64,000 nt of DNA from Branchiostoma floridae. Lineage: Eukaryota > Chordata > Leptocardii > Amphioxiformes > Branchiostomatidae. The stretch covers positions 8,357,858 to 8,421,857 of the forward strand of contig NC_049987.1 in NCBI RefSeq assembly GCF_000003815.2. The letters run 5' to 3'. Below are positions 1-64,000 of this stretch, piece by piece (position 1 is the first letter of the stretch; each line of letters starts with the position of its first letter). The position numbers and the translations under genes were made by a program. The notes under the pieces are model-generated. The model did not search any database. It was not told where the DNA came from and saw only the letters and a list, made by a program, of their open reading frames with translations.

Positions 1-590
1 CAGTATTTTCTCCACACTTTATGGCAGTAGTACTTTCTCCAGACTGACTATGGTCTCCCCTCTTCACTATCAGGCACCCGCAAAAGAGGTGGTCCGCCGT
101 TGAACTTGACTTTTATACTGCTGCGTAGGCGCTATATATCAGCCTTGATAGTTGACACAAAAAGGGGTGGCGAACAAGCAGCTGTCAATGATTTATCTTG
201 GCAACGCCTCAGGTGTGAAGGCATTTCAAAGCGTTACTTGCGCTCTGAAAGTATTTTAAGATTTCACAAATAAATGTCAAAGAGAATTGACTTGTCCTGT
301 GGTTGAGACTGTGTGATATTTCGTTATGGCTAGAAGCCGGGAAAACAAAGGTTAACTGCGGATTTTAATGGTAACGGATGAAAATTGATGCATCCGTTAT
401 CCATATGCATTTAATCAAATCAACATGGCCTAATCTCGTAAGATGGTACAAAAATAAGACAAAGAAAGTATGATCATATGATTGACTAAGTGGGATCGAG
501 TCCACAGCGTACCGCTACTCTGGCTGTTTTTAGAGTGTTTGGGGCGTTTTGGGCGTTTCTATTTTGTGCTGATTCCTTTATAGAAACCAA
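1..590. other. Intergenic, dispersed repeats only
   Basis: No gene is seen. Positions 1-125 resemble 25,110-25,235. Positions 162-245 resemble 14,482-14,520 (same strand) and 28,768-28,830 (opposite strand), sharing AATGATTTATCTTGGC, so at least one dispersed repeat family is present. Confidence 0.5.
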
Positions 591-1500
591 TGTCTACTTG
601 GAACAATTGTACATGCGTAGTTCAACAACGCTGTTGCCAGGGGGACAGCAACCAGGGAATAGGTCAAATGAGAAAACAAGCCCCGGTTACAAACGTGTAA
701 GTGATCGTGTGTACTGTACGTGACCGGACCTACCGTACGTGCGTGCAGTAAACTTGTCAGGGCCGGAAATGGCCCTGGTGGATGCTTGGATTTCATGTGA
801 TAAACCTTTATGAAGGTCTGACTGTTGATCGAAAACTCTTTGAGCACATTGAATAGAATGCATCAACTTGAATGTTTAAGTACCAACCATCTATAAAGAA
901 AAGAGCACAAAATGGAACGCCCGTTATAAATGCCTAATAACACGCCAAAAAAACACAACCAGAGTCAAACCTCTGATCCGGTCATGAAGCAAACACGCCG
1001 CCGTAAGACTGTATCGTAATTAATTGTATCATAATTAATAATTGACTGTATCATAATTTATCAAATTCTGCGCATCCTGTTCATAAGATTTTTTTTACTA
1101 TCGACATAGTTTTTCTGCCAATTGCTGTCGCATTATCACAATTGTACCTTCGTTCGGGACTCACTGATATTGGTGGATACTTAAAGCATGATTTAAGTTC
1201 TTGTGTTCTATCCAGTGCACTTATCGAGTTTTCGATCAACACTCAGGCCTTCGCAAAGGTTTATCACATGAAGTCAAAGCATCCGCCAGGGCTATTTACT
1301 CCCCCGACAAGTTTACGGTTAGGCTCGGTCACATACAGTGCACGCGATCACCTACACTGCGTTTGTGACCTGTAGGCCTGTGTCCTTATTTCACCTGTTC
1401 TCAGGTTGGTGTCCTTACCTGAACTTGTATCTATGTAACTTGGCAACAGCGTGGGTAATCACAGTGTTGTTGAACTACGCTATTGTTCCAAGTGGACATT
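590..1500. mobile_element. Long foldback element (inverted arms about 260-280 bp)
   Basis: The left arm (about 590-850) and right arm (about 1220-1500) are inverted copies. Both encode a recognisable shared stretch, KVYHMKSKHPPG, on opposite strands, so the match is extensive, with indels. The AT-rich centre (1010-1090) has repeated TGTATCATAATT units. There is no transposase; it is probably a non-autonomous foldback transposon. Confidence 0.75.
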
Positions 1501-1758
1501 GATATATGACTTATCTTAACCAGTGACATTGGTTAATGGCAGCAACACTCCGTGTTCTGTCAGCACACAGACAGAACATTATTACCTTTGCCAAGAAGGT
1601 TATGTTTTTGGTAGTGTTTGTGTGTATGTGTGTGTATGTGTAGAAGACCAACATAACTCTAGAATACATTATGTCAATGAAGACCTAATTTACATAAATG
1701 ATCAGAACATTTACTTGACAGCAATTTAACAAAGACTTTTAAGAATCCGTTTTTTCGT

Positions 1759-1772
1759 GTTGCCATGGCAAC
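1759..1772. promoter_or_regulatory. Perfect palindromic RFX X-box
   Basis: GTTGCCATGGCAAC is a perfect 14-base inverted repeat matching the RFX-factor X-box consensus. No start codon or gene is seen within 1.5 kb, so the target, if any, is unknown and chance occurrence is possible. Confidence 0.35.
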
Positions 1773-2798
1773 GCTTTGTTGAGAGGCATTTTTGACGAAA
1801 ATCGCTAATTTCAGTTCCAACGAAGGCTTCTGTTTCAAATTTATTTGCTATATTACTGCTATTTTCTTACATGAATACAATTCCATGTAATCTAGAATAA
1901 CTCTCATAATTCAATATGAGTAGATAATGCTAATTTCATGACGTCATCGGACAAAATACAAAATGGCGGACCCTATTACCTGATCATGAATAACTAGCTT
2001 ATTATCTCTTAGAATTTGTTACTACCTGGTGTTTTTTCATTACCAAAACATTTAAATGAACGTTTTTAGTCTATTTCCATTGTCAAATACACAAGTATCA
2101 ACAAATTTCATGTTACTCTATTGCATATTGTGACCTGCAACGTATCTTGATAAAGTGTACAATGTGTTCATAATCTGGTCTGTGTAGCAGTGTTTTAAAG
2201 GTAAATGTGTGGTATGTACCTTTATTGAAATGTGGTTAATGTGTTGGTGTCCTATCTGTAGATATGTACAGCATACAGTGTTATTCCTTTCCCTAGCCAC
2301 AACTGTATTAGTTGGTCTCCAGGTTCTAGACTTCTCCTCTTTGAATTCAAAAGGAAAATTGAGCAAAAATGAGACTGAAAAAGTGAAAAGGAGCAATTCT
2401 TTATTTTCTGAAGTTAGCATTATGTCAATAAAGCTGTGTTGGTTATGTATGAAGCAAACAAATCACTACACCTGGGTGAATGCCAGCTATATTTTAGTTA
2501 ATTAGTAATTTCAATTTTTTTGTCCAAGACAAAAACTAGATATAAATTGCCATTAGTTATGAATTGTGATGTTCACATTTTTCTATTCTATCTATTTATT
2601 TATTTCATTGCAAAAAGGATTTTGCTTTAAGATGTAAGTAAACTTGTGTTTGCAATCCTACAAAGACTTCAATTTAGTAACCATAGCGTAGTACTAGTAG
2701 GAATAGATTGTACATATGCCTAGGGCTTCACTCCTCAGTATTTGACAAATGGACTATTTGTCTTTTCTGACTGTTTCTGACTAACCCATCCGACATTG

Positions 2799-2976
2799 CC
2801 CATGTGACAGGTGACATTGCCCATATGACAGGTGCCATTGCCCATATGACAGGTGCCATTACCCATGTGACAGGTGCCATTGCCCATATGACAGGTGCCA
2901 TTGCCCATGTGACAGGTGCCATTGCCCATATGACAGGTGCCATTGCCCATGTGACAGGTGTCATTACCCATGTGAC
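2799..2976. repeat. 21-bp minisatellite downstream of gene A
   Basis: Eight full units of the type CCCATRTGACAGGTGCCATTG plus a partial ninth. Units tend to alternate ATATG and ATGTG. The paralogous site downstream of gene B (about 15012-15063) has only two units and a partial. Confidence 0.93.
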
Positions 2977-3502
2977 TGTGGACTGTACATTGCTTTTATT
3001 ACATGTAGTTAACGTTACCCATGTAATTCCTACAGAAACACAAATATATCTTATCACTCCATGTGCCCTATAGACACTATTTAAAAGGCTTTAAAAAGGC
3101 TTCAATATGTATGTTAATCTCCAAATCTCTAGTGATATTAGTTATTACTGTGTAATGTTGTCTCTTACAAATGTAGAGTAGGTCCAAGTAAAGTAAAAAT
3201 AGACGCGTGGACCTGCTTATGCCATTGTACTCGTATTGATTAATGTTGCACCAATACCGTCTGATTTAATGAAATATGACACAAAATGTTGTCATGTTCT
3301 AAGCGATAGTCTACTAAGTCATACAATGCGTCAAATGGGGATCACATGACATTGTAAATGATTTTGATAGTTGGGTGATAGAAATGTATCATAGATCAAG
3401 TCACAGTTAATGCCACCTGGGCCTAGCCTATAATGGCGTTCCATGTTGACGGTTCCATGACTGTTCCCCTTGCTGTTGCAGACAGGAATGTTGGAGTCAG
3501 TT

Positions 3503-6500
3503 CTAACATCCATTGGGACCAGAGGTGCCCTTGCCGTCATGGGGTGGCAGTGGTGGGTCTGGGTCACACTCAACTGTGAGGAAACAGAATGTCGTCAACA
3601 CAATGGCTTTTAAATATTTCTAGTAGATTGTAACTCCCTACGAATGCATACTTGTCCTGTTGTGACGAGAAAGAAGACAAGTAACGATACGATTGAAATC
3701 ATTAAACAACTTGGCAGCGTTTGCCTCGAAGGAGGACAGTCAGGTTACGTACTCGGTTTGTTGGGGAAGACTTTTATGACATTTAGTCTGTGATTTTGTC
3801 CTGGCCTAGCCTCCAAAGCAGGCTCTGTAGGCCTTTTCGTTGTTTTTTTGCTCACGATACATTTTTGTTGGCCATTCTTTTTTGTACTGGGTGTTCAGCA
3901 CAAAGGGTGTTAGGAGCAATAAAAACACGACAAAGTCTCAGAGAGCCTGCTATGGAGGTTAATCCTGGCGTACACATGTGCATTGCACTTTAATGACAGT
4001 ACCTGTTTTCATGGCTATGTTGTCATGGCCGTCCTCAGCAGTTGTCTCATATTTAGTCTCCCTTCCCCTGCGTTTGGGAAGGAGGATCTTCTCCAGTTCC
4101 AGGAAGGGAACCTCCGCCATCATGGAGGCAGCAAAACCACACACAAGGGACATGAAGGAGAAACTCACGAACATGAACCACTGCGGGAACAAAAGAACAA
4201 TGATACGACGATGGATATCCTTATTAGTCTTACAGTTCAGAAGTGGGTTCATACATAGCTTTGTTATATAAGAAGTGGGTTACCAAACTACATGTACGCC
4301 ATGTAAATCTGGTTGGTGTGCTTTAATTTCTCTCTGTAAATCGTGATAAGTGTCTTACCCACGTGACGGCTGAGTACAACCATGGGCCCTTGTAATCCAT
4401 GTAGTAGGCCTGTATGATTATGGGATGGACGAGGTAGGCCGTGTAGGACAGGCGACTTAACGGCAGCCAACCGCTCCACGACAGGAACTCCGAGATGATA
4501 CCTGCATAAGGGTACCACAGTTACATAAATCACTATTTTAGCACACATGTACACCTAGCTTGATAAAATCATGCTTCTAGCAGCCCCTCCACTGTTCCGG
4601 GTCCTTGAGGTTTCATTGTTAACACCTGTAAGTCAGGGGAATTGGGTACACCTTAATCCTGCCAAACGTAATGATTTGCAGACTGAGAACTTTTTATAAC
4701 CATGATGCTATGGGCTTGAATGACTGGTTTCTATAGTGACAGAGAATTCTTAGCTCCCATTGATTTCATTTGATAAAGAATCATGAGTCGTAGTTCTGTA
4801 AATAGGAATATTTCTCTCAAGTTAGACATCTATGGTCATAAGCCCTGTCAGCGAAAGATTGTGTAACACAAGCTACATGTAGTTTACCTCCGTATCCCAC
4901 ACAGCAGGCGTACACAACCCAAGCAACTCCTGCAGCAAACAAACTTCTTTCAAAAGTTCTCCAGGCAGCATGGCCGAGGAGGTTGGCTTCGGGAGCACCG
5001 AATGGGAGGTTGGCTTCGGAAGCACCGAATAGGGTGACCAAGGCCACCAGGGCGCAGGTAGTGCCAACAATCCAGCCTAGCAACATCAGCTTCTGCAATA
5101 TATACAGAGTGATTCATGTTACCACAAGCATCTATGGGGAAATTACTAGAATAGTCAAAAGTTGAAGGTAGAAGAAAGACGAGTCGACCAGCAAATAACC
5201 TATAGTGTATGTTCTTGAGTGGTGACTTTGTATGTTATGATATTATACGTGTATATGTTATGTCATAGATACATAGTGTATCACATACAAATTTACCACC
5301 CAAACACAATTCTTAGCCTCCTTATCGGAATGTGTGTAAACAGAGGCTCCCATCAGGATCTCTATCGGTAGAATTTGCAATTCTGCTAGATCTCATTCTC
5401 CACCCCAACATTTAGTATTATACGTACATTGTATTTTTGTATCATACATGTATGTCAACCTATTGTGTGTATTATAATCGTACCCTTGCATTAGGAGTGT
5501 CCGGGACTTTCCTGTCGGTCCTGAAGAGCAGGTAGCCCAGCAGTATGCCGATAAGGTATGAGTCCATCCTGATGAACGACCAAGTCGTGAACCTATAGAA
5601 ATTCACGCTACAGAAAAAAAGAATCACATGTTGTAACATAATGAGTATCATTGTATCTTGTTTAACAGTAACGTTTGATCTGAAAGAGAAAAATGTTTTA
5701 TATGTATATAAAGAGAGAGATAGAAAGTTTTGCATATTTGAGATGCTATTTCAAATATCCTAGATACTTACTCGACCAAGAAATAGTGTAAAACTCCATT
5801 CAGAAGCCAAGTGGATCCGATCAAAAAACAGGCAACTGCAACTCCAACTTTTGGGTACCTACATGTAAACGGCAGACGAAAAGTTCGTAAAAATCACGCT
5901 TTCAAGAATCTGTACTAATGAGTAATGTAAAAGACACTGTGACGTTATGTTGTTTTCATGTTTAAAGCCGTAAGCCGGCCAAGGAGTTTCATAGTGAAAG
6001 TTGCAGTTTGAATCAATTTTTACCCCACACTTACCTGTAAAGCACTACGAGCAGCCCTGTAAGTGTTACGTACAGCTGCATGTCCACACCAAGGTACCAG
6101 GCATGCGGAAAACACTGAAAAGGTGTATAGTAAAATACTGCTTGTTAGAGTGCTTCTTGCAATATTTACTGCCAACTATTATTTCTATATCTGTAAGCTG
6201 ACTTTGACTCAGCAAGCCACTATTCAAACGCATATCTAATGATTGTGAATATGAAAGGGTATACTGGGGGATTGGGGTTCCAAACCTTCAACAATTACTC
6301 TCTGCCCCATAGAGCTATCTACAACTCAAACATAGCATAACCACAACACAAACTATCAAAGCCAGAACATACGCTGTAGTACTTTAGAAAGTTGCTTGGG
6401 GGGCCATCATCATGTTTGTTTTCATCACTTACCATATATCATATGGATCCATCCACAACGTCCTGAGACGAAAAGAACTGAAAACATAACCAACCTTCTT

Positions 6501-9500
6501 GGTAAATGTAAATATTTGAATCTCACCTTATATCCAACATAGTTGTTGATGTAGAGCAGGTTTGCCCACCAGTACTCCCGGCAGACTTGGACTGTAGACA
6601 TGGTGAAAGCTATGGTCCAGTTGTCACGGACAGCCCACCACGGTCCAGACCCCATGTACTCCATCAGGCACGTGGAAATCATGAGCAGGAAGGCGAACAC
6701 TGGCGTCAACCTGGGCATACCAACCAACACACGTACTGAAATACTGAATGCGATCGCGTGGGGTCTACAACAGAATAGATAAACTGTCTTTTACCTCAAT
6801 TTACAATGATTATTTTGTATGTACACCGTGATTTCTTCATGTAAATTGCCCTACCTGAAGTAACAGTGTATTGCGTGTAAAACATAGTTTTCCCAGATAA
6901 ATTACCATGCCTCAAGTGTACGATATTTATACCATGGTCTGCCCATGTAAACTGTCCTACTTGGAATAACAGAGTAAGAAGTGTAGACCATAGTCTCTCC
7001 ATGTAAATTGTCCTGTCCTTTGTAGGTCTTGCAATACCCCTGTCACATTAGGACGACGATTCTGGGGCAATCACCCGAGCATCGCTTATAATAATAACTT
7101 TATTGCACAACAATTGTACAAGGTACAAAGTGTGGCTTATATGTAACAGGGACGGTTTTTATTTGAAACATACGCGCAACGCTCTGTCGATCTTAAAAAT
7201 GGCCGATCTTCCATCGATACGCCCGAAGATCGTCAGATCATGTGACAGGGCCCAGGGGTATAAATCATGGAGACCATAGTCTCTCATTGTAATCTGTCTT
7301 ACGTGAAATAACGGTGTAAGACGCGTAGACCGTAGTCTTTTCATGTAAACTGTCTTACCTGAAATAACGGTGTAAGATGTGTAGACCGTAGTCTCTCCAT
7401 GTAAACTGTCCTACCTGAAATAACGGTGCAATACGTGTAGACCGTAGTCTCTCCATGTAAACTGCCCTACCGGAAATAACGGTGTAAGACGTGTAGACCA
7501 TAGTCTCTCCATGTAAACTATCCTACCTGAAATAACGGTGTAAGACGTGTAGACCGTAGTCTCTCCATGTAAACTGTCCACCTGTCTTCTTCATCTGCTT
7601 CATGAAGAGATACGTCACCAACAAACCACTGGAAGATGAAAGTCATACAAGAAGTCTACAGAAATGGATAAATCATTGATATAGCCCCATTGCCATTATA
7701 GAGATAGCTTCATAATGATTTTCCAATTGTAGTTAAATAAAGAGTTACGTTTCATGTACAACTTATGTTGTAACAGAAAACAAACATCACACGTGTAAGT
7801 GCAATTATAGAGTCTTAAATGTCAGTCAACGTGACATTATTCAAATGTAGAAACTGCCAAGTGTCATGTTCCTCTGACCAAAAGCAGGTGTACGCAATGT
7901 ATTGAGAAATTTGTTTCTTTCTGGAGACTTGGTTTAGAAGCTAACGTATACATACCTGAGCAGAAGGAATGTGTCGACTGCCATGCCATAGTTAACGCGG
8001 ATGATCAAGTACCACCACCGCTCTCGATCTTCCACTCTTTCAACCTCGTTAGCTGTAATCAATAACTAGTGATGTTTTAATGCTTTTTGAAACCCATCAC
8101 TGGTGCAATCAATCAACTTAGGACTGTTTTCTACAAAGCTTTTCAGATACTAGATAATAAACTTACAGCTAGATGATATGTAAAGGTTATGTGTAGACGT
8201 TCGTTCAGTGTTGTTTAACCATCTACTGCCGCGCCGAGTGCCTGTTAAAACTGGACAAGATGTAATTGCTAATGTTATAATTCTATTTGGCAAAATATAT
8301 ATCTTTAAAAACCGGGAGACATCGAATCTATCCATCCACATGTTTATTGCCTTCGTTAAATATGTACATAAAATGGAAAAAAATATCGCAACAGCTAAAA
8401 ACTAAATAAGTCAACATAACAAAAAGAGGGAACACTTATACCTGTTTCTGTAATATCACTACCACAAGTACTTACCTGTCAGTGTATGTGCACCTGTATG
8501 TTCTTGTTTAAGTTTTCTTGTATTTCTTTTTTGTTTTGTTTATCTGAATAAAGTTTGAAAAAAATTTTTTTTAAAAAGTGGACAAGATGTGCTACGCCCA
8601 AGGGCAGCTATAGGGACCACATCACTTCTTCGTGAAAGGACACATTTTTACTTGCCTTTATCGATGCGGTTAAAGTCGTCTGAGTGTCCAAAAATGATCC
8701 ACAGTGCGCTGATAACCCGAATGCCGTGAAGCGTCGGAAGTTGTCCGGGGTGCTGGTACGTGTTGAACACCTTCTTCGTGTTGGAGTACACCGAACAGGA
8801 CAGACAGAACCGACCAACTCTAGCTGTCAGTTAAACAAACAATGAAGTAAGTAATTGAGGTTTTTATTCCAGGATAGAAGAAACTTTCTGTTTACGTTTA
8901 TAAAGGGATACAAGAAGGTTAAAATAAGGTTTGGGGTCATTTCAACTTGTACTTGAGAAGGATCAGAGTACTGATTGAACGCTTGTTGGTAAGCGCCTTA
9001 CTTACTTTGCGGAAACAGTGCCGAAACCTTTATAATATGATTACAGTCGCAGTTAAACTATCATTATCATATAGCCAGGCTTTGCTCACTCGGTGGTTTT
9101 ATTCGAAGGTTATAGCAAAGGATCAGGCGTTATGACACCATATACTCCTCGGGGCGGACCATTAACCCTTAATTAAAAGACACTTACAGGTGGTAAAAGG
9201 TTTTCGCTCCTCCTCAGGAAACCGGATTATGATGAACAACTCATAAGATGTGCTGACTGCGAGAACGCAGAGGAGGATGGCGATAACAGCTCTGTGGCAT
9301 AAGGTAAGCTTGACGTTGGCAAAACGTTGTAAACTCAGTCACATATTACAAGCATTTGCACGAACCCTATGAAATACGTACGAATGTTATGTGACAAATC
9401 ACTGCGAAAATGCACGAATCTTATGAAAATCAAATGAATCACCATGCGAAAACATGCGAACCTTAAAGCCCCCTTCACACGAGAGCACGAATGAGCCGGA

Positions 9501-12500
9501 ATGCCGTCAGAATGAATTTTTTTCTATTCCTGGCAATTCCTGGCAATTCGTACTGTATTCTAAACATTCTTACTGCATTCCAGATATTCGTCCCCGTTCT
9601 TTTGGCCAGCTCGAAAGATTTTGACATGTCAAAAACTGTCGAGGTGCATTCGAAGTGGAGAAATATCGAATAGCATTCCAAGTGGATTCTAAGTGGATTC
9701 TAACTATTCTAACTGCAGTCCGACCACATTCTGTGGCATTCCAACATTATTCGAAACATTCTTATCTCATTCGATGAAAAACCGAAACGGCAAGCCATTT
9801 CGAATCCTTCCCGAATGTGACCAAAAGAGTATCTGGAATGCAGTACGAATTTCTAGAATACGCTACGAATTCCCAGGAATAGAAAAGAATTTTCATTCTG
9901 ACGGCATTTTGGCTCATTCCTTCTCGTGTGAAGGGGATATAAGGACCATTTGGTATTCCCACTCGGAATGGCCCCGAATGTGGCACGAATTCTGCAAATA
10001 CTTCATTCCGGCTGCCGGGTTCTGCTTGATTCCTGCTCGTTCGGTTTCAGTGTGAAGGCCCTATAAGTGACACGCACGAATCTTATATGATACACACGAA
10101 CCTTAGGCGACTTAAGCATCACGTAATATTCGTGCTTTTCACATAGAGATTCGTGCAATTTTCAAAAGATTCGCTCGTTTTCGCATAGTGATTCGTGCGT
10201 ATAGCATAATATTCGCACGAATTTATAGAGTTCGTGCGAATGCTTAGGAACCCCTGATAGGACCTACAAGGTTCGGGTTGGTATTGGCGAGGTCCTTAAG
10301 ACTTATAGCTGCATTCTATGTATTCCGGGCTGGTATTGGCGCGTCTATATAGGCATCACGCCCGCGGTCTTGGAATTCGCCATGAAAATCCCACGGCAGT
10401 GGAATACCACTAAGTTAAAAGGACCTGTAAGGCTTGGGCTCGAATTGCGCAGCCATAGCCCTTTAGACTTCTCCTAACTGTCAGCAAGTTGTGCACTCAT
10501 ACTACATATGTATACTGAATCAAGTTAGATAGACTGATTAGTCAATCTGATACTGACTAAAAGTCATCAAATCAGTCATGATGCATTACAACATTGTGCT
10601 TAGTCATCATTTCATTTCATATACATGTATGCTACTGACCTTACATACTAGTATCATGATAGAGACTGCAATGTGACTTCCCAATGTATGTCTTACGTAT
10701 TGTGAGACATTTCAGTAAAGTAGAATGAGGGAGACAATTGCTGAAGTATGGGCAAGTTGGTAATGTTAACTCACAGTGCAACAATGGCTCCAGTTGAATA
10801 AGCCTGCTCCTTCTGACAGTACACGCTGACTGGGATCCAGGATGGCATCGGCTTCACTCCGAGAAAGCCTTTGGAAGAGAGTAAGCAAACCAACATTATG
10901 GTGTACTGTATCCGTGATAGATAACATAGATAGATAGATCAAACATCAAACGTTACAACGAAGTTCCCAAAGAACACTCACTTATAATGCTCATTCAATC
11001 AATCACTTATTTACTCACTCACTTACATAGGTTGGTACAAAAGGAGCATACCTGTCTCCGTGAGGTCTTGTACTTCAGAGTCACTGCAGGATTTAGGAAC
11101 GCAGACACCTTGTCTGAATTTTTCATCATAATAATAGAGGCTCTGGGGGAAAATGGATAATCATGAATCGGCGTTTATCTACCTGCCGTTTGACATGTCA
11201 GACTTTATCACCCTATGAAACTACTGTCACAAAATCAACTCAGTTTACCCTCCTTAATTTTGCGTTCACCTTAATGTCCTTACCTGTGGTATCACTGTTT
11301 TTGCCCACGTCACCAGGCAGTACATGGCCTGGATACCTTCCGGCCTGTCCACAGCGTTGTTAGCATCAGTTGTGCACTCTTTGTAGTTTCCGATGTCCAA
11401 CAGGTTGCCTTGGAATACTCCAGACGGTGTTAGTTTCCCTGTGCTGTCCAGCACTGACCATGGGATGGGTACAAACGGTCAGTGAACAGAAAAAGAGGTA
11501 GTTTCTTTGTAAAGGTTTTGAAAGGGCCTTCGAAAATCCTTCACTATTCCCAAATCCGTTATAGCCCAATTTTCTTGGAAGCAGAGGTAAGCGACGAGTA
11601 GAGGAAATCAAACAAGACCAATAAGCTAAGGAAAGATACAAAACTGCAGTGGAATACATCAAAGGACATGTTTTTCAATGCCCCTCTGACATATATTTCT
11701 ACAATAAAACTGAACTGGACTCCTGCAGGTCTAATTCAATTTTTATGTTACTACTACTAAGGGGTACATGACTATACTACATTGTACATTACAAGGGGTA
11801 CTAGAGTGGCATGTCACAGCATTCCCGCCTTCATTGTGCAAATAACTGATGTCACTTGATAGTCCGCTTTGTCTAAGTTAAATGAAGCTTTATTAAATCT
11901 ACTTAATTGCAGTTCATTAAAACGAAACCTAAGCTACCTACCTTGCAAAAATAATGAAAAGCCATCGGCCTCTGCTTCATTTGTCACATTCCAAAGTTTC
12001 GTACACTACTTACTGTCGACCCCAAAGGGATATATTGTACACGTTTTACTCAAAATAACGACCATAGCATATCCAAAACACATATCAAAATCAGATTAAG
12101 TGCTTCAGTGTTAGAACCCCGTGGTCTAACATTAGGACGTCTTTGAGCTTAATTTACATGGAAGTGGTCCAAATTTGGCCCAAGTCCAAGGAGACGATGT
12201 GATTTTGGAATGCATTATTAATGTGTTATTGGTAGTATATAGAACTCTACAAAACATTGAAGGCTGAAACAGTTTGAATGACGTTGCAGTTTGCAACATT
12301 TACAGCCATCATTAAGAAAGTTTTGGAGGAGGAGGTTGGTTTAAAGGACTATTACTTGCTAGTCGCCATGTTAGATAGAAATGCATGGTCAGACATTGTT
12401 GATGGCACCTCATATGAGGACGAACTGAACTGAACTGAATTGTATATGACTTAAGATGTTCACTTGTACATAGTATACGTTACAAATATGAAATAATTTA

Positions 12501-12874
12501 ACAATGAGTTTGTGCATATATGCAATGAAATACCCACAGCTTCATTAAGATACCTGTTGCACTACACTGATACAATTTATTTACTTATTGTGATACAAAA
12601 TAAAAACAAACTCGTACTCACTGAGTTGGGCGTACGACTTGGCCAGTGTAGTATCATTATGCACGGTGTAAGTATGACTGTAACACGTTGGGCTGAGCTG
12701 ACCAGTGGATAAAAGGTCCAGAACACTTGTCCAGTTGATCGGTTTATTCTTCTCCATTTCTGCGAAGTAGGCAGGAAAGTCATCCACGATTGCCTGAGAC
12801 TGTGCCGCAGTAGTTTGTGGACAGCCACACAGCGACAGCACGACTAAGAGCATAACTCCTGCTGTACCCTTCAT
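3503..12874 (-). CDS. NRF-6-like membrane acyltransferase, gene A (16 exons)
   Basis: Predicted 716-residue member of the nose-resistant-to-fluoxetine family (NRF domain plus acyltransferase-3). Coding exons in transcript order: 12874-12622, 11453-11284, 11142-11052, 10868-10775, 9291-9188, 8823-8656, 8052-7956, 7628-7527, 6710-6527, 6114-6035, 5858-5772, 5607-5484, 5092-4888, 4501-4359, 4180-4003, 3573-3503. Phases join without a stop. The start MKGTAGVMLL opens a signal peptide. The NRF part carries NNAVDRPEGIQAMYCLV and GVCVPKSCS. Exon 6 holds LHGIRVISALWIIFGH, the first acyltransferase helix with its conserved Arg and probable catalytic His. Exons 9-15 are hydrophobic. Intron 6 starts with GC (AAG|GCAAGT). 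Exon 4 lacks three residues relative to gene B, and exon 13 has a 27-bp in-frame duplication. Its closest relative is gene B. Family members in C. elegans act in lipid and yolk transport and in drug response; the substrate here is not known. Confidence 0.87.
3807..3961. mobile_element. MITE in intron 15 of gene A (shared with gene B)
   Basis: Ends TAGCCTCCAAAGCAGGCTCT and AGAGCCTGCTATGGAGGTTA are inverted copies. The same element lies at 15922-16087 in the equivalent intron of gene B, so it was present before the duplication. Confidence 0.75.
6795..7526 (-). repeat. 56-bp exon-8-derived array, interrupted (gene A, intron 8)
   Basis: Well-preserved unit ends lie at 7471, 7415, 7359 and 7303 after the exon end at 7527, all 56 bases apart. 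After an inserted inverted-repeat element (about 7035-7260), degenerate units continue with ends near 7017, 6962, 6909 and 6854. The older units farther from the exon are more diverged. Confidence 0.88.
7035..7260. mobile_element. Inverted-repeat element inside the gene A exon-8 array
   Basis: TACCCCTG at 7035-7042 is matched by CAGGGGTA at 7253-7260. CCCTGTCACAT at 7038-7048 is matched by ATGTGACAGGG at 7240-7250. About 226 bp, no coding capacity, splitting the 56-bp repeat array. Probably a non-autonomous DNA transposon (MITE). Confidence 0.65.
9345..10250. mobile_element. Outer foldback element in intron 4 of gene A
   Basis: Left arm AAGCATTTGCACGAACCCTA is matched in inverse by a right arm ending about 10250 (reverse complement AAGCATTCGCACGAACTCTA). 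Both arms hold repeated CACGAA words. A second element (9473-10065) sits inside it. Confidence 0.7.
9473..10065. mobile_element. Inner MITE-like element nested in intron 4 of gene A
   Basis: The left end begins CCCTTCACACGAGAGCACG, with GGAATGCCGTCAGAATGAA nearby. About 60 bases of it recur inverted at 9880-9939. The right end is GGTTTCAGTGTGAAGGCCCT. A related, truncated copy in the opposite orientation lies in gene B intron 4 at about 21,810-22,090. Confidence 0.72.
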
Positions 12875-13206
12875 TTTGCTGTCCTCTCAGGTACAGTCAG
12901 CAGACGAACGATGTATGCTGTAAGAAATGTTCAGTCACTCTCAAGGACAACTACAAAATGTTCGCGTGCGACCCGACACCATCTGTTTACCCAGTTTCAT
13001 TCAATTCTTTTCTGATAATTCCTTTCAGTCGCTGGCAAGACGTGCCTGGCATATGGAATTAACTACGGAAACACAGATAGGCAAACACACTGAAAAAATA
13101 TCATGTAAATTTGTCGTTCCCGTCGCTGTGGGTTAAATGGCAAACAAAAAAATCGAGTCACAAGCGTACATATTAGAGTCATCATTCAAGATTTTCTGGT
13201 AAATTA

Positions 13207-13241
13207 CCGCATGTACAGACTGTGTCAGTCTGTACATGTGG
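13207..13241. repeat. Short perfect hairpin upstream of gene A
   Basis: CCGCATGTACAGACTG and CAGTCTGTACATGTGG form a 16-base stem with one mismatch and a three-base loop. No function can be assigned. Confidence 0.6.
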
Positions 13242-13399
13242 TAAGACGTGACCAGCAGACAAAATTAACCGTTAGGGAAACACAGACAGACAGGCACACT
13301 GAAAACAAGGCAGTGGTAAAAGAAACTCTACAAGTAGAACACGGAAAAACGGCCTTGTATTTTATTTGATGGAAATGGGAAGCAGGTATTCTAACATGA

Positions 13400-14480
13400 C
13401 TGTACTGCACTGTACTGTTTTATGAGTAACTCATTTTTTGCTGTTTCTTTTCTCGAACCTAAACTTTTCATATTCTTGAGAGGATGATGCAATGTGGCCG
13501 ATGCAATCACTCTCATAAATATTTGAGTTCGCACAGAAGACTTTTGTCTACATAATGCGATGATTCACCTCTCATTGAATCAAACTATGCACGTGACTAT
13601 TGATACTAGCACACTTGGCAATGACCCAAGTAAGGTCAGTTAAGGACATTGAGTGGTTCAGGGTGAAACTTTCTGGTTATGTCTTTTACTATAATAGTCG
13701 CTTGTAGAAGTTAGGGCTGTGTGTCAGGTGGTGCACTGGATCTGTGTTAGCCTATGGATGGATATATTTTTATTGCAACATAAAAGTAAAACAGTACACA
13801 GTGGTGCCGTACACAAGAAAACTGGCTTATATTAACAGCACCGCTGAACAAAACATGATATATTTGTATAGAACAGAAAACGTCATGTAAACAGGAACGT
13901 CAGATGTACAGAGGTGGACAATTGAATTACAGCAAAAAACAACAGCTAACATGTTTTGACAGTAAAAAATATCAGCAAAAAATGCCGGTTGAAATGCATC
14001 ATAAGTCAATTTTGAAAACGTTTACTGTATTCATTTATTTATTCAAATTTGTTCATTTAAGTAAGTATTAATGAGCTATGGCATTAGTTAGAGTGTTGAT
14101 TTTAGATGACAGCTAGGGGGGCGTTTGAGTGACAAGTACACAGTAGCACAGTCAGTAGGACCTTCTGCAAGGCTACTTCACAAGTTCAGACTTGTTACCC
14201 GAAGGTCTCGTGCTTGTTGTCAGCATTGTCGTTTTCTGAGTGATAACAGTGAAGAATAGCGGCAGATCGCTGTACGTTTGCATGCTAGTAGCCAGGATTT
14301 TACTTGGCGAGACTAGCGCCCATGAGGGTCCAGGGCTATGCACTTTTCGTTACACCATGCACTGTATTCTCTTACTGTTATGGAAAAATGTTTGCGGTGG
14401 TTTTGAATTCGCGGCAAAGCGGCCGCAGCGAAAGCCGCGAATATCAAACCACCGCGAAAGTTTCTGCATTTACAGTGCCT
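13400..14480. other. Intergenic between gene A and the gene B flank
   Basis: No gene is seen. Positions 13,560-14,250 are paralogous in patches to 24,820-25,110 upstream of gene B, which marks the duplication. Positions 14,390-14,470 hold a GCGGTGGTTTT-type palindromic repeat also found at 37,560-37,775. Confidence 0.5.
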
Positions 14481-14640
14481 GGCAATGATTTATCTTGGCG
14501 ACGCCTCCGGGTGAAGGTTCTAGGCCTCTCCTCTTTGAATTCAAAAGGAAGATTGAGCAAAAATGAGACTGAAAAATTGATAAGGACAATAAATTTATTT
14601 TCTGAAGTGAGCATCATGTAAATAAAGCTGTGTTGGTTAT

Positions 14641-14683
14641 GTATGAAGCAAGGAGGTTAAAAAAAACCTCCTTGTATGAAGCA
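14641..14683. mobile_element. 23-bp hairpin insertion with 10-bp target duplication
   Basis: GTATGAAGCA at 14641-14650 and again at 14674-14683 flank a 23-base palindrome, AGGAGGTT...AACCTCCTT. The paralogous flank of gene A at 2447-2456 has a single GTATGAAGCA and no hairpin, an intact empty site. Confidence 0.8.
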
Positions 14684-15011
14684 AACAAATCACTTCACTT
14701 GCTGCGTGAATGCCAGCTACATTTTAGTGGATTTTAAGGACCATCGATCATCAGGTTAGTGATTTCTATTTTTCAATCCAATTTGACAAAAACTGGATAT
14801 AAATTGTCATTAGTCATGAATTGTGATGTTCACATTTTGCTATTCTATTTATTCATTTCATTGTGAAATTTATGTACAATCTTACAAAGACTTCAATTAA
14901 GTAATCATAATGTAGTAATAGATTGTACATATGCCAAGGCCTTAAGCTCCTCAGTATTTGACAAATGTACTATTTGTCTTTTCTGACTGTTCCACTACCC
15001 ATACAACATTA

Positions 15012-15063
15012 CCCATGTGATAGGTGCCATTGCCCATGTGATAGGTGCCGTTGCCCATGTGAC
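15012..15063. repeat. Short 21-bp minisatellite downstream of gene B
   Basis: Two full units and part of a third of the same 21-base motif found at 2799-2976, in the duplicated flank. GATAGG replaces GACAGG in the units. This is the short allele-like counterpart of the larger array. Confidence 0.85.
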
Positions 15064-15623
15064 GTACCAGAACCCATGTGTACATAGACTGTACAGAGCC
15101 TGTACTGCATGTAGTTAACGTTACCCATGTAATTCTTCTAATATATCTTATCACTCCATATGCAATAGTAGAGACTGCATAGACACTAGTCTTAGTTTCT
15201 TGGTATATTTTAGAATGAAGAAAAAAAAAGCTTAAAAAATACTTTAATTTGTATGTTAATCTCCAAATCTCTAGTGATATTAGTTATTACTGTGTAATGT
15301 TCTCTCTTGCAAATGTGGGATAGGTCCAAGTAAAAAGCTTGGAATTTGAAGCATTTGCCATTGTGTTAATTAATGTTACACCGATACCGTCTAATTTAAT
15401 GAAATATGGCACAAATATTGTCATGTTGTAAATGTTAGTCCACCAAGATATGCAAGGTCTCACATGGGTGACATGACATTGTAAATGGTTATAATACTTG
15501 AATTATGATTAAATGTTAGCGAAGATCAATGCCACCTAGGCCTATAGCCTAAAATGGATTTCCATGTTGACGGTTCCATGACTGTTCCCCTTGCTACTGC
15601 AGACAAAAATGTTGAAGTCATTT

Positions 15624-18600
15624 CTAACATCCATTAGGACCAGAGGTGCCCTTGCCGTCATGGGGTGGCAGTGGTGGGTCTGGGTCACACTCAACTGTGG
15701 GGAAACAGATTGTCGTCAACACAAAGGCTTTAAATATTTCTAGTGGACTTTAACTCCCTAAAAATGCATAGTTGTCCTGTTGTGACAGAAAAGAAGACAA
15801 GTAACGATTGAAATCATTGAACAACTTGGCAGCATTTGCCTCGATCTGGTTATGTACCCGGTTTGTTTGGTTGTGAATATCAGCAATGGAAAGACATTTA
15901 GTTCGTGATTTTGTCCTGGCTTAGCCTCCATAGCAGGCTCTTTAGGCCTTTTCGTTGTTTTGTTTTTCTCACGATACACTTTTGCTGGCAATTTCTCTTT
16001 GTACTCGGTCTTCAGCACAAACGGTGTTAGGAGCAAAAACAAAATGAAAAAAGTTCCAGAGAGCCTGCGAGCCGGCTATGGAGGCTATACCTTGCGCACA
16101 CATGTAAATTGGACTGTGATGACAATACCTGCTTTCATGGCCATACTGTCATGACCGTCCTCTGCAGTTGTCTCAGGTTTAGCCTCTCTGCCCCTGCGAT
16201 TGGGAAGGAGGATCTTCTCCAGCTCCAGGAAGGGAGCCTCCGCCATCATGGAGGCAGCAAAACCACACAAGAGAGACATGAAGGAGAAACTCACAAACAT
16301 GAACCACTGCGGGAAGAAAAGGCATGATGAGACAAGGTTGGATATACTGGTAATCTTACAGTTCAGAAGTGGATTCATACATGGCTTTGAAAGAAATGGG
16401 TCCACCTGTGTCCAGAGAAAAGAAAATTGGGTTACCAAACTATAGGTAGGTTTTCTTGTATGGCATGGAGTGCACTGAGGTACTGCAGTCACACCTAACG
16501 CCATGCAAGCAAATCAGACTGCTTTTATTTCTGTCTGTTAGTCTTGACAAGTGTCTTACCCAGGTGAGGGATGAGTACAACCGTGGGCCCCTGTAAGCCA
16601 TGTAGTAGGCCTGTATGATCATGGGATGTATGATGTACGCCGTGTAGGTCAGGCGACTTAACGGCAGCCAGCCACTCCACGACAGGAACTCTGTGATGAT
16701 ACCTGCCAGAGACCACAATTATATTAAAGACCAAGGCTGTACTATGATTTATATGTAAAAACATCCCATGAATACTAACGTAAACTACCAGACTTCAGTC
16801 TGGTCCCAACCATGGCACATCAGCGGAGACAGGTTAAGACAGTTTAGCAAGTATAGGAGTTACTCTTCAAAACAGTTTTGAAATGCAATATTCATTAGCA
16901 GCTAATGCATATTGTGTCTCAGTCTCTCACTCAGATACAGAGTCACTCAGATATCAGACATTGACTCAGATACAACTTGTACAGTTCTACAGAGCATATA
17001 CTGGTTTCCTCGACTACCAGCTAAAATTTACAATTGTTAGTCATATTTTTAAACACACAACGATCAAAAGCTCTGGGGAAGACATTTTAAAGTCATGCTT
17101 CTAGCAGCCCTTCTACAAGTGACGGTCCTAGAAGCATAATGGTCAACACCTCGAAGTCAGGAATATCTAGGGAACACCGTAATCCTGCTAGACTTGATGA
17201 TTTGCAGACTGATAGCTCTTTATTACCATGGTGTTGCGGTTTGGATGACTGGTTTCAACAGTGACAGGTAATTCTGAGCTCCCATTGGATTGAGTTGATT
17301 GTGATAAATTTCGTAGTTCTTGGATTGGGAATTTTTTTCTCAGGTTAGACGTCTATTACCAAAAGCTCTTGTGGAGGAGGCCCTATCAGCCCCTGGCAGC
17401 TTGATTGATGTAACATAAGCTAATCTACCTCCGTATCCCACACAGCATGCGTACACAACCCAAGCAACTCCTGCAGCAAACAAACTTCTTTCAAAGGCTT
17501 TCCAGGCGGGATGGCCGAGAAGGTTGGCTTCGGGAGCACCGAATGGGGTGAAAAAGGCCACCAGAGCGCAGGTAGTACCAACAATCCAACCCAGCAACAT
17601 CAACCCCTGCAATACAGAGAGGTTCATGTTACCACAAACATCTATAGAGAAATTACTGCAGCAAAGCAAATTATACTTATAAGTGTGCAATAACAAACTG
17701 GCTGTGCATATTCTTGAGCAGTGACTATGTATGTTATGATATTACATGTATATAGATACATAGCACATACATACCACCTTAACACGTTTCTAAGCATCCT
17801 TATCAGAGTCTGTGTCGATGGGGATCTCCACGACTAGAATCGGTGATTCGAATTCTGCCATATCTCAATATCTGACATATACTGATAATATTGTAGTATA
17901 TAATTTCTTCCAACACAAAAGTATACACGGATCAAATTTTGATATGTGTATACAGTTGTACTAGGATTCCTACCAACATATTTGAGCTTCATCGATATGT
18001 ACATTTTGTATCATGCAAGTAACAAAGCTTACAGTTGTTATACATGCATGTCGGTGTAAATAAGTCAACTTTGACTTTATTTAGGTTACGACATGAACAA
18101 TACATTGTGGGCACTAGACAGCAGGCTATGTCAACTTAGTCTACGCTATTTTTTATGTATAACTGTACCCTTGTATTAGGAGTGTCCGGGACTTTCCTGT
18201 TGGTCCTGAAGAGCAGGTAGCCCAGCAGTATGCCGATGAGGTATGGAGCCATCCTGGTGAACGACCATCGGTAGGTCGTGTAACTGTAGCTTTCTCCATT
18301 CACACTACAGAAAAAGAAGCACATAATCATGAATTTTCATCTTATCGAACAGTAATCTGAAAGAGGAAAAAATATATGTAAATATCTATAAAGAAAGAGA
18401 GACCGAGACAGTTATGCATATTTAAGATGCTACTTCAAGTATCCAAACTACTTACTTGACCAGGAAATGGTACAAAATTCCATTTAGAAGCCAACTGGAT
18501 CCGATCAAAAAACAGGCAACTGCGACTCCAACTTTTGGGTACCTATACATGTAAAGGGCAGAAGAAAAGCTCGTAAAGATCACGCTTTCAGAAATCAGTA

Positions 18601-21600
18601 CTAATGTAGCAGACATTTCTGTGGAATCTAAGAAATATTCGGCGTTATCGGTGTTATGTTGTTTTCATTTAAACGTTACGTAAATAACAAGCCATAAGCC
18701 TGCCAAGGAGTTAGGTAGTGAAAAGTGCAGTCTAAGCAATTTTTCACATTGGGTCACTAACCTGTAAAGCACTACGAGTAGCCCTGTAAGTGTTACGTAC
18801 AGCTGCATGTCCGCACCAAGGTACCAGCCATGAGTAAAACACTGTTAAATGGGAAAACAGTGATTGTTAGATTTTTTATAATGTAAACGTCGGAGATGCC
18901 TTCCATAATCAAGGGCTATTAAAAAATGCAAATCAAAACTCTCTGCCCCAAAAAGCTAGATCTACCACTCAAGCATCGCGACCATAGCATATCCACAGCA
19001 CGAGATATCAAAACCAGAAATTCCGCTGCAGTACCGGTACCTTAGAAAGTTGCTAGGGGGCATTCTCATCATGTTTTCCCCACCTTAGACCCACCTACCA
19101 AATATCATATGGATCCATCCACAATTTCCTGACAAATCAACGGCACTAAATAACTTTCTTGGCAAAGTAATTATTTGACCTCACCCTTTGTCCGACAAAG
19201 TTGTTGATGTACAGCAGATTCGCCCACCAGTACTTCTCACAGTTTTGCACAAAGTCCATGGTGAAGTTATCACGGATAGCCCACCATGGCCCAGACCCCA
19301 TGTACGCAATCAGGCACGTGAAAATCATGATCAGGAGGGCCAACACTGGTGTCAACCTGGGCATACCAACCAACACATGGACTTTAGTACTGAATGCTTA
19401 TACCCCTATGTGTCTTGCGTGTGGTCAACATCGAAAGAGACCCAACGCAAGATAAGGCACATAGACCATAGTCTGCCCATATAAACTGTGCTACCGGAAC
19501 TAAGACTTGTAGACCATAGTCTTTCCATGTAAACTGTCCTACCTGAAATAACGGTGTAAGGCGTGTAGACCGTAGCTATAGTCTCTCGATGTAAACTGTC
19601 CTATCTGAAATAACGGTGTAAGACGTGTAGACCATAGTCTCTCCATGTAAAATGTCATACCTGAAATAACGGTGTAAGACGTGTAGACCATAGTCTCTCC
19701 ATGTAAACTAACCTACCTGAAATAACGGTGTAAGACGTGTAGACCGTAGTCTCTCCATGTAAACTGTCTTACCTGAAATAACGGTGTAAGACGTGTAGAC
19801 CATGGTCTCCCCATGTAAACTGTCCTACCTGAAATAACGGTGTAAGACGTGTAGACCATAGTCTCCCCATGTAAACTGTCTTACCTGAAATAACGGTGTA
19901 AGACGTGTAGACCATAGTCTCTCCATGTAAACTGTCCTACATGAAATAACGGTGTAAGACGTGTAGACCGTAGTCTCTCCATGTAAACTGTCCTACCTGA
20001 AATAACAGTGTAAGACGTGTAGACCATAGTCTCTCCATGTAAACTGTCCTACCTGAAATAACGGTGTAAGACGTGTAGACCATAGTCTCTCCATGTAAAC
20101 TGTCCACCCGTCTTCTTCATCTGCTTCATGAAGAGATACGTCACCAACAAACCACTGGAAGATGATATTTGAAATATTTTCAAATACAATTCAATCTCCA
20201 CAATTTCATCGTTGACATCTATCACTCTTCGTCAATGTCACTACATTGACACTGAAGAAGAGTGATGGATGTCACTCGAAACGTCCCGAAGTAAATCCGT
20301 TTTAATCCAGTTGTAGAGATTGAATTGTATTTGAATATTGTTTACCTGGATGTCTAACCATCATAAATGGATGAAAAGTATGTTTTGAAGCTAAGCACGA
20401 AGTCTATAGACATGCATAAATCATTGATATAGTCCCATTGCCATTGCAGAGATAGGAGCATAATGATTTTGCTATTGTAGTGCAATCAAAAAGTACTTTC
20501 TAGATTTATATTGAAATAAAAGACAAACATCACACGTGTAGGTGCAATTATAGAGCCCTGAATGTTCCATGTGGTCAGTCAACGTGACATTGATGAAATT
20601 GTATGCTAGGTTTCATGTTCGTTTGTGCAAAAGAACTCATGATGGCCTACGTGATATATTGAGAGTTATTTGGAGACTAAGGTTAGAGGCTCGCGTATAC
20701 GTACCTGAGCAGAAGGAATGTGTCGACTGCCATGTCATAGTTACCGCGGATGATCAAGAACCACCACTGCTTTCCATCTTCCGTTTTTTCAACCTTGTTA
20801 GCTGTAATCAATAACTATTAATGGTTTAATGTTTTTCAAAACCTATAACTAGTGCAATGAATCGAAGGCAGCTGAGAAAATTGTTTTCTACAAACCGTTT
20901 CAGATACAAGATAATTCGAATTCACTTACAGCTAGATATGTAAAGGTTATCGGTAGAAATTAGTTCTATGCTGTTTAACCATCTACTGCCACGCCGAGTG
21001 CCTGTTGCCTGTGGAAGCAGGGCCAGATGACTTAGGCCGAAGGGCCGGCTACATAGATACAGAGAGAACGAAACACGTATAGATCACTTGTTCTTGAAAG
21101 TCAATTGACATTGATACTTGCCTGTGTCGATGGGGGGAAAGCCATATACGTGGCCATAGATGATCCACAGTGCGCTGATAACCCGAATGCCGTGAAGCGC
21201 CGGAAGTTGTCCGGGGTGCTGGTACGTGTTGAACACCTTCTTCGTGTTGGAGTACACCGAACAGGACAGACAGAACCGGCCAACTCGTGCTGTCAGATGG
21301 ACAAACAACGGGGCAAGCAATTGAGAGTTTTATTCCGCGATAAAAGAACGCTTTCTGTTCATAAAGAATACATCAAGGTGAAAGTACTTGCATCAATATC
21401 AGGCTTTGGGTCACTTCAATTGCACTCATATGGAAAGCTTGTTGGCAAGTGCTTTACTTTGTGTACGGTAATAGCGCCAACGCCTTTATAAGATAATTAC
21501 AGTCACGATTAAACTGCCTTTCATAGACACTTACAGGTGGTAAATGGTTTTCGCTCCTCCTCAGGAAACCGGATGGTGATGAATAACTCATAAGATGTGC

Positions 21601-23906
21601 TGACTGCAAGAACGCAGAGGATGATGGCGATAACAGTCCTGTGGCACAAGGTAAGCTTGACATTGTTAAACGTTGTCACATATTAGTGATGATTTTTCTT
21701 GTAGTAAAACCAGTCACTGTAATATTGGCGAGTCTACATGCATAGAGTCCGCGGTTTTTAAGTTCGCCTATGAAAAGTCGTCGACAGTATCTAAAAAAGA
21801 CTAAGTCTTATAGGGCCTTCACACTGAAACCGAATCAGCAGGAATCAAGCAGAACCAGGCGGATTGAATTATTTGCAAAATTCGTGCCACATTCGTGGCC
21901 ATTCGGGTGGGAATTCCAAAAGGGCCTTAAATCCCCTTCGCACGAGAAGGAATGAGCCAGAATGCCGCCAGAATGAAAATTCTTTTCTATTCCTGTGCAT
22001 TCGTAGTGTATTCTATAGACATTCCGACTACATTCCAGATATTCTTTCAGACACATTCGGGCAGGATTCGAGATGGCCTGCCGTTTATAGTCATCAAGTC
22101 AATCACGTTTTCCATGGTACTTCAGTCATTATTTCATTTGATGTTTGTATAGTCCTGATCTTACATATATATATACTAGTATCAGAGACTGCAATATGAC
22201 TTCCCAAGCAAAGCGTATCTTGCGCACTGGGGGTATTTCAGCGAAGTCTTTGTCGCAGTAAGGGCGACATTAGCTGAAGTATGAGTAAGCTGGTAATGTT
22301 AACTCACAGCGCAACAATCGCTCCAGTTGAGTATGTGGCGTAAGTCTCCTCCCTCTGACAGTACACGTTAACCGGAAGCCAGGATGGCATCGGCTTCACT
22401 CCGAGAAAGCCTTAAGAAGAGAGTAATTAGAAATAAGCAAACCAAGATTATGGTGCACTGTGTCCACCTTGTATCTATCTATGAATCTATGAAATAACTT
22501 TTTATGACCAATTTATTTCTTGTTCTCACCCTCACATCAGTTTGAGGTTTCCATGGAATGTCATGCATATATTCAAATTAACATGGCCTAATTGTTAAAA
22601 CAACGTAACTTGGCTTTTCCATGTGCTTAAAATCTTACACGATCACAACCATCATATGACAACTGGGCAGTTGTACATCAAACGTTACAACGAAGTTTTC
22701 AAAGATCACTTGTTCACTCACATAGCTGGTTACAATACTAACATACCTGTTTCTGTGAGGTCTTGTACTTCGGATTCACTGCAAGATTTAGGAACGCAGA
22801 CACCTTGTCTGAAGTTTGCATCACTATCATATAGATTCTGGGGGGAAAGGGGATCATTTGGCTTCATAAATGTGCTTGTATCTACCTGCCGTTTGACAAG
22901 ACAGACGTTATCATCACCTTATGCTACAACTACAGCTAAAAAATCGATTCAGTTGGTCTTCCTTTATATGTTGCGTTCGCCGTACGTAATGCCCTTACCA
23001 GTTCTGCGGCCTCCGGTGTTTTTGCCCACGACACAAGGCAGTACATGGCCTGGATATCTTCCGGCCTGTCCACAGCGTTGTTAGCATCCTCTGTGCACTC
23101 TTTGTAGTTTCCGATGTCCAACCAGTTGCCTTCGAATACTCCCGAAGGTGTCAGTTTCCCTGTGCTGTCCAGCACTGGGATGGGTTAGGGGTACAGACGG
23201 TCAGTGAACGGATAAAGGGTCAGATTCTGTGTAAAATTTGGCTTAATTCAATTACCCGCCACCATAGTCGTCGAAGGATTCAAATTATAATTAGTATGAC
23301 GTCAATCAAAAGCCCGTATGCAACATTGTACGTTACAAGGAGGGTTGAAGTGGTATATCATAGCATTTTTGCTGTCATTGTGCAAATAATGAAATAATCT
23401 GCATAATCAATGTTTAGCAATGTTCGCAATAGCATGCAAAATGTACGACTATGTATGACTAAAAACAACAAAACAAACAAAGCGTAAAACTATTTGTTAT
23501 TTCTTTGGATGAAATTCTTTCAGCACTCAGTAAAATAGCTTGAACGCAGCGACGCCGCAAACGCGCCTCAGCGTCAGTGAGATACACGCTGCACTACAAT
23601 TTATCATACTTGTGATATAAAATCAAACTTGTACTCACTAAATTGGGCGTAAGACTTGGCCAGTGTAGTATCATTATGCACGATGTAGGTATGGCTGTAA
23701 CACGCCTGGCTGATCTGGCCAGTGGACAAAAGGTTTAGCGTACTTGTCCAGTTGATCGGTTTATTCTTCTCCAGTTCTGCGAAGTAGCCTGGAAAGTCAT
23801 CCACAATTGCAGGAAAGTCATCCGTATGCACACTTGCTGCAGTAGTTTGTGGACAGCCGCACAGCGACAGCACGGCTAGAAGCATAAGTCCTGCTGTACC
23901 CTTCAT
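15624..23906 (-). CDS. NRF-6-like membrane acyltransferase, gene B (16 exons)
   Basis: Predicted 717-residue tandem paralogue of gene A. Exons in transcript order: 23906-23639, 23174-22999, 22837-22747, 22410-22308, 21638-21535, 21289-21122, 20801-20705, 20154-20053, 19356-19185, 18841-18762, 18542-18456, 18304-18169, 17606-17429, 16702-16560, 16306-16129, 15694-15624. The chosen ATG gives MKGTAGLMLLAVLSLCGC, a signal peptide aligned with gene A; an in-frame ATG 30 codons upstream would bury it. DDFP occurs twice after the signal peptide, apparently a small in-frame duplication. Exon 6 carries LHGIRVISALWIIYGH (conserved Arg and His of acyltransferase-3) and ends at a GC donor, ACAG|GCAAGT. 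Exon 8 is followed by ten 56-bp copies of its own 3' end. The last exon ends at the same shortened tail as in gene A. It is probably a multi-pass membrane enzyme; acceptor and donor are unknown. Confidence 0.87.
15922..16087. mobile_element. MITE in intron 15 of gene B (shared with gene A)
   Basis: Inverted ends with TAGCCTCCATAGCAGGCTCT on the left and GAGCCTGCGAGCCGGCTATG near the right. It is the same family and same intron position as 3807-3961. Confidence 0.75.
19485..20052 (-). repeat. 56-bp tandem array derived from exon 8 plus splice donor (gene B, intron 8)
   Basis: Ten copies follow the true exon 8 end at 20053. Unit ends are at 19997, 19941, 19885, 19829, 19773, 19717, 19661, 19605, 19543 and 19495. 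Spacing is exactly 56 except for one 6-bp insertion and a shortened last unit. In gene orientation each unit repeats the last ~51 bases of exon 8, ends in ATTTCAG and is followed by GTAGG or a close variant. Copies differ from the exon at only a few bases. Confidence 0.95.
20179..20335. mobile_element. MITE in intron 7 of gene B
   Basis: CAAATACAATTCAATCTC near the left end and its inverse GAGATTGAATTGTATTTG near the right end bound about 157 bp, with an inner hairpin (ATCACTCTTC / GAAGAGTGAT). It begins 25 bases before the acceptor of exon 8 on the gene strand. Confidence 0.8.
21810..22090. mobile_element. MITE in intron 4 of gene B, inverted relative to gene A
   Basis: It begins TATAGGGCCTTCACACTGAA and then matches the reverse complement of 9880-10065 through CCCCTTCGCACGAGAAGGAA. 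The 3' part is truncated or diverged. Confidence 0.7.
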
Positions 23907-24149
23907 CTCGCTGTCCGCTCGGGTACAGTCAGTTCGACGAACGATGTGTGCTGTAAGAAATGTTGAGTCACTCTGAATTAAACTGGTGGATGACAAAAGG
24001 TCAAGTTACGCGCGTACAGTTTGGGAGTTATCCTTCAAAGTATTTTCTGTTAAATCCCTGTCAACCCATGGCAAGATGTGCCTAGCATATAGAATTAACT
24101 AGGGAAACACAGATAGACAGACATTCTGACAAAAATATCAAAATAACAT

Positions 24150-24460
24150 GCAAATTTGGCGTTCCTTGTTCAGTTATCCTCCTTAGAAGATTTTGACATA
24201 AACGCCATGCATTTCCAGAGCAACCTGCTAGGGGGTCCAAACTTACACCACTTACGTCAGAAACTATCTGCCACCAAAGAAAATCAAGACCATAGCACAT
24301 CCAGGTAAAAAGATACAAAAAAACGGAATTTCTGCTGCAATACCAATGTCACATACCAGAGGGCCCAAAATAATCTTGACCTTGGTCTTCGTAACAACTA
24401 CCCACATACCAAATATCATTGTAATCCACCCAGAGATTCTGTTATGCTGACTACAGAAAT
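24150..24460. repeat. Dispersed repeat upstream of gene B
   Basis: It shares phrases such as AGATTTTGACA, GCTAGGGGGT, CATAGCACATCCAG and ACCAAATATCAT with copies at about 6,285-6,480, 18,940-19,140, 36,160-36,390 and 53,100-53,480. This is an abundant non-coding family. Confidence 0.65.
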
Positions 24461-24499
24461 CTAGAAATGGCCTTCAATCTTATTCCAGTCAACTTGGGA

Positions 24500-27100
24500 G
24501 CGGGTACTCTAACATTAACTGTTTGATGAGTAACTCATTTTTGTTGTTTCTTTGTCTCGAGCCTAAACGTTTCATACTCTTTTGTGGATGATGCAATGTA
24601 GCTGACGCCATCACTGTAAATATTGTGGCAGTCGTTCATGTATTGAGGTCACCTGAGTTGTGCTGAATGGCGCAGCAGCTCCAGACCCTTGCGATTTAGC
24701 CCCGCCTATTGTAAGCTACTCGCATTTCAGCCCCTGGCTACCAAGACAGAGTAGCCGGCCCAACCAATAACCTAAGAACAAATATTTTTTGTGAGTTTCC
24801 CCACAAAAGACCTTCATCAAGACCACGTGATTGTTCACCTCTCATTGACCCAAACTATGTACTACGTGACTATCGAATACATTTGGCAATTTGCTCGCTA
24901 GTAAGGTCAACGACATCGGTCGGTTGAAAAATTCTGGCTCTAGTTTCCTTTACTATTAGAGTAACATGGAGAAGTTGGGGCTGTGTGTGTTGGACTTCCA
25001 TGCTTTGGGTCCACAGTAGCGTATAGATGGATCCTCTGAAGGACTCTTGCTTGTTACCTGAATGTACCTCGCTTGTCGTCTATATTGCCGTTGTGTGAGT
25101 GATGTGGAGAAGAAATGCCGGTAGTTTTGCATGGCTTACCTTTCGGCAATGGTGTCTTCTCCGGCCACTCTCCGCTTTGGGGCACCCAGAAAAGAGAACG
25201 TCCCGCGTTGCGCTTGAATTTTATGGTCTCATTCATGTATTACTCCGAACGGGCCATCTAAAGAGTGCCCCCCCCCCAAAAATAGACGGCTGCATATATA
25301 TATAGAAGCGAGTTTTAAGCGATGAGAAATTCCCTTTTTACCCAGTCCAAATGGTTGCAAAAGATAGATTGGTTAACTTTAGTTTGTAACTGAGGAAATG
25401 GGCTGGCACAGTTTGGCATCCACGCGCTGGGTCGGAGGTACACAGTCCTGGGCTGTGAGTGGTGCGGTTGTACACGAACAAAGAACGTATGACATGTTTA
25501 TTTTTCGTAGGCAATCTTATTTTATGATATAGGGTAAATGTGCTCAACATAGAATGAATAATAGATTCATGATATGTTCAAATTTCCTGTTTCGAGAAGC
25601 ATAACTCAAAATGCAGCTGGGCGATTTCTACGATATTTGGCAGGTGTGTAGCGGTTGTGTAAAGGATTGTCATGTGCGAGAATGGTTTAGCTAGCTTTTA
25701 CCTATGGTGCTGTATCGGGATTTGTATGTAATTGCGTTTGTCTGTTAACACGATAACTCGAGATGTTCTACATGGATGCTAATGATATTTTGTTGATAGG
25801 TAGGGGACACAGAAAGGAAGGTCAAGTTCGATAATGGGCCTCCTGGCGACTTGTTTTGGTACTGCAAGTGAGCGTCAAAGCTTGCGCCTAAATTTTCCAG
25901 AAGTGCCATGTTCATGATTTTTAAGTGGTGGATAGCTGTTGGGACTAGGAGTGAATGGTGTAATTTTGGGCCCCCTAGCAGCTTGTTTGGAACTGCAGTG
26001 GGTCTTATAGTTCGTAACTTTTAAGAAGGATAACTGCAGAGGGGATTGATGGATATTCTTTGCTCTTGGTAGGTAGGTACTTAGGGTGATTATCAACATA
26101 ATGAGATGCTAATTATGTAAACCGCGATCTACTTAATATAATTACTTTAACTTATACTGGAGAAGAATATCCCTTACAAAAGTGTCACCCTAGCCTGATC
26201 TCCTTCCCCTAAAAGGGCCAGTCACAGCAAATTAACCCCCTGCCCTCAGCCTCCTGGCCTCAGCAGGGAGATGACCCCTCAACTCAAAGACAAATCAAAG
26301 GTGGAGCAGAACTAATCGCCATGGCAGACCGTGGCAGGGATGTCAGTTCCCAGTAATTGGAGATGCCTTGAATTTACAAGTTTGGATCTTTGGTAACCTA
26401 AATGCTGTTCATAGAATTTAGTTTTGAATAGCTAATGGTGAGCATGACATAACTTTGAGACAATCAAATGTAAGGAACTTATTCCTATGTACTAAATAGA
26501 GGATTGCTTCTGTTACCAATCTAATCAGAGATGTGATTAACAGATTAGCCTGATGATGCACATGTCATTGACCTGTTAATTGTTTGCAGTGGAGAGAAGC
26601 ATGAACAAGTGTCTTTAGGCTCCGAGGTTTATATTCAAACCAAGTAAGCTCATTAGAAGTCTTTCTGCTTGGAGCAAAATATATTTCTGGTGACATTATA
26701 ATATGAGCCAGTGGTCAAGTGGCATTTTCAGTCAAGGCTGGGAAGATTAGCAGTGTTAATAGGCAATCAAACAGTCCTTCATTCTGATCATTATTATCCA
26801 TGCTATGATATTGGTAGCACATTTGTTGTTAGTAGCTTAAAGAGCATGACACTAGTACTTTTTTTAGAGTCCAAATACCCAGGTCTAACAGTCAGTCAGT
26901 CAATTAGTCGACACCGGACATCAACTCGGGAAGCTTGCTGGACCCTTATAACAGTGATCCATTCATTATACTCCAAAAAGGCTCTGAGTGTCTAGAGATT
27001 ATTTTATGTTTGCGCATAGAGAAATGTCTCGGTACCAGAGTGATGCATGCTAGTTCTAAGAGCTTGGCCAAGTTTTATAGCAGATGAGAGTAGTTACACA
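24500..27100. other. Intergenic between genes B and C, nothing assigned
   Basis: Only short open frames with no recognisable motif are seen. Positions 24,820-25,110 match the gene A upstream flank and so mark the edge of the A/B duplication. No convincing exon was found on either strand. Confidence 0.5.
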
Positions 27101-27556
27101 GAGAAATATCTGACCATCTATTACTTCAAGCCATACCAGAACTTCAAATGAAGAAGGTGAATCCTCGGGGGGGGGGGGGGGGTCATATACCGCCATGGCT
27201 ACTGTCCAACTTCTATGAAGAGCTTGCTCCTGCAATGTGCAATATCTACAATGCATGCTTACAACATTCCCTTACAATGGACAGAAGAACTGGTAGTGCC
27301 AGTACCGAAGGTGACCAGGCCCAAAGGTCTTGAAGATTTCAGGTGCATTTCCCTAACGAGCTATCTGGGTAAGGTGTACGAGGTGTTTCTCCGGGACTTA
27401 TTGCTACAGGACACAAATCACCTGATTCATGACTCTCAGCATGGTTTCAGAAAGTCTTCTGCACTCATCCAGACAACGCAATCCTGGTTTGATGCGGTTA
27501 ACAGTTCTCCTAATGCAAGTGAGCATCACTTAGAACTAAATAGGTTGGTATCGTAG
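27100..27556 (+). pseudogene. Decayed LINE reverse-transcriptase fragment
   Basis: IPPWLLSNFYEELAPAMCN in one frame continues as PVPKVTRPKGLEDFRCISLT and QHGFRKSS in another. This order (IPPW..., P..K......FR.ISLTS, HGFR) is typical of non-LTR retrotransposon reverse transcriptases. A frameshift and a run of 16 G (27167-27182) show that it is dead, and both ends are truncated. Confidence 0.78.
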
Positions 27557-27679
27557 GGTAGAGTGACAGCAATTAGTTAATGTGCCTAGCAACCGCCGGG
27601 TCCTCTCAGTTCTGTGATATCCTTTGTCAGCTGGCCGAAGAAGGCTTGCACTGGGAGATCGAATAAACACGATATTTCG

Positions 27680-27910
27680 CTGTTACTCTGTTTTATAATG
27701 TTTTTACAGCGCTTTTCTATAGTGTCATTTTTAATGACACAGTCTTGTGAACACGTTTTTTTGCTATTGCTCTGTTTTATTAAGTTTTTACTGCGCTTTT
27801 CTATAACTTTGTCATTCTAAAGACACAGTCTTCTGAACACGTATTTTTGCTATTACTGTGTTTTATAAAGTTTTTACAGCGCTTTTCTATGTGTCATTCT
27901 AAAGACACAT
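27680..27910. repeat. Three imperfect tandem units of about 84-96 bp
   Basis: Each unit holds TTTTTACAGCGCTTTTCTAT (one base changed in unit two), then GTCATT...GACACA and ACACGT. GCTTTTCTAT recurs at 27711, 27795 and 27891. Confidence 0.85.
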
Positions 27911-28825
27911 TTACTTAACAGACATATACATGTATGGATATCTATAGGTATGAATAAGTCAACATATTGAGTATAGTATGTCCTTTACACTATTGGTTCT
28001 ACAGTATAAGCATTTGTGGATATATTTTCCTATAACATAAACACACAGTACTGGTGCTGGTGTTCCTGCAATGAAACCCTCCCAGAGGGTCAGCCAGCCA
28101 GCAGACAGGCCGACCTGGGGTCACTGGTAGGGTTGGAGCAATTACTATGCCTGTCAATCAGCTATTTTGTCTTTGCGGGGCTATGGATGGGGGGATCTGA
28201 GTAGCCTGGCGTGATAGCCAGCCAGGTAGACTGTGTAAAATACCTCTGACTTAACTCGCGATTGCAAAACTTTACTTACTATTTTCATGAGATGGACACA
28301 AACATTCACCAAGGTAGGGCCGTAACAATCCTTACGTATGACCCTTAGATAACCCTTAGATGACCTATTATCTAATACATAGGCCAGTCACTCAAAGTTT
28401 GTTCATTATTTCTTTTTTTACGAAAAGACTGCAATGTACATTTTGTAGAGTGATATCTTATCTAAAACTAAAGACCTAGCCTAACCTAGCCTAACTAAAG
28501 ACCTTACATCCAGCTTTGCTATATTAACATCTCGTATTAAGCTGTATTTGGTGCTTAGCTGGCCCATTATAGCCATAATTACATACATTAATCATTGAGA
28601 AACAACGACCTTCGATAAAAAATGTTTATTTGGCGAATATGTGTGTTCGAGGAACTCTAGTTGTGAATGCGCCCATGCAAAACACGTCTTATAACATAGA
28701 AGTCTATGGGAAGAAAACAACTCATGCATGAGACTTATAGCGTCCTTATACTGTGTGTGTAACACTATAAAATGCTTTCAACCCTGAGGCGTCGCCAAGA
28801 TAAATCATTAACTGCTTCTTATTCG

Positions 28826-28886
28826 CCACCCAATTTTCTGTTGTTGATATCAGTCATATCACTGAGTATCAACGACAGAAAAATGG
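28826..28886. repeat. Hairpin in the gene C upstream region
   Basis: ACCCAATTTTCTGTTGTTGA pairs with the inverse near TCAACGACAGAAAAATGGGT. It adjoins a dispersed repeat at 28,768-28,830. Confidence 0.6.
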
Positions 28887-29270
28887 GTGCTTTCTGTGGA
28901 AAAATTCTTTGATCACTGGTCTCACAGGGACTGCTTTGGTGAAAGCTATGAAAGACGATGAAAGACAACAATAATTGCATGTATTTCACTACTTTGTGAT
29001 GATGATGATATTAAGTCATTCGCGGCTGACACGTTGGGGTGAAATGACACACACTCCTATAGATATTTGCATAAGTGTCAAACATTTTGACCTGAGGTGT
29101 TTTTACTACAGCCCTGTTCATCCAACTTCGTGACCTAGTTTAACTACACGTTTGGCCAACCGTAGCCAATAAACCATACCGACCGTCTTGTAGGTCGCAC
29201 CGTACGGTCACATGAAGATCACACCGGTGTTGGTCATCTGTTCTCTGATTGGTCAGGGAAAATGTTTGTC

Positions 29271-29283
29271 AGGTCAAAGTTCC
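29271..29283 (+). promoter_or_regulatory. Nuclear-receptor DR1-like site before gene C
   Basis: AGGTCAAAGTTCC lies about 57-69 bases before the gene C ATG and resembles the HNF4/COUP direct-repeat-1 consensus. ATTGG (CCAAT inverse) lies about 20 bases further upstream. The core promoter is not otherwise obvious. Confidence 0.4.
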
Positions 29284-29339
29284 AAATTCTTGTGAGCCCA
29301 ATTGGTTGCACATTCGTTCATTTGGGACAATAAGCCAAA

Positions 29340-32300
29340 ATGAAAATTACATCAAGGACCATCCTAGCTGTGATGTTTCTCTCATGCTGCCTACAGTCAA
29401 CCTACGCACAGTCACCGGCACTGACGGAATTTATGAGCTACTTTATAGGACTGGAGAAGAACAAACCGATCGACTGGCAAACCACTCTGTACTTCCTCTT
29501 TACTGGTCAACTCGACCCGAAATGTTACAACCAAGCCTATACTGTGCACAATGACACTATACTGGCCAAGTCGTACGCTGGAATTAGTAAGTGCAACTTT
29601 GATTTTGGTCCAGTCTATATGTTGTATGACACAAGGATGTCCAAAGGACGGCGTGAGTCATAACAACATTACTTCTGGTTTTACAGGTCGCTCCCAGCAA
29701 ACGCACACTGTTTGTGTTGAACTTTGGTCACTGTTGGTTATACAATGGTTACTCCCGTGTCAACATATGACATAAACACAGGTTTTCTTGCGGAAATCAA
29801 TTGTGGTCATAATGTAATTTGTTAATTTGTAAATTACGAATTCTGCAGTTGGTTAATGGCTAAACTTCAAATTACATTCAATGAATCTGAGCTGCTCCTA
29901 TACGCAAGTCAGACAGGCATGCACAAATGAGATGTAGTTGGGAAAACATGCATTTCACTTCCCATAGATTTCAGAGCACGATTAGTTAGTAAGTTGCAAC
30001 TAAATTTATTTCGAATTCAAATAGCGAAGTGCTGTACGACCACGTTTATCAATTGAGGGCAGATGGTGCATACGCCATGATTGCAGTATCATTGACTATA
30101 AAAGCGAAATTGCACCACGAATGACAGTGCGTATCCCATTTGCCCCATTAGTGGTGGACAGTACAGGAAAACTGACCCCATCAGGGCTGTTCCAAGGCAA
30201 CTGGCAGGAACTAGGCGACTACAGGGAATGTACAGTAGATGCTAAAAATGCCTGGGACAGGCCTGAAGACATTGAACCCATGTACTGCCTGGTGCTGTGG
30301 GGAGGGATACCAGCGGTAAGGACGGTAACATGTAGTTGTAACGTAGGGAAGACTATTCAGGATAACTGCCAAGCTATTAAAATGTACATGTGGGATAGAA
30401 GTTTATGTCAATATGACAAGCGTTACGGGGCAGCTGACAAGGACACTATTCTTGAAATGAAACGTTTACGTTTTCAATGCGGTGCTTAACGTTAGCGTCT
30501 GAATTATGTTCGTGACCTTGTACGTACAATTCAACCTTTATTTTTTCCCCCAGGAGCTTTCAGCCTACACCCCGTACTACACACAGGGCGTTTGTGTTCC
30601 CAAATCCTGCAGTGACCGTGCGGTAGGAAATCTAACATGGACAGGTAGGCCTTTTGGGGTGTTTTTTTTTTATGTCAAGGCATAATATGAGTATATGAGT
30701 ACGTTCCTTCGTTCGTTTGTTTGTTTCGTGATTGCATGTGTGTGTGTGTGTGCTAGGCCTAATTGAAGTCATTGCATTATCAAAACCATAAAATGATGGA
30801 CTGACCAGAAAGGCTTATTATGATTCATGTCTACCGCGAATAAGTTTTTTTTCGGCAGTTCATGCAGATATTCTATCCAACTAAGATTACCACTCAGAGG
30901 ATTGGTCAAGCATTAAGTTGTAAGCGGGCTAACGCCGGCCCTAATAGTCTGGCACCCAGGGTAATACAAAACTACAAAGGGTATCAATCATGATGTTATT
31001 CGTTTTTCCCATTCACGAAGGTTTTCTCGGGGTGAAGCCGATGCCATCCTGGGTCCCAATCGCAGTGTTCTGTCAGAGAGAGGAGACGTACGCCACCTAC
31101 TCACCTGAGGCAATTGTTGCACTGTACGTTAGCTTCACACTTACCACAGATACATACATATACATGAAGAACATCTTTAATATCGTCATCACTTTTCACG
31201 TTATGTGCCCCTGATTAAGATCTATGTATACTATACAATTGCATATATCATTAAAACCTGATTATGACATTGATTACTTGATCATGCCATACTTCTTAGG
31301 CCCGTTTTTTAACAAGACCAGAGATTGAAATTTTGGTGACGACTCAGGGGCGGAGCCTACATTGCATCATTGAGCTTGGTTTAAAAATATGTTGTGACGT
31401 AACGTCTCAAACTGTAATTTTACCCTGTATGTACACAAAAATGATGGTGCACGTACAGAACGTCCAGTGATAATGGTTTTACAGAGTTGATTGTACTTTG
31501 TGTTACAGGATGATTATCTCTATAATTCTTGGTGTTCTCGCGGTCAGCACGCTTTATGAGCTCATCATCACCATGCGCTTCTCACAAGAGGAAAGGAAAT
31601 ACTTAACTACCTGTAAGTGGTTAGATATACAGCTTTGTGATTTTCTCTGAAGATACCTTTCAACTTTTAGGCGTACATAGTCATAGTGAATATTTTAGAT
31701 AAATATAGAAAATACAGATATGCAGCCAAGGATATCTTCAAACTTCAAATGTAAAAGTTTAACGGGAAATGTAATAATACGTACACACCGTTAAGAGATC
31801 TGATATATTTGATCTGTTTTGTTTCTAAGTTATATCTTTGACAGCAGACATTAGACTCGTGAAACCATTGACGAACCGTAAATTACATTTCATGTGTGTC
31901 GTCGTCGTTGTTTTTTATCCTTGGATCATTGAAAAATTTTTGTGCCATCTGAAAGCAAGAGTTGGCCGGCTCTGTCTGTCCTGTTCGGTGTACTCCAACA
32001 CGAAGAAGGTGTTCAACACGTACCAGCACCCCGGGCAACTTCCGGCGCTTCACGGCATTCGGGTCATCAGTACCCTGTGGATCATCTATGGACACACAGA
32101 CTTCTTCACACTCTCCAACATCGAAATATGTCAGTGTATCTGAATGATAGTTGATTTGGTTGATTCATATGACCCATTTAAGTTAGAAAAGAATTAACAG
32201 AAACTAGTTTGTCGGAGACAACTTATGTTTCCTTCTACTAAGCTCATTAGAGATACATTTTTTTTTTCAAAACATTACTTGAAATGATGGGTTGTGAAAG

Positions 32301-35300
32301 GGAATGTTCCTCTCTACAGCTAACAAGGAGGAAAAGGCGCAAGCTAGCGACGAGTGGTGGTACTTCATCAAAGGAAACATGGACATGGCAGTCGATACAT
32401 TTCTTCTACTCAGGTACTGTACGAAACAACGTCTTCTATCACAGAAACAAAACACTGTTTTCTCTTAGAATGCAGTATCGTCACAATCGTACGGCAAACT
32501 TATGTAATACCTAAAGCAAACCATAATTTTTCATGACCATTTGACTCATGCATTCAATCCCGAGGTATCGATTTTTCTTTTGTTTCAACTTAAATCGTAT
32601 ATGGCAGTTCTCCAAAAGATGCTAGCTTTCTGTTTGGATTGTATTGCAAAACACCTTCTATCTCAGTGGAGAAGAATTCACCCTGCATCTACCCCTCAAG
32701 GGATTCATGTATTATTTGAAGAATTATCATGTTTTTTCTTTATCTTCCAGTGGTTTGTTGGTGACGTACCTCTTCATGAAGCAGATGAAGAAGACGGGTG
32801 GACAGTTTACATGGAGAGACTATGGTCTACACGTCTTACACCGTTATTTCAGGTAGGACAGTTTACATGGAGAGACTATGGTCTACACGTCTTACACCGT
32901 TATTTCAGGTAGGACAGTTTACATGGAGAGACTACTATACTGTCTACACGTCTTACACTGAGGTAGGACAGTTTACATGGAGAGACTATGGTCTACATGT
33001 CTTACACCGTTATTTCAGGTAGGGAAGTTTACATGGAAAGGCTATGATGTACACGTCTTACACCGTTATTTCACGTATAAACTTTTGCATTTTGGTGGTG
33101 TTTTAACGCAAGCTCTTTGGCAAAATATTCATAGTGGGAGGCTGTGTAGTGTATCTAATATTGGTCTACAAAAATATGGAATGTCTGGTTTCTCGTGGAA
33201 CTAATGAATTTTTTCTAACAAATTAACCTGAAAGGACATCATTAAAAATATTCATAAATGTATTCTATTCCCAGGCTGACACCAGTATACGCCTTCCTGA
33301 TCATGATCTTCACCTGCCTGACGGTGTACATGGGGTCGGGACCGTGGTGGGCTCTCCATGACAACTGGACCATGCCGAGTGTACGCGCCTGCCAGACGTA
33401 CTGGTGGGCAAACCTGCTCTACATCAACAACTATGTCGGACAAGGGGTAAAGCTATATCCATTTGAAATATGTATCGAATTGGATAAATAGTCCTTACTT
33501 TCTTTCATTAAGGATTTTTCGTCTCCTTAATTCTATTAGCCTCCTTCGCAGACTTCTAGCGAGGCTGGCTTTTAAGCCAGTCGCTCGAAGTCTGTAAATG
33601 AGGCTAAATCTATCGATATCATATATCCCACATACACACGCGTCCAGACACTTATTTAAATGCCAGATTAGTATTAGCACACACACATACATGTAACGTT
33701 ATATGTACCAGATACTTGGTGACATGCACGATAAGCAGTCCTGCATTTACATGTATTTCTTAATTCAACAAGAAATCAACGGATATTATTAGCCATCCAG
33801 GTGATAAGGTACACGATACAAAAATTACTGAAGAAACTGAATCAGACACTGACAAAAGAATGCCATCTGAAATGTTTGGTCGTGTACAGACGTACCCATT
33901 AGCTTAAGTAATTTTTTCGTGTTGCAAATCAAAGCATATTTGTAAATCTTATACAGTTTTATCCTTTGTTGAAATAGTGTTTCGGCCACGGCTGGTACCT
34001 TGCTGTGGACATGCAGCTCTACGTGAGTCTTGCAGGGGTTCTCGTGATACTATACAAGTAAGTCAAGTAATGTCTGTGAAATAATTAATAAAGAAGAGCA
34101 TCTTAAGAAGTTGCACAACTATCACATTTAGTCCTAACTTCTCATATGCATTCATAGTCGACGAAAACAAGAAAATAGTTGAACAAACAATTTGCTACAA
34201 CCCTTGCCCATAACATATGAGAAAAGAATTTCTTTTATCTTTGTCCAAAGCAAAGTTGTTGTTACATTGTATTTTTCTTCTTGCTCTCAAAATACTGATA
34301 ACGTAAAGCGCCATCGTCATCAAGTCTTTCTGTTGCCCTTCAGGTATCCAAAAGTAGGAGCTGTAATCACCTGTAGTCTTATCGGGTCCGGCCTGTTCCT
34401 GAGCGGAATCCTGTATCATTTCGTAGTCAAGTACGTATTAAGTGAAAAATGAAAACATTTCAGAATACAAATATGTTCCAGACTTTGCGCTGTTCGTATG
34501 ATTTGCTATTTGTAATGATTTGTTCGCGTATAAAAACTTCTTGTTCATTTTCTTTGCATTCCTCCAAGAGCCACATTCGTAAACTATTTTTCTTCAATAA
34601 TCAATGGAACAAAACGTTTGCCCATCACTAATCTTTTTCTAGTTGTGAATAATCGACATTTCTTCAAACACTGCAATCCCATGATTTAGGCCAGCGTCAC
34701 ATTTCCAAACCGGGGCCCGGCCGGGCTGTTTGTGGAAACAAAAAATAGACATGTATACGTCAAAATGTACACAAACAATTCCCACGACTATTCTCTTTAC
34801 GTCTTTTGTAATTTGATATCCTTTACATAATGCTTTTTGCTTTTCGTTCTCGAAAGCTGCCCGGCCGGGACCCGGTTTGGAACTGTGACGTAAGCCTTAG
34901 GCTTAGGTCACATTTCCTACCAGGGGCCCGGCCGGGATGTTTTAAGAAACGAAAAATTAAAATGTTTACCTAGAAATATACACATATCATGCCTATGTAC
35001 CTTATTTTGACATTTTGTGTATTTTGATGTCTTTTATGTCATTCTTTTCGCTCCCCAAAACTGCCCGGCCGGGCCCCTTTGTGGAAATGTGACTTTAGCA
35101 TTAAAAGGACACGGACTACTTGCTACAGCTTATCGAAATGTAGAACTTCAAAGAGCTATCAAAGTCGCGCATTATTTTACTTAACTGTAGTGAGGGTGGC
35201 GGGGACTATGTTGGCACCACGTACCAATGGACGATTACCAGGATGGCGCCGTACTTCATTGGGATGCTGCTCGGGTACTGGCTTTTCAGGACCAACAGGA

Positions 35301-38300
35301 AAGTTCCCGATACCTCTAACACAAGGGTAGGTCCATACAGAGAACTTGTATTAGATACGTACTAGATAGGATATCCTATACAGAGCTGCTTTGTCTTCTA
35401 TTGCTTTAAACCCATTTAACAGTTAACCATTCAACTTTGTTTATATCAACATGCCGGTAAGGCCTAGGTCCCAATTCCAAACTTTTTCAAGCTTTTGGGA
35501 ACAAAAAAAAATATGAAAAGCAACAAAACACACAGAACTTGAAACAATAGTAAGGGGCATAATTTGTGTATATTCCTTGGTAAACAGTTTCATTTTTCGT
35601 TTCCGGAAACATCCCAGCCGTGCGCCGTTTCGGAAATGGGACCTAAGCCTAAATAAGATATGATCTCTACATCATCATCACCTCTTTTATCTCCGTGCAA
35701 AACAAGCTCATTGTCCATGTTGACAAGTGCCAAGTCATTGGACCTTACTTAGATTATTCATTTCTATGCTGTAACTTTGGGAAATCACATTTACCTACAA
35801 TAACATATATATGCTTTCCCACTTGACCGTTGAGAATTAGTAGGAAATTTTGAACGCTTTATGTTGCAGAGGTTGATGTTGCTAGGTTGGATTGTTGGCA
35901 CTGCCTGTGCTCTGGTGGCCTTGGTCACCCCATTCCGGACTCCTGAAGCTAACCTCCTTAGTCAACCCGCCTGGAGAACTTTTGACAGAAGTTTGTTCTC
36001 TGTTGGAGTCGCTTGGGTTGTGTACGCCTGCTGCGTGGGATACGGAGGTAAGACACAAGAAAGTTCTAATACAGATCTTCTTTAAATATTTAGATTCTCA
36101 GTACAACTGCTCATAACAAGCTGGTTTGCAAATCTATAATAATTGTAACCAAAACAAAACGCTAGGGGGGCAAACTTCTGCCCCAAGAGCTATCTTACCA
36201 CTAAAATCACTCCCGAAGTATAGCCAGAACACGAGATATCAAAACCAGAATTTCTGATGATGTACCGTAGAAAGCCGCTAGGGGCTATCAAACTTGACCT
36301 TCGTTTTCCCGCACCCTACTCCGCTACCAAATATCATACAGGTCTATCTCAAGTTATGTTGGCAACTAACACAAATAAACAGGACCGAAAACATAATCTT
36401 CTTGGCGATGGTAAAGATTTGAAATATTAAGTCACATAGCGTTCATCATGGCATTGGTTTCCATACAGGTATCATCTCGGAGTTCCTGTCGTGGAGCGGC
36501 TGGTTACCGTTAAGTCGCCTGACCTACACGGCGTACCTCGTCCATCCCATGATCATGCAGGTCTACTACATGTCTTACAAGGGGGCGCTGTTGTACTCAG
36601 GGATCAACTGGGTAAGACACTGATGATGATTGTCAATAACAGGCAGCTAGATATTGGACTGAGCCGATGGATGGTACAAATTCAAAGGAAGAAACAAACA
36701 TGGCTTTTTTGGCTTAAAGTAAATAACCTATGCAATGTTAACGTTGTTTCAAACAATTCTGAGGCTAACGTCACATTTCCATACCGGAGCCACCCCGGAC
36801 TGTTCGTGGAAACGAATAAATTAGAAATGTGTACATAAGAGGTATACACAACTAATGGCCACAACTCTTCTCTTTACGTCTTGTGTAGTATGGTACTTTT
36901 TTTTCGTTCCCGAAAGCTGCCCGGCCGGGCCCGGTTTGGGAATGTGACGAAGGCCTAAGCTAGTGAGAGCAGAATGCGTGCATGTTGACGACATTGAAGA
37001 TCCTAAGCCGTTGGCAATGAGAGCACGTGCTCTCTGGGTATGGAGGTAATTCGGTCATGATGTCTCGTTGGATTTCACATTTCCTCAGTGGTTCCTGTTC
37101 GTGAGTTTCTCCTTCCTGGCGTTTGTGTGTGGTTTTGCTGCCTCCATGATGGCGGAGGTTCCCTTCCTGGAGCTGGAGAAGATCCTCCTTCCCAATCGCA
37201 GGGGCAGAGAGGCTAAACCTGAGGCAGCGTCTGAGAGTGGTCACGAAAGCGTAGCCGATAAAACAGCAGGTACTCACATTCATCTATATCTATATCACAT
37301 CTATATCATCAGATGCGCAATTTAACACATTATACAATGTAGGCCATTATATAGTATGTCTGAACTTACCATCATATCAATTTTACATTTACTGTTGTTT
37401 TAATGATACCTAATGATAGGCTACGCTTCTATGTAACGATATGTTCTTCATTAATGTTTTCTTAGCAACAGTAAACTAGCGCTAATCTCCAAGCAGATCT
37501 TGCTAGGCATAAGATAGTATCGTAAGCTGGGGAAGGAGTTTTGCCGGCAGAGGAGTAAATTGGCCTTTGCGAAATGTATTCAAGTTCGCGAGGATTTAAT
37601 TTCGCGGTAGCGGGAAAAATAACTTTTCGCGGTGGTTTTAAGTTCGCGGTAGCACCATGTTCTGTGATCATTTACTGCCATGGAAAATGTTCGCGGTGGT
37701 TTTAAGTTCGCGGTGAAGCGGCCACCGCGAAAACCGCGAACATTAAACCATCGCGAAAGTTTCTGCATTTACAGTACCGTCTTGTTCCACGCAAGATCTG
37801 CTTGGAGATTAATCTAGCGCAGCAAGTCGTGTTTGATACTCTCTCATTTTTGTTTAAGTCTGCTGTCTAGATAAAGGCATTGCCAGGATGTATTTTTACA
37901 GGTTGAAAAGCACAAAATCGGTACTTTTGTTTGAAGGCCTTTCAAGTTTTTAGAGACGCCACAGTGACAGGGCCTTCTTTAGAGTATAGGAATAGGTTTG
38001 AAAAAATGTTGCAGATTCTCACCTGCAATCCTTCTGCAATTCATTTTTGGCTACACCTCCAGGAAGTGGCCCAGACAGATGAGAACTTCGCAGCTTCGGG
38101 TAGCGGGAAAATGGCTATTTTGAACACTGCCATGCATATGGCTGTGTATCTGTGTTTTAGTCATACATGCAATTCACAACAGACGGTTGATTTTCTTTAC
38201 AGACGACAGTAACCCAAATCTACCGCTGCTCCGCCATGGTGGGTATGGCACGACCGGCACAACCGAGACCGCGGGGAACGGCGATGCTGTCTGCGTTACT

Positions 38301-38375
38301 GACAATGGAAATGATAGAACTAAATCCGTCAACATGGAGAACCGCAGTAGAAAATTCCTGAACCAAGCGATGTAA
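29340..38375 (+). CDS. NRF-6-like membrane acyltransferase, gene C (16 exons)
   Basis: Predicted 742 residues. Exons: 29340-29586, 30152-30315, 30554-30644, 31021-31123, 31509-31612, 31956-32129, 32320-32413, 32751-32852, 33275-33446, 33978-34057, 34344-34430, 35191-35326, 35870-36047, 36469-36611, 37089-37269, 38203-38375. A signal peptide (MKITSRTILAVMFLSCC, likely cut near residue 23) precedes the NRF domain (about 50-200) with GVCVPKSCS and CQREETYATYS. A membrane helix lies at about 203-224. The acyltransferase-3 domain (about 260-670) starts with LPALHGIRVISTLWIIYGH, containing the conserved Arg and His. The hydrophilic C-tail (686-742) is longer than in genes A, B and D. Intron 6 uses a GT donor, unlike genes A and B. 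Introns 11, 12 and 14 hold four related inverted-repeat elements, and intron 8 holds 56-bp copies of the exon 8 end. Exon 14 is nearly identical to that of gene D. Confidence 0.88.
32853..33074 (+). repeat. 56-bp exon-8-derived tandem array (gene C, intron 8)
   Basis: Four copies of the end of exon 8 follow the true donor at 32853, with unit ends at 32908, about 32962 (with indels), 33018 and 33074. The first and third end in TTTCAG|GTAGG; the last ends TTTCAC|GTATA and has lost the AG. The unit is the same as in genes A and B but in the opposite genomic orientation. Confidence 0.93.
33535..33610. repeat. 75-bp hairpin element in intron 9 of gene C
   Basis: TTAGCCTC...CAGACTTC..GCGAGGCTGGCTT folds onto AAGCCAGTCGC..GAAGTCTG...GAGGCTAA, a near-complete hairpin. 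Likely a very short MITE. Confidence 0.7.
34686..34899. mobile_element. CCCGGCCGGG-type MITE, copy 1 (gene C intron 11)
   Basis: Inverted ends with GTCACATTTCCAAACCGGGG and a right end of GGTTTGGAACTGTGACGTAA. Inner CCCGGCCGGGC occurs on each side. Confidence 0.8.
34897..35100. mobile_element. CCCGGCCGGG-type MITE, copy 2 (gene C intron 11)
   Basis: It abuts copy 1. Left GGTCACATTTCCTACCAGGG, right TTGTGGAAATGTGACTTTAG. Confidence 0.8.
35457..35652. mobile_element. CCCGGCCGGG-type MITE, copy 3 (gene C intron 12)
   Basis: Left AAGGCCTAGGTCCCAATTCC, right GGAAATGGGACCTAAGCCTA. It is a diverged member in which the inner GC-rich core is decayed. Confidence 0.72.
36761..36960. mobile_element. 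CCCGGCCGGG-type MITE, copy 4 (gene C intron 14)
   Basis: Left GAGGCTAACGTCACATTTCC, right GGGAATGTGACGAAGGCCTA, with GCCCGGCCGGGC near the right end. Confidence 0.78.
37478..37830. mobile_element. TIR element with an inner palindromic repeat (gene C intron 15)
   Basis: AATCTCCAAGCAGATCTTGC (left) and GCAAGATCTGCTTGGAGATT (right) are perfect inverse copies. Inside, TTCGCGGTGGTTTTAAGTTC occurs repeatedly with its inverse, the same family as 14,390-14,470. This appears to be one element nested in another. Confidence 0.8.
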
Positions 38376-38804
38376 CTTGTATCACTTGATCTACTCAGTC
38401 AGCCTGAAAAGTGGTGCAATAGACAAAGTTGAATTCAAGTTCAACATATCGCTGTTGATTGTGTGAGGATCTATTAAATATCTTAGGTATCTGAGAATAA
38501 GATCAACATGGCATATAATGTCTTAATTAAGTTGGTCAACACTATAGTAATCTATACAAAGTACAATTAAAAACTTTTAACAACTCATAAATCACTGCTG
38601 AAGAGATACTGTGAAAGACAGATACGCAGCAAAAGTATATATGATTGTATTCAGAATGTATTTTGAACATTTGTATACAATGAAGCGCGTTAGATATTAA
38701 AAACACTTTCTGTTCTGCAATAATATCGTATGTGTTTGTGTCCGAGTAGCTATGTAACACCATGTCGCTTGAATCCCAGTGAGACTGAGAGATTTAGTAT
38801 TCCT

Positions 38805-38921
38805 CAAGCAGATGTTGGGACGCAAAATCGCGTCATGTTTTCCTAGCTTCCCGTTTTTTGTTTAAAACTGTCTCGGGGCAACCTAAAAATGGAAACGATT
38901 TTGCGTCCCAACATCTGCTTG
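38805..38921. mobile_element. MITE with perfect 26-bp terminal inverted repeats between genes C and D
   Basis: Arms 38805-38830 and 38896-38921 are perfect inverse copies; the left starts CAAGCAGATGTTGGGACGCA. 117 bp in all. It lies about 225 bases before the gene D start codon. Confidence 0.9.
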
Positions 38922-39146
38922 TAGATTAAGTTACGCGCCAGCAACCTGGTAAAAACGTCGGGGTTTCGGTGTCAGGTTTCATGTCAGAAAGGTGTCACGT
39001 GAGGGTCAGGGGTGGCGAGGTCTTCCTCAGGCAGGCGCAGGGTAACTTCGAGTTCCGGGTCCGGTCGTAGATCAACTAGAATCAATCTTACGACAGTACT
39101 TACATCGTATCGGTCTGGTTGTGAATGAACCCTGGATCTCACAGAC

Positions 39147-39622
39147 ATGAAAGCAAGCGTGGTGACTGTTCTATATCTAGCGCTCTTGTGTCTCGTCTGC
39201 TGCTCACAAACCGTGTCAGCACAAGGGCCAGCCTTCTTCGAGTTCCTGGGTTACATCTCTGGACTGGAGCGGAACAAGGGGGTCGACTGGAACTCTACTC
39301 TCTACCTACTGTACACTGGTCAAGTCACCCCGACGTGCTTCACAGATGCCTACAGAGTATACAATGATACTATACTGGTCAAGTCGTACGCAAGCAATAG
39401 TAAGTAGTCAGACTGCACCACCATGTTTTGGTTCATGGTTGGGGGTGAACGTCCTGCAGGTCGCCTGTGCTCACGCTTGGCCCACTTTACCCGTGCGACC
39501 TCCTGTTCTTTTCGCATAATTTACTTCACCCCAAGGAAATGAAGTGTTTTTTTAGGCTTCTGTCAGTCTGTCTCTGTCTGTAATGTATATCCTTAATTGT
39601 CTGCCTGACTGTCTAGTCTCTT

Positions 39623-39690
<68 letters not shown>

Positions 39691-42600
39691 ACAGGTAATG
39701 TGAAATACACATAATACTAACGTGCACAGTTGATGCCATGATTAAGATTACACTAAGTGGCTTTTTTTTTAATCAATTGGTATTTTAACATGATATTCTT
39801 TCATACAATACCAGTCTTGTTACACTACTGTACAGTGCTGGACAGTACAGGGAAGATGACTCCATCAGGCATGTTCCAGGGAAACTGGGTTGCTATGGGC
39901 GACTATGAGGAGTGCACAGTTAACGCCAACACTGCACCAGACAAGCCTGGAAACTTTCAAACTATGTACTGTTCTGTAGCATGGGGTGGAATACCAGAGG
40001 TGAGCTGTTATTTATCTTTTTTAAACCTCTTTCTTATTTCTTGAACCCTTTTTTTTTGTGTGTGAAAATTTCAGAGTTTCAATAGAAATTGGAGGTTGAT
40101 GACGCTACTGAATAGAATATGATATTCCAGGGCCAAAAGAGTTTTGCAGAAAGGGCAAAAAAAGCAAGCAACAAAATGTGAAAGTGTAATTTTACTTGCA
40201 AATGATACTATTAAACATGTACCTGTACATTCTTGTGTCTGTGTTTTGTTTGTTTGTACAGTTACTTGCTCCTGAAAACCAGTTCTATGCACAAGGTGTG
40301 TGTGTCCCCAACACCTGTACCGACAAGGATGTAGGACTTCTCACAGGCACAGGTAAATATGTTATGGACTTTCTGCAGGATAAGTGAAGTGATAGAAGAA
40401 GAACGTAAAGAGGACATTTAGATGCCCAGTGGTTTTGTAAATTAGAATGTAAGTTGCCTTCCCAGGAAAAAATGAAAAATGGTAAGAGGCAGATGATTCA
40501 GATGATCACAATGATGAAATTTCAGTGTGAGGTACATTGTAAAACAAAATGAGTCTGTCATGCTAGGACTTTCTCTCTGGAGAATTGTTATCAATTTTTT
40601 TTTATAATACACTTTGAGTACTACCTGGGTATCATACTACAGTTTCTCTCCCATGAAGGTCTCCTTGGTGTGAAGCCTATGCCATCCTGGTACCCTATTG
40701 GCCTGACCTGTCAGAGAGAGGAAACTTACGCAAACTTCTCAGGGGCTGCCATTGCTGCTATGTGAGTATGGCAAAAATGTCAAGTTACACTTGCACTGCA
40801 GACATTTTCTGAAACCTGCTAAATAAAATAGAAGATTTTAATGACAAATTTCAACAAAGCACTGTTGATGACATTTCACTGAATGCTGGCATTTAGTATT
40901 GAAGCATAGTTTTGCTATAACGTTAGTTTGTTATGTGCTGTTTGATATTCTAGGTATTGAGTTTTGATCAGATTAATCATAGAATGTACCTGTCTGACAA
41001 ACTTCTGTCAAAATTTCAATGCAAAACAACAACCAACAGTCAACATTGGCAAGATTGGAGATACATGTACTACTAGGTGTTTTAATGTCAATGGAAGTAA
41101 CATAATTCTGTCAATCTGTTACAGAGTCATCATCTGCATCATCCTCATCATCATGACTGTCTCTAGTTTTTATGACTTCGTCATCACTTTGTACTTTCCA
41201 GAGACAAGGAAGTTAACCCGTAAGAATACTGTCTTCACATGGAATTTGCAATTGTTTTGATATACAAAATCTGCAACAATACTGTAGACACTATATATTG
41301 CAACTCTAGCTCTCAACTGGTTTCAGAGAAATCGTTGTGAATTATACACAAAAAAACTAGAAAGGCCGACATTTGCTTGAGAGCAAATACAGCATATTTC
41401 AGCCATCTCCCTCCTCATGTAACAATAGACTGTTCCAAAATCACTCATGTGCAAAAATGGAACACTTCTGCTTAAAATGACTTCTAACTACTAATCACAC
41501 TTATGAGCAAAAATGAATCTTACAAAAACCCCTTCAAGAATGGACTAAAAAAAATAGACGACTCCAAAAACACTTCCGCTAAGAAATGGAATTTGGAATC
41601 ATCAGCCGTCCAAAACCATATTTGAAAAAAAATCCCCCCTCTGTGCAAGAATCGACTCTTCCTGTTATACCCCTATGTAAAGTGGAGCGATCCAAAAATA
41701 TTTCAGCTAAACTAGTCAGCGAAGTCCACAAAATGAATTTTAAAAAATACCCCCTTCGTTGAAGAATGGAATCTCCCAGCTCACCCTGTTTGAAATTGCA
41801 CAATAGACAAGTCCAGAAATACTCACAGTACATGGCCTTTTGTATAAGTATAAGAACCCAGTCCAAAACTGAATTTAAAAAAAGTCCCCCTTGCATGAAT
41901 GGGCTCTTCCAGATAACACAAGGCTTGCTGATTGGCTGCCGAATCCTCCTCATGTACAGTCTTCAGGTGGGGGTAAACTTCCATTTAACAAATGGAATTC
42001 GGAATCATCACCCATGTCCAAAACTGATTTTTTTTAAATCCCCCCCTATGTGCAAAAATGGACTGTCCCAGTAGTAGTCTTATGTCAAGTGGATCAGTGC
42101 GAAAACACTTCCGCTAAAAAAAACATTGGCATTATCACCAAAGTCTAAAAGTAAATGTTAAAATACACCCCCTGTCCAACAATGGACTCTTCCAGCAAAA
42201 TAAGCTCGCTCATTGGCTGGCCATTAATTGGATTTACCTTGTCCACCAACCACCTGGATGTCTATGGACTAGGTAGGTAGGTAGATAATTGGATCTACCT
42301 GGCACACCTGTGGCCCTGACACACCAGAATGACCTAAACTCTCCCACAAAAACCTCCTTAAGGAGCCATTTTGAAGTGATTTATACCACATATTATACAT
42401 GGACCCTTTGAATAAGTATCTAGAGCACCTCTGTGCCAAATTTCAGGTCATTTGGATGTAATACCATGGTACAGGGGGCCAAAATATACAGTTTTGGTCC
42501 AAAAGTTGCAATAAAACCTCAATAAAATCATTTAAGGAGCAGATATGAAAAAAATGAAAAAGAAGCATTTGGGTATTGATTTGATTTTTGATTTTATTTA

Positions 42601-45600
42601 TTTTGCACAATCATTAAAAAAGTTAACATAAAACAAATTAAAGGATGAAGGTACATGCAGGGGGGAAGAAAAAAGCCTCGTGGCTTGTACAAAGTCTTCC
42701 TCCAAAGTAACAAGATTGAATAGACGTGTAAAAATTATACATTAGACAATAATGTAACCAAAAGAATTAACAAAATGGAAATAAATCATAATAGTTCAAT
42801 AATTGATTTTGGTTTTTTTGGTATTGGCCCACTCTACCCTTGTGCCAAATTTCAAGTCATTTGGTCCAGAAACGGCGGAGATGAATCGCTTTGAAAATTC
42901 GACAGGAGAAAGAAAGAAACATTACGAATACAATATATTTCACCATACCTATGGTATGGCTGAAATATAATTATCTAAACTGTTTTACCCAAGTGGGTAT
43001 TTTTACAACATGTAGGATGATTCCAACTTACATCTTAACAATTCTTTTCCTTCAGCAACACATATTTTCCTGTCCTTCTCGGTGCTCACCAATGCGAGGA
43101 AGGTGTTCAGTCTAAAGACAACACCAGGACAACTTCCTGCGCTTCACGGCATAAGGGTCATCAGTACCCTCTGGATCATCTTTGGGCACACCAACTTCTT
43201 TACCATTGGCAACATCGAAATATGTGAGTATCTTGTCCAATTACAAATAGATATCCAGGTGCATGCAATGATCTATTGACAATTTATCGAATGTGAGAGG
43301 GCAGGCTGCCCATAATGAGAAGGATACATAAGGTATTGTCAGGTGAATGGAGGGGGTCAGACGAGAGTAATTCTTCTAGGTTTAAATGGGATATGGATTG
43401 CAACATATGGGTCCTTTCAATATTGTATAGCTCACAATGTAACAGGTAGTGCTCAGTAGTCTCGTTTGAAGTCATGTTTGCTATGCATACTAGTATGGTA
43501 GGTATGGAGTTTGATCACCGGCTGAGTCATACCAAAGACTTAAAAAGTGGTACATGTTGCTTTTTATGCTCAGCACTCACCACTGAAAGAGTATTGATAG
43601 TAAAACATGCACTACTACCAGTGGATGGACCCCTATTGTAAAGTTGTGTGGCCCATGGGCTATAGAATTATGATGGGCACTACCTTATCTATAATTAGGC
43701 ATCATGTATGGTACGGGTTGGGAGGACTTAAACTTATCCAAATAACAGCTGATTTAATCTTTTTATAGATCATTGAAATTAAAAAAAGAATATAAGTGAG
43801 AAACATTGATATGACATTTGGACCACTCCTGACGTTAATGGAAAAATAAAATCTTGTATATAATAATGAGATAATGATTAATTCTTTCAGCTAACAAGGT
43901 AGAGTTGGCTGGTGCAAATAAGGAGTGGTGGTACTTCATACAAAACAACATGGACATGGCAGTGGACACTTTCCTCTTGCTCAGGTATTGCTAGATAACA
44001 TGACAGTCAATGATTTTCATGTAAGATGTACTTATTACTACTGTTGCACAATGTTAGATTAAGTGTCTTTAGTCAGTTAAGTTTAATCAGTAAAACTGTA
44101 AAGATTGTGAGTTTTAAAAAAGACCTTTTTTATCTGTTCTCCAACATTATTTTTAGATGCTCATTTTCTTCTATGCATGGATGGATCTGAATGAGACAAA
44201 ATGCATCCCACCATTAAAATTTCCAGATGAAGATGTGACATTATTTTCCTGTTGTATCCTCAGTGGTTTGCTGGTTACGTACCTGTTCATGAAGCAACTG
44301 ACCCAGACTGGGGGTGTGTTCACATGGAGGGACTATGGTCTGCACCTGTTACACCGGTACTGCAGGTAATACACTGTCTCCTGTTGACCTAGACTTTGTC
44401 CTTAAAAATAGATTATCTTACAACAAATTTGATATCGTATAGTGAGTGAGTATTAGGAACAAGAAGATTTACAACAAGTCTGTGGCTTCTCCTGTTGCCT
44501 GACATTGTGTGGAGCACAGTGTAAATCAATTTTGAAATAGAAAATTAAGTACTAGGCATTAGTACATTAGCCAGGCACTGCCACAATGTTTTAATTTCTA
44601 TTTCACCTAACAGAACCCCTTCATAGATAACCCATTTTCTTGTCATTTTCAGGTTGACACCAGTGTATGCCTTCCTCATCATGATCTACACCTGTCTGTT
44701 GGTGTACATGGGAGATGGACCATACTGGGCCACGCCTAGCAACTGGGTCATGCCCGGTATCCATGGCTGCCAGCATCACTGGTGGACAAACCTGCTCTAC
44801 ATCAACAACTACTTTGTGGACTCAGGAGTAGAGGTACCTGGTATAGATCTTCATTATCAGTTATTCAGAAGTATAAGACAGGTGCTCACTGCATATTGGT
44901 GCCCCTTTGTGTTTCAATGGATTGTAGCTCCAGTGTACACAACTATTTGGCAATGTGTGTTTTATTTGCAAGGCTTTACTCTTCTGATTTTTTTCTTATT
45001 TGAACTGTGCACATTAAAGTGGATATTTGAGAAGGTCAGGACATATTTAAATGTCAAAACACTTGAGCTACCAGTATATGATTTATTGAATTGTGATTTA
45101 TCAAATATCAAATGCAAATAGGGACACCAGCATGGCGGAGGAAACAGTCACAGATGACAATGTCACCTCAAAATGCTCTCCAGTCAGTTACTGTATTATA
45201 CCAAACACTCTCATGGTAGCATTGTTAACCTACAGCCAGTGTATTGCTGAAATACCTTATGTTCCAATTCATGATAACAGACATGTCTTCTTCCCCTTGT
45301 GCAGTGTTTTGGCTGGGGCTGGTATCTTGGTGTCGATATGCAGCTGTATGTGATGATACCAGGAGTCCTCCTGCTCCTGTACAAGTGAGTTTTCTACATA
45401 TTGACAGTATTGCCTGCAACCCAAGTAATGTCTGTTACCAGTACTGATCGTACCCCACTTAATGGTACTAGTAACCATACCCCCTGTAGTATCCATACTC
45501 CCAGTACTGTCTGTACCCGCAGTAGAGTGCGTACCCCAGTAGTGTCCGCACCCCCAGTAGTGTCCTTATATATATATACAGAAAGAGAGAGAGAGAGAAA

Positions 45601-48418
45601 TCTATGACAAAGTGTGTTTTTCCCTATGCTCTAGGAAGCCCAAGATTGGAGCTGTACTTACCTGTGCTCTCATTGTTGTCAGCTGGGTGCTGCATGGGGT
45701 TTTGTACCACTTCCTTGTGCAGTAAGTTCAATAAAGATACTGAAACGACCGTTGTATCTGTTTTTTCAAGAAATTTCACTGTAAAGATTTAATACAGATG
45801 CAGGCTGAAGCAAAATCTTTTTTCTGTAATTTCTAAATACAATTATGATCTAACAGTTTTTAGTAAACTACTGTTTCTATGTTCAAGAGATACAGTCCAT
45901 GATTTCAGGATAATTCAATTGAGGAACAAAAGAGGAGCAAAACAATAATTGATTGAGAAAATGTTTGAATTCCCATTATCATTTGTTAGTATGATGCAGA
46001 TAACATCTAAATTAGGCTGTCTATATAATTTGTGCTGTCTATATAATTCGTGCTGTGTTGTGTCGTGTGTTTTGATAAAGCCTTAGAACTTTTGAATTCT
46101 CTTTTGAATTTTCTGATTCCAGTTCCACTCTAGACTACATTGGCACAACATATAAGTATACTGTAACCAGAATGGCACCCTACCTGCTGGGGGTGCTGCT
46201 GGGATATGTGCTCTTCAGATACAACAGGACCATCCCCAACATTCCACACAGAAAGGTAGCAATTGACTACATGCTATATTCATATCCTCCATGGTACAGA
46301 AACAGATGTACAATTTATGAACTAATTGTAATATTGTAGTTCAAAGTATTTCTGTTTACTGAGCATCTTTTTACCTAGAAATGAAATTAAGCTGATGGCT
46401 TATTACATTATCAAAAGATATGTACATATGTATGTACATTATCAAAAGATATCAAATGATAGCCACATTCAAATGTGCCCAATTATCTTTAGTAATGTCA
46501 GTCAGTCAGTCAGTCAGTCAGTCAGTCAGTCAAAGGGTGAGTGAGCAGGTCAGAGTGAATGAACTTCAAAGTTAAAAAGATGACAGACATTTTGATTAGT
46601 TCATTGTTGACAGAAAAACAACATTATGTCTGTTTTTGCCCTCACACAGAAGCTGGTGTTGCTGGGCTGGGTTGTGGGGACAGTCAGTAGCCTTGCAGGT
46701 GTGGTCACTCCCACTGCAGTTTTCCAGAACACAGACCCACCATACTACATACAGAACAACCCTACCTGGAGGGCCATGGAGAGGAGTCTGTTTGCCTCTG
46801 GTGTTGCCTGGGTCATTTATGCCTCCTCTGTGGGATATGGAGGTAACACTAGTTCACCTTTATCCGTGGGTCAACCTATATCTGTGTAAAAAAGAAAGGT
46901 ATTTAGGAATATTATGTCGATGGAAGGTGGTTTCAAATTGTACTATTTTCAGAAACCACCGTCCGTCGACTTGATATCCCTAAATACCCTGTTTATTTTA
47001 AAACAATGGACAAAGTTTACCCTGCGGATAAAGGTGAACTAATGTTAAGTTATTGTCATAATTATCATCGCAAAATCTTTTTTGCCAGAACCATTCGGGC
47101 TTTATCTTAGAAATTGAAAAATTTGCTACATTGTTAAAAAATGCATATTATGTTTGACCATTTGTAAGAATTTTCTATGTATGATACTTCTATACAATGT
47201 ATTTAATACAATCTCATGAATGACCTTTGTTCCTATAGGTATCATCTCAGAGTTCCTGTCGTGGAGCGGTTGGCTGCCGTTAAGTCGCCTGACCTACACG
47301 GCGTACCTCGTCCATCCCATGATCATGCAGGTCTATTACATGTCTTACAAGGGGGCGCTGCTGTACTCAGGGATCAACTGGGTAAGACACTGATGATGAT
47401 CATCAATAACAGGCAGCTAGGTATTAGACTGGTCTGATCCATGGTACAAATTCAAACAAACAAACAGGGTATCTTACAGTAATAACCTGCGCAAAAATGG
47501 ATAATTTGCTCTGCAACAGATTCTGTATCAGTAATGTTAAATAGTTAGTTGATACATGTAGGGTATTGAGTACTAAATAGTTACAAACCAACAACCACTT
47601 AGAAGTTTGAGGTTAAAAACACTTTGACTGCACAAGGCATAAAATATAGAATGATTTGTAATTATAAATTAAACATATCCAGTTAAAATGATTATAATGA
47701 TATATGTGATTTGAGGCACAGAATTGAAGAAGCAAGTTACCGCTTTGAATAGTGCTACTGATCTATAAGTGTCTACTTACGTGTGCATATATGAACTAAA
47801 GAAAACATCATTCTGTATTTTTTCAGCTGTTTTTGTTTATCTCTTTTGCCTTCTTGGCGTTTGTGTGTGGTTTTGCTGCCTCCATGATGGCGGAGGTTCC
47901 CTTCCTGGAGCTGGAGAAGATCCTCCTGCCCAATCGCAGGGGCAGAGAGGCTAAACCTGAACCTGAGAGGGGGGATGTGGAGGGACAACAGTACCAGTCT
48001 CTTGTACAGGGTAGGTGTACATGTACATGCAAACCATAGGAAGTCCTTCCATTGCTGCATGGAAATCTCCTACAGCTCAAAAACTGGAGGTGTTTTATAT
48101 CTGATAAAGAAGAGAATCATTTTTTTTTAATAGGTGTAATGTTATACTGTCTAACTTGGATTACATTTGTTCACTGCCATAGTGTATGATTGTATGAATT
48201 GCGTGTGTAATTCAACACACAAAGCTTTGTATTTTTCATTCATTGCAGAGCATTAAGTTGCTTAGATCACATTAAAGAGGCATTTTCAAAGCACACAAGA
48301 AATGCCTTTATACTTACTTAGTGTATCCTAAGGAATATGATTTTGATTCTAAAACTTTCTCTCTCTAGAAGCTGTTGCAGACCCACAGATACCAAACTAC
48401 AGTTCTGTGTCAACCTAA
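39147..48418 (+). CDS. NRF-6-like membrane acyltransferase, gene D (16 exons)
   Basis: Predicted 706 residues. Exons: 39147-39399, 39836-39999, 40262-40352, 40659-40761, 41125-41219, 43056-43223, 43891-43984, 44264-44365, 44653-44833, 45305-45384, 45635-45721, 46123-46255, 46650-46842, 47239-47381, 47827-48010, 48369-48418. It begins MKASVVTVLYLALLCLVCC, a signal peptide. The NRF domain has GVCVPNTCTD and CQREETYANFS. The acyltransferase-3 start is LPALHGIRVISTLWIIFGH. Later exons carry MGDGPYWATPSNWVMP and YLVHPMIMQVYYM. All donors are GT. It is the most divergent of the four outside exons 14-15, and intron 8 lacks the 56-bp array. Exon 13 has a family-specific insert (NTDPPYYIQNN). Stop at 48416-48418, with AATAAA at 48576. 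It lies 0.8 kb downstream of gene C in the same orientation and is probably a tandem duplicate. Confidence 0.88.
39625..39686. repeat. (TC)31 microsatellite, intron 1 of gene D
   Basis: An uninterrupted TC dinucleotide run. On the sense strand it is a long pyrimidine tract about 150 bases before the exon 2 acceptor. Confidence 0.97.
41400..42230. repeat. Diverged long-period repeats in intron 5 of gene D
   Basis: Phrases recur: ACACTTCCGCTAA, AATGGAATT(C/T)GGAATCATC, TCCAAAA, and CCCCC..TGTGCAA.AATGGACT. The periods are irregular (about 110-250 bases). No coding motif is seen. Confidence 0.6.
45420..45570. repeat. Imperfect minisatellite in intron 10 of gene D
   Basis: Units of about 18-25 bases built on TACCCCCAGTAGTGTCC are repeated six or more times with substitutions. 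Confidence 0.7.
46497..46532. repeat. (GTCA)9 microsatellite, intron 12 of gene D
   Basis: Nine tandem GTCA units without interruption. Confidence 0.95.
46850..47041. mobile_element. MITE with TAGTTCACCTTTATCCG ends, intron 13 of gene D
   Basis: A 17-base terminal sequence and its perfect inverse CGGATAAAGGTGAACTA bound about 192 bp. Subterminal TATTTAGG and CCTAAATA and the GGTGGTTTC/GAAACCACC arms are also inverted. It begins 8 bases after the exon 13 end. Confidence 0.88.
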
Positions 48419-48575
48419 CAAGAACAAGAGACCTTGAGAAGCTTAGGTGTATTAACTATGCCACAAACGTTGGCAATGGAGCTGATAATGTGCCAGGTCA
48501 TCAGTAGAGAATTAGTATTTTTATCTCTATATTGGACTTTTTATACTATGTGTACATGGGACTTACTCTTTTTGG

Positions 48576-48581
48576 AATAAA
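48576..48581 (+). promoter_or_regulatory. Polyadenylation signal of gene D
   Basis: A canonical AATAAA lies about 160 bases after the gene D stop codon in AT-rich sequence, giving a short 3' UTR. It is the only canonical signal seen in the first 200 bases after the stop. Confidence 0.6.
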
Positions 48582-49199
48582 TTAAAAATGAGATTTCCAT
48601 TTGTTACTTGGATGCCACTAGTCATGATATGTTTGATACATTATTGGAGCTGATAATTGAATGAAGACCTTAAGTTTATTGTACATTTTTGCCCAACTGA
48701 GATAAGTACAGGTCACAACAAGACAGAACATATATATATGTATATACATAAAGGTATCACGGATCTAGTCTAACACAGAAGTTCGGCTTCTTCTCGCTTC
48801 TTGGTAATGGTGAAAATGTAGGACTGTATGGGTTTAGCTATCATGGTCGGTTTGTTAAAACGCATAAGGAATATACAGGACATCAGTTGACAATAAGTCA
48901 TCAGAGATTTTTATAATTTTATGTTATTGGTTGTCTCTATGGCAGACTTTGTATGTACAAAATAGAGCTTAGAATTTTCATGACGAGTGATGACATTTCT
49001 GTATTTATTCTGTATTTGGAGTCTATCGGGACGTGTGTCAAGTTTCGTCCTCTATAGTTCATGCTTTTTCCCAAACTAGTGGTCAACAAACAGAAGATGA
49101 TGACTGTAGCCAGGGAGTCCATTTTGCGTGGCGACACGACAGCTTGCTGTTTAACTTCCTGTGGGAACAAACTGTTAGACATGTGAAACACATGTACAA

Positions 49200-49310
49200 G
49201 AGGCAAGGCTAGCAGAAACAGTCTCCTGGCTCCCAGGATTTGAACCAGCGCCGAACCTGGGCCGCCAGCTCTCAAATCCGATGCCCCTAACCACTACGCC
49301 AAAAGTTCGG
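49200..49310 (-). repeat. tRNA-derived SINE (internal RNA polymerase III promoter)
   Basis: On the minus strand, TAGTGGTTAGGGGCATCG (49280-49297) fits an A box and GGTTCAAATCC (49236-49246) a B box, in tRNA-like order. A complete cloverleaf is not evident, so a SINE head is likelier than a functional tRNA. Confidence 0.6.
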
Positions 49311-50278
49311 ACCATTTGGCATGGTCAGTTTGGCGGCGCAGGAACCCCACTTTTACACATGTACAGCAAAAGTAATTGGAAAAATGTCATCGATTGCAAG
49401 ACAAAAAAGTCAATGAGGTGTAGCCCAAAATGAATTCCATATATCAAATGCTACGGGTATTTTTTTTAATTCGATATATATAGTAGTATACGTGCCAAAT
49501 GCCTCCACCCCTTGGGTCGTCACCATAATGCTTCTTACACTAGAAAGCCTGGGATAGTCCTTTCAAGGACAACCAACTTTTAAGTTGGTATTGAACACCA
49601 CGAAATTGCGCTATGGACTGCGCATGCATTAGTCAGGTACACAAACAACTGTAAATTGAAAAACAATGATGCACATGTTGAAGCTAAACTAAGAGATGAA
49701 TACAAGCTGTGGCGTACTTGTTTAGATTGGAAATATCAGATACTTTGAATGAAATAGAAGTTAACAAAGTGGGACAGCCTAAAGAGCCTTTGCAGTTTCA
49801 AGTGTTAACAATAACTACATTTGCTAATCACGTGGAGAAGGTTTGCTACCACGGTTTTACCTATATACTAGGAAAATATCTAAACGCCCGGCCTTATGTA
49901 TTGTTCAAAGTCATACTTTTCCTTCAACACTCATGTACCGTAAGGCTTTGAACGACGACGTATGCTGCATGAACTGAACTAAATAATGGAGAAGGAAGCG
50001 TTGACCGGTGATCGTACAAAGTAAAGTAATGTGAAAATTTACCTGACGTTGGGAGGCCCAAAGGCAGAGAAATCGTTCCTCTGAGCTCTTCAGTCTCTTA
50101 GAGGGAGCCAGTAAGAAGCCGACTCTTAGTCATTGCTGTTTGATGCAGAACTGCAATATAGGCCTTAATTCATTATTCAAAAAGACTCATCTGCCGTCTG
50201 GTACTATAAATAATCCTTCTTGCACGTTTGTGTAAAGTACGTCCCTCTTTTGAGGGCAGACATGCATCTGGTTCAGAT

Positions 50279-50325
50279 ATGTATGTATATATATATATAA
50301 ATGGATATATATGTATGTATATATG

Positions 50326-50360
<35 letters not shown>

Positions 50361-50387
50361 TTGTATGTGTGTGTGTGTGTGTGTGTC
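50279..50387. repeat. AT/GT-rich simple repeat
   Basis: Mixed TATA, GTAT and GT runs over about 110 bases. Open frames here are artefacts. Confidence 0.9.
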
Positions 50388-51444
50388 TTACATATTGTTA
50401 CTCTAAGACTTCAATCGCAGCTTTATTGACAACAAAGACAAACATGTCACAAAAATCCAAACCCCTTTACGATCCTTTCTCGACTTCACCATTCATGAAA
50501 AGCCAGAAATTTGACAATTTGGCGGTCGTTTAAGCCACTTTTTGGAGGCGGCATGGAGCGGTACTGCAGAATGGGCTCTGATGGGGTATGAAGTTCCGAC
50601 ATATAAAATTTGAATAAATGCAAAACATTAGAGTGGAAGAGAGTGAATCATTTCCCAAATAGGCCCAGGCATCTTTTCCAAACATCTAGAGTATCCTTTA
50701 AGACATTAGTTGCCATAGAAAGATGGATATTTGGGCACCACGTAAGGAGCCCAAGTGAGCACCTTGTCCGCCCATCAGATATTATAGATCATTATACGTA
50801 ATGAGTAGGTTATGGTAGACATGTTGACATTATGAGTTTTCCAATAACAACTTTTGCCTTTTACTCAGCTGTTCATTTGCTTATATGGGTTACGGTACTG
50901 TCATACAAGCCCGATCATCACCAAGAAAACATTACGTTCTTTGACCTATCATCTGCTTGGAGAGACGATTTCCTATGACTTTTACGTGCTTTCATGATGC
51001 AAAAAATATGAACACCAGACCAACAAGCCTCAGGTTGAAGCGGCTAAGTCAGGGTGAAATCAAATATATTGTAGGTAACGAGTAGGTTAATGATACACAT
51101 AGACATAATCAGTTTGGAATTTTGAAACACTGTAAAACAAAACAACGGCATACGATGAAAAAATGAACAATGATTGCGGATTATTTCTTTTATCATGTCA
51201 TCAAATGTTCTTCTTGTTCAATCATTTTTGCAGTGCTAGTCGTCACCATTAGCAAGATGAAAGAAATTAGGCACCTTCTTTGTCTCGTTCTAGTTTTATT
51301 TTGCCTGCGCTGACACTGATTTTGACTTCCAGCATACGCTATCCACATTCGATTCGGAGTTACTTGAATGTACATGTAGATTTTTCGCCCAGTCCTCTTA
51401 GTGAAAATCGTTTCAGGGAATTACAATCTCGAACATGTTGAAGT

Positions 51445-54400
51445 CTATAAACGAGATTTTGGACGTCGTTCCGCCATGATGGTTTTCACGATGTCGGCAA
51501 CTTCTTTGGCACAACCGTGTGACCACGTGACCCCGGCCTCTCCATGCCCGTAGTTATGAACGACCTGAAAAACAAGACGTAACCGGTATGACTGTCTTTT
51601 TTTTCATTTACTCTCTTTGTCATCGTAAATTTTAATGGTTTTGACTTTGTACTGTATCCCTCCATTCTAAGAGGAGTTTTGAAATGATTTTGGTCCCCAC
51701 TACGTAGAAGAATGCATCCTTCTAGAGTTGTATACGTAGACTAAGTAGTACTGTACGGTACAGTACTCTGTACGTATCTCTGGATTTCATAGATGATCGG
51801 ATGGTAAGTCATAAAAGGATAAAAACTTCTATTTTCTATCGATGACATACCATACCATGAGTAACGCTGGTTCACCTTTATCCGAGGGTTGACGTTGTAA
51901 GAAAAAAAGTATTTAGGGATATGAAGTTGACGGACGGTGGTTTCAAATCGGAACATTTTGAAACTTTTGCACATTTGAAACCACTGTCCGCAGAGTAAAT
52001 ACTCCTAAATGTGCTGTTTTTAAAGACAAGGGATAAAGGTCACCCCACGGATAAAGGTGAACTAGAGTTACAGAGATCTAGAGTAGCAATGATTCAATGA
52101 AAATATCCTCACATACGTTGTCGATATGCGAAGATTTTTTTAAGGTTCATAGCTTGATTCAGAAATATACAGATCATTAATTTAAGATGACGTGTGTGTA
52201 CAGAAGTAATTTAAGCCACAAGTGAGTGACGTCAGTACCTCCAGCGGCCGCCCTGTTGAAGTTCCCGCCAGTGTCTCTCTCTCCAGCCGGATTCCTCCGT
52301 CCCGCATGGGGCGGAAACCCGTCCACTCCTCTACTACCTCCGCACCCTGCAGAAAATATAGGCATGTTAATGTTTATACATATATATGTATGGATTCATT
52401 TATTTCTCTATTGGATAGTATTTGAAACTGTACAAAATAAAGACTAGGTCAACTAGAGTTCGGCGACCTCATACCTCCATGAAAATTTCGAGCTTTCGTA
52501 AATTCCATGCAATTGACTAACACATTAACATAATTTATGCACGCTGTTGTTAATCATTGAATAACGTACACATGTCACAATTATAAAATTCCCATTATTA
52601 ATCATAAAGTGGTTTTGCGATTTTTGCATAAATTATGCAAATATGTTCCTCATTACCATATTTGGTATCTGCTCATATTCCACCTATCATAATTAACATG
52701 TGTTACATGTATTGAGGTCCAGTCATTGAAAACAATGGAACTATACAATTTCCTCATTAATTATGCAAATAAAGTCCTCATTTGCATAACAGTATATCAT
52801 TATGAACATCTTTGTATAAGCTACCTGCATGCCTAAAATGCAGGCAATCCGTCGTTCCTTTCTGCAGTTATCCTCTTTGGAGTGTCTTGTCAAAAACACC
52901 CCTGCAGTTCCACAATTAAATGTTAGGGGGCTAAAACTTGCCCCACTTGTTTATGGCACTAAAAGCTATCTACCACTTAAATGTCAAGACCATAGAATGT
53001 CTGGAACAAGAGATACATTGAAAATACTGCTATGATAGAATATTCTCATTAATTATGCAAATGTACTCCTATTTTGCATAATTAGTATTTCTTCTTGTAA
53101 AACATTGTCTAAGGTACCTACATACCAAAAATGATGAAAATCCATTGTTCCCTTCTTGAGTTATCCTCTTCAGAAGTTTTTGACAAAAATGCCCCTGCTA
53201 TCCCAAAACTAGACGCTAGGGGTCCCAAACTTATGTCATTTCTTCCTGTGCACAAGAGCTATCTAATACTCAAAAATCGTGACCATAGCATGTTCAGAAC
53301 ACCGAGATAGCAAAACCGGAAGTTGCGCTGCAGTACCAAGGGGAGCCGCCAGGGGACCCAAAATCTAATCATTTCCAGCTTCCATCACACACTACCAACA
53401 CACCAAGTATGAAACCAATCCACCCAGCCCTTCATGAGTTATGCTGACCACAAATATGCGGACACACAGACAGACACACACACAGACACACACACAGACA
53501 CACCAAAAACTATACCTCCATTTTTTCATGGAGGTAAATATGAAGTGTGGCTTTAACACACGAGGATAATGCAACAAGTGCGTTAAAAGTACGGTCACCG
53601 GGACACTGTGGATTTTGACAAGGTGAAGATACTGGATTCCGAACAGGATTACTTTCTCAGGGGAGTAAAAGTGGCCATTTACATCAGAGCCCACCAACCT
53701 TTCCTCAACCGAGACGGGGGCCGATACCGACATCCAAGCACCTTTGACCTTTTACTGACGTCACACTTCCGGTTTGGATGTGTGACAGGCTTGGGTCATT
53801 TCAACTTGATAAGGATCAGAGGACTGATCAAAAGCTTGTTGGTAAGCGCTTTATTTTGTGTACGAAATTTCAATGTAAAGTTTAAGATTGCAACATTAGA
53901 CACGTTGGAATGTTTGAAAATTACCCAAGTATTTTTGTTAAGTTATTTCCACAGAAGAACACGATGTACCTTCATTTGAGAGTTCAAAGCCAAGATTCCC
54001 TTCCAGATGGTGTCCGTGTCACGTGGGTCGTTCGTTTTCCGGATATTCCCCGTCTGTCTTGTCCCACCGATAACTACGTCGTGTAAACTGCAGAAGAAAT
54101 ATTGTTACAATCATTTACACAATTCAACACAAGAGGTAGAAAATACGAACAGATTTCTTTGNNNNNNNNNNNNNNNNNNNNNNNNNNNNNNNNNNNNNNN
54201 NNNNNNNNNNNNNNNNNNNNNNNNNNNNNNNNNNNNNNNNNNNNNNNNNNNNNNNNNNNNNCTGCTCAATGACAAATTGGTTTAGTGAAAAGAGAAGAAT
54301 TTCTGATGAAGTACATTGAGCTAAAAAAAAAGCTTTTAGAAAACATTTTCTCACTTCGGGACCATATATGTAAAACCGTTGATGACTGGATGCTTTCCGT

Positions 54401-56523
54401 CCGTCTCTACAAAATACCGCAGCCAGGGCGCCTTTACCTAGGGCAGTATTTGGGAGTATGGCAAGATAGTAAACATGGGTTAGAATAGTTGACCATTGGT
54501 AGGAACCTCTCAATTTAAAACGTAAAAGTTTAGTCCAAATTTGAAGTCGTTTTACAAAGACGCTTTACATTTGCAGTACAATACATTATGGTACATACCC
54601 TCATGACCTGCCCCCTACTCGCTGAAACGGCCTCGTCACTTGCCAGCTTCGCAGCACCCAAACCGCTGCAGTTCACAACAACATCGTAATGTGGCGCCAA
54701 CTGCGAGAAAAAATCCAAATACTAGTAATCTGGCATGAGATTTGTAACACAATTGCATTACACGAAAACCAATCAATCAAGCAATTAGGTAGCACAATGC
54801 CTGCTGTCCGTACCTGTTCCAATGAGTTCACTTTTCTCTGCACGAAGCCAACTCCTCTCTGAGTCAGTCTATGAAGCAAACGAGAAAAAAAGTAGTTTTG
54901 TAAGTCCTGACTTTTATTTGTCGTTATTTTTTTTACAAAGCAATAACACGACAGGTCGTTTCTGGTTTTGCATCTGCGTTTGATGTCATTGAACGAGTCT
55001 CCTACCTTTTCTTTGCCCACGGTAAGAAGTCTCTAGCCTGGCATATGAAGGTAGTGTAGAACCATCCTTGTCTGGAAAACATCAGGAAGCTTAAAGTATG
55101 TCATGATTTGAGTAATTAAGCGACCTCTGTGACATAAAAAAAAAGAGTATTTCAATTGTGGTGACGTCTTGCTCTAATAGAATACAGACAAAAGAAGCAC
55201 CAAAAAATACTTACTAGTACGTTCTAGCGTATATCAACTTTGTAACATGACGTACTTGTAACCAGGAAACAGGTTGGTTAGCTCCCACGGGGTGACATGT
55301 CGGAACCCAACGACAATGTCTTTCCAGGCCGGGTCCTGTAGGGATGAAAAAAAGACATTCCTAATAATAGTAATCCATCACACACTGGGCTTACAATGTA
55401 CTTATATTTTTGTTTGATTTGTTTGTTTGAAGCTTTGTCTATTATGAGAAGCTCCAATCAGCCGGTTTCCATTGAGGTCATGAGGGAAGAAAAAAGGGTC
55501 ATACAAAATATCACAAAGATGCAGATTATTTTGGTAAAACCCGTAAACATTTTAGACCCTTATATGTAAGACTACACCTTTTTATTCGTAATGCAAGGTT
55601 AAAAGTTAAAGGGCGACACATGAGTGATTGGGTCTTTAGTACTTTTACGTACATGTAGTTTGTCCCTTTCGATATGTTAGTCCCTACCGGTATGGGGTCC
55701 ATGTGGACGATGTAACCCGGCTGAAGGAAGATGCCGGCTTCATGTGCGTAGCTTGTCCGGAGAACCGAAGTCAAGAAGTCAAAGGAATCCTGTAGCCGCT
55801 TCCTGGTACGTGCAAGTCACGGTCAGAAAGGATATAAACAAAAACGTTTACAAATCTTATCAAATATCTCACATGCAGTGAAAGTATGTAGATTGTACAA
55901 CGGCAAGTTTTACAAATATTGTAAACTTTGCTATTGTAACTTACTGACAATTTCAAATACTTCACAAATTATTATCTAGGTAATCATTTTTCTTGCTTCT
56001 TTATCGCATGAATGTGCAATACATATCGAGGAAGCCGTGTCCTACTTGCTATGAAAAGGATGGTCCATGGTCTTATTGTTCAGAGTATACCTATCCCGGC
56101 CCTGAACACTGTACGGTAAGCGACACATCACGCAAAAGAGATATATCCACAGAACTTTTCATAGCTTCTGTTAAATGTGCAAGATCTGCTTGGAGCTATG
56201 TAATTGTTAAGACAACGAGTAATTTATAATCACATACAGAAGTTTACTTAGCTCCCGTTAAATGTGCAAGATTTGCTCGGAACTATGTAATTGTCAGACA
56301 ACGAGTAATTTATAATCACATACAGCTCTGCGTGAGTCATGTGCTCCTGTGACGGCGGTTTCCACAGACCTGCCGGTCCGTAACTCGCCATCGTGTTGTC
56401 CGGACAAAACTTCTCAGAGATGACTGTTAATTCCAACTGCCCATGCGCAGACGAACACTGCTCCATGATGTGCAGGGCAGAGGTCATACCCACAATTCCT
56501 GCTCCTACGACGGCGACTCTCAT
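51445..56523 (-). CDS. D-aspartate oxidase-like flavoenzyme (interrupted by an assembly gap)
   Basis: FAD-dependent D-amino acid oxidase family; expected to oxidise acidic D-amino acids to 2-oxo acid, ammonia and H2O2 in peroxisomes. Exons in transcript order: 56523-56324, 55802-55688, 55335-55256, 55071-55006, 54868-54814, 54700-54599, (missing), 54087-53970, 52346-52239, 51564-51445. The N-terminus MRVAVVGAGIVGMTSAL is the Rossmann FAD fold. WKDIVVGFR, DVVVNCSGLGAAKLA, VIGGTRQTGN, WTGFRPMRDGGIRLERE and VVHNYGHGEAGVTW follow in family order. GGTRQ and NCSGLG favour D-aspartate oxidase over D-amino acid oxidase. The protein ends in SRL, a type 1 peroxisomal targeting signal. Exon 6 ends in phase 0 but the next exon needs phase 2, so one exon of about 20 codons is missing, probably in the N gap at 54162-54261. 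Known coding length is 964 bases, consistent with about 340 residues in all. AG just before the ATG suggests a 5' UTR intron. Confidence 0.85.
51867..52065. mobile_element. Second copy of the GTTCACCTTTATCCG MITE, oxidase intron
   Basis: Left GGTTCACCTTTATCCG, right CGGATAAAGGTGAACTAG, with inner GGACGGTGGTTTCAAAT and its partial inverse. Same family as 46850-47041. Confidence 0.85.
52459..53537. mobile_element. 1.1-kb TIR element in an oxidase intron
   Basis: ACCTCCATGAAAAT near 52472 is matched by ATTTTTTCATGGAGGT at 53519-53534. Inside are several AATTATGCAAAT units and two dispersed-repeat modules with CTAGGGG...AGAGCTATCTA. An ACACAGACAC run lies near the right end. There is no coding capacity. 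Confidence 0.7.
54162..54261. other. Assembly gap of exactly 100 N
   Basis: A run of 100 N is a conventional placeholder for a gap of unknown size. It falls in the intron region where one oxidase exon is missing. On the minus strand, 54,355-54,405 reads RFYIYGP, which resembles the expected segment, but its phases do not fit the neighbouring exons. Confidence 0.99.
56181..56324. repeat. Direct duplication at the exon 1 donor of the oxidase gene
   Basis: About 57 bases ending TAATTTATAATCACATACAG occur at 56181-56237 and again at 56268-56324. The second copy includes the true 5' splice site (minus strand CT|GTATGT), so the first carries an intact duplicate donor 87 bases downstream. Confidence 0.88.
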
Positions 56524-57793
56524 TTTGCTAAAATGGATATTTATATTTATAAAAAAATTATTCGGCATCCGTACAGGTGAATACAAGAAACAGAAAGAAA
56601 GAACTCTTATCTGTAATAGCCACCTAGATGCTCTGGCAATCGGCAGCAGAGTCAATACTGAAAATTCGTATCCATGACGATAATGTGACATAAGATAGTA
56701 ACATATATCGATTGTTGTGCCAATGGCTTCGTACCTTAGGCGTCGCAAAGAACGATGACATCATACACATTCCATCTTGTATGGCCTCGTCCTACATAAT
56801 GCTATGCAGTACATTTGTTGTGAGGCGTCAACAATTGTCCACTAGTTGAAATTGCCGACAGGTACAGAGAATTCTTGTCACAGGGGTGTGACAGAGTACT
56901 ATCCGTAGTGACCTCACCTAATCACATCAGACCTCAATACTGAGGTCTAGAAAATGATCAGTTACAGTTGTGAGGTGGCTCCCAAAATCGACGACACGTC
57001 CCGAGTAATTACATTATGTAACGTTATACAGTCTAACCTGTATTAGCGGCCACCATTGCATTGCGACCTTGTCGGTCCCTTGTATTCGTAATGATTAAGA
57101 AATAGGCTTAGCGGCCACCTGTCCAACGTGGCCACGGCCACACAATTTCAGGTCCCGTTGATACAGAAACACTGCCAGCAACCATACTGCAGCCTTATGT
57201 CACCCTGCACCGTGTTTGAAATTGTAGTTTGCGAGGATTCGGAGTTCCTAGCAGGGTCATTTGGGCGGTAGCAGAAGGTATGCATGCCTTGTCATCAAAA
57301 GTGCAAGTCTTTGTCGGTGAATTTACCGATCGAGACAATGTTAGGGACTGGTCGATATTTAGCGGGGGGGGAGGGCCGGTCGTCAGAGGGTCGGGTCAAA
57401 AAATTTTTCCTAGGCCCTCCCCCCAGGTCAAAAAATTTTTCCTAGGCCCTCCCCCCAAGTCAAAATATTTTTCCTAGGCCCTCCCCCCTCCTATAAAATT
57501 TGAGAAATATTAAAGACGCCAATATATCACTGCGCTCCCGCTTGGAAATGTCATTTACGTCATACTTATGCTACTGGTTTTCATCGCGAGGCAGATCTCT
57601 TACCCCTAGCAAAAAAAGGGAAATTGAATGGCTCGGAGCCCATAAATATATGATTCATGGAGGCTACTGTGTTCTTCTGATATTCATAAATCCACTCTAT
57701 CCAAACAACGCCACAAACTGAGTATTTTGTACCTGGATTTCTAGTAGATTTGCGCCGCTTCCCGGCGCGCGCCCCGCCCCTTTACTTAACGCA

Positions 57794-58087
57794 TTACAAG
57801 TTCATGGGGTCTGAGGAGCTTGTCGGAGACAATTTATAATTCAAATACCTTTTGTACTTTTTCTTGGTTCTGTGGTGGCAATAACTGACGGTAATTAATC
57901 GGGGGAAAATGACTACAAAAACGTCAGCACGATGCGACTGACCAAAACTGAAGTGGGGAGGGGGGAGCCGACGTGTGACGACGATCCCACGGCGGGGTCG
58001 ACCGGTCGCTTCTGTAGCTGCCGGCGGGCGTGCGAACGCAGACTTGTACTTGGGAGATCTTTTTAAAATGCCACGCTTTTTGGACAT
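57794..58087 (-). other. Open frame of 97 codons inside the nested element
   Basis: It starts MSKKRGILKRSPKY, is basic and GC-rich, and ends without a recognised domain. RGILKR resembles the short phosphatase-1 docking motif GILK, but this is weak. It may be a captured first exon or chance. Confidence 0.2.
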
Positions 58088-58149
58088 CCATTTTGTCGGT
58101 CAAAAATGACGGATCGAATGGGCAAAATTGTCGGGAAACTGGAATATAT

Positions 58150-60348
58150 TACGAGAGGGTCTGCACGGAGGGTCCTGACAACGCTTTACGCTAAATTCGG
58201 GACGGTCGACAACGCTTTACGTTAAATTCACGAAGGCCGGCAACGTTTTACGCTAAATTCAGAAAGGCTGGCAACGGTTTACGCTATTTAAAGATGTTGC
58301 CCAATTTTCCTGTCAAGCGTAAAGATGAACCACATACTAGAGTCGGCCTGAATGTTCTGTCTTGCTTTTTCTGTTATTGACTCAAATACAAATCAATGAG
58401 TAGATACATGTAGGTGTTGTTATGAACACAGGTAAGCCTAGACCTACACAGGCTTTGACTTATTCTCTACATTCTCAGGCATTCGGATGTAGGGATTGGG
58501 AGTGACCAAGTTAAGCCGGACAAGAAAATCCGGATACATAAAGAACAAGTTACAAATGTTACCGAATTGGTGTTACCGATTTAAACGTTCTGTAGAGTAC
58601 GAAACTACTACAATGCAAACAAAGAGTGAAGATAAACGTTTTGCAGTATTACCTGTCAATGCCGAGAACAGCCCGTGTAGATTTAGATGGTCTGGTATGT
58701 AGGAAGTAGGACTCGGAGCTGCCTTTATGCCTAAAAACTGGTTAGACCGGTGATTATGAATCACGAATGAACAGACTGAAAGAGATAATAGCCTTTTGCA
58801 TATGTAACTATAGTAGTCTGTACGTAATTAGATGGAAATTTCCAACAACTTAACGTATCTGGATAGTACTCGTGTTGAACGTTTTCATGTCACACAGTGA
58901 CGTTACACAGGCCACCAGAAAGTTAAACCCGAAATGATAGGAATGTTGATATTGAGAAAACTGTGGCTGCAAGTGACCACTCGATGCACAGTTCAGGGTT
59001 TTGTGTAAGTAAATTACCAGTATTAGGTCACGGGGGGCATGACAATTAGGGGCAATTTTGGAAGAATGTTTATATAATGGCTGTAACCAAGAGACCCATT
59101 CAAGTAACAGCCAACTTACGAGAAGAACAACTACAATTCTCAGGACCTAAGTACATGCCCACAATAGAACAAATAGCCAGCTTAGCTGTCAGTATACGCC
59201 TACAAACAGCTCGTGCAGCCCTCCGAACGAACGGAAGTATACGTACGCCTCCTGCAACAGTGAAGGGATAGAACTCTACCGACTACATCATACCAAACGA
59301 ATTCTGTTGTAAGAAAATGTCGAGCCACGATGTCATTATATATTCGCTTGCAACTTTGCAATAATTGGACCCGCAACATCTGGAACACCTTTGACTGTAA
59401 AATTCTGGAAGGCTGTCAACACTCGACAGAGGCGGGGGCATGCTCCGCGGGGAAGATTTAAATTTTGACTCTCTGAAACACTATTTCCTGCATTTTGAGG
59501 GTAAATTTTCGCTGGCAGACAAAAGTTAAATGGCATATCTAATTAAAGATTCCCAGGGATTTAGTGTAAGCTTTTGAGGGTGACGCCACACAACTTATTT
59601 TTGCCATGTCGAGCGCCGAAGGGGTGAGGCGTCGCAAGGGAAGTCCGGAAAAATTTTGAAATCCTTACCCCCTGAAACGCCGCGTCCTGAGTTTTTGTAA
59701 GAAAATTTGATTTGATGGATATTATATAAAGCTAAATCTAATGACCTTTCTATCAGCAAAAAAGGTGTTTGAGGTTGACACGTCACATCCCCAACATATT
59801 TTCAGCATTTCGAGCGCCAAAGGCACGAGGCGGCGCAACGGGAGGACCATGGAAATTTTGAAATCTTGAACCTCTAAGATGATATTTCCTGCATTTTGAT
59901 AGGATTTTGCTGCCAGACTAAGCTAGCTACCTTCAATAACATTCCTATTAACGGCAAAAGGTGAGGGCGAGGCCCCCGATACATATTTTGGCTAATGTCG
60001 ATGACCGAATGTGAAAGGATTTGCAAGGGAAATTTTGAAATCTTGATCATCTGAAACGCAATTTCCCGTGTTTTGAGGGGCTAAATTCACTGGTAGACTA
60101 CCCTTCGACTTATGAAATTTGGGAGACCAGGCTACGATTTACGGGTAATTTTTAGGCTAGGTTACGCTTTACGTGAAATTTTTAGGCTAGATTACGCTTT
60201 ACGTGAAATACACTGGCTACGCTTTACAGTCAATTTTCCATCCTCACTACGAATTACGTGAAATAAAATAGCTTCCCTACGAATTACGCGAAATTAAAAG
60301 GCCTGCCTACGCCTTACGGAAAAGAGCATGCAGACCCTCTTACGAGTC
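58150..60348. mobile_element. Innermost TIR element (nest level 3), about 2.2 kb
   Basis: ACGAGAGGGTCTGCA at the left is matched by TGCAGACCCTCTTACGAG at the right. Subterminal CTTTACGCTAAATTC units (58,180-58,290) and TTACGTGAAAT/CTTTACG units (60,130-60,320) are inverted relatives. At 59,450-60,110 a diverged unit of about 190 bp with GAAATTTTGAAATCTTGA recurs. Confidence 0.72.
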
Positions 60349-60539
60349 TGACACGTTAGTTCAGATTCTTTTCTCTGTAGCTGTGTGTGTATCAGAGGCC
60401 TTGTGAACAGTCACGTTTGTGATTTTCATAGTTTTACAACTATCGACAAAGGAATCGTTCAACTCAGTTTAAGTTAAATAGTGTTTTCCTGCTGGTGCAA
60501 ACTATAAACAGACGCCACTTTCCCGGGTTATTCGCAAAG

Positions 60540-60700
60540 TTTTCCGCTTCTAAGTGATTGACGTAACTTAACCGCGTTTTTTGGCGCCGCTGCTGGCTGT
60601 GATTGGTTGCAAGTTAATTCGATTTTTCGCATAACGTGGCAAGCCCTGTCAAATCGGTACATCTAAAGACTGCCGCCAAGGCTGTTGTCATGGTAACGAC
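60540..60700. promoter_or_regulatory. Cluster of promoter-type sites inside the nested element
   Basis: TGACGTAA (60559-60566), TTTTTTGGCGCCGC (60577-60590, E2F-like), GATTGG (60601-60606, inverse CCAAT) and GTTGTCATGGTAAC (60684-60697, RFX X-box) fall within about 140 bases. No coding start could be tied to it. Confidence 0.4.
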
Positions 60701-62678
60701 ACGTATAGCAACATTTCCCATGCAAATTTAGTTACGCATGTCTTGTACTGCGTTTGATCATTATGATAGTTCTCAAGTCGAGGATGTGTACAGATTATAA
60801 CGTTAACAAGGAAGCGAACATATGAAACAAGGAAAGCTGAATTCACAAGTCTCACCGGCCGTTTCACAGACTGCAGACGGCACACTGTCACCAGTCATCT
60901 TCCAGAGCGTTCCAAATTATGAAAGCAAACACGCATTTTCCCGTCATTTTTGTGGTAAAATCTGAGGAAAATACCGACATGTGTTGGTACGCGTACGCAG
61001 ATGTTGACAAGAAATGCAAGTTCTTCTAAGACGCCAAATTTTGTCACCGTGACTGAATTGTGGCATTACAAACCGGAAGTACATTTTTACGTCGCGTTTT
61101 CGTAAATTTATCGAGAACTTATTATAGCAGTAGAACACTAAGAAAAGTCTACCCGGTCCTGTATGAACTTCGGCTTCATGCTAATTGCCGCGCCAGCTTC
61201 GTAAGAAAGGTAAACAAATTTTACTGATATTTTTTTTCTCCGCCCACCTTTATAATTATACAAACTGTAAATGAATACTGTAACATCAATATTTTTACAA
61301 CGTTGTAGCGGTGTTAAACAGAGATCGCGGCAGCGAAATATTACTGAACGAAATTTCAGCATGTGGAGCGCCCGAGTCACCAACTTTTTTTACAATGCCG
61401 GGCGCCGAAGTCGGGCGCGAGGCGTCTCAAGCTTGTGGAGGCCCGGGGAAATTTTGAAATCTTGACCCTCTGAAACAGTATTTCCTGCCTTTTGAGGGAC
61501 AAATTTTGCTGGTAGATCGAGCAATTTTTTTTCCTAGGCCCTCCCCCCGTCTCAAAATATTTTTCCTAGGCCCTCCCCCCGGCTCAAATTTTTTTTCCTA
61601 GGCCCTCCCCCCCCAGACGACCGGCCCTCCCCCCCCCGCTAAATATCGACCAGTCCCTTACTTGGTGAGAAAGATTAGTACGAACTGAAATCATGTGTAG
61701 CTTGCTCATGGTCAATTGATCAACATTTTCTCTATAGTGGCCACCTGTCTATAGTGGCCATATTTCTCCAGTTCCTTGAGTGGCCGCTATAGACAGGTTT
61801 GACTGTATATAAAACAAGGTGTCACTTCGATTCCCAAAGAGTTGAATTCTTGACACATGGTTCTGCCGCTGCACAGTATTATTACAAAGACCTTACCTAA
61901 CCACTTACCACAATTGAGGTTCAACTTTGACCCATTCGCTGACTGACCTAATAAATACATTTGTATCCTTCTTCTGTCAATATACAACATACATTCACTG
62001 AAAAGGTCCAAGAAACTGAGTTATTTCACAAGTTAGCTTAGCGCTAGTCAACATCGAATGATACATTAAGACCACACAGAAATTGAATACCTTTAGACTG
62101 AGGCTAGGAAAGTGGTTGGTTGATGGCTGATGTCTTGTCCTAGCTCCTGACACAATCTTGCCCCAAACCGACCTGTACTCAGAGTTTAAAAGTCTACCAT
62201 GTATACCAACAATGAATAATGTTATTTAGGAAGCAGGCTCAACTAATGGAATTTAACGTTCAGGACAGAGTTGAAGCTTACCTGATATTCAATAGTTCGA
62301 TCACAGTTCAATCTACTAGCCACAGCTGGATGTCGGTACAACTATGGGGTCAGGAGTTCAAATGTCAGACACAGGCGCGTCCCCTATCACTGTGCAATAC
62401 AAACGGTGTAGTTTGCTATTAAAAGAAACCAACTGTATTCGATGTCTTAACAACTTATGTAAGGAAGCTACCGTTCATAACGATCGAAGTGCGATGTAGA
62501 AATAATTGCTCTGGAGAAAATATTTTGCAGGGGATGCAGGACTTTAAGTGTGAGGCGATCTAGACACCTAAACTAGGCTAGGTCCCGTGTCGACAACAGC
62601 CACCTCCGGGCTCATAACTAACCCCACCGGTCCATCCGCAATCCAGCTACTCAGGTAGATCATGTGATCTCCTATCTG

Positions 62679-62903
62679 AAGGTGGTATCTCACTGCACTG
62701 GTGCAGCACTGCGGGGTTCGTTCACTACGACACTATTGTGTTATTTTCGCCGATTTTTTATAATTTAGATATTACGTAATACGTAAAAGTATGTCCTAGA
62801 AGACAACAAAATACACAAAATGAAAGCTTCATCTCTGAAATCCGTAGAGTATAGAACCCCGCAGTGCCGCACCGGTGCCGTGAGTGCAGTGAGATACCAC
62901 CTT
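62679..62903. mobile_element. 225-bp MITE between the oxidase copies
   Basis: AAGGTGGTATCTCACTGCAC with GCACTGCGGGGTTC at the left is matched inversely by GAACCCCGCAGTGC and GTGCAGTGAGATACCACCTT at the right. Confidence 0.88.
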
Positions 62904-63322
62904 ACATGAATGGAGAGCCATTGGAAAGCCTGCTAAGCACTGGACACAGAGTGCTCAATGATGTTCCGCAATAGAAACAAAGTGCTAACGAATATTCAGC
63001 ACTGGAAACCGAGCGCTGACAAACTTTTCGCACTGGAAAACGATTACTGAGAGGATACTCTGGGATATGAATTACTGTACGTTGGCTTATTATTAATCAT
63101 CATTGGACGGTACAATTGCATAGACCATGTGGAGTTTGGGAAGCTACATGAGTGCGTAATCATAACTTTACTTCCATGTTCGGAGTTGAAAGTCTCGGGT
63201 TCAAGCGGCTACATCTTGTAGGTAAGGAGTAGGTTAAGGACATCACCTGTTAGCCACTTTGGAATTTTACATAAAACAAGGACATACGATCTTCTCCCAA
63301 TGAAAAAAAACAATGATAGAGG

Positions 63323-63324
<2 letters not shown>

Positions 63325-63378
<54 letters not shown>
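63325..63378. repeat. (TA)27 microsatellite
   Basis: An uninterrupted TA run in the duplicated 3' flank of the second oxidase gene. It is absent from the matching place near 51,180. Confidence 0.97.
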
Positions 63379-63381
<3 letters not shown>

Positions 63382-63614
63382 TTTTCATCGTGTCATTAAA
63401 TGTTCTTCGTGTTCAATAATTTTTGCAGTCGTCACAATTAGCTAGATTAAAGAAATTAAACACATTTATTGTCCCATTCTCTGCGCTCACATTGCTTTTA
63501 GAACCTCCAGAGTATGCTACCCACATTCGATTCGGAATTACTTGTACAGATTTTTCGCCCAGTCCTCTCAGTGAAACTCGTTTCAGGGAATTACTATCTC
63601 GAACATGTTGAAAC

Positions 63615-63734
63615 CTATAAACGAGATTTTGGACGTCGTTCCGCCATGATGGTTTTCACGATGTCGGCAACCTCTTTGGCACAGCCGTGTGACCACGTGA
63701 CCCCGTTCTCTCCATGCCCGTAGTTATGAACCAC
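63615..63734 (-). CDS. Last exon of a second D-aspartate oxidase-like gene (partial)
   Basis: This 120-base exon is a near-identical copy of the last exon at 51445-51564, in the same orientation and with the same stop. It encodes VVHNYGHGENGVTWSHG and again ends in SRL, the peroxisomal signal. The one obvious residue change is Asn for Ala after HGE. A splice acceptor (TTTTCCAG) precedes it at the same place. The downstream flank, about 63,180-63,615, matches that of the first copy (51,060-51,445) in patches, so the duplication extends past the gene end. The upstream exons should lie to the right of the window. It could be a functional tandem paralogue or a pseudogene; one exon cannot decide. 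Confidence 0.82.
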   Translation of the reverse strand: MVHNYGHGENGVTWSHGCAKEVADIVKTIMAERRPKSRL

Positions 63735-63885
63735 CTGGAAAAGACGTAACCAGTATGACTGTTTGTCTCTACTGTCTTTGTCATCGTAAAGGTTCTGTAC
63801 TGCATCCCTCTAGGGCTGCAGACTCAAAAGAAGTCAATCACGTACCTCTGCATTTTATATAGCCTGAAATAATCCAATGCTAAAT

Positions 63886-63986
63886 TAGCCTGGTATCCAG
63901 CCATATTGTAGCTCCCGAGTCTCTTCTGTCCTCTCCGCAAAGAGGCAGTTCTCGGGAGCTATAATGCGGATGGATACCAGGCTACT
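63886..63986. mobile_element. 100-bp hairpin MITE at the window end
   Basis: TAGCCTGGTATCCAGCC...GTAGCTCCCGAG is matched inversely by CTCGGGAGCTAT...GGATGGATACCAGGCTA, with arms of about 34 bases. It lies in the last intron of the second oxidase gene. Confidence 0.85.
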
Positions 63987-64000
63987 GCTAAATTATAGAA

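Follow-up and report, generated by a model that had tools for sequence, protein, structure and literature searches.

A probable mirage-type minisatellite at an exon-intron boundary of NRF-6-like genes in amphioxus

Our window, a 64-kb stretch of the Branchiostoma floridae genome, contains four NRF-6-like acyltransferase genes, with A and B on the minus strand and C and D on the plus strand. In gene B, whose conserved pieces match the Pfam families NRF (E 2.2e-9) and Acyl_transf_3 (E 1.4e-14), the end of one coding exon runs directly into a tandem array of copies of itself, and AG comes to stand against GT repeatedly within the intron. Does this array supply splice sites that the gene uses, through ratchet splicing, alternative donors or inclusion of 56-base units as the original prediction proposed, or is it a minisatellite without such a role? 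Judging from the sequence, it is most likely a mirage-type minisatellite in an old intron, without a positive function in splicing.

Tandem Repeats Finder reports a period of 56 bp at 19501-20105, with 10.7 copies and 92% matches. Read unit by unit, the exon copy at 20105-20050 (last exonic base 20053) spans the exon-intron boundary with 53 exon and 3 intron bases and abuts the array directly; ten intronic units follow at 20049-19492, then a partial eleventh at 19491-19453. This confirms the ten copies of exon end plus donor bases that had been described behind the real donor, and the junction proposed earlier, from 20053 to 19356, agrees with our gene model (our exon block 7 corresponds to exon 8 of that description; a 5' exon was possibly missed here). 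The unit can also be written as 51 + 5 bases, because GG is present at both joins. The array makes up 600 of the 696 intron bases. The exon encodes the conserved segment HVLHRYF/RLTP and ends in ...TTTCAG/GTAGG. Each unit had been said to repeat this junction; AG does lie against GT, but of gene B's ten intronic units only seven have CAG/GT intact, and the bases 3' of CAG vary among the units (GTAGG, GTAAG, GTATG). The array is beyond chance. A 28-base core occurs at 19 places in the window, all within three arrays, compared to 0.00 in 100 shuffles, and among 50 exon segments tested, only the array-bearing exon, in A, B and C, has extra copies.

Table 1. Positions in the window of the array, its exons and introns, and their counterparts in the neighbouring genes.
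Feature	Position	Strand	Basis or remark
Gene B coding exon (block 7), 102 nt	20053..20154	-	last 53 nt (20105-20053) = exon copy of unit
Gene B intronic array	19453..20052	-	ten 56-bp units (one with a 6-base insertion, one minus 8 bases) and a partial eleventh
Gene B array-carrying intron, 696 nt, phase 2, GT-AG	19357..20052	-	gene model
Gene B next coding exon (RLTP...), part modelled	19191..19356	-	gene model
Gene A homologous exon with exon copy of unit	7527..7628	-	gene model
Gene A exon-near intronic units (A02-A05, partial A06)	7257..7526	-	repeat and unit alignment
Gene A unrelated insertion, about 242 bp, splitting the array	7015..7256	-	
Gene A decayed old units	6780..7014	-	unit 6851-6790 has counterparts in Z and X
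Gene C homologous exon with exon copy of unit	32751..32852	+	gene model
Gene C intronic array, four units	32853..33077	+	225 of 422 intron bases
Gene D homologous exon, no array	44264..44365	+	
Gene D intron, same position and phase, without exon copies	44366..44652	+	

Several other features of the window were recorded alongside the array. The preceding intron of gene B carries a nested palindrome at 20176-20338, in which the outer arms and those of the inner hairpin are each 28 nt long; it is missing from the A-B alignment and is probably a small mobile element. Exon block 5 ends at apparent GC-AG introns in both genes, AAG/GCAAGT near 8657 in A and CAG/GCAAGT near 21123 in B. A 21-bp array, CATTGCCCATGTGACAGGTGC, lies 3' of gene A (2794-2976, 8.7 copies) and, at the matching place, 3' of gene B (15007-15062, 2.7 copies). 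Coding exon block 11 of gene A contains an in-frame 27-bp tandem duplication (SEANLPFGAPEANL; 4978-5030, 2 copies, 96%). The start of a minus-strand open reading frame at 56248-56760 resembles FAD-dependent oxidoreductases (Pfam DAO, E 4.6e-5, below the curated cut-off).

Gene B is not alone in having such an array. Genes A and C carry equal arrays at the corresponding intron position, which the earlier finding did not include; the array is also present in the same intron of two further genes of this genome, Z, 8 kb left of the window, and Y, on another contig. Counted over 513 Mb in 431 contigs, the 28-base core occurs at 46 places: the 19 in the window, 9 in Z, 17 in Y and 1 in X, a locus neighbouring Y. 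Locus X has decayed units only, with matches of 28 and 37 nt, and the homologous exon was not found within the 9.9 kb examined there. A search of the genome with the exon peptide gave 10 full-length homologous exons, of which those of A, B, C, Z and Y have the array and those of D, three paralogs on contig C14 and one on contig C7 do not. In D and these four paralogs, no exon copies were found in about 1.5 kb downstream of the exon, and no tandem repeats were found at loci L018-L021. All five have an intron at the same place and in the same phase as the array intron, and therefore the intron is older than the array.

The arrays differ in size between paralogs, with 4 to about 23 intronic units over the five loci. 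Recognisable units account for about 86% of intron sequence in both B and Z, for about 85% in Y and for 53% in C; the value in gene A is 62%, or 88% without its insertion. That insertion of 242 bp, in which no inverted repeat of at least 12 was found at default settings, lies between the exon-near part of the array (four full intronic units and one partial) and the decayed units. Gene Y has an insertion of about 1.2 kb (about 2550-3757 of locus L010) that interrupts the exon following the array; it is rich in GGATATCCAGGA words and contains a 42-bp array. With this interruption, read by eye, gene Y is probably a pseudogene.

How the units differ from one another provides a potential view of their age. 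Divergence of a unit from the exon copy of its own gene rises with distance from the exon in A (p 0.0014), B (p 0.00098) and Z (p 0.010); the trend is not significant in C alone (p 0.6) or in Y alone (p 0.17). Combined, A, B and C give a permutation p of 1e-5, and the five arrays together give p 2e-5, or p 0.002 if the decayed units are left out. The exon-near units are thus the freshest and are alike in all array genes, the near and inner units being homogenised, and the far units are the most decayed, with the outer boundary units diverged. Near the 3' end of the intron, one old unit matches at 53 of 59 positions between Z and X and again at 53 of 59 between Z and A, even though each of the three agrees with the consensus at only 39-41 of 56. 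Since this unit is common to A, Z and X, on two contigs, the stretch predates their split. With the freshest units near the exon and the oldest at the far end and shared between paralogs, the array appears to have been renewed next to the exon.

The exon itself seems to be drawn into this turnover. In gene Z, the exon copy is exactly identical to the third unit, and the second unit differs by two bases, one of which alters the protein (HRYF to HRYL); the identity argues that the exon takes part. We regard a two-way exchange between intronic copies and coding exon as a tentative reading, rather doubtful at present, and the change in Z could have run in either direction. Substitutions are spread evenly over codon positions (17/14/14).

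Gene C is more distant, and its array appears to have a separate history. Outside the array exon, the silent divergence of C is 0.44 from A, 0.46 from B, 0.40 from Z and 0.31 from Y. Within the array exon it drops to 0.15, 0.05, 0.15 and 0.05, respectively (Fisher p 0.015, 0.0002, 0.048 and 0.023), and the drop persists with the twelve other exon blocks as reference (p 0.03 for A-C and 0.0007 for B-C). Constraint on silent sites is an unlikely cause, because gene D differs from all array genes by 0.56-0.70 in this exon. In addition, 28 consecutive codons, from the array exon into the beginning of the following exon, are identical between B and C (permutation p 0.0002). The local drop points to gene conversion, by which the exon and its near units probably entered gene C. 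Silent divergence from C is low in exons 5, 12 and 13 as well, so such conversion would not be special to the array.

Whether the repeated junctions could work as splice sites was gauged with a position matrix from the 43 donors and 41 acceptors of genes A-D, a simple matrix with branch points outside the score. Unit junctions had been read as potentially acceptor and donor at once, and only the donor half of this reading is borne out by the scores. In 11 of the 22 intronic units of A, B and C, the donor equals or beats the authentic CAG/GTAGGA (7.82), and CAG/GTAAGA in units B04, B06 and A04 reaches 11.2. At the unit borders, by contrast, 21 of the 22 acceptors fall below all 41 real ones, and A03 is the only one above the weakest of these. 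The usual unit acceptor scores 3.25, compared to a lowest value of 3.31 (a small margin) and a median of 9.42 for real acceptors, and about 15% of the 3756 AGs in the window score as well. AGGT is kept in 14 of the 22 intronic units, but AG/GT is not conserved and, if anything, is mutated more often than the rest of the unit: in the 18 less decayed units, 7 of 46 substitutions hit these 4 of the 56 positions (binomial p for enrichment 0.04), and in all 22 units 8 of 98 do so (p 0.40). Three added units do keep the frame in length, as had been claimed, but their translation meets a stop codon at once. All 18 modelled later-donor products and all 75 modelled cassettes, 57 of which have AG and GT ends, stop directly after the exon. 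Compared with 20 shuffles, the RNA of the gene B exon and intron folds better in every case (z -2.88).

These observations bear on two readings in which the array affects splicing. We consider it quite unlikely that recursive splicing proceeds through the units, or that they have a regulatory role as alternative donors and 56-nt cassettes, even with good unit donors and many intact AG/GT junctions. The weak border acceptors, the unconserved AG/GT and the immediate stop in every product that adds unit sequence leave ratchet splicing, alternative donor choice and 56-base inclusion mostly unsupported, although a recursive step from one AG/GT to another would leave the mRNA unchanged, and the modelled products do not count against it. 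The host introns are also short, at 816 nt in A, 696 nt in B and 422 nt in C, for a process in which a long intron is usual, if not strictly needed. The recursive-splicing sites described in the part of PMC10156609 drawn on here, which include distal exonic ones, do resemble the array in having AG directly against GT at an exon end; the array differs in its weak acceptors, short intron and unconserved motif. A leaky decoy is likewise unlikely. Units with GTAAGA would catch some of the splicing, and the resulting stop-carrying transcripts would lower gene output, as the high scores of these donors and the stop in all extensions would allow. However, for amphioxus mirages with splice signals, RT-PCR suggests that regular splicing is undisturbed, according to parts of two reports (PMC3087553, PMC3902484).

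Two further readings concern the origin of the sequence. An AGGT-bearing exon segment has been tandemly duplicated here, as in the tandem genomic duplication model of intron birth, where, as far as parts of PMC4974935 and PMC3443670 describe it, an exon stretch is copied in tandem and the copies come to lie inside an intron; the stretch contains a proto-splice word, given as AGGC in the original fission yeast paper and as AGGT in later citations. It is nevertheless very improbable that the array made this intron, because an array-free intron occupies this position in D and the four other paralogs, which contradicts such a birth unless there were independent gains; the intron pre-existed, and the array enlarged it from the donor side. 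An assembly artefact is scarcely credible. Assembly of tandem arrays is prone to errors in copy number, and the exact array copy number is uncertain, but the units differ and decay in order, and equal arrays stand at five places on two contigs.

We therefore return to a mirage-type minisatellite as the preferred reading. We propose that a 56-bp stretch, the last 53 exon bases plus the donor GTA, was tandemly duplicated in an ancestor of A, B, Z, Y and X, perhaps between the short GGT words at its ends. The upstream copy would have stayed joined to the exon and its donor would have become the working one, with older copies turning intronic and mRNA and protein left unchanged. The array would then have grown and homogenised beside the exon. 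Selection would have kept the coding exon, its template, clean, and the far units would have decayed along the gradient observed. Exon and near units would later have been copied to gene C. Splicing most likely joins the first donor to the ordinary 3' site and so removes the whole intron; clean use of the first donor is an assumption, because so many intronic donors equal or beat it. The additional AG/GT sites would have no positive function, and some leaky use of later donors with a premature stop may occur.

On this analysis, the gene B array would join the amphioxus mirages, minisatellite-like tandem duplications of exon-intron boundaries, as a case from a new gene family. Parts of the two mirage reports (PMC3087553, PMC3902484) list examples in Adh3 (10-72 bp), the globins BflGb6 and BflGb9 (about 150-160 bp), troponin C and PGBD5 (60 and 108 bp); many but not all units keep AG/GT, and clusters are unstable in length, with outer units escaping homogenisation. 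The likeness extends, as far as these parts go, to tandem units across an exon-intron boundary, many but not all with AG/GT, a homogenised inner region beside an unhomogenised outer unit, a unit length within the reported spread and, as in BflGb9, duplication of a 3' exon boundary. Our case differs in its NRF-6-like family, in having as many as 23 recognisable units within a single intron, in being common to five paralogs plus a remnant, in its age gradient and in the probable transfer to C, the more distant of the five. Among the papers listed by searches of the mirage literature, most of them judged by title or the start of the abstract, none described this array or the NRF-6-like family in this context. 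Tandem exon duplications with mutually exclusive splicing, described in part of PMC6071210, also originate by tandem duplication of exon sequence, but the units here are partial exons, without an intron acceptor of their own and unreadable in frame.

Taken together, these observations would add the NRF-6-like gene family to the known mirage minisatellites. They make the ageing of one type of array visible within a single genome, from new units beside the exon to old, paralog-shared units at the far end, and a notable feature is that the copies are apparently renewed from the coding exon itself. The five loci form a natural series for asking how the spliceosome picks one of many near-identical donors, and the same series suits the question of whether intronic copies feed changes back into the coding exon.
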